DNA of 32,884 bases from Gammaproteobacteria bacterium (GTDB lineage Bacteria > Pseudomonadota > Gammaproteobacteria > Thiohalospirales > Thiohalospiraceae), in assembly GCA_024277575.1 (NCBI GenBank), contig JAJRUX010000096.1, forward strand, positions 1-32,884, given 5' to 3'. The notes under the pieces were generated by a model. That model had not been told where the DNA came from and did no database searches. It saw only the letters and a program-made list of their open reading frames with translations. The position numbers and the translations under genes were made by a program. Below, one piece after another: positions 1 through 32,884 of this stretch. The stretch's first letter is position 1. Each line of letters starts with the position of its first letter.

Positions 1-1488
1 AGGATTTTTGGTCTCCTCCCTGTAGCTGTAACCCAACTCATCCAGGAAACGTAGAAACGCTCCCCGTTCGGGCGGAGGCACCTGAATTCCCACCAGGATG
101 CGCCCAAAATCCGCACCATGATTGCGGTAGTGAAACAGGCTAATATTCCAGCTCTGCCCCATTCGGGTAAGAAAGCGCAACAGGGCTCCGGGGCGTTCGG
201 GAAATTCAAAACGATACAACAGCTCATGATCCGCCTGTCTTGCATGCCCGCCGACCATATAACGCACATGCATCTTGGCCATTTCATTGTCGGTCATATC
301 CACAACAGGATAGTCTGCAGCCTGCAAGCGAGTTATCAGGTCATCTTTTTCCGAATCACCGGACTGCATCTGAACACCCACAAATACATGCGCAGCATGG
401 GGGTCGGAGTAGCGATAGTTAAACTCTGTTATCGCCCGCAGCCCGATAATACCGCAAAACTGCCGGAAGCTGCCGGGCCGCTCCGGAATGGTGACACCGA
501 TAAGCGCTTCCCGGCGTTCACCCAGTTCAGCCCGCTCCGCCACGTGGCGCAGACGATCAAAATTCATGTTGGCACCACTGAGTACCGCAACGATATTTCT
601 GTCTCTGACTCCTTCCCGCTGCACATATTTTTTGACTCCGGCAACGGCTAGAGCTCCGGCTGGCTCGGCAATGGAACGGGTATCATCAAAGATATCCTTG
701 ATGGCTGCACAGATCTCATCCGTACTGACCAGAATCATCTCATCTACACACTGGCGCGCGATCCGGAACGGCTCCTCCCCCACCTGACGCACAGCCACAC
801 CATCGGCGAAAATGCCCACATGCTCAAGACAGACGCGCTCACCGTAAGCCAGAGCATGGTGCATTGAGGGGGCATCATCTGGCTCAACTCCAATTACCCG
901 TATGTCGGGACGCAGGTTCTTCACGTAGGCCGCCATACCGGCAATCAATCCACCTCCACCAACAGGAACAAACAGCGCATGAAGCTCTCCGGAGTGCTGC
1001 CGCAGGATCTCCATCGCCACTGTGCCCTGTCCGGCAATCACCTCTCTGTCGTCATAGGGATGGATAAAGGTCATGCCCTGTTCACGGGCCAGCTTGATGG
1101 CGTGGCTGTACGCATCATCATAACTGCTCCCGTGCAGCACCACTTCCCCACCCATATTGCGTACTGAACTTACCTTGATATCCGGCGTGGTCTTGGGCAT
1201 GACGATCAAACTGCGAATTCCCAGCTTGCGCGCTGATAACGCAACTCCCTGGGCATGGTTACCCGCAGAGGCAGCAATAACCCCCTTTGCCCGTTCACTC
1301 CCGGACAAGGCTGAGATCTTGTTGTAGGCGCCGCGAAGCTTGAAGGAAAAAACCTGTTGCAGATCTTCCCGCTTGAGCAAAATGCGGTTTTCAAACCGCC
1401 TGGACAAAGCAGGAGCATGCTCAAGGGGGGTCTCCCTTGCTACATCGTAGACCCGGGAGGTAAGAATGTCTTTGGTATATTGTTCCAT
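1..1488 (-). CDS. ilvA: Threonine ammonia-lyase, biosynthetic (3' end cut by window)
   Basis: PLP-dependent deamination of threonine to 2-oxobutanoate, the first committed step of isoleucine synthesis; cytosolic. The ORF track omits it because it runs off the left edge, but the minus strand reads open from ATG at 1488 to base 1 (496 codons). Near the N-terminus SFKLRGAYNK carries the PLP lysine (residue 50), and further on there is a glycine-rich VGGGGL phosphate-binding loop. The last visible residues (LGYSYREETKNP) correspond to the end of the second ACT-like regulatory domain, so only about 8-10 residues should be missing compared with the ~514-aa E. coli enzyme. Having both C-terminal regulatory modules indicates the isoleucine-inhibited biosynthetic form, not the short catabolic TdcB. 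It is divergent from rpiA across about 110 bp. Confidence 0.95.
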   Translation of the reverse strand, partial: MEQYTKDILTSRVYDVARETPLEHAPALSRRFENRILLKREDLQQVFSFKLRGAYNKISALSGSERAKGVIAASAGNHAQGVALSARKLGIRSLIVMPKTTPDIKVSSVRNMGGEVVLHGSSYDDAYSHAIKLAREQGMTFIHPYDDREVIAGQGTVAMEILRQHSGELHALFVPVGGGGLIAGMAAYVKNLRPDIRVIGVEPDDAPSMHHALAYGERVCLEHVGIFADGVAVRQVGEEPFRIARQCVDEMILVSTDEICAAIKDIFDDTRSIAEPAGALAVAGVKKYVQREGVRDRNIVAVLSGANMNFDRLRHVAERAELGERREALIGVTIPERPGSFRQFCGIIGLRAITEFNYRYSDPHAAHVFVGVQMQSGDSEKDDLITRLQAADYPVVDMTDNEMAKMHVRYMVGGHARQADHELLYRFEFPERPGALLRFLTRMGQSWNISLFHYRNHGADFGRILVGIQVPPPERGAFLRFLDELGYSYREETKNP

Positions 1489-1600
1489 TATCAGATTAAG
1501 TTAACAGTTCATGAGATGAATGTCAGCGTCCATCTGGTGATATACAATGAACAGGCTTATACTTCACGAATATTCCTGAATAATACAGCTGGAGTTTCCG

Positions 1601-2257
1601 ATGAACCAGAATGAAATGAAAAAAGCAGTTGCCGAAGCCGCACTGGACTATGTCGAAGCCGGAACTATAATCGGTGTCGGAACCGGCTCCACCGCCAACC
1701 TCTTCATTGATGCTCTCGCTGACATCAAACATAAAATTGACGGCACCGTTGCCAGCTCGGTCGCCTCCGCCAAACGCCTCGAGAGCCACGGGATCGAAGT
1801 TTTTGAACTCAACATGGTAAACGAGATTTCGGTCTATATCGATGGGGCAGATGAGACCACCAAATATCTGCAGCTGATTAAAGGGGGCGGCGGCGCCCTG
1901 ACGCGCGAAAAGATTGTCGCTGCGGCAAGCCGGAAATTCGTCTGCATCGCGGACGAGAGCAAACTGGTGGACATCCTGGGTGCCTTCCCACTGCCTATTG
2001 AGGTCATCCCCATGGCGCGCAGCTATGTGGCACGGGAGTTGGTCAAGCTGGGTGGTGAACCGGTATTGCGTGAGGGTTTTACCACCGACAATGGCAACGT
2101 CATTCTCGATATCCACGGATTGCAGATTATGGAACCCACCAAACTTGAGGCTCAGCTCAACAATATCGCAGGCGTTGTCACTAACGGCCTGTTTGCCATC
2201 CGTCCAGCGGATGTGCTGTTACTCGGTACCAGTGAAGGTGTAAAGACTCTCGCATAA
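1601..2257 (+). CDS. rpiA: Ribose-5-phosphate isomerase A
   Basis: Interconverts ribose 5-phosphate and ribulose 5-phosphate in the non-oxidative pentose phosphate pathway; cytosolic. The protein is 218 aa, the usual RpiA length. Visible motifs are the phosphate-binding GVGTGSTAN near residues 25-33, DGADE with Asp81 and Asp84, and KGGGG followed by TREK with Lys94 and Glu103. These are at the same residue numbers as the E. coli catalytic set. GGAG lies 6 nt before the ATG and supports the start. A TATACT hexamer at 1558-1563 may be its -10 box, but I see no good -35. It is followed within 20 nt by a terminator-like hairpin, so it is probably monocistronic. The divergent rpiA/ilvA pairing is common in gammaproteobacteria. 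Confidence 0.97.
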
Positions 2258-2274
2258 TACCCATCAAGATGATA

Positions 2275-2302
2275 ATCCGGGGTTGTTAGGCCAACTCCGG
2301 AT
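2275..2302 (+). terminator. Probable rpiA terminator hairpin
   Basis: ATCCGGGGTTG and CAACTCCGGAT form an 11-bp stem with one G-T pair and a 6-nt loop. It starts 17 nt after the rpiA stop. The following CATTCATTT is only moderately U-rich, so intrinsic termination is likely but not certain. Confidence 0.55.
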
Positions 2303-2486
2303 CATTCATTTGGAACGGACAGATACAGATTCTTTTTTTGCTTCACGATGCTATCTCGCTCATTTACAAGGATGTTTGCCATGCCTATCTGTAGTGAGCT
2401 GAAACTATCCATCTCTCACTGGGTTATTTTCAGATACTGCATTCCCTGCGCTTACCCCGGCCAAAGCTGCAAGGAGAATTGAGTCC

Positions 2487-2656
2487 GGCTAGGAGGCTGT
2501 CGGATTTGGGAATAATCTACTGCGCTGATGGGAGAGCGGCCAAAATATCCCCGGTTTTTCGTTAAATAGATCCACTATTCGCCTCAAAACCGAAAACATT
2601 TTGACCCGCTCTCCCACCAGCTCGCTACGATTACCCAAACCCGACAGCCTCCAGCC
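2487..2656. repeat. MITE-like element: 170-bp near-complete imperfect palindrome
   Basis: The ends are GGAGGCTGTCGG-A-TTTGGG (from 2492) and the reverse complement of CCCAAA-C-CCGACAGCCTCC (to 2652), 19 bp with one mismatch. They extend outwards by GGCT/AGCC with one bulged A. Pairing continues inward: GGGAGAGCGG on the left matches CCGCTCTCCC on the right, then CAAAAT/ATTTTG and CGGTTTT/AAAACCG. The whole element can therefore fold as one long hairpin. It holds no credible gene; the track ORF over it is a by-product. Terminal inverted repeats, small size and lack of coding capacity fit a non-autonomous transposon-derived repeat. I cannot name the parent IS family, and no clear target-site duplication is visible. 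Confidence 0.75.
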
Positions 2657-2768
2657 ATAAATCATAAATAAATTAAAATTTATCTGTTCAGTTTGTGATG
2701 CACGTTCTGGCATTATTTGTAACACCATGTTTTCATTAAAAACAAACACCAATGCTACAGTTATTGAT

Positions 2769-2782
2769 GGTTATTCATAACC
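2769..2782. promoter_or_regulatory. Operator-like palindrome upstream of the PotD-like gene
   Basis: GGTTATTCATAACC is a perfect 6+6 inverted repeat with a 2-bp centre. It lies about 15 bp upstream of the TATATA-like sequence and 65 bp before the start codon. Position and symmetry fit a repressor or activator site, but no known regulator consensus is recognised. Confidence 0.3.
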
Positions 2783-2847
2783 TTGATCCCGGGTACTATA
2801 TAAGCCATCATTGGAATTAATTTAACTAGCCAAATTCAGAGGAAAAC

Positions 2848-3891
2848 ATGGCTCTATCCAGGCGCGATTTCCTGGCCGGTGTTGCTGCCCTGCCTTTATT
2901 ACCACTATCAACCCATGCAAACTCTGACGGGTCTCTCCACTTTCTGAATAGCAGCAACAGCGTAGACCGAGACGCATTGCAGACATTCAAAAAAAGGTCA
3001 GATATCAATGTCTTGATGGACATCTATAATGATGAAGCGGAGTTTATTGGGGGGTTTTTAGGTGACAACCCCCGTTATGATGCCGTTCTCGCCTCAGATG
3101 ACAGCATTGCTCATTTGGTTCAAACCGGATTACTCGATCCCCTGAATCGTTCATTAATTCCGAACATGCGTCAAATTGATTCGCATTTTCTGACTGCAGC
3201 ATTTGATCCAAATCGAAATTTCAGTTTGCCTTTTATCTGGGGAACCCTGGGTATCGCCTATCGAAAATCAGCGGTAGAAAGAATCCCCGACAGCTGGAAA
3301 TATTTGCTTAATTCAGGAAAATATTTTAATCGCATTGCGCTATTATCAGAAAAACTGACTGTACTTCAGATAGCTCAAAAATATCTTGGTTACCCAATTA
3401 ATTCCAGTGATGAAAAAGCACTCCAAAAAGCTGAGCAGTTACTCATAAAACAGAAACCTCACATCAAAATATTTTCCAATAATACCCAGAAGCTACTGCT
3501 GTCTGGCCAGGTTGATCTGGCCATGATATGGAGTGACGATTTTTTGAAAAACTTGAGCACCTCTTCTGATCTTGGTTATACCGTACCAGCAGAAGGAACA
3601 CTAACCTGGCAAAAATCCCTGTGTATACCAAAACATGCCGCCGATCCTGTAGCCGCCCACAAACTTATTGATTTTCTTCTGGAGAAAGGAATAGCGGCGA
3701 GATTGGCAAAAAAATTTCGCTACGCCACACCCAATAAGGATGCCCTGGAGCTGATGGATAAAAGCTACCTGAACAACCCCGCTCTCTCTCTGCCTCCTGC
3801 TGTGCTGAAAGAATCTGAAAGCAGAAGATTCCCAACAGGAAATCACAATCTACTATACAAAAAAGCGTGGGAACAAATTATGAAAAAATAG
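2848..3891 (+). CDS. Tat-exported periplasmic solute-binding protein, PotD/PotF (polyamine-binding) type
   Basis: Probable periplasmic ligand-binding protein of an ABC-type uptake or sensing system, with polyamines as the likely ligand class by family resemblance. The N-terminus SRRDFLAG is a twin-arginine signal with cleavage expected near THA (residue 24), so it should be exported folded. The 347-aa length matches PotD-like proteins. The segment LPFIWGTLGIAYRKSAV resembles the PotD hinge region (IPYIWG...). GAGGA upstream supports the start. No permease or ATPase genes are adjacent, so it either works with distant partners or serves as a sensor input. The gene is clearly more AT-rich than its neighbours and sits next to the MITE-like palindrome, which suggests acquisition. 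Ligand identity is not established. Confidence 0.8.
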   Translation: MALSRRDFLAGVAALPLLPLSTHANSDGSLHFLNSSNSVDRDALQTFKKRSDINVLMDIYNDEAEFIGGFLGDNPRYDAVLASDDSIAHLVQTGLLDPLNRSLIPNMRQIDSHFLTAAFDPNRNFSLPFIWGTLGIAYRKSAVERIPDSWKYLLNSGKYFNRIALLSEKLTVLQIAQKYLGYPINSSDEKALQKAEQLLIKQKPHIKIFSNNTQKLLLSGQVDLAMIWSDDFLKNLSTSSDLGYTVPAEGTLTWQKSLCIPKHAADPVAAHKLIDFLLEKGIAARLAKKFRYATPNKDALELMDKSYLNNPALSLPPAVLKESESRRFPTGNHNLLYKKAWEQIMKK

Positions 3892-3931
3892 TTTTTTCAA
3901 TTGATTAATGCGGCTGAGCAATAAAAACGGG

Positions 3932-3963
3932 TTGTACAAGCAGCTTGAATGCTGCTTGTACAA
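3932..3963 (-). terminator. Strong intrinsic terminator hairpin between convergent genes
   Basis: TTGTACAAGCAGC and GCTGCTTGTACAA form a perfect 13-bp stem with a 6-nt loop. Read on the minus strand it is followed by CCCGTTTTTATT, a good U-tract for the OmpA/HhH operon. Read on the plus strand the U-tract is poorer (ATCTCATTTT), so it may also serve, less efficiently, for the PotD-like gene. Confidence 0.75.
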
Positions 3964-3994
3964 ATCTCATTTTGCAAATTTATCAACCTGTTCG

Positions 3995-4819
3995 TTATAC
4001 CTCCATGACAGCGCTCAATGGCTTGGCAGCATTAATCCAGCTGGCGACAACAGCGAGTTGAGGCACTTCCTTGACTCTATGCTCCCGTTCGTTGACATCC
4101 TTCAACTTCGCTAAAAGTTGTTCCGCATCCCGACCCGCCAAATCCTGAACTGATTCAACACCAGAGAATTCAAGCAACTCTGCAAACTGCCCCATTATTC
4201 CCGGGATGCGCATCAAATCCGCCATACTTGCCCATTTTCTGACAACATAGCGCTCTTTCAGGCCAATCTTGTCCGCAACATCCTCCCAGCCCTCTTTGGT
4301 GTTACAGTACCGTAACAGATCTTCGGTAGTTTCGATCCCCAAAGTCCGCAGTTTTCTTCCAAAACCTTTACCAATACCCTCAACCTCCTCAACGGGATAG
4401 GGATAATCATCACCGACTAACCCTTCTCGGTATTCGTGCGTGGTAACCTGGTTTGCATCTTTGGCGGCCAATAGTGCATCGTATTTTTCTTTCCAGTCGT
4501 CACGCTCCTTTTGAAGCTCCGCCTGCTGAACTTTCAAATATTCATGGTCCTGTTTCAACTGCTCAAAACGGCCTGCCCAATCCTCACTCTCGGCCTCCGA
4601 TCTTGGTGCAACCGCCAATGCAGTGTACTTGGCTTTCCAGTCATCGCTTTCACTGCGCAGTTGAGCGTAATCACGCTTTAGACGCTCGTAACGGCTCGCC
4701 CAGTCAACATCATCAACGGATTCAGCGCGTTTGCAACGGCAAAACAGGCACCCAATAATAAATCCAAGTACAAACGCAACCAACAAACACAGCACTATCT
4801 GTCCAATTAAATAACCCAT
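3995..4819 (-). CDS. Membrane-anchored coiled-coil protein with helix-hairpin-helix (DUF4332-like) domain
   Basis: Function unknown. The 274-aa product has one N-terminal membrane helix (residues 5-26) followed by cysteines and basic residues (CLFCRCK), so the bulk probably faces the cytoplasm. Residues 39-120 hold two related coiled-coil units, each starting DWA-RYE/RFE and containing DDWK-KY-AL. Residues 145-170 (VEGIGKGFGRKLRTLGI) form a helix-hairpin-helix of the DUF4332 kind, and residues 204-245 form a second one (IPGIMGQFAELLEFSGV). Such HhH units usually bind DNA or proteins. The ATG lies 2 nt after the stop of the BON-OmpA gene, with GGGGAG inside that gene as ribosome site, so the two are translationally linked. 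A strong terminator follows. It could tether DNA or a scaffold to the envelope; that is speculation. Confidence 0.75.
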   Translation of the reverse strand: MGYLIGQIVLCLLVAFVLGFIIGCLFCRCKRAESVDDVDWASRYERLKRDYAQLRSESDDWKAKYTALAVAPRSEAESEDWAGRFEQLKQDHEYLKVQQAELQKERDDWKEKYDALLAAKDANQVTTHEYREGLVGDDYPYPVEEVEGIGKGFGRKLRTLGIETTEDLLRYCNTKEGWEDVADKIGLKERYVVRKWASMADLMRIPGIMGQFAELLEFSGVESVQDLAGRDAEQLLAKLKDVNEREHRVKEVPQLAVVASWINAAKPLSAVMEV

Positions 4820-4821
4820 AA

Positions 4822-5889
4822 CTAACTCCCCTGAATATTGACGTTGAATTCGATACGACGGTTTTTTGCGCGCCCGGCTTCAGTTTCGTTGTCTGCAACA
4901 GGCTTTGACTCCCCATATCCAACAGCAGACAGCCGGTTCGCAGCGATACCTTTACGGATCAGATATTCAACCACCGATTCAGCGCGTGCCTGGCTCAGCT
5001 TCATGTTCATCTGCTCGCCTCCACGTGCATCTGTGTGCCCTTCAATTTCGATCTTTGCAGCGGGACACTCTGAGGCAACGCGTGCAAGCTCATCCAGCAA
5101 CGGATAGCTTTCTGGAGTAATTTGCGCACTGGCCGTTTTGAAATGAATCTTCCGCTCAACCAGTAACTTGTCGAATTGTTGCTGGCAGGTATTTGCTGCG
5201 GCCACAGGTGTCGGCACAACAATATCGTACCGATGCTTGTATCCGCCCGCGGATAAAGAACCGCTAATGGCCTGCTCTACATCCGTCCGCGTACCGGCGG
5301 AATCGACAACCCCGGTCAATCGAAGCTCTGAATCAACCAAAGCTGCATTCATGCGTGAAAACCGATCGAGGTTAGCTGCAATCCCCTCTGCAGCAGAACG
5401 CCAACCTGCCGGCGCACCAGCAACGATCTCCAGCCGATCCACAACTTTGTCAGTTCCAACGCGCTGCCTGGCTATCTCAACGACAGCCGCACGGGTTTCT
5501 TCGTCAGGCACCATACCGCTGATTACCACACCACTATTGCCCTTGGTGAAATTAATCTCATAGGGCGCGGACAACACAACGGGAGGCGGAGCAACAGTTG
5601 CGGACGGTTCTCCAACGGTAATACGGTTATCAACTGTACGTACACCATGAACACTACGGGCGGTCTCTCCTGCCTTATCCCGAAGGGACGCACTTGGCGC
5701 CGAGCCCGTTAATATGATGTCACGGCCATCAATACCAACACGGGACCAATCAATACCCGCAGACTTTAAAGCATCATCCGTGCGGGTGACCAGATCCTGT
5801 TCAATCGCCGGCGTATGCCTTCCCAGACACAGCCAGGCAAGTAATATCAGCGCAATAGCCCCAAGTAATAGAATGAGTATTTTTTTCAT
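4822..5889 (-). CDS. BON-domain / OmpA-family peptidoglycan-binding protein
   Basis: Envelope protein predicted to bind peptidoglycan. One N-terminal hydrophobic helix (residues 4-22) acts as signal anchor. Residues 29-93 and 111-157 look like BON domains (IILTGSAPS..., VVISGMVPDEE...), and residues 164-227 are a third, weaker BON-like repeat. Residues 246-351 are an OmpA C-terminal domain: FKTASAQITPES, GHTDARGG and the closing NRRIEF carry its conserved Asp and Arg for diaminopimelate binding. There is no beta-barrel. The BON-plus-OmpA order recalls mycobacterial ArfA/OmpATb, but homology beyond the domain level is not claimed. GGAGAG just upstream supports the start. It is the first gene of a two-gene operon with the coiled-coil/HhH protein, so the two products probably form a cell-wall-to-membrane bridge (inference). 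Confidence 0.85.
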   Translation of the reverse strand: MKKILILLLGAIALILLAWLCLGRHTPAIEQDLVTRTDDALKSAGIDWSRVGIDGRDIILTGSAPSASLRDKAGETARSVHGVRTVDNRITVGEPSATVAPPPVVLSAPYEINFTKGNSGVVISGMVPDEETRAAVVEIARQRVGTDKVVDRLEIVAGAPAGWRSAAEGIAANLDRFSRMNAALVDSELRLTGVVDSAGTRTDVEQAISGSLSAGGYKHRYDIVVPTPVAAANTCQQQFDKLLVERKIHFKTASAQITPESYPLLDELARVASECPAAKIEIEGHTDARGGEQMNMKLSQARAESVVEYLIRKGIAANRLSAVGYGESKPVADNETEAGRAKNRRIEFNVNIQGS

Positions 5890-6500
5890 ATAACTCTCCG
5901 GTATATCCGGTTTGTTTTGCTAATAACGTATTTCAAACTGAAAAACCAAATCTTTAACTGATTAACAGCCAAACAACCAGGCATGTCGATTACCCGGCAT
6001 CCAGTAAAAATGTCAAATTACGGAAGGTTATTGTCGTCGCAAACCAAAATTCGTGTTAAAGGAACGGAGTACTGCTTGGCTTGGCTTGGCAAGTAAAAAG
6101 CTGTTAGCAGCAGCCAAATGCACAAGGATGCGTACCAGAAACACGAGATTTTGATTTGAAACGGGAAAGGCAAGAAAACAACAAGGCGAACCGCCCATAG
6201 TCCCCAATAGACGAAGGCCGTGGCTATCCTGCAAGGCCATGTTCCCACTGGCCTTTCTTGCCATGTGGAAAACCAGGATGTTGGGCCGTTTTCGAGCCAA
6301 AACAGCTAATTCATTCCCTAATCCAACAATCTCCGGGGAGACTTTATAACATAAATAAGCCATACAAGCCAAAAAGATAGATAGCAATTTTTGATCCAAA
6401 CGGCTGCGATAATTGGTAAACTGGCTATCAGGACAGCAGTTCCGGCTGTCAAAGGGACTGTAGTGCCGACACATGAATGGTTCACAGGAGTCTGATTCAA
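5890..6500. other. 611-bp stretch with no convincing gene
   Basis: It separates two divergent operons and should contain both promoters. The track gives a 148-codon minus ORF (6028-6474), and the plus strand is also open across about 6165-6350. Neither product looks like a known protein, neither has a clear ribosome site, and the predicted composition is unlike the neighbouring proteins. Visible structure is limited to three tandem CTTGG units at about 6075-6090 and an AAGGCCA/TGGCCTT inverted repeat (6233-6255, 9-nt loop). It may be a decayed mobile element or a copy of a genomic repeat; I cannot decide from sequence alone. Confidence 0.5.
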
Positions 6501-7052
6501 ATGCTTGAAGAGTATGCGCCGATAATATTGTTCATCTGTCTGATTGCCATTCTCTGGCTTGTCGGGACATATAACAACTTCATAAAACGCCGCAATATGA
6601 TTGAGGAGCAGTGGAGTGGTATCGATGTAGCCCTGAGACGGCGGTATAACCTGATCCCCAACCTGATTAAGGCCGTAAAGGGATATGGGAAACATGAATC
6701 AGAACTGTTGCAGAAAACCACGGAGCAACGAACCAATGGAGATAACATTGCACAGCGCGCGGCTAGCGAAAGTGAAATTTCCCGATCGCTGAATAATCTT
6801 TTGGCCGTCGCTGAGCAGTATCCCGATCTAAAAGCCAGCAATAACTTCCTAGCCCTGCAGAACAGCCTCAATGAAATAGAAAAAGAGGTTCAGCAGGCTC
6901 GTCAAGGTTATAATGCGGCAGTACGGAAATTCAACACGCTGGTTGAATCTTTTCCCAGCAATATCATGGCGAGAGTATTCAACTTTAAAACCTTTAATTA
7001 TTTTACACTTGAACTGGCAACACAACGCGAGTTCCCTGATGTTGATTTTTAA
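6501..7052 (+). CDS. lemA: LemA family protein
   Basis: Small membrane-anchored helical protein of the LemA family, whose molecular role is poorly defined. From ATG 6501 the product is 183 aa with a membrane helix at residues 6-24. The family signature follows directly: NNFIKRRNMIEEQWSGIDVALRRRYNLIPNL. The C-terminal part ends with the typical FPxxxxARVFNFK segment (SNIMARVFNF). I chose ATG 6501 over the track start at 6477 because AGGAG (6486-6490) lies 10 nt upstream of it and because LemA proteins normally begin just before the membrane helix. The C-terminus (LATQREFPDVDF) differs from the usual F...R.. ending, and no TPM-domain partner gene follows. Instead a cytochrome c5 gene starts 29 nt later, probably in the same transcript. 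Confidence 0.92.
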   Translation: MLEEYAPIILFICLIAILWLVGTYNNFIKRRNMIEEQWSGIDVALRRRYNLIPNLIKAVKGYGKHESELLQKTTEQRTNGDNIAQRAASESEISRSLNNLLAVAEQYPDLKASNNFLALQNSLNEIEKEVQQARQGYNAAVRKFNTLVESFPSNIMARVFNFKTFNYFTLELATQREFPDVDF

Positions 7053-7081
7053 CCAACCCTGGTAATGAAGGAGCTTGATAG

Positions 7082-7603
7082 ATGGCAAACCAAAGTAAAT
7101 TCCCCACATCACTAGCTGTAGGTGCAGGCATTGCGCTGGCAGTGACAGCTTACCTGGTGCTACCCACGTTGGGAGGTGGACCAGATGTGGATATGAGTGA
7201 AGCTGCAGTACAGGAGAGGATAAAACCTGTTGGCACTGTTGCCGCAACCCCTGCACCTGCTGCACCAACCCCGGCTCCAGCCAAGTCAGAGCCGGCTGCT
7301 GCACCTGCAGCCGCTGAGCCTGCCGCACTCGCAGCGTCTGAAACCAAAGCAGCTTCATCAGCCCGTTCTGGAGAGGATATTTTCAATTCCACCTGTACGG
7401 CTTGCCACTCTACCGGAGCGGCAGGAGCACCCAAGGTCGGTGATAAAGAAGCATGGGCACCCTATATCGCAACGGGCATGGATACCATGTTGGAATTTGC
7501 CATCAAAGGAAAGAACGCGATGCCTCCACGGGGTACCTGCGGAAACTGCTCTGATGATGAATTGAAATCCGCTATTGAATATATGGTGTCAAAGAGTCAA
7601 TAA
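7082..7603 (+). CDS. Membrane-anchored cytochrome c5-family protein
   Basis: Periplasmic electron carrier tethered to the inner membrane. The 173-aa product has an uncleaved N-terminal helix (residues 9-29), then a flexible Ala/Pro-rich linker (about residues 50-95), then a class I c-type cytochrome domain. CTACH (105-109) binds the heme, the methionine in NAMPPRG (residue 147) is the likely axial ligand, and the Cys pair in GTCGNC (153/156) is the extra disulfide characteristic of cytochrome c5. GGAG 9 nt upstream supports the start. Cytochrome c5 proteins pass electrons to terminal oxidases or denitrification enzymes; the partner here is unknown. It is probably co-transcribed with lemA. Confidence 0.92.
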   Translation: MANQSKFPTSLAVGAGIALAVTAYLVLPTLGGGPDVDMSEAAVQERIKPVGTVAATPAPAAPTPAPAKSEPAAAPAAAEPAALAASETKAASSARSGEDIFNSTCTACHSTGAAGAPKVGDKEAWAPYIATGMDTMLEFAIKGKNAMPPRGTCGNCSDDELKSAIEYMVSKSQ

Positions 7604-7634
7604 CTTTCCATCCAGATTGAGTATCTGAAACAAC

Positions 7635-7662
7635 TGCTTCCTCTCTTTCAAGAGAGGGAGCA
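7635..7662. terminator. Hairpin between cytochrome gene and tRNA operon
   Basis: TGCTTCCTCTCTT and AAGAGAGGGAGCA form a 13-bp stem with one G-T pair and a minimal 2-nt loop. It sits between convergent units. Neither side has a proper U-run (ATTATAAAC on plus, GTTGTTTC on minus), so it may be a terminator or an RNA 3'-end stabiliser. A weaker CGCTT/AAGCG hairpin at 7756-7768 followed on the minus strand by TCTTTTTG could end the tRNA transcript. Confidence 0.45.
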
Positions 7663-7803
7663 ATTATAAACATATCACTTTTTCCAATAACCCACTCTTT
7701 GTAGCACTGATATCCCATCCGGGTGCGGATTTTTTCTGTGACAAAAAGATTTACACGCTTCAAAAGCGAATAATCTGTGCGGATGAATTACTGCAAAAAA
7801 GAA

Positions 7804-7880
7804 TGGGGTGGACGATGGGACTCGAACCCACGACGACCGGAATCACAATCCGGGGCTCTACCAACTGAGCTACGCCCACC
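7804..7880 (-). tRNA. tRNA-His (GTG)
   Basis: On the minus strand the sequence starts GGTGGGCGTAGCTCAG and has anticodon loop TTGTGAT (anticodon GTG) and T-arm GGGTTCGAACCC. The acceptor is GTGGGCG/CGTCCAC with a G-T pair. The extra G at -1 opposite the discriminator C is diagnostic of tRNA-His. The 3' CCA is encoded (7804-7806). It is the last gene of a three-tRNA cluster. Confidence 0.97.
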
Positions 7881-7914
7881 ATAGTGGAAAAAAGCGCCCT
7901 ATCAGGCACCAATA

Positions 7915-7991
7915 TGGCACGCCCGGCAGGACTCGAACCTGCTACCCTCGGCTTAGAAGGCCGATGCTCTATCCAGATGAGCTACGGGCGC
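7915..7991 (-). tRNA. tRNA-Arg (TCT)
   Basis: On the minus strand the sequence starts GCGCCCGTAGCTCATC and has anticodon stem-loop CGGCCTTCTAAGCCG (anticodon TCT, reading AGA/AGG) and T-arm CAGGTTCGAGTCCTG. The acceptor ends CGGGCGT-G-CCA with CCA encoded. It lies between the Pro and His tRNAs. Confidence 0.97.
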
Positions 7992-8068
7992 ATAATTCAC
8001 AGGCCGGAATTCTATCACAAGCCCTCCCTCGACGTACCTGATACTCTTACGGTCGAGTATACAATATT

Positions 8069-8145
8069 TGGTCGGGGTAGAGAGATTCGAACTCCCGACA
8101 TCCTGCTCCCAAAGCAGGCGCGCTACCAGACTGCGCTATACCCCG
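8069..8145 (-). tRNA. tRNA-Pro (TGG)
   Basis: On the minus strand the sequence starts CGGGGTATAGCGCAG and has anticodon loop TTTGGGA (anticodon TGG) and T-arm GGGAGTTCGAATCTC. The acceptor is CGGGGTA/TACCCCG with discriminator A and encoded CCA. It is the first tRNA of the cluster, about 34 nt after the predicted transcription start. Confidence 0.97.
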
Positions 8146-8185
8146 ATTTGTGCTCTACTTCGCACGATTGCACGCAAGGCGACAA

Positions 8186-8214
8186 ATAATACGCGGCAAG
8201 AGGAATTACGTCAA
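8186..8214 (-). promoter_or_regulatory. Sigma70 promoter of the tRNA operon
   Basis: Minus strand: TTGACG (8209-8214), 17-bp spacer, TATTAT (8186-8191). It is followed by TTGTCGCC, a GC-containing discriminator of the kind seen at stringently controlled stable-RNA promoters. It sits between the metH stop and tRNA-Pro, which gives the tRNA cluster its own start. Confidence 0.75.
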
Positions 8215-8225
8215 CCTGGATTCAA

Positions 8226-11200
8226 CTATCCGGAACTATACCCCAGATTCGGCGCCAGCCACTGCTCTGCCTGCGCTACAGTCATGTTTTTGCGTCTGGC
8301 GTAGTCCTCTACCTGATCCCGGTTGATTTTCCCTACGGTAAAATATTTTGATTGCGGGTGGGAAAAACAGAATCCGCTTACTGCCGCGGTAGGCCACATG
8401 GCAAAGTGTTCGGTCAGTGAAATACCGCTTTTTTTCTCTACATCCAGCAGCTTCCACAAGATCCCCTTTTCTGTATGCTCCGGACAGGCGGGATAGCCGG
8501 GCGCGGGACGAATTCCCTGGTATTTCTCCTCGATAAGGGCATCGTTATCAAGCTGCTCCTCTGCCGCATACGCCCAGATCTCCTTGCGGATTTGTTCGTG
8601 CAGCAGTTCAGCAAATGCCTCTGCCAGCCGGTCTGCAAGTGCTTTCAGAAGAATGGCGTTGTAGTCATCATGCCTTGCCTCGAACTCGGCCACCTTTTCA
8701 TCAACACCGTGCCCGGTGGTAACGGCAAACAGTCCCAGCCAGTCCGCCTTGCCGGACTCTCGGGGAGCAACAAAATCCGCCAGGCACAGGTTGGCCCGGC
8801 CCGGTGGTTTCTCCTGTTGCTGACGCAGAAAGTGGAAGGTCGCCACTGTCTGATCCCGTGACTCGTCAGCGTAGATCACCACATCATCGTCGTGAATCGT
8901 ATTGGCCGGAAAAACAGCAGCCACACCGCTGGCCCGAAGCCATTTTTCATCGATGATGCGCTTGAGCATCGCCTGCGCATCGTCAAACAGTTTGCGCGCC
9001 TCCTCTCCCTGCTTCTCGTCCTGCAGAATCTTCGGGTAGATCCCGCGCAGTTCCCAGGCGTAGAAGAAGGGTGTCCAGTCGATATACCTTGCTATCTCCT
9101 GCAAATCAAAGTCATTGAACAGATGCACTCCCGGCTGCCCGGGTTCAGGTGGTTGATACTCCTGCCAGTCGATTTTTTCCTTGTTGGCGCGGGCCTTGTC
9201 GAGGGTAAGCCATTTGGTCTGGGCACTGCGATTGGCATGTTGCTCACGCACCTGCTGGTAATCCTTTTTCAGCGTGGCAACAAACTCGCTTTTCAGATCA
9301 TCGGAGATCAGGCTCTGCACCACGCCTACCGCTCTTGAGGCATCTTTCACCCAGACAACCGGCCCGGTGTAACCCGGATCGATTTTTACGGCAGTATGGG
9401 CGCGGGAGGTGGTGGCGCCGCCAATAATCAGCGGGATGTCAAAACCTTCCCGCTGCATCTCCCTGGCAATATAGGCCATCTCTTCGAGCGAGGGGGTGAT
9501 GAGGCCGGAAAGACCGATGACATCGACATCATGCTCCCGCGCCTTCTCCAGGATGGTGGCCGCGGGAACCATCACTCCCAGATCGATCACCTCAAAATTG
9601 TTGCACTGCAACACCACGCCGACGATATTTTTTCCGATGTCATGCACATCCCCCTTTACCGTCGCCATCAGAACCTTGGCCGCCGCCTCGGTATCTCCCT
9701 CCTTTTCCGCCTCGATATAGGGGATTAGCCATGCCACTGCCTTTTTCATCACCCGGGCGCTCTTGACCACCTGGGGCAGAAACATTTTTCCTTCACCAAA
9801 CAGGTCGCCGACGATATTCATGCCCTGCATCAACGGCCCTTCAATCACATGAATCGGGCGATCAGATTGCAGACGCGCCTCTTCCGTGTCCTGTTCGACG
9901 TATTGATCGACACCCTTGACAAGTGCATGTTCCAGCCGCTTCTCCACCGGCCATTCACGCCATGCCAGATCCTCTTTCTTCTCGGCGCTGCCACCATCAC
10001 CGCGGTATTTGTCGGCAATATCCAGCAGTCTTTCGGTTGCATCGGGGCGGCGGTTGAGCACCACATCCTCTACCCGTTCACGCAGCTCTTCGGGGAGATC
10101 ATCGTAGACCGCCAGTTGCGCCGCGTTGACGATGCCCATATCCATACCGGCCTTGATGGCGTGGTAGAGAAAGACCGAGTGGATCGCCTCGCGCACCGGA
10201 TTGTTGCCGCGGAAGGAGAAGGAGACATTGGACACCCCGCCGGAAACCAGCGCATGGGGCAGAGTCTGTTTTATATCGCGGGTGGCTTCGATAAAATCCA
10301 CTGCATAATTGTTGTGCTCCTCGATACCGGTGGCAACAGCGAAGATATTGGGATCGAAAATGATGTCTTCCGCCGGAAAACCAGCCTCTTCGGTAAGAAT
10401 CCGGTAGGAGTTGGTGCAGATCTCCAGCTTGCGCTCGCGGGTATCCGCCTGGCCCTCCTCGTCGAAGGCCATCACCACCACTGCTGCCCCGTACTGACGC
10501 ACCTTTCTGGCATGTTCGATAAAGGGCTGCTTCCCCTCTTTCAGCGAGATGGAGTTGACAATCCCCTTGCCCTGGATGCATTTGAGACCCGCTTCAATAA
10601 TGTTCCACTTGGAGGAGTCAACCATCACCGGGACTCTGGCGATATCCGGTTCCGATGCGATCAGGTTGAGAAAGGTGGTCATCGCCTTTTCGCCATCGAG
10701 CATCGCCTCATCCATGTTGATGTCGATGATCTGGGCACCGTTCTCCACCTGTTCACGGCATACATCCAGCGCCTCGTCATACTGCTCTTCCAGAATGAGG
10801 CGCTTGAAGCGGGCGGAGCCGGTCACGTTGGCACGCTCCCCCACATTGACGAACAGCGAGTCAGGGCCGATGTTGAACGGCTCCAGACCGGACAGCCGGC
10901 ACTGTTTTTCAATCCCGGGCAGCGCCCTGGGGGGATGTTTGCCCACCGCTTCGGCAATCGCCTGGATATGGGCGGGCGAGGTACCGCAGCAACCACCGAT
11001 AATATTCAGAAAACCGCTGGCCGCCCACGGCTCAATCTCGGCTGCCATCTGTTCGGGAGACTCGTCATACTCGCCGAACTCATTGGGCAGACCGGCATTG
11101 GGGTGGGCGCTGACGAAAGTCTCAGAGACGCGGGACAGCTCTTCCACATATTGACGCAGCTCGTTCGCCCCCAGCGCGCAGTTGAGACCGATGCTGAGCG

Positions 11201-11906
11201 GCTTGACATGGCGCAGGGAGTTGTAAAACGCCTCGGTGGTCTGGCCGGACAGTGTCCGGCCACTGGCATCGGTAATGGTGCCGGAGATCATGATGGGCAG
11301 GGTAACGCCGTGCCGTTCAAAATACTGCTCAATGGCAAACAGGGCCGCCTTGGCGTTGAGGGTGTCGAATACCGTCTCTACCAGCAGCAGATCGGCGCCC
11401 CCCTCCACCAGGCCGTGTATCGCCTCGTCATAGGCGCTGACCAGCTCGTCGAAGGTAACGTTACGGAAACCGGGATTGTTCACATCCGGCGAGATGGAAC
11501 AGGTGCGCCCCGTCGGCCCCAGCACGCCGGCCACAAAACGGGGGCGATCCGGATTTTTGGCCGTTACCGCATCGGCAGCCTCCCGCGCAACCCTGGCCGC
11601 AGCCCGGTTCAGCTCATCAACCAGAGACTCCATCCGGTAATCGGCCATGGAGATGGAGGTGGCGTTGAAGGTGTTGGTTTCGATAATGTCCGCACCGGCC
11701 TCAAGGTAGGCAGTGTGAATATCACGAATGATATCCGGCTGGGTCAGCACCAGCAGATCGTTATTGCCTTTCACCTCTGTCGGATGGTCGGCAAAACGCT
11801 CCCCCCGGTAATCCGCCTCATCCAGATTGTAACCCTGGATCATGGTGCCCATGGCACCGTCCAGTATGAGTATTCGCTGCTTGAGCAGCCCGGTTATATT
11901 TTTCAT
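8226..11906 (-). CDS. metH: Cobalamin-dependent methionine synthase
   Basis: Transfers the methyl group of 5-methyltetrahydrofolate through methylcobalamin to homocysteine, giving methionine; cytosolic. From ATG 11906 the protein is 1226 aa (E. coli MetH has 1227) and colinear throughout. The homocysteine module has its zinc cysteines in GLNCALG and GGCCGT. The pterin module includes [13 protein letters not shown]. The B12 module has the cobalt-histidine motif DVHDIGKN. The C-terminal AdoMet reactivation module ends [10 protein letters not shown] and WLAPNLGY. I rejected the longer track start (GTG 11987) because it overlaps the divergent acyltransferase gene and extends beyond the family N-terminus. 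GGCATTATGCC, a small palindrome, lies just before the start. The 43-bp divergent gap leaves no room for a B12 or SAH riboswitch. Confidence 0.97.
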
Positions 11907-11949
11907 CAGGGCATTATGCCGTATCGAACAAACAGGATAAACTGGCAGC

Positions 11950-12861
11950 ATGGCGGAATCCGTTATTTCCAGACAGGCTGTACGCACCTTTTTTGCCAGG
12001 GGAACACTGCGGCTGTTCGCGCTGCTGCCGCTGCCGGTAACTCATGTGGCAGGCACCCTGTTAGGCTGGCTGGCCTGGAGACTGCCAACACGGGCCAAAC
12101 GGATCACGCTACGCAACCTGGAGCGCTGCTATCCCGAACTCTCCTCCCGCGAACAAAACAGACTGGCGCGAAACAGTCTGGTTGAAACCGGAAAAACGGC
12201 CGCTGAAACGGGACCACTCTGGTTGTGGCCGGAGCAGCGTATTCAACGGCTGATCCGCCAGGTCAGCGGCGAGCAGCATCTGCACGATGCACTGAACAGG
12301 GGCAAAGGGGTTATTCTGGCCATCCCCCACCTGGGCGCCTGGGAGATGGTTGGCCTGTACTGCTCGCTGAACCATCCCGTCACTTCACTGTACCGCCCGC
12401 CCCGGCTGCAGGGGATGGACGCCATGATACGCCAGAGCCGGGAGCGGTTCGGAGCCAGTCTGGTTCCGACTGATGCGGGCGGGGTGCGCGCACTCTACAA
12501 AACCCTGGGGCGGGGTGAAATCGTCTGCATCCTCCCCGACCAGGTTCCCTCTGCCGGCCAGGGAATTTTCGCCCCCTTCTTTGCCATCAGCGCAAACACC
12601 ATGACGCTGCTGTCACGCCTGGGCTGGAAGTTCGGCAGCGAAATTGTATTCTGTTATGCCGAACGCCTCTCCCGCGGACGCGGTTTCCATATCCACTTCC
12701 TACCCGCACCGGAACAGATCCACGATGCCGATCCGTTACGCTCGGCAACCGCCCTCAATCAGGGAGTGGAACAGTGTGTGCGTGCCCTGCCGGAACAGTA
12801 CCAGTGGAGTTACAAACGCTTCCGCAGCCGTCCGCCGGGAGAGTCTGGATTCTACAAATAA
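11950..12861 (+). CDS. Lipid A late acyltransferase (LpxL/LpxM/HtrB family)
   Basis: Inner-membrane enzyme adding a secondary acyl chain to Kdo2-lipid A. The 303-aa product has an N-terminal hydrophobic segment (about 20-45). The catalytic HX4E motif is present as HLGAWE (His127, Glu132), with the later PDQVPS and the closing [13 protein letters not shown] typical of the family. HX4E as opposed to HX4D is also seen in authentic members. It is divergent from metH and converges with a second acyltransferase gene, with the 3' ends overlapping by 10 nt. The ribosome site is weak (AGGA 12 nt upstream). Which position and chain it acylates cannot be read from sequence. Confidence 0.9.
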
Positions 12862-13799
12862 GGGGAGGAAACCCCATCAGGACGGGTCTTGAACAACCGC
12901 AGTGACCACATGTACTGTTCCGGCTGCTGGCGGATCATCCTTTCCAGCTCAGCATTCATGCGCACCGTATCAGCCGCAATATCCCCGGAAGGAAAATTTT
13001 TCAGCGGCGCAGACAACGATACTCGATAACGCCCCTGTTCCGGAAGATACCAGGTCATGCACGGCACCACCGCTGCACCCGAAAGACGCGCCAGCTTGCC
13101 AAGTGCTGTGATGGTCGCGGTCGGCACACCAAAAAAGGGCACAAAAATCCAGTCGCCTCCCTTTACATGGGTCAGATCCTCATCGGGAAGATAGTAGAAT
13201 GCCTGCCCCTGGCGCAGTGCTCGCACCACAGGTCTCAAACCCTCCTTGCGCAAGTAGAGCCGCCCCCGGTACCGGGTACGGCCACGGCTCATCAACCACT
13301 CAATCACCGGATTGCGTACTGGTTTGATAAGACCAACAGTGGCAAACTGACGGGTAATGGCCGTAGCACCAAAGTCGAGTGCAATGCTGTGGCCAGTAAG
13401 CAGGATTACCGGCCTCCCCTCTTCCTGGCAGCGCTGCAGATACTCCATCCCCTCGATGGAGACCATCTGTTCCAGCCGTTCAGTCCTCCCCCACCACAGG
13501 ACACCGTAATCCAGCGAACTCTGGGCCAGACGACGGAAATAGTCACGCGCCATCTGTTCCCGTTGTGCTGCATCGAACTCAGGAAAACAGAGCTCAAGGT
13601 TAACCAATACAATATGGCGGCGACGTGCATTCATTCGATAGATCAGATCACCAATCCGGCGTCCCAAACCGGCACGCATCCGCCATGGCAAAACACTCAA
13701 CAATCCATACAGCCCCAGACCCAGCCAAGTGGGCCAGTAGCGTGGCGCCAGCAATGCAGGGGAGAAGTGCGGGCGATAGCTGTTATCCTTTTTCGTCAA
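12852..13799 (-). CDS. lpxL: Lipid A lauroyl/palmitoleoyl acyltransferase (LpxL/LpxP type), TTG start
   Basis: Secondary acyltransferase of lipid A synthesis at the inner membrane. The 315-aa product begins with the family hallmark LLAPRYWPTWLGLGL (residues 16-30) and has HX4D as HSIALD (His137, Asp142). It also has YYLPDEDL and the ending QYMWSLRLFKTRPDG. The start is TTG 13799, overlapping the stop of the upstream kinase gene as TTGA. The next ATG would remove the conserved N-terminal helix, so TTG is the real start. It is translationally coupled to the fructosamine-kinase gene and lies at the distal end of the transcript that includes the pel genes. The 10-nt tail overlap with the opposing acyltransferase gene leaves no space for a terminator. 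Confidence 0.92.
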   Translation of the reverse strand: MTKKDNSYRPHFSPALLAPRYWPTWLGLGLYGLLSVLPWRMRAGLGRRIGDLIYRMNARRRHIVLVNLELCFPEFDAAQREQMARDYFRRLAQSSLDYGVLWWGRTERLEQMVSIEGMEYLQRCQEEGRPVILLTGHSIALDFGATAITRQFATVGLIKPVRNPVIEWLMSRGRTRYRGRLYLRKEGLRPVVRALRQGQAFYYLPDEDLTHVKGGDWIFVPFFGVPTATITALGKLARLSGAAVVPCMTWYLPEQGRYRVSLSAPLKNFPSGDIAADTVRMNAELERMIRQQPEQYMWSLRLFKTRPDGVSSPYL

Positions 13800-14674
13800 C
13801 GCAGTTCACTCAACAGCCGCTCCATCATCTGCTCCGCCTGACGCAGATATCCGCTACCAAACAGATTCAGATGATTGAGAATATGGTAGAGATTATACAG
13901 ATCGCGACGCACGGGATACCCGTCATCAAGCGGCCACTCTTCATTATAGGCCGCATAAAAGCGGGTTGGGAAACCACCAAACAGCTCAGTCATGGCAATA
14001 TCCGTTTCCCGATCGCCAAAGTAAACTGCAGGGTCAAAGATTACCGGCTGACCATAACGGGTCACTGCCTGATTCCCCGACCAAAGGTCACCATGCAGCA
14101 GGGAGGCAGGTGGCATATAACTGGAGAACAGCGCAGGAAAGAGTTGCAAAAGCAGCTCCCCCTTTCGTTGCAGACTCCCACCATAACCATTTTCTTCTGC
14201 CAGTTGCAGCTGATAACCCAAACGCTGTTCGCGCCAGAACTCCGGCCAATCGCTGCCGGGGATATTAATCTGGGGAGTGGAGCCAATGGTGTTGTCTCTC
14301 GACCATCCGTAATCGGATCGGGTGTGACGATGCATCCGGGCCAACTCATGACCCAGACGTTGTGAAGCATCTCCTGCCCTGAAGAAAAGATACTCCAGCA
14401 CCAGAAAGGCACGATTCTCCACCGAACCAAAGCAGACTGGAGCCGGGACAGCCACCGTACCGGTATCGATTATCTCCTGCAGACCTGCAGCTTCGGCGAC
14501 AAACATCTCCTCATTGCAGGAGCTATTTGTTTTTACAAAAAAGCACCGCCCGCCTGTCCCATCGAGCCGCCATGCTTCGTTAATGCAGCCACCGGTAACA
14601 GCTGAACGCTGTGCAACAATAAACGGAACCCCTGTCGCCTCGCTGATCTGTTGCGAAATTTGCCGCCAAATCAT
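13796..14674 (-). CDS. Fructosamine kinase family protein
   Basis: Predicted cytosolic kinase related to fructosamine 3-kinase and E. coli YniA, which phosphorylate ketosamines or ribulosamines so that glycated amines can be removed. The 292-aa product has an APH-type fold: FFVKTN is the ATP-binding lysine region, HGDLWSGN (194-201) is the catalytic loop, IFDPA (212-216) is the metal-binding Asp, and FGDRETDIAM follows. I chose ATG 14674 over the track's GTG 14680; GGCGG lies 10 nt before the ATG. Its 3' end overlaps the lpxL start by 4 nt. It follows pelG by about 75 nt, so it may be read through from the pel operon. A direct role in Pel metabolism is not shown. Confidence 0.9.
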   Translation of the reverse strand: MIWRQISQQISEATGVPFIVAQRSAVTGGCINEAWRLDGTGGRCFFVKTNSSCNEEMFVAEAAGLQEIIDTGTVAVPAPVCFGSVENRAFLVLEYLFFRAGDASQRLGHELARMHRHTRSDYGWSRDNTIGSTPQINIPGSDWPEFWREQRLGYQLQLAEENGYGGSLQRKGELLLQLFPALFSSYMPPASLLHGDLWSGNQAVTRYGQPVIFDPAVYFGDRETDIAMTELFGGFPTRFYAAYNEEWPLDDGYPVRRDLYNLYHILNHLNLFGSGYLRQAEQMMERLLSELR

Positions 14675-14748
14675 TACCACGATACCGCCATCCGGAATCC
14701 CAACGACTGTCTATATGCCGTAAATCCCGGGTAAACGGTAATACCGTA

Positions 14749-16209
14749 TCAGCGCCGGCTGCCGGAGGTCACCTGCAAACTGGGCGGCATCCGCTTGACC
14801 GACAAGTTGTCCCGAACAAAGGTCCGATAGGGCAGCTCACCAACGTAGCGAACCATCGCCAGGTAGGTCACAGCAAAGGTCAACAGGGTGCTGGCAAAAT
14901 AGCCGGCACCGTAGAAAGGAAAGCCCATATTCAAGCTGACAAAGGTAAATACAATATTGGTAACAAGAAACAACCCCTGCAACGCCAGAACCAGACGGCG
15001 GAAATCAAAGTAGGTAAGAATAATAAACTGCATTACCAACAACACATGGAAAAAAGCACCCAGCACCCCGAACCGGAACATCCCAATCTGGGTGTAACTG
15101 AAACCGATCAACTCATACAACCGCGGCGACAGCAGCAACAGTACAATAACAATACACCCCTGTAATACGATCATGCTGCGCAGCCCGCTAGTCAGGCTCG
15201 CCGTTATTCGGGTCAGATTTTGTTGAATTCGTTCAAAATTAACGTGTTTCTGGATATCCCGATAGAACCGCAGGTACTGCATGAAAAAGTTGGTTTCCAC
15301 GCTTATCACAAACATCGCCAGACCCGGAATAATCGAGAGATAAGCAAGAAACATGGCAGCATCATAGTCAGGATATGATGGCATACCGGGGATGATCATC
15401 TCCCGCTCCGGTGCATACAGCCACATAATCCACTTGTCCACCCAGATTGCCAGATTATAAAACAGACCGGCCAGCGCCAACTCCCAGTAACGGCGGAAAT
15501 AGCGGACAAAACCAAATGGCTCCCGCGCATCTGCCGTGTACTCGGAGAATATATAGGCAATCAACCCGAACATTATTACTGCAAGTCCGATGGAAAAACC
15601 CATCAACATCCCTGCCAGGGAATAATTGCCGGCAAACAGCCAGGCAAGCAACAGTGACAGTATCAAACCCACCAGGAATGTTGTGGAAATAACATGATAG
15701 GCCTTCAGCGCAGTAAGATATACCGCGACCACCCATAATCCCGCAACCAGAAAATAGTTAACCATCGCGGCCACACGAATAATCGGTTCAAGCTCTACGT
15801 ACCAAAGATAAAACACGGCAACAAGCGGAAACTGGGTCAGAAATACCAGCACTACCGAACCAAGCAGCATCCCCGGCACTTTATTGAGCGCAGCTCCGCC
15901 GGAGCGCTTTCTATCAGAAGATTCATCTCCTGCACTGAAAACGAGATCTGCCAGATAGCGCGTCACAACCATGAAAACAGGCGCGGTAAATGCCAGCGAA
16001 AAAGCAAAGTTATAAATAACGATCAGTCGGAATTCGGCAATGGTCTGGTAACCGGCAACGTCGCTTATCCATATAATCAAGAAAAGTGAAACAATGGTCA
16101 GTATCCATGGACCCGCCGTTACCCAGGTTGAATAGAAGAATCCTGTGATAATACCTAGCAGATCGTCCCGCTGAACCAACTTGCGTAAATTGAACCCAAC
16201 ACCGGCCAT
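14749..16209 (-). CDS. pelG: PelG, Pel polysaccharide inner-membrane transporter/synthase subunit
   Basis: Polytopic membrane protein of the Pel synthase complex, thought to translocate the growing polymer across the inner membrane. The 486-aa product starts MAGVGFNLRKL, close to the Pseudomonas PelG N-terminus, and shows about 12 hydrophobic helices arranged like polysaccharide exporters of the MOP superfamily. The start codon overlaps the pelF stop (TGATG), as expected for subunits made in fixed ratio. The C-terminus is basic and cytoplasmic (SLQVTSGSRR). It is the last recognisable pel gene. A perfect ACGGTA-A-TACCGT repeat at 14735-14747 directly follows the stop and could be a weak 3' hairpin or an operator for the downstream kinase gene. 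Confidence 0.95.
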   Translation of the reverse strand: MAGVGFNLRKLVQRDDLLGIITGFFYSTWVTAGPWILTIVSLFLIIWISDVAGYQTIAEFRLIVIYNFAFSLAFTAPVFMVVTRYLADLVFSAGDESSDRKRSGGAALNKVPGMLLGSVVLVFLTQFPLVAVFYLWYVELEPIIRVAAMVNYFLVAGLWVVAVYLTALKAYHVISTTFLVGLILSLLLAWLFAGNYSLAGMLMGFSIGLAVIMFGLIAYIFSEYTADAREPFGFVRYFRRYWELALAGLFYNLAIWVDKWIMWLYAPEREMIIPGMPSYPDYDAAMFLAYLSIIPGLAMFVISVETNFFMQYLRFYRDIQKHVNFERIQQNLTRITASLTSGLRSMIVLQGCIVIVLLLLSPRLYELIGFSYTQIGMFRFGVLGAFFHVLLVMQFIILTYFDFRRLVLALQGLFLVTNIVFTFVSLNMGFPFYGAGYFASTLLTFAVTYLAMVRYVGELPYRTFVRDNLSVKRMPPSLQVTSGSRR

Positions 16210-17726
16210 CAGCTTGCTTCCTCAAGAGCTGTATCATCAACAGATTGGTGACGATAACGTTCATAAAGTTCTCGGTAAGTCCGATCGAAATCGGATTTGT
16301 TGTAATAACGGCGTATTCGTTCACGGATACCATCACTGCCACTCTGGTACCAATGCTGGTCGGTAAGCAACCGTTCTACCGCCTGCGCCGTTGCAGCAGG
16401 ATTGGATAATGGCGTAACAGCGCCACCATGGGGCGGTGGATGAGTATCATGATGATCAGACAGCAGGATCTCCCGACAGGCACCGACGTTGGTCGCAACT
16501 ACCGGAATACCCGCCGCACCGGCCTCCAGAATAACCAATGGCTGACCCTCACTTATACTGGTCAACACCAGAACATCTATTTTTCCCAGATAATCTTCCA
16601 GCCGCACCTGCCCGGTAAAAGTAATGATTTTTTCCAGACCCATGTGATCCACCATCTCCTGGCATTCCAGAAAGTATTGCTCCTCTTCCTCAATGGATCC
16701 CATCACCAGAGCCTGCAAATCCGGGATGCTTTCCTGCAACGTAGCGCAGGCACGAATGAAGGTCTTTACGTCCTTGATCTGCACCACCCGACCAATGAGC
16801 GCAATAGTCGGCGGGCGGGGACTCTGCTCGCGCGGTATCGCCGCGAAACGGTCAACATCCACCCCGTTGGGAATAACCATCATCTTTCCGCGGTTCGCCC
16901 CATCCATAAGCTGAAACAGCTGATTGCCCTCAAACAGAGTGATAATCTTGTGAGCGGCGCTATAGCAACAGCGTGAGTAAGCGGTAAATGCCTTGACCCA
17001 CATGTCACTCAGCTGATGAGGAAGACGATGCACACTCAAACTATCCTCCTCCATCTCGTGAAACCAGCTCGCAAGGGCAATCTCGATACGTCGTTCGTTG
17101 GTATAGATACCGTGCTCGGTCAGCAGAACCGGGCATCCCGTTTCCAGACCCGCTCTGGCAGCAAACAGCCCGGCATAACCCGTTGAGGGAGAATGATAGA
17201 TCCGCGCCCGCGGCATCTCCGCCAGCAGTACTGAATAAATACCACCAAACAGAGCGCGCCATGACCAGAAATAATCAAGGAAAGAGGTTTCGGGATGGGT
17301 CTTGCCGTACATCCGCACCAGCATCTCCCAGGCATAACGTGAATCCAGCAGCACGTTTGCCCCGATTCTCCCCACATGGGGCGTTAATATTGCCCGCACC
17401 TCATCCAGGTCATCCAGTCCACCATCGGTAAGCAGTCGCAACAGCGGCTCCTCGAGACGCGCCAGTAACTGCTTTTCCCCAGACATCCGGGACTCGCCTT
17501 TTGGAATTCGCTGCAACACGATTTGGGTAGTCGCCAGGACATTATCCGGCAGCTCATACCGATAGGTCAGATCAGCATCAGGGGCTACCAGAAAAACCAG
17601 GTGAAAAGTCAAGTGAGACTGCGCCTTGATAAGCTCATGTGTCCAGGATGACACCCCTCCTGATACAAAGGGATAGCTACCTTCCAGGATGATACAAACA
17701 TCCGCCTGTGCCGTGGTTTTATCCAT
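16209..17726 (-). CDS. pelF: PelF, Pel glycosyltransferase (GT4)
   Basis: Cytosolic UDP-sugar-dependent transferase that polymerises the GalNAc-rich Pel polymer in complex with PelD, PelE and PelG. The protein is 505 aa (Pseudomonas PelF is about 507). The N-terminal Rossmann half has DVCIILEG and GGVSSW (residues 23-28). The C-terminal half has VIPNGVDVDRF and IALIGRVVQIKDV, and the nucleotide-binding EX7E motif lies within EGQPLVILEAGAAG. All are GT4 hallmarks and none is missing. The ribosome site is GAGGGA about 8 nt before the ATG. It is separated from pelE by 92 nt and overlaps pelG by 1 nt. Confidence 0.96.
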   Translation of the reverse strand: MDKTTAQADVCIILEGSYPFVSGGVSSWTHELIKAQSHLTFHLVFLVAPDADLTYRYELPDNVLATTQIVLQRIPKGESRMSGEKQLLARLEEPLLRLLTDGGLDDLDEVRAILTPHVGRIGANVLLDSRYAWEMLVRMYGKTHPETSFLDYFWSWRALFGGIYSVLLAEMPRARIYHSPSTGYAGLFAARAGLETGCPVLLTEHGIYTNERRIEIALASWFHEMEEDSLSVHRLPHQLSDMWVKAFTAYSRCCYSAAHKIITLFEGNQLFQLMDGANRGKMMVIPNGVDVDRFAAIPREQSPRPPTIALIGRVVQIKDVKTFIRACATLQESIPDLQALVMGSIEEEEQYFLECQEMVDHMGLEKIITFTGQVRLEDYLGKIDVLVLTSISEGQPLVILEAGAAGIPVVATNVGACREILLSDHHDTHPPPHGGAVTPLSNPAATAQAVERLLTDQHWYQSGSDGIRERIRRYYNKSDFDRTYRELYERYRHQSVDDTALEEAS

Positions 17727-17818
17727 ATTCTGTCCCTCAAATACTCCGACAATTTTTCATGACGGATTTATTAACTCGGCGCTGCAACGTGATCGGATTC
17801 GCAAAGCGCTGAACCTCA

Positions 17819-18931
17819 TCAACTTGACGAGGCGCTTCGCCCCAGCCACATCTGAATTGCATCAGCAATTCGTGGCCGCTGTTTGCCTGGCCCGTCAATA
17901 AAAGAGTTCCCGTGTTCACGCAAAAGTTTACGCAGCTCCTGGTAGTGCCCCAATTTGTACAAACATTCGGCATACCAGAGCATGAGTTGCGGCTCACCGT
18001 TTCGAAACTGCAACGTTTGACGCAACCGCTCAGCCGCCTCTTCCACCTCGCCCGTCCGTATCAACAGGCGACCCAGCCCTAGGGTCGCAGGATAGTTTTC
18101 CGGTTGCAATCTGATTATTTCACGATAAATCTGTTTGGCTTTCTCCAGGTTCACTTCCTCACGATCCCGCTCCAGCAAACCGGTAAAGGCGTAATCATCG
18201 TATAGCCTCGCCTGCCGAAGCAGTGTATCGATATCATCCGGAGCATTGGCAACGGCTCTATCCACCAGCATGGCTTTTTCCAGGAACTCGTTTTCTATCC
18301 GGGCTATTGACGAAGCAGCCATAACCCGAATCGAGTTGTCCGGATCCAGCAGGGCACTACGCAGGGCTGGGGCAAACTCAGGGCGAAAATGTTTACTCAT
18401 CAGCACAATGGCATCCCGCTTTTGCTGCAGGGTGCCATTGGCAAGAATATCTCTAAAGGAATCGGGAGCAGAAACTCCACCCAAGGCGCTGTGGACTTCA
18501 AGAAAATCGGCCAGTTCGGCAACTTCATCCCGTTGCTCTTTTGGAAACAGGCCGGTATACCAATCTTCAAAGCTTGTGGTCGTCCGTCGGTACCAGGCAT
18601 ACAGTGCAATAGTGAGTAGCGTCCCCATGACACCTATCGGACCAAACGCCGCCGTCGCAACCAGAAACAGATACACCGTGCGACGCTTTACCCCTCCCGG
18701 GCAATGAAACAGTTTCTGCTGCCAGAAAAGCAGTAGTGCCACCAGCAGAATGTGCAGTACAGCAGCCCACCCTATAGACAAAACATCCGCCGCCGTACCG
18801 TACAGGAGCATCAGCTCCAGCACCAACGTAATCAGCAACACGACAGCAAACTGAATACGGCAACCGGATGAGGTTTTGCGCCCCTTCACTGGTTGCTGGA
18901 TATATTTACTGCTTATTGTTGGGGCAGTCAT
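17819..18931 (-). CDS. pelE: PelE, inner-membrane TPR protein of the Pel synthase complex
   Basis: Predicted scaffold that links PelD to PelF/PelG. The 370-aa product has hydrophobic helices at about 27-47, 52-70 and 85-112. A cytosolic helical region follows (SDSxRV-MAASSIARIE resembles a HEAT-type step), and then TPR units at about 220-350 (IYREIIRLQPENYPATLGLGRLLIRTGEVEEAAERLRQ). Pseudomonas PelE is about 329 aa with the same membrane-plus-TPR plan. Assignment rests on this architecture and on position between pelD and pelF, since primary sequence is poorly conserved. AGG lies 8 nt before the ATG. It is preceded by a 61-nt gap after pelD and followed by a 92-nt gap before pelF, with no gene in either. 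Confidence 0.85.
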   Translation of the reverse strand: MTAPTISSKYIQQPVKGRKTSSGCRIQFAVVLLITLVLELMLLYGTAADVLSIGWAAVLHILLVALLLFWQQKLFHCPGGVKRRTVYLFLVATAAFGPIGVMGTLLTIALYAWYRRTTTSFEDWYTGLFPKEQRDEVAELADFLEVHSALGGVSAPDSFRDILANGTLQQKRDAIVLMSKHFRPEFAPALRSALLDPDNSIRVMAASSIARIENEFLEKAMLVDRAVANAPDDIDTLLRQARLYDDYAFTGLLERDREEVNLEKAKQIYREIIRLQPENYPATLGLGRLLIRTGEVEEAAERLRQTLQFRNGEPQLMLWYAECLYKLGHYQELRKLLREHGNSFIDGPGKQRPRIADAIQMWLGRSASSS

Positions 18932-18992
18932 AGTTTATACCTGGTGTCATGTCCAATAACAAAATAAACAACTAAGCGGGAGTATGAAGATC

Positions 18993-20375
18993 TTAAATCC
19001 TAACCGCCCACGATGCTTCTCGTAACTCCCCCCCCAACTCACTCTGGAGGGCCTGCAGCAACCGCTCTTCCACAATTCGGGCATTTCGCGTCGGTGTGGC
19101 CGGAAGAATGATGGTAAATTCCCGGCCATTATTGCGCCGGTCAAAGGCCAGATCCGTGGTACGCAACACCTGATCAACCGCCTTGCTCAACGCAACCGGC
19201 GCATGAGAGCGCACATCCTTTGGCAGTTCATCGTAGTTCTGAAGCGCTATATCGATCTGCGCAAGAGCAAAGTTATGTCGCCGGGCCAGAGATGTTAAAA
19301 AGGCCGTCTGGCGAGTGTAATAATTGGAAGACAAAAACAGTCCGCTGTCGTTGACGACACTGTTCTCTTTCGCGGTATGAAACCGCCGAGCATTACCATA
19401 GACCGTACCAATCCATTCACACACCACCTCGAAATTCTTGATGGTTGTCCAGCCCAGTTCGATAAAATCCAGCTCTTCGATTTTGAGCATACCGATAACC
19501 TCGCCGGTTTCGGCGTTGGTTAATGGTCCTGCCAGGATGCCCTGCCGGTCCAGTATATGCTCATCATTCTCGTTGGAGATACTCAAGATGCGGCGACGCG
19601 CAACCACCTCCTGAAACAAGGGATGTTCCGCTCCAATAACTCGCAGATACTCATCCTTTCCTGTCCAGCCGGTATGTACCGCCGCTTCCAGCACATCCTG
19701 GCTAAGAATAAATACCGAGGATTTCTGCGGATTCATCACGGCACGGACCATATCCATGATGCTGAACAAAACCTTGCCCGAATCGAGTTGCTCCAGTGAT
19801 TTTACCGCCTGATGCATGGAGATAACGGTACGCATCTGACCTGCAACACGCACCTCCAGATCGGTTTTGATCTCTTGCTGACGCTGATAGGCATCGGCAA
19901 TAACCTTCTCATTTCGACGTGCTTCTTCCAATTGTTTACGCAGCTGTTCACGTTCCCGCAAATGACGCATGCGCAACTCGCCCAAAAACACAGCAGCAAC
20001 AAACCACATCAGCGGACGACGCACTATGTTGAACAGATAATCATAGAGATCCTGATTCAGGGTCTGCTCGGGAATACCCACCGCCAGCAAAACAACCGTC
20101 GCCGCCAGGGCGGCAAGTACGCCTTCCGCTGTGCCGTACTGTACTGTAACCAAAAGTATGATTAGCCAGAACGGATGTGGTGTGACATACCAGAATGAAT
20201 CTGCATCAAAAACGAACTGATCCAGCAAGATAGCCAGCACAAAAAACAGGGCAATCTCCAGCAATGCTGAGCGTCTTACACCCAGAATCCGGACCGGTTT
20301 GTGCTCCAAATCCTTTGCGGCATTTTCCGCCGCATTATCTGCAAATTTCGGGCGCTGCAATATCTCGGTCTTCAT
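18993..20375 (-). CDS. pelD: PelD, c-di-GMP receptor of the Pel synthase
   Basis: Inner-membrane receptor that activates Pel synthesis when it binds cyclic di-GMP. The 460-aa product (Pseudomonas PelD about 455) has four membrane helices (about 37-55, 68-80, 83-100, 120-132) and a charged coiled coil (about 138-175). A GAF domain (about 185-330) and a degenerate GGDEF domain (about 345-460) follow. The GGDEF active-site motif is absent, so no cyclase activity is expected. The inhibitory-site motif RTTD (405-408) is intact and matches the RxxD ligand-binding site of the Pseudomonas protein, with arginines further on (NARIVEERL). The ATG overlaps the stop of the second pelC gene (ATGA). Confidence 0.95.
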   Translation of the reverse strand: MKTEILQRPKFADNAAENAAKDLEHKPVRILGVRRSALLEIALFFVLAILLDQFVFDADSFWYVTPHPFWLIILLVTVQYGTAEGVLAALAATVVLLAVGIPEQTLNQDLYDYLFNIVRRPLMWFVAAVFLGELRMRHLREREQLRKQLEEARRNEKVIADAYQRQQEIKTDLEVRVAGQMRTVISMHQAVKSLEQLDSGKVLFSIMDMVRAVMNPQKSSVFILSQDVLEAAVHTGWTGKDEYLRVIGAEHPLFQEVVARRRILSISNENDEHILDRQGILAGPLTNAETGEVIGMLKIEELDFIELGWTTIKNFEVVCEWIGTVYGNARRFHTAKENSVVNDSGLFLSSNYYTRQTAFLTSLARRHNFALAQIDIALQNYDELPKDVRSHAPVALSKAVDQVLRTTDLAFDRRNNGREFTIILPATPTRNARIVEERLLQALQSELGGELREASWAVRI

Positions 20376-20950
20376 TGTTTGCCTTCCATCATTTGTTGTG
20401 ACAGCTCTTGCACCAGGCGCATTACCACTCGCTGTGCGGCCTCAGTCATGCTATCCCTTCCCAGATAGGCACTACCCACTTCAGAAGCACTGGCCGCCCA
20501 CAAAACCGCTCCATCAGTACGAATCAGGCGAACACTGATGCCAACAACCGGTTGCTTGCGGAAACCATAGCGATAGCCATATTCCGTTACACTACCGATT
20601 AAAACAGCATCGGCTCCTGCAGCCCGTGCCATCGCTACAGGCTCATCTGTTGAATGATTTCCAACAGGCTGTGCAGCATTTAACAGTGGAGATTCCTGTA
20701 CCGAAAACAGGCCTTCTTTATACAGCTCTGTGGCTACAATCTTGGCAACAGCAACTCCCGCCTTGGGATGAACCGTAAGATTTTGGAAGGGAACAACAAG
20801 CACACTCCCATCGCGCTGAGGCGGCGGAGAGTTGCTGATAAAATTACGCTCCAGATGAGAGCCGGTAGTACACCCTGAAAGCCAGAGCGCCGCCACTGCA
20901 AACAAGACAAATGCGACAGCTTTATAGCGGCTGTTTATGCCTGTATTCAT
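20372..20950 (-). CDS. pelC: PelC paralogue 2, outer-membrane lipoprotein
   Basis: Predicted outer-membrane lipoprotein forming or joining the periplasmic PelC ring beneath the export porin. The 192-aa product has signal peptide and lipobox LSGC with Cys27. The globular domain (about 48-185) has VVPFQNLTVHPKAG, GADAVLIGSVTEYGY, QPVVGISVRLI and VLWAAS. A conserved Trp-containing strand corresponds to the region that inserts in the membrane face of Pseudomonas PelC. It aligns along its whole length with the gene immediately upstream and is therefore a tandem duplicate. It is closer to canonical PelC in size (about 172 aa) than paralogue 1. It overlaps paralogue 1 and pelD by 4 nt each. Confidence 0.88.
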   Translation of the reverse strand: MNTGINSRYKAVAFVLFAVAALWLSGCTTGSHLERNFISNSPPPQRDGSVLVVPFQNLTVHPKAGVAVAKIVATELYKEGLFSVQESPLLNAAQPVGNHSTDEPVAMARAAGADAVLIGSVTEYGYRYGFRKQPVVGISVRLIRTDGAVLWAASASEVGSAYLGRDSMTEAAQRVVMRLVQELSQQMMEGKQ

Positions 20951-21633
20951 GATGGACTCCCCTCTGCCTCCCCGGCAACTGTACTACGCTGCCTAACCTG
21001 TTTATCACCGGCATTGTCCAGCAGCGAGGTTGAGCAACGCAGTTCATTCGCATCCAGCTGCTGCAGCTCTGTTGCCAGGGTATGTACAACCCGCTGCGCG
21101 GCCTGATTAAGGCTGTCACGATGTATAAAACCACGCCCGGTAACACTTTGACTGGAGGCCCAGACAACCTGTCCATCACAACCACGCACCATTCGCACGC
21201 TCAGGCCAACCACAGGCTCTTCGCGTAAACCATGTTGATAACGATACTCTGTCACGCTACCCAGCAGCACTGCATCCACACCGAGCTTGTGTGCCAACTG
21301 CTGGGCACGGGGTACGCTTCGAGTCTGCTTGTCCCCCTCCTTCTCATTGCGCAGCTGCTGGAGCAGCGCCGATTCCTCGCGAATCAGGAACGCCCCCTGC
21401 TGATACAGCTCAGTATTCATCAACTGAGTCAATATCTGACCCGCATTGGGGTGCTCGCTCAGGTTCTCAAACGGCAGAACCGCCACGTGAGGGGTATCCG
21501 GAGAAACAGTCCGGCTCTGTGCCCCATCTTTCTCTATTCCCTTGTTACTTGCACAAGCAGAAAGAGCGAACACAACAAGCAGAACCACCCCGAACAAACC
21601 TGTCTGTTTACTACCGAACTTTTTTTCCAACAT
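20947..21633 (-). CDS. pelC: PelC paralogue 1, outer-membrane lipoprotein
   Basis: Second PelC-type lipoprotein. From ATG 21633 it has 228 aa, with lipobox LSAC and Cys27. The domain mirrors paralogue 2: VLPFENLSEHPNAG, GVDAVLLGSVTEYRY, EPVVGLSVRMV, VVWASS, HRDSLNQAAQRVVHTL. It carries an extra polar C-terminal tail of about 40 residues with Cys (ELRCSTSLL...) that paralogue 2 lacks. The track start (GTG 21813) would overlap pelB2 and place the signal peptide internally. ATG 21633 is preceded by AAGGG and gives a normal lipoprotein signal. It starts 71 nt after the pelB2 stop, the only real gap in the first half of the operon. Confidence 0.87.
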   Translation of the reverse strand: MLEKKFGSKQTGLFGVVLLVVFALSACASNKGIEKDGAQSRTVSPDTPHVAVLPFENLSEHPNAGQILTQLMNTELYQQGAFLIREESALLQQLRNEKEGDKQTRSVPRAQQLAHKLGVDAVLLGSVTEYRYQHGLREEPVVGLSVRMVRGCDGQVVWASSQSVTGRGFIHRDSLNQAAQRVVHTLATELQQLDANELRCSTSLLDNAGDKQVRQRSTVAGEAEGSPS

Positions 21634-21704
21634 CACGATTTTATCCCTTGTCATAAATGCAACTAATGGGCGCTGATATACTCCACCCGGGAATTTCCGA
21701 AAAA

Positions 21705-23306
21705 TCAGAAACGCCACAACAGATAACAGCCTGCCCGCGTATAACGGGCGTACTCTCCACGATACGGACCTGCACTGTGAACAAACTTCAGACCGGTCTC
21801 CAGACCGAGCCACGGTTCGTAAGCCAGATTAGCTGTCACAAACGGTCCACCAGCCTCATTGCGCGGATCATAGCTGGCGCCAATGCCAGCCTCATAGCGC
21901 AAATAATCACTTAGTCGATCAAACCACATGGCATCCAGCGTATGTACCTGGCGGGACACCACCGGCAGCGGATGATAATCAATTCCCGCATACCGCCGCG
22001 TGTCAACAGAGGTTCGCTCTTCCAGATCCAGGTTGTAACCAACGCTCAGTCGCGGCGCCACTTCCTGCAACAACAGCCGGGCACCGAGCTTGACGCCATA
22101 ACTGCCGGCTACACTATTGTCATCCTTGACTCCGTAATTTCGCGCTGAAGCTGCAATATAAGTTGAGAGAGCTTCATCCACCGGCCGCCGCCAGCCATCC
22201 CGGCCCGGCCGTTCCCAACCCACGGTCAGGCTATCAACGGTACCACCATCCACCACCCCTTCGACATACTGCCATGCCGGCGCCTGATAGCTTGCATCTA
22301 TCCAGACCCGCGCAAGATCCAGACGCTGGGAGTATTCAGCTCGCAAGCCAACAGCACCTTCATTTCCGCCAGACAAGGTCAAACGCGTGTGGGCTGCCCA
22401 ATCAAAGTGCCGTTGCGCATGCAGTTCAAAATACTCTCTTTCACCACTAAATGAGCCCAGCGGACCATCGATACGACGTAACTCGTTGTCCCGTATTGAA
22501 CGTCGCTCATATGTAAAACCCAGTTGGGCTCTCTCCCCGAAAAGCTGATATCCCGACAACCGGGAAATCTGCTGCCAGTCAGCATCATGCAGTTGCTGCC
22601 AATCCATATCCAGACGCAGACGGGGACCGTACTCATACAACAAACCGGCCTTCGCCGCGATTACCGGCGCATCCTCCCGCCCCATATGCAGTGCCTGGTT
22701 ATAGTAGGTAACGGCCCGCTGCCACTGCCCAAGGCGCGCTTCAATACCGGCCATCTCCGGTAACAACTCTCCGCTGTCCGGATACTGCTCATGCAGCTCC
22801 GCCAATTTTCCACGGGCTGCAAACAACCTTCCGCTCTCCGCCAGCCAAAGCGCTCGCAACCGCTCGAGACGAAGTGCAGTTGCCTCTCGTTGCCGCAAGG
22901 ACAATCTGGACTGCTTTTCTGCATCAGCAACCTCCGGACGGGAGATTAATTCTAGAGCAATATGGGTGTCATCCTCCGCCTGAACACGAAAAATGACATC
23001 CCGCCCGGCGTGTATCAACAAACTGTCATAGCCGGTACTGCTCCAGTCAATCCACCCAGCCGCACGGCTAGTCATATCAGCAAGCAATGAGGGGAGGAGA
23101 GGAGAGGAAAACCGTAAAACCACCTCTCTTCCATCCACTTCATGCCGCACACTCACGGGTTCATTCCAGACGAAAACCAGTCGTAACCGCTCTGCACCAG
23201 AATCAACGTGCAGTTCAACACCATTATCGGCATGTACCATTGGGAGCGCAGATAACATTACCAGTAACATCAGCGCCGGTAACATGTTCCTGTGAAGCCG
23301 CATCAT
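21705..23306 (-). CDS. pelB: PelB C-terminal part: outer-membrane porin with own signal peptide
   Basis: Predicted outer-membrane beta-barrel through which Pel is secreted. The 533-aa product has a Sec signal peptide (residues 1-26, cleavage after VHA). Residues about 28-125 form a beta-rich domain (LHVDSGAERLRLVFVWNE...) that resembles AMIN-type periplasmic domains and is not something I know from canonical PelB. Residues about 145-240 are TPR-like (LHEQYPDSGELLPEMAGIEARLGQWQRAVTYYNQAL). The rest has amphipathic strands ending ...LLWRF, an outer-membrane protein C-terminal signature. It overlaps pelB1 by 4 nt (ATGA). Together the two halves equal about one PelB (713+533 versus about 1193 aa). 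The signal peptide shows that the split is functional and not a frameshift. Confidence 0.88.
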   Translation of the reverse strand: MMRLHRNMLPALMLLVMLSALPMVHADNGVELHVDSGAERLRLVFVWNEPVSVRHEVDGREVVLRFSSPLLPSLLADMTSRAAGWIDWSSTGYDSLLIHAGRDVIFRVQAEDDTHIALELISRPEVADAEKQSRLSLRQREATALRLERLRALWLAESGRLFAARGKLAELHEQYPDSGELLPEMAGIEARLGQWQRAVTYYNQALHMGREDAPVIAAKAGLLYEYGPRLRLDMDWQQLHDADWQQISRLSGYQLFGERAQLGFTYERRSIRDNELRRIDGPLGSFSGEREYFELHAQRHFDWAAHTRLTLSGGNEGAVGLRAEYSQRLDLARVWIDASYQAPAWQYVEGVVDGGTVDSLTVGWERPGRDGWRRPVDEALSTYIAASARNYGVKDDNSVAGSYGVKLGARLLLQEVAPRLSVGYNLDLEERTSVDTRRYAGIDYHPLPVVSRQVHTLDAMWFDRLSDYLRYEAGIGASYDPRNEAGGPFVTANLAYEPWLGLETGLKFVHSAGPYRGEYARYTRAGCYLLWRF

Positions 23307-25444
23307 ATTTTCTGCCCCCCTACTGCCAAAACCTCTCCCGCCTGATCGATATGGCCGGTCTCGATCAGGACAGTGGCAAAATCAGCCCGCAAATCAGGGT
23401 TGTCGGGATAAGCAGCCAGTAACTCTTGAAATGCGAGAATTGCGTTGTCTCGTTCACCGAGTCGATAAAGGCTCTGGGCCCGAACACTCGCCTTGCGCAT
23501 ATCCAGCTCCGGTTCTGCCGCAAGCAACTGAATAACCCGGCGGTAATAGGGTACTGCCAGTTGTGTCTTGTTCCGCCGCGTCAGTAGTTCAGCATAAAAA
23601 TAGTTGCTCTCCACATCACCACTGGTGGTGTTGAGATAACGCCCAAGCATGTCAAATGCATCTTCCCAGCGCCCTTCCTGATAAGCGAGCAAACCGAGCC
23701 TTCGAAGCATGTCGGGATCGCCAGGAGCGATAGCAAGAATGCGTCTGCTGGCCTCCAGTGCCAAATCTGTAAAACCAACCTGATCCGCTCGACGTATATG
23801 GCGACGCAGCTGTTCAACGCTCTGACTGTCTCTTATGGCTTGGCTCAGGACAAGACGCAAGCGAGGGTAATCCTCTTCCCGCTGCAGGATGTCCATCTGA
23901 AATTCAACCGGCTCGCCACTAAAACCGAGTGACACAAGATCACTCTCACCCATTTTCAGCACGCGCTCGGTAGCACCTATATCGAGTAACCGCTCCAACC
24001 ACGCCAGCCGTTGTTTACCCTGTGCGCTGCGAGCCCGCTCTTCCACCCACTGCAATCCAAGCGGTTCAGGCCGGGGACCCCAGATATAAAGCAATTGACT
24101 TACTTCAGGACTTTCGGCCGGTGCTTTTGCAGCCAGTTCCATATAGATCCTCTCTGCCAGAAGCTTGTCCCCCAACTTCAAAGCACGGTATGCCAAAGCC
24201 CGCTTCTCTTTCCGGCTCAGATTCGGCTGTTTTAGCTGCAGTCGCAACAGGGCGAGCAGCTCGTTATGCCGACCTGCTTTCTGCAGGGCTGTTTCATAGC
24301 GATAACTCATCTCCTTCCTTTCTTCATCACCGAGATCGGAACGCATCAGCTGCTGCTGCCAAAATGCAAGCAACTCTTCCTGCCGCTTTGCCTTGCGCAG
24401 CATGGATTCGTAGCGGTAGGTAACCGCCTCCCTCTCCTCTGGACTCAGACCTGGACGCTGAATCTGATCCAGCAGATAGGCAAGCAGCGTCTGCTGGCGG
24501 TTGTTCTCACGCAATGCCGCTTCATAGCGTTCACCCAGCTCCCGGCGCTGCTGTTCATCCAAATCGGAACGCAGCAATTGCTGGCGCAGGAAAGCCAGCC
24601 GTTTCTCCTCACGTCCCAGCTCACGCAGGGTAGTCTCATAGCGATAGCTGATTTCCCGCTTCTCCTTGTCGCTCACATCAGCTCGAGTAAGCTGACGATC
24701 CCAGAAGGCAAACAGTTCTGTATAACGACCCGCTCCAGCCAGTGCCCGCTCATAGTAAGCAGTCCATCTGCCACCGCGATTACCATAACCCTGGAGGTAA
24801 GTAATTGCCCCTTCATACTGCCCCAGATCCAGAGAAAGGCTTACCAGAAACTCCCGTGCCCGCATATCAAACGCAGCTGGGTGCTCACGCGCAAGCTTGC
24901 GCAGTATATCTGTCGCTTCAACAATATCCCCTTCTGCCGCCAGCAAATAGGCAAGATCAAGATAGTCATGCGGCTGTGCTTCATAGTCCTGCACAATACG
25001 CTTCAACACCTCGATCTGCTGGCGATAACGCCCCTCAGCATTGTAAAGTTGCGAAAGATTGCGCAAGGCTTGCTCCGAGGGCTGTACCTCCGTCCGTTTT
25101 TCCAGACTACCGAGATAATCATGAGGACGCTGGGTCTGCTGATAAAATTTACTCAGCCTCAACCGGGCTTCCATATTGCCCGGATTGTATTCAACAAAGG
25201 TTTCCATCAACTCTACCGCTTTGCCCATCTCTCCATAGATGAGGTATAGATCGGAAAGTGGCAGCACCACGTTGGCAGACGCATCTCCTTTCTCCAGCAA
25301 ATTTTCGTACTCTGCACGTGCCGCTGTATATTGCTGGTTTTTATAATGCATCAACGCCAACTCGGAGGGGCGTGGATAAACCAGATAACCGCCAACCAGC
25401 CCCAGCGCCACCACCAGCAAAACGATAAAATGCGCATTCCTCAT
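23303..25444 (-). CDS. pelB: PelB N-terminal part: membrane-anchored periplasmic TPR protein
   Basis: Predicted inner-membrane-anchored periplasmic scaffold that captures PelA and guides the polymer to the porin. The 713-aa product has one N-terminal helix (5-23), then TPR repeats (about 30-215). Five tandem 38-residue helical repeats follow (229-418), and more TPRs run to the end (YQEGRWEDAFDMLGRYL, LYRLGERDNAILAFQELLAAYPDN). It stops after a last TPR without barrel strands, because the porin is encoded by the next gene with a 4-nt overlap. The start overlaps the pelA2 stop by 1 nt (TGATG). In Pseudomonas the TPR and porin parts form a single PelB polypeptide. Assignment comes from order, TPR content and partner genes. 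Confidence 0.85.
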   Translation of the reverse strand: MRNAHFIVLLVVALGLVGGYLVYPRPSELALMHYKNQQYTAARAEYENLLEKGDASANVVLPLSDLYLIYGEMGKAVELMETFVEYNPGNMEARLRLSKFYQQTQRPHDYLGSLEKRTEVQPSEQALRNLSQLYNAEGRYRQQIEVLKRIVQDYEAQPHDYLDLAYLLAAEGDIVEATDILRKLAREHPAAFDMRAREFLVSLSLDLGQYEGAITYLQGYGNRGGRWTAYYERALAGAGRYTELFAFWDRQLTRADVSDKEKREISYRYETTLRELGREEKRLAFLRQQLLRSDLDEQQRRELGERYEAALRENNRQQTLLAYLLDQIQRPGLSPEEREAVTYRYESMLRKAKRQEELLAFWQQQLMRSDLGDEERKEMSYRYETALQKAGRHNELLALLRLQLKQPNLSRKEKRALAYRALKLGDKLLAERIYMELAAKAPAESPEVSQLLYIWGPRPEPLGLQWVEERARSAQGKQRLAWLERLLDIGATERVLKMGESDLVSLGFSGEPVEFQMDILQREEDYPRLRLVLSQAIRDSQSVEQLRRHIRRADQVGFTDLALEASRRILAIAPGDPDMLRRLGLLAYQEGRWEDAFDMLGRYLNTTSGDVESNYFYAELLTRRNKTQLAVPYYRRVIQLLAAEPELDMRKASVRAQSLYRLGERDNAILAFQELLAAYPDNPDLRADFATVLIETGHIDQAGEVLAVGGQKI
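24191..24760 (-). repeat. Five tandem 114-bp units coding 38-residue repeats within pelB1
   Basis: Units at residues 229-266, 267-304, 305-342, 343-380 and 381-418 share the pattern YRYE-ALR--GR-EELLAF--QQL-RSDL--EER-E. Length is exactly 38 in each unit, with no indels. Examples of unit starts are YRYETTLREL, ERYEAALREN, YRYESMLRKA and YRYETALQKA. They are charged helical hairpins that differ from the 34-residue TPRs on either side, and they probably grew by internal duplication. Confidence 0.85.
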
Positions 25445-27672
25445 CAGACCGTCTCCTGCCGGTAATCAATATGAATCTGTACCGTTTGATTAGGTACCTT
25501 GGAATCGATAGCAAAATGCAGCTGTTTTTCCTCGGAAACTGCAACTGTTTGGCGCCTGATTTCACCACTTTTATTGGTTACACTAATCACATAATCACCT
25601 GCCTGCGGCACCCGCCAGATCATTTTTCCCTTACCAAATCCCATTGTTTCAAAACTGAACGAACTTGGCCTGCGCTGCACTCCCCATACCCGCCAGTTTG
25701 AGCCGATCAGATAGGGAAAAGATGAGTCTGGCTCCCTGTCGCTGTCACCATAATCACGTAGAGCAACAACGGCATCAGACACTGTTTGATCAAGAGCCAC
25801 GTAAAGAGAACCCTGATAGTGATACTGACCCACCACACCATGCGAATCTCCAAAATCAACAGCGGAAAAAAGCGCGTGGTCAAAGCGCAATGTCTGCAGC
25901 GCCTGTCGATTATTGATACGCCACTGCCGTTCACCCGTCTGCTCTATCTGAGTGGTAAAAAAACCCTCAGCAATCGCTGCATAATGGCTGGTGGTAACCG
26001 GAATAATCGGCTGGCTACGCGCATAGTCCAGGTTCGCCCGTACTGCATTGAGACTGGAGAGTTTCTGCCCAGAGTACATGTGATAATAGACTCCCATTGG
26101 TTTGATCCGCACCGGAGTCTCCGTGTTATTGAGCGTTCGAGTCAGGTGCCTATAGCCAAAAAACTGCTCTGACCACTGGTCAGTGTATGTGTTTTCATTA
26201 CTATTGGAAGCATATATCTGTAACTGCCCCCCTGACATCTGGCCCAGAGGAGATACCCAGCCATACGATGGATACTTGCGATCCAGACGGGTATCTCCCC
26301 CATTGATATTACGAACGCCCAACTTCCGCGTAAGCTCTATTGCAGCAGGAAAAGGATTGGTATCACCAGACCACTGGTAAACCTGTACCTTTTTACCTTG
26401 TGGTAACAGGGAATTGACAAACCTGATTGCCCCTTCTATCTCCAGCTCCAAATCAAAGGGTTTAACCGCATAGGCGCGTGGTGTGACATAACCGGTTTTT
26501 TTGTAGTAGACGCTATCTGTCTTGCCGACCTTCCGCAAGGCACCCTTCCCTTGCCACGGTCTGCTATAGAATCTCAAGAAAGGCCGCTCCTTGTCAGGAT
26601 CACCGTCTGCAAAAAAGCCCCAGTCAAAAGGATGACTGTAGGTATGGCTGCCAGCCTCCACTTGCGGCAATGCCAAAATTTCTCGAGCAACCCGCAGACT
26701 TTTCCGGCTCCCATGCCATGCCGGATCAATATCACCGGCTATGGGAGCAACAGTGACCGGCAGCTCCGGATAAGCCTCGATGATCTCGTGCTCGACAATC
26801 TCCGAAGCGAGAATCCCTCTGTTCCTATAAGGATAAATCTCGGTAAGATTATTCCAGCCATCACCATCAATATGACTGAAGAAAATGCGCTTTCCGGCAA
26901 GCGTAGTGGTATCCGGTTTGGGCAGCTCATCTGTAGTCAGCGCCCGGCGGAAAAATTCAAACGGGTTGATATACCACTGAACGGTATCAGTGGATTCGTT
27001 ATGGAAATAGGCATATCCCGATGCAATCCATCCGCCTTTGCGGGTAATTACCACCAGGTCACTATCAGTGGCAGGATCGCCGGATTGACGCACTTTCAGA
27101 CCTGAGTAACCCTGTCCCTCGATTACACTCAACCGTTCGTAACCAGGCAACACGCCACCGACCCGGCGCTCGAAATCCACAAGTTCAGGATCCCTGAATA
27201 CGATTTTTGACTTGTAGGTAAGAGGTATCCAGTCATCCCCACTACGCAATCCCAGCTTCACCCAGAACTGATCAATCAGCTCCTCACGCGACAGCTGCTC
27301 CGAATCATCCTCACTGCCGAAACCACCGACCATGATCAACCGCTTGCCGCTATCCAGGATCTCTCCGGCCCACGCAATGAAATCGCCGGGATCCTCCATC
27401 TGCACGGCCTCCCAGACCAGAACACCTCTTACCTCCGGAATTGAAGCCGGTAGAGGCAATGGTTCATTGATATCGTGATAACGAACGACAAGCCCCAGAT
27501 GGTTAAGCGGCATCTCTGCCAACCGATGGATGGCAGAAAAGCGCGGCTCGGCAACACTCCTTCCGTCATACAGGGCCAAGATGGTGCGCGGAATAACCCG
27601 GGCACAAAGCGGCTGAACCTGAACAGCCAACAGCAAAAGCAGCCAGCAGGTAAAGAGGAGGCGTTTATTCAT
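25444..27672 (-). CDS. pelA: PelA C-terminal part: periplasmic Pel deacetylase
   Basis: Predicted metal-dependent de-N-acetylase that removes acetyl groups from Pel in the periplasm, which makes the polymer cationic. The 742-aa product has its own signal peptide (1-24). Residues about 28-250 form a Rossmann/glutamine-amidotransferase-like domain (TILALYDGRS, GVLVWEAV, LIMVGGFGSED). A CE4-type deacetylase domain follows, with FFSHIDGDGWNN (Asp269/Asp271) and GSHTYSHPF (His343/His347). These match the Asp and HxxxH metal ligands of Pseudomonas PelA in spacing. The C-terminal ~130 residues form a beta domain. The hydrolase domain that precedes this in PelA is encoded by the upstream gene, with a 4-nt overlap. 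Confidence 0.93.
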   Translation of the reverse strand: MNKRLLFTCWLLLLLAVQVQPLCARVIPRTILALYDGRSVAEPRFSAIHRLAEMPLNHLGLVVRYHDINEPLPLPASIPEVRGVLVWEAVQMEDPGDFIAWAGEILDSGKRLIMVGGFGSEDDSEQLSREELIDQFWVKLGLRSGDDWIPLTYKSKIVFRDPELVDFERRVGGVLPGYERLSVIEGQGYSGLKVRQSGDPATDSDLVVITRKGGWIASGYAYFHNESTDTVQWYINPFEFFRRALTTDELPKPDTTTLAGKRIFFSHIDGDGWNNLTEIYPYRNRGILASEIVEHEIIEAYPELPVTVAPIAGDIDPAWHGSRKSLRVAREILALPQVEAGSHTYSHPFDWGFFADGDPDKERPFLRFYSRPWQGKGALRKVGKTDSVYYKKTGYVTPRAYAVKPFDLELEIEGAIRFVNSLLPQGKKVQVYQWSGDTNPFPAAIELTRKLGVRNINGGDTRLDRKYPSYGWVSPLGQMSGGQLQIYASNSNENTYTDQWSEQFFGYRHLTRTLNNTETPVRIKPMGVYYHMYSGQKLSSLNAVRANLDYARSQPIIPVTTSHYAAIAEGFFTTQIEQTGERQWRINNRQALQTLRFDHALFSAVDFGDSHGVVGQYHYQGSLYVALDQTVSDAVVALRDYGDSDREPDSSFPYLIGSNWRVWGVQRRPSSFSFETMGFGKGKMIWRVPQAGDYVISVTNKSGEIRRQTVAVSEEKQLHFAIDSKVPNQTVQIHIDYRQETV

Positions 27673-28520
27673 ATGCGGGGCTCTGGAACAATACGATCCA
27701 ATGCGACTGTCGCCACGTACGGGACAAAACCGTTCGCCCGCTGCTCACGATAGATAGCGGCAATACCCGCGTGATCCTGCGGCTCCCAGTAGTCCAGGGT
27801 AAAGACCTTCAATGCCGGGTTATGTCGGACCGCCTCTTTCAAATAGGCCAGCTGCTGCTGATAGAGCTGTTTCGGAACGCGCTGGTAGGACTTGCTCTCG
27901 AAATCATAGTCGGCATACACCGATTCCCCCAACACGATATCGATGTCACCCGCGACCTGCGGCAAAATCTCATAGGCCCGATTCAGCATTATCTTGATAT
28001 GGGGGTAATGCTTGCGAATGGTGCGTACCAGACGGATAGCCGCATCAGTCATTCCCTGGTAACGTTGGGGATCTTGTCGCTCCAGATGCAGAGGGCTGTC
28101 CAGAGTATCAAGGAATACGCCATCGAATCCTTGATGTAACAGGGCAGGAATCAACTCATAAATAACCCGTTCAGTCCAGTTTCGATCGCGAATATCAATA
28201 CTGTGACTACCCGCCCAATTGGGATTCTCATCCAACAGGAGACCTTCTTTGCGCACCTCTCCAAAATAGTGGCGATGCTGCTCTGCCTCCCCCAAACTGA
28301 GATAACCCAGCAAAGTCTTTCCATGTTCAGACAAAGGAGCAAGCTCCGGGCGATAGTCGCTATCGAGAACCAGCAGCGCATAGGCGTTGAAATCCCTTGG
28401 CGAAGCCTTATCGGAGTAATACGCAAGCCACCGCTGGCCCTCTGCTGCACCCGCTTTCATCGCGAGGCCGTTTGGAAGTAGAGCAAAATACAAAGTAAAT
28501 AAAAGTAGACTACGCAGCAT
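27669..28520 (-). CDS. pelA: PelA N-terminal part: stand-alone Pel hydrolase (GH166-like)
   Basis: Predicted periplasmic or secreted endo-hydrolase of GalNAc-rich Pel, corresponding to the first domain of Pseudomonas PelA. From ATG 28520 the product is 283 aa, with signal peptide (1-27, MLRSLLLFTLYFALL...) and one TIM-barrel domain. Catalytic-type acidic residues lie in FDGVFLDTLD (Asp138) and VLGESVYADY (Glu199), the latter at the position of the PelA nucleophile region. The track start (ATG 28589) adds 23 basic residues before the signal peptide. I favour 28520, which has GGAAAAG 11 nt upstream, but 28589 remains possible. It is the first gene of the operon, and a sigma70-like promoter lies just upstream. 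Confidence 0.9.
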   Translation of the reverse strand: MLRSLLLFTLYFALLPNGLAMKAGAAEGQRWLAYYSDKASPRDFNAYALLVLDSDYRPELAPLSEHGKTLLGYLSLGEAEQHRHYFGEVRKEGLLLDENPNWAGSHSIDIRDRNWTERVIYELIPALLHQGFDGVFLDTLDSPLHLERQDPQRYQGMTDAAIRLVRTIRKHYPHIKIMLNRAYEILPQVAGDIDIVLGESVYADYDFESKSYQRVPKQLYQQQLAYLKEAVRHNPALKVFTLDYWEPQDHAGIAAIYREQRANGFVPYVATVALDRIVPEPRI

Positions 28521-28612
28521 AGCTGGATAAACTTTTCCATGTAATTTAGTCTGGGACGGTCGGTGGCGCCATTTTTTTGTCATCGCCATAATTCCGACGC
28601 CGTATTTTTGTA

Positions 28613-28642
28613 ATTATATTGTTAACAAAGCAATTTTTACAA
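28613..28642 (-). promoter_or_regulatory. Predicted sigma70 promoter of the pel operon
   Basis: Minus strand: TTGTAA (28637-28642), 18-bp spacer, TATAAT (28613-28618). The expected start is near 28605, leaving a leader of about 85 nt to ATG 28520 or about 16 nt to ATG 28589. The -10 is perfect and the -35 is fair. No regulator site is recognised around it. Confidence 0.45.
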
Positions 28643-28757
28643 TCGCGTTTGTGTTTTAATTACCACATCAAACTGGAATACAGATGTGCTGTTCAGCCTT
28701 TCTGGCACCTCTTCTCAACGCAATGGCCCAGAAACAGAGGTTCTCTGACAGTTTCCT

Positions 28758-28996
28758 TTATACACACCCTGTTTCTGAAAAGCGGGACTGATTACTCATC
28801 ACCCAAACATCCACGCACATGGATACCTGAAAAATCACAAAACGCCTTTAACTAACTGATCAATCTTTAAATAATATAATCGAGCAAGTTTTAACCAGAT
28901 GAACGCGACGCTTATGACTACAGCTGTTCAGCCAGTTCTTCCCCGTTTTTTCACATAGTTATCCACAGATTTTGTGAGTAACTATATTTATCCATT
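28758..28996 (+). promoter_or_regulatory. DnaA-box cluster in the AT-rich pel/priA intergenic region
   Basis: TTATACACA (28758-28766) and TTATCCACA (28959-28967) are perfect matches to TTATNCACA, and TTATCCATT (28988-28996) matches the first seven positions. All are in the same orientation. The surrounding 28590-29161 region has no gene and is clearly AT-rich compared with the rest of the window, with runs such as TATATATTGTTAATTTTA at 29060-29077. The gap holds both the pel and priA promoters. The sites could serve DnaA control of priA or DnaA titration. Confidence 0.5.
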
Positions 28997-29161
28997 AAGC
29001 GACAAGAAGTTAGTCCCGGGTGTAAATTCCTGCTATCAACTTCAGAATATAAGCACCACATATATATTGTTAATTTTACCTCAACCGTCGCAATTTAGCG
29101 ACATCTAATTTTCATCAGGTTGCTTCATTCCACACCGGGCAGGCAGTACACTGACGGCAGC

Positions 29162-31378
29162 ATGTCGAAACCCTCTATTTTGCGTATAGCCATTCCCTCT
29201 CCACTTCGGCGCAGCTTCGACTATCTGCCTCCGGAACAGGACGGGGCTGCGCCGCAATCAGGAGTCAGAATAAAGGTTCCATTTGGGAAACGTACCGTTA
29301 TCGGCATCTTGCTGGAGTTTGTCACGGAGAGTACCATTCCTGTACGGCGCCTGAAGCGGGTTATTGAGATACTGGATGAAGAACCTGTTCTACCTCCGGA
29401 TCTGCTGACCCTGCTCAACTGGGGAAGCCGTTACTATCATCACCCTGTGGGAGAAGTGCTCATGGGGGCGCTGCCGCTACTGCTGCGTGAAGGCAAGCCG
29501 GCCCTTCTCCCCGGTAACCATATTTGGCAGCTCACCGAAGCCGGCAAGACAGTTACAACAAATGAGCTATCCAGGGCACCCCGCCAGAGAGTGCTGCTTT
29601 CAATGCTGAAAGAACATACGGGTGGACTGCACACCCGGCAGCTCAATCAGCACCAGCAAAACTGGCAGCCGGTAATGAAAAAACTGAAGGAAAAAGGGTG
29701 GGTTCAGTGTATTGAATCCTCTTTTCTGCCTGCCCGTGCAGAATCCCTTTCATCAACAGCGGAACACCGCCCGATACTTAACCAGGCTCAGCAGGCAGCC
29801 GTGGACAGCGTGCTGGAGTCGGCAGGACGATTCTCCGTGTTACTGCTGGACGGTGTAACGGGAAGCGGAAAAACCGAAGTTTATCTCCAGATTATCGAGC
29901 AGGTCATCAGCTCGGGCAAGCAGGCAATGGTGCTGGTTCCAGAGATCGCACTTACCCCGCAGCTACTGGATCGTTTCCTGCAGCGTTTTCCCCGGCCCGT
30001 TGCCCTGTTGCACTCATCCCTCTCCAGCCGGGAGCGGCTGGCGGCCTGGCTGGGCAGCCGCAGTGGCGAGGCAGCCATTATCATCGGCACACGCTCCGCC
30101 CTGTTCACTCCGGTAAAAAACCTGGGCATTATCATAGTCGATGAAGAGCATGATACCTCCTTCAAGCAGCAGGAGGGATTCCGTTACTCGGCTCGCGACA
30201 TGGCCATTATCCGCGCCCGGAATGCCAATGTTCCCATCGTATTGGGCAGTGCCACCCCCTCCCTGGAAAGTCTGTACAACGCGCAACAAAAACGATATTT
30301 GCATCTCTCCCTGCCGGAGCGCGCAGGCGGAGCGCAACCACCAACATTCCGGCTGCTGGATCTGCGCCGTCAGCCACTGCAAGAGGGGTTGTCACCCGAA
30401 CTGCTCGGCATCATGGAGCAACATCTGCAGACCGATGGACAGATCCTGCTGTTTCTCAACCGGCGCGGTTTCGCCCCTACCCTGCTGTGTCATGAGTGCG
30501 GCTGGGTGGGGCGGTGCCGGCGTTGCGACACCCATCTCACCTTCCATCAGCGGGAGCGCCGCCTGCGCTGTCACCACTGCGGCGCGGAGCGGCCCGTGGA
30601 TCCCCGTTGCCCCGATTGTGGCAGTATCGATCTCCGCGCCCTGGGAGCAGGAACGGAACGGATAGAGCAGGCCCTGCAGCAGCACTTCCCCGGCATCGGC
30701 GTTGCCCGGCTGGACCGTGACAGCACCCGCCGCAAGGGGAGTATGCAAAACGTGCTGAACGAGGTTCAGCAGGGTCATAAACGCATTCTCATCGGAACCC
30801 AGATGCTGGCCAAGGGGCACCATTTCCCCAATGTGACACTGGTGGGAATTCTGGATACCGACCAGGGGCTGTTCAGCGCCGACTTCCGCGCCAGTGAACG
30901 GATGAGCCAGCTCATCACGCAGGTAGCCGGGCGCGCGGGACGGGCGGAAAAACCCGGTCTGGTGGTTATCCAGACCAACCACCCGGAACACCCCCTGCTG
31001 CAGCAACTGATTACTCACGGCTATCAGCAGTTCGCCAACACAGCTCTCAAAGAGCGGCAGGAGGCCGAACTGCCGCCCTGCTGCTCCATTGCCCTGCTCA
31101 GGGCAGAGGCCACCGCGGCGGAAAAATCGCTGGACTTTCTGCGCCAGGCGCTGCAAACAGCCGCACCGTTCAACTCCGGCGAAGTCTTTCTGCTGGGTCC
31201 CGTACCCGCCCCGATGGAAAAACGGGCCGGACGTTACCGGGCGCAACTGCTGCTGCAATCCGCCAGCCGCGCCGCCCTGCACCGGCTGCTCGACCAGTGG
31301 ATGCCACAACTGGAAACCCTGAAAAGCGGCCGCAAGGTACGCTGGTCGCTGGACGTGGATCCCGTTGATCTGTTTTAA
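29162..31378 (+). CDS. priA: Primosomal protein N', replication restart helicase PriA
   Basis: 3'-to-5' DNA helicase that recognises stalled or D-loop forks and reloads the replisome. From ATG 29162 it has 738 aa (E. coli 732). An N-terminal 3'-DNA-binding domain (RIAIPSPLRRSFDYLPP) is followed by Walker A GVTGSGKTE (231-239) and the DEEH box (VDEEHDTSFKQ). A zinc-binding insertion with four CxxC pairs (CHECGWVGRCRRC, CHHCGAERPVDPRCPDC) and helicase motifs V/VI (GTQMLAKGHHFPNVTLV, QVAGRAGRAEKPG) come next. I rejected the track start TTG 29120 because the family begins just before this N-terminal segment. The ribosome site is weak. It lies upstream of argS with a 75-nt gap, a common gammaproteobacterial order. 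Confidence 0.97.
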   Translation: MSKPSILRIAIPSPLRRSFDYLPPEQDGAAPQSGVRIKVPFGKRTVIGILLEFVTESTIPVRRLKRVIEILDEEPVLPPDLLTLLNWGSRYYHHPVGEVLMGALPLLLREGKPALLPGNHIWQLTEAGKTVTTNELSRAPRQRVLLSMLKEHTGGLHTRQLNQHQQNWQPVMKKLKEKGWVQCIESSFLPARAESLSSTAEHRPILNQAQQAAVDSVLESAGRFSVLLLDGVTGSGKTEVYLQIIEQVISSGKQAMVLVPEIALTPQLLDRFLQRFPRPVALLHSSLSSRERLAAWLGSRSGEAAIIIGTRSALFTPVKNLGIIIVDEEHDTSFKQQEGFRYSARDMAIIRARNANVPIVLGSATPSLESLYNAQQKRYLHLSLPERAGGAQPPTFRLLDLRRQPLQEGLSPELLGIMEQHLQTDGQILLFLNRRGFAPTLLCHECGWVGRCRRCDTHLTFHQRERRLRCHHCGAERPVDPRCPDCGSIDLRALGAGTERIEQALQQHFPGIGVARLDRDSTRRKGSMQNVLNEVQQGHKRILIGTQMLAKGHHFPNVTLVGILDTDQGLFSADFRASERMSQLITQVAGRAGRAEKPGLVVIQTNHPEHPLLQQLITHGYQQFANTALKERQEAELPPCCSIALLRAEATAAEKSLDFLRQALQTAAPFNSGEVFLLGPVPAPMEKRAGRYRAQLLLQSASRAALHRLLDQWMPQLETLKSGRKVRWSLDVDPVDLF

Positions 31379-31453
31379 TCCGGCCCGGTTCGATTGAGTT
31401 GTTTTCTTCGACCGTGGATAATGATCGTTTCAGCCAACAAAACCTCATGACAG

Positions 31454-32884
31454 ATGAAACATCACCTGCAACAACTGATCAGCTCGGCAGTAACAACCCT
31501 GCAGCAGGAGAACCTGCTGCCAGCAAAGATCCGGTTTACCGTTCAAATCGAAAACAGCCGTGACGCCAGCCACGGCGATTTTGCCTGCAATATCGCATTG
31601 ATGCTGGCAAAGGCCGCCCGCCGCAAGCCGCGGGAGCTGGCGGAGGATCTGGTCAGGGTTCTACCGGCATCCGGGCTGGTTGAGAAGGTGGAGATTGCCG
31701 GCCCCGGCTTTATCAACTTTTTCATGACCGCAGCCGCTTTCCAGAACGTTGTGCAGGACATCATGGCAGCCGGAGAGGCTTGGGGACACTCCACCATCGG
31801 CAACGACAAACGGGTACAGGTGGAGTTCGTCTCCGCCAATCCCACCGGCCCGCTGCATGTGGGGCACGGGCGTGGAGCCGCATACGGAGCCGCTGTTGCC
31901 GATCTACTGGCGGCGGCGGGTTTCCGGGTACACCGCGAATACTACGTCAACGATGCCGGACGGCAGATGAACATCCTCGCCACCAGCGTCTGGCTGCGCT
32001 ATCTGGAGCGGTGCGGGGAACAGTTCACCTTCCCTGAAAACGGCTATAAAGGCGACTATATCTACGCCATCGCCGAACAACTCAAGCAGAAATACGGGAA
32101 CAGTTTTTGCCGCAGCGCCGCAGCCCTGTTTGACAATATCCCGGCCGATGAACCTGACGGCGGTGACAAAGAGCAGCATATCGACGCCCTCATCGCACGC
32201 AGCCAGGAGTTGCTGGGTGACTATTATGAACATGTGTTCCAGACCGCATTGACCCACATCGTGGATGACATCCGCGAGGATCTGGAGCAGTTCGGGGTGG
32301 TATACGAAGAGTGGTTTTCCGAACGCTCCCTGACCACATCCGGAACCGTTGAAAAAGTGATCAGCCGCCTTGAAAAATCCGGCCACCTCTACGAAAAAGA
32401 GGGTGCGCTCTGGTTCCGATCCTCGGAATTTGGCGATGAGAAGGATCGGGTGGTAGTAAGGGAGAACGGTCAACCCACCTATTTCGCCTCGGATATCGCC
32501 TACCACGCGGACAAAATGGAGCGCGGCTTCGACAGGGTGATCGACATCTGGGGAGCCGACCATCACGGATATGTTCCCCGCATCCGGGCAGCCCTGAGTG
32601 CACTGGGATACGACAGTGACCGGCTGGACGTGCTGCTGGTGCAGTTTGCCAACCTGTACCGCAACGGTGAACGGGTGCAGATGTCCACCCGATCCGGTTC
32701 GTTTGTTACCCTGCGCGAGCTGCGTGAAGAGGTGGGCAACGATGCGGCCCGCTTCTTCTATGTAATGCGCAAATGCGAACAGCACATGGATTTTGATCTG
32801 GAACTGGCCAAGTCACAAAGCAACGACAACCCGGTCTACTATGTGCAATATGCCCATGCCCGTGTCTGCAGCGTCATGCGCCAG
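31454..32884 (+). CDS. argS: Arginyl-tRNA synthetase (3' end outside window)
   Basis: Class I aminoacyl-tRNA synthetase charging tRNA-Arg. It is not in the track because it runs off the right edge; ATG 31454 opens 477 codons to the last base. The N-terminal tRNA-binding Add1 domain starts [10 protein letters not shown]. The HIGH signature is [10 protein letters not shown] (His135, His138) after VEFVSANPT. Further motifs are [18 protein letters not shown] and the KMSKS-equivalent QMSTRSG. About 100 residues of the C-terminal anticodon-binding domain are missing relative to the ~577-aa E. coli enzyme. It is probably co-transcribed with priA. Confidence 0.97.

Follow-up and report, generated by a model that had tools for sequence, protein, structure and literature searches.

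The locus described here raises the question of why PelB, the exporter of a Pel exopolysaccharide operon, is encoded by two genes, and what an additional beta domain is doing on its porin half. The whole stretch of DNA analysed (the window, 32,884 nucleotides), from a marine member of a gammaproteobacterial metagenome genus, carries on its minus strand a complete pel operon including PelD, PelE, PelF and PelG, in which PelA and PelB are each represented by two genes. PelA consists of a separate hydrolase half (GH114, 27669..28589, Pfam PF03537 with E of 1.6e-24) and a separate deacetylase half (25444..27672), the latter matching fused PelA proteins with E values of 1e-59 to 1e-82. These are followed by the 713 aa TPR half of PelB (23303..25444, an open reading frame matching Pfam TPR families) and its 533 aa porin half (21705..23306), two PelC-like lipoproteins recognized by a PelC profile (20947..21642 and 20372..20950) and PelD with GAF and degenerate GGDEF domains (18993..20375; Pfam GAF_3 5.9e-8, GGDEF 0.0075). 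A PelE-like TPR protein (17819..18931) was assigned from Pfam TPR matches and position, the PelF glycosyltransferase (16209..17726) from NCBIfam NF038011 (425 bits against a cut-off of 100), and PelG (14749..16209) from position and homology to the PelF-adjacent PelG of other Pel operons. With PelF above its cut-off and all neighbours found, the window porin and TPR protein together are the probable exporter of Pel. The two tandem PelC-like lipoproteins (window 20372-21642) differ from one another, are conserved in the genus and possibly form a mixed ring.

The TPR half contains a single strongly hydrophobic segment close to its N terminus (residues 4-22, 25379..25435, minus strand; mean Kyte-Doolittle 2.38, next best segment 1.02), which hydropathy identifies as a transmembrane helix, and an N-terminal inner-membrane helix has likewise been described for canonical PelB (PMC12141448). 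Almost all split operons on complete contigs had a homologue of this half. The two PelB genes overlap at an ATGA (23303..23306, minus strand) and 9 of the 11 split operons inspected have a 4-base overlap, which suggests from the sequence that translation of the halves is coupled. In the window porin the inner-membrane helix and long TPR rod are not part of the same chain as the barrel; as they lie on a separate chain, it is the porin/TPR pair and not the porin alone which equals PelB. The middle of the TPR half (window ~24180-24700) also contains several near-regular helical repeats of about 40 residues, of the EKREISYRYETTLR... type, which align poorly with the Halothiobacillaceae homologue.

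The porin half begins with a signal peptide (residues 1-26, 23229..23306, minus strand), read by eye as MMRLHRNMLPALMLLVMLSALPMVHA followed by DNG and modelled with low pLDDT. An AlphaFold2 model of the whole porin from 27 sequences (mean pLDDT 87.3) displayed, in order, a confidently folded beta domain (residues 31-122), a short linker of low confidence, two TPRs with a stalk helix, and a barrel. On the minus strand, the beta domain (taken as residues 28-125) occupies 22932..23225, the helix, TPR repeats and stalk helix (residues 137-226, with weak Pfam TPR matches) 22629..22898, and the outer-membrane barrel (residues 229-532), in which 16 strands were counted in the model, 21711..22622. The top Foldseek match in the PDB was PelB of the PelBC complex (9h80_M, E 8e-15, TM 0.77 by target), followed by BcsC and PgaA; the model thus has the 16-strand barrel after TPRs and a stalk helix that is expected of PelB. 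A profile of the porin core from which the domain had been removed gave no clean sequence alignment with canonical fused PelB, the match being by structure only.

When the beta domain was modelled alone it gave a pLDDT of 93.5 and a pTM of 0.84, with two four-stranded sheets in the strand order bbbb-alpha-bbbb of the AMIN fold. Structural comparison by VIA-align returned the AMIN domain of AmiC (4bin) with a Z of 12.2 (2.2 A over 96 of 102 residues, 14% sequence identity) and those of PilQ with Z of 12.2 (3jc8), 9.8 (4aqz) and 9.0; together with PflA (Z 7.7), the AMIN domains were within the top six matches, a Synechocystis protein scored 10.2 and other beta-sandwiches reached at most 6.8. Foldseek matches to small heat-shock and CS domains were set aside as a general beta-sandwich likeness, having large rmsd and Z of at most 6.8. 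Four members of the domain gave no match to Pfam AMIN (PF11741) at E values up to 10, Pfam searches of the whole porin and isolated domain returned only TPRs or one chance match, and the domain profile retrieved nothing of use from the PDB sequences. When compared profile to profile with 21 AMIN sequences, the domain reached a probability of 60%, collinear over 82 columns. None of 150 column shuffles rose above 4.2%, whereas circularly shifted AMIN alignments still reached 24-46%, so the sequence-profile evidence taken alone is modest and it is the fold which carries the AMIN claim. The extra domain is thus predicted to have an AMIN fold without being a member of the Pfam AMIN family, and the fold does not by itself establish peptidoglycan binding. 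In these respects the initial annotation, which had described PelB as split into an inner-membrane TPR protein and a separate porin, and the porin as a signal peptide, an AMIN-like region of about 100 residues, a short TPR region and a barrel, agreed with the models.

A careful PelF tree separated two clades with support of 100/99, clade I, in which PelB is of the canonical fused form or split in other ways, and clade II, with the AMIN-type PelB. In the window genus, the domain and layout were present in all members with readable loci (59-81% porin identity). An AMIN-type porin with 25% identity to that of the window was found in Halothiobacillaceae UBA5861, another class had such a porin in 11 of 48 genomes, and in the cultured genus Azospirillum the domain is found on porins encoded on plasmids, as in Azospirillum thermophilum (DEW08_RS24700 and the porin DEW08_RS24695). 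A further survey used PelF and not the porin as bait, and was therefore independent of the latter. It covered the class of genome G712, very probably Alphaproteobacteria judging by the 60-66% identity of the porin of G798 to Azospirillum porins. Eight of the ten PelF-positive genomes had an AMIN porin and one more had the domain on the TPR half. The AMIN-type PelB lineage is present in at least three classes of Pseudomonadota, and its recurrence across the genus, Halothiobacillaceae and other classes indicates that layout and domain are neither a chance occurrence nor an annotation error. Tandem copies of the domain, as in PilQ, were present at two loci (L100, L134), with a weaker second copy at a third (L101). 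Genomes whose clade-I PelB is fused or split in another way gave no domain match, and no copy was detectable in the clade-I PelB proteins themselves, which is in keeping with the earlier impression that canonical PelB lacks it.

Several related arrangements were seen along the way. Most clade-II operons have PelA as two genes, GH114 hydrolase and deacetylase, as in the window (25444-28589), whereas clade-I PelA is mostly a single chain. Genome G418 has two AMIN-type porins (L092, L143), one in a porin-PelC-PelD-PelE-PelF cluster and a second, divergent one on another contig in the order PelA1-PelA2-TPR-porin. The AMIN porin gene of G853 is spread over different frames and contains internal TAG and TAA codons (L135:9318-10961), which makes it a pseudogene or an assembly error. 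A stand-alone lipoprotein of ~150 aa consisting of an AMIN-like domain adjoins an NAD-dependent epimerase in G755, a genome without PelF (L141:9619-10102). At another locus (L142:9013-10524) an orphan barrel with an AMIN-like domain and no TPR detected has aminopeptidase-like and glutamine synthetase-like neighbours and no pel genes nearby.

The relatives in which PelB is a single chain proved decisive for the origin of the domain. In the order to which G712 belongs, 21 of 105 genomes matched the porin profile, mostly in open frames of about 1,320-1,550 residues. These fused PelBs (~1,450 aa) have an inner-membrane helix, a TPR rod to ~970, a segment of ~100 residues, and TPRs and barrel from ~1066. 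At least ten of the segments matched the domain profile directly, and when 15 of them were aligned and compared with the domain the profile-profile probability was 97.4% (P 1.4e-11, shuffles at most 1.1%), which puts a homologue of the domain at the equivalent site of the fused chain, after the long TPR rod and ahead of the two TPRs and barrel. The first strands are poorly conserved in the fused proteins, and direct comparison of the fused segment with AMIN sequences gave no signal (1.3%), so its tie to AMIN runs via the window-type domain. In G712, PelB is split just downstream of the domain, and the domain accordingly forms the end of the TPR half (residues 1002-1057, scoring 20.0 bits where the best shuffle reached 11.7). 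Two operons with split PelB (L222, L224) and one with fused PelB (L223) had no detectable domain, and it is thus not indispensable in the lineage. Clade-I PelBs split at other points are also domain-free (L045, L052, L053, L054), one of them (L054:6091-10102, G289) being a PelB in three pieces of 286, 547 and 504 aa with no AMIN-like domain. A quick FastTree which included the fused AMIN forms placed all operons split upstream of the domain in one group (support 0.91), with the fused forms outside it and G712 next to a fused relative. The simplest history is probably that an ancestral fused PelB already had the domain, that an old fission occurred upstream of it and that a later one occurred downstream, as read from this quick tree of moderate support, built on PelF and not PelB.

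On balance, we favour the reading that the window PelB is the exporter of a second, deeply separate Pel lineage, in which the AMIN-fold domain, lying where the rod joins the pore, holds the porin to peptidoglycan. Considering its position between rod and pore, its fold, and the known wall binding of PilQ, whose AMIN domains bind peptidoglycan in pull-downs (PMC5285504), anchoring or positioning of the exporter on peptidoglycan at the seam is the most likely role. The initial annotation had suggested that the added domain could bind peptidoglycan or the TPR partner, in replacement of the covalent link lost with the split. The domain is certainly there, it always accompanies the split in the window's branch and it is absent from canonical fused PelB; however, residues 28-125 do align within fused PelBs, the outcome which that annotation had itself named as refuting its idea, at least ten ~1,450-aa proteins of the same lineage hold the homologous segment at the same position, and other split PelBs are without it. 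We consider a gain driven by the split very improbable, unless the fused forms are themselves re-fusions of split genes; the domain is most probably an older part of the exporter lineage and not a patch.

The main rival reading, possible if doubtful, is that the halves are held together by docking of the domain, or of its linker, onto the TPR half; the domain would then have predated the split and helped to make it tolerable. The domain lies exactly at the seam and its sixth structural match (Z 7.7) was the N-terminal domain of PflA, which with PflB of the Campylobacter flagellar motor shares the two-part layout (PMC11870540, PMC11392913), and the loop after the PflA AMIN domain wraps the TPRs of its partner (PMC11870540). 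The linker after the domain in the window porin is, however, about 14 residues long as compared with 38 in PflA, G712 has the domain attached to the TPR half instead, and docking is further weakened by fused PelBs which retain the domain with no need of a dock and by domain-free splits in both clades. Contact of the domain with the passing polysaccharide or with PelA, rather than with peptidoglycan or the TPR half, appears improbable. Pel is cationic, the domain lies on its likely route and its net charge is negative in most members (-9 in the window), but it is near zero in several and we know of no AMIN domain that binds a polymer such as Pel.

Under the anchoring reading, the ancestral PelB would have been one chain with an inner-membrane helix, a long periplasmic TPR rod, the AMIN-fold domain, two TPRs with a stalk and the 16-strand barrel. 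In the window branch the gene would have been cut just upstream of the domain, the porin part acquiring its own signal peptide, and the two halves would meet non-covalently at about 1:1 through coupled translation. Pel would leave PelG, run along the TPR rod and enter the porin once the separate PelA proteins had trimmed and deacetylated it, while the AMIN domain at the junction would tether the outer-membrane part to peptidoglycan, as in AmiC and PilQ, so that rod and pore stay aligned.

For P. aeruginosa, PelC has been reported to be essential. Genome-wide searches for PelC (E <= 0.01), which did find the controls, gave none in seven well-assembled clade-II genomes (G167, G712, G825, G823, G866, G864, G767), nor in the incomplete G810 or 17 further genomes of the fused-PelB order; the absence concerns loci L060, L102, L134, L137-L140 and L207-L226 together with the rest of their genomes. 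Pel systems of this kind may do without a PelC ring. That the AMIN domain, by fixing the exporter to peptidoglycan, does the positioning job of the P. aeruginosa PelC ring, with many lineages exporting Pel without PelC, we regard as unlikely. Pel exporters fall into two deeply separated forms, of which one has a fold known for wall binding at the meeting point of periplasmic rod and outer-membrane pore, and this opens the testable question of how a periplasm-spanning exopolysaccharide duct is held to the wall. Natural variants are on hand, fused or split, with or without the domain and with or without PelC, and Azospirillum thermophilum, of a soil and plant genus, offers a cultured host.

A full-text search of open-licence papers for PelB together with an AMIN domain returned no paper on Pel export. 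Fission of PelB as such was already known from aquatic thermophiles (Bundalovic-Torma 2020, PMC7112194, Fig 5iii), where PelB likewise lies in more than one gene, although we found neither a description of its domains nor an AMIN domain there. What appears to be new is the AMIN-fold domain marking a second lineage of Pel exporters. The P. aeruginosa PelB (PMC12141448, PDB 9h80) shares with the window pair the inner-membrane helix, TPR rod, two TPRs with stalk and 16-strand barrel, but it is one chain, has no AMIN domain described and resembles the other, canonical PelF clade. The PflA-PflB pair of the Campylobacter and Helicobacter flagellar motor similarly joins a protein with signal peptide, AMIN domain and TPRs to an inner-membrane TPR protein, but is a motor scaffold with no barrel. 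With the AMIN domains of AmiC and PilQ the window domain has in common its fold, the order of its strands, a location behind the N-terminal signal peptide and occasional tandem copies; it differs in escaping detection by Pfam AMIN, in sharing its chain with TPRs and the 16-strand porin of an exopolysaccharide exporter, and in that its wall binding is putative.
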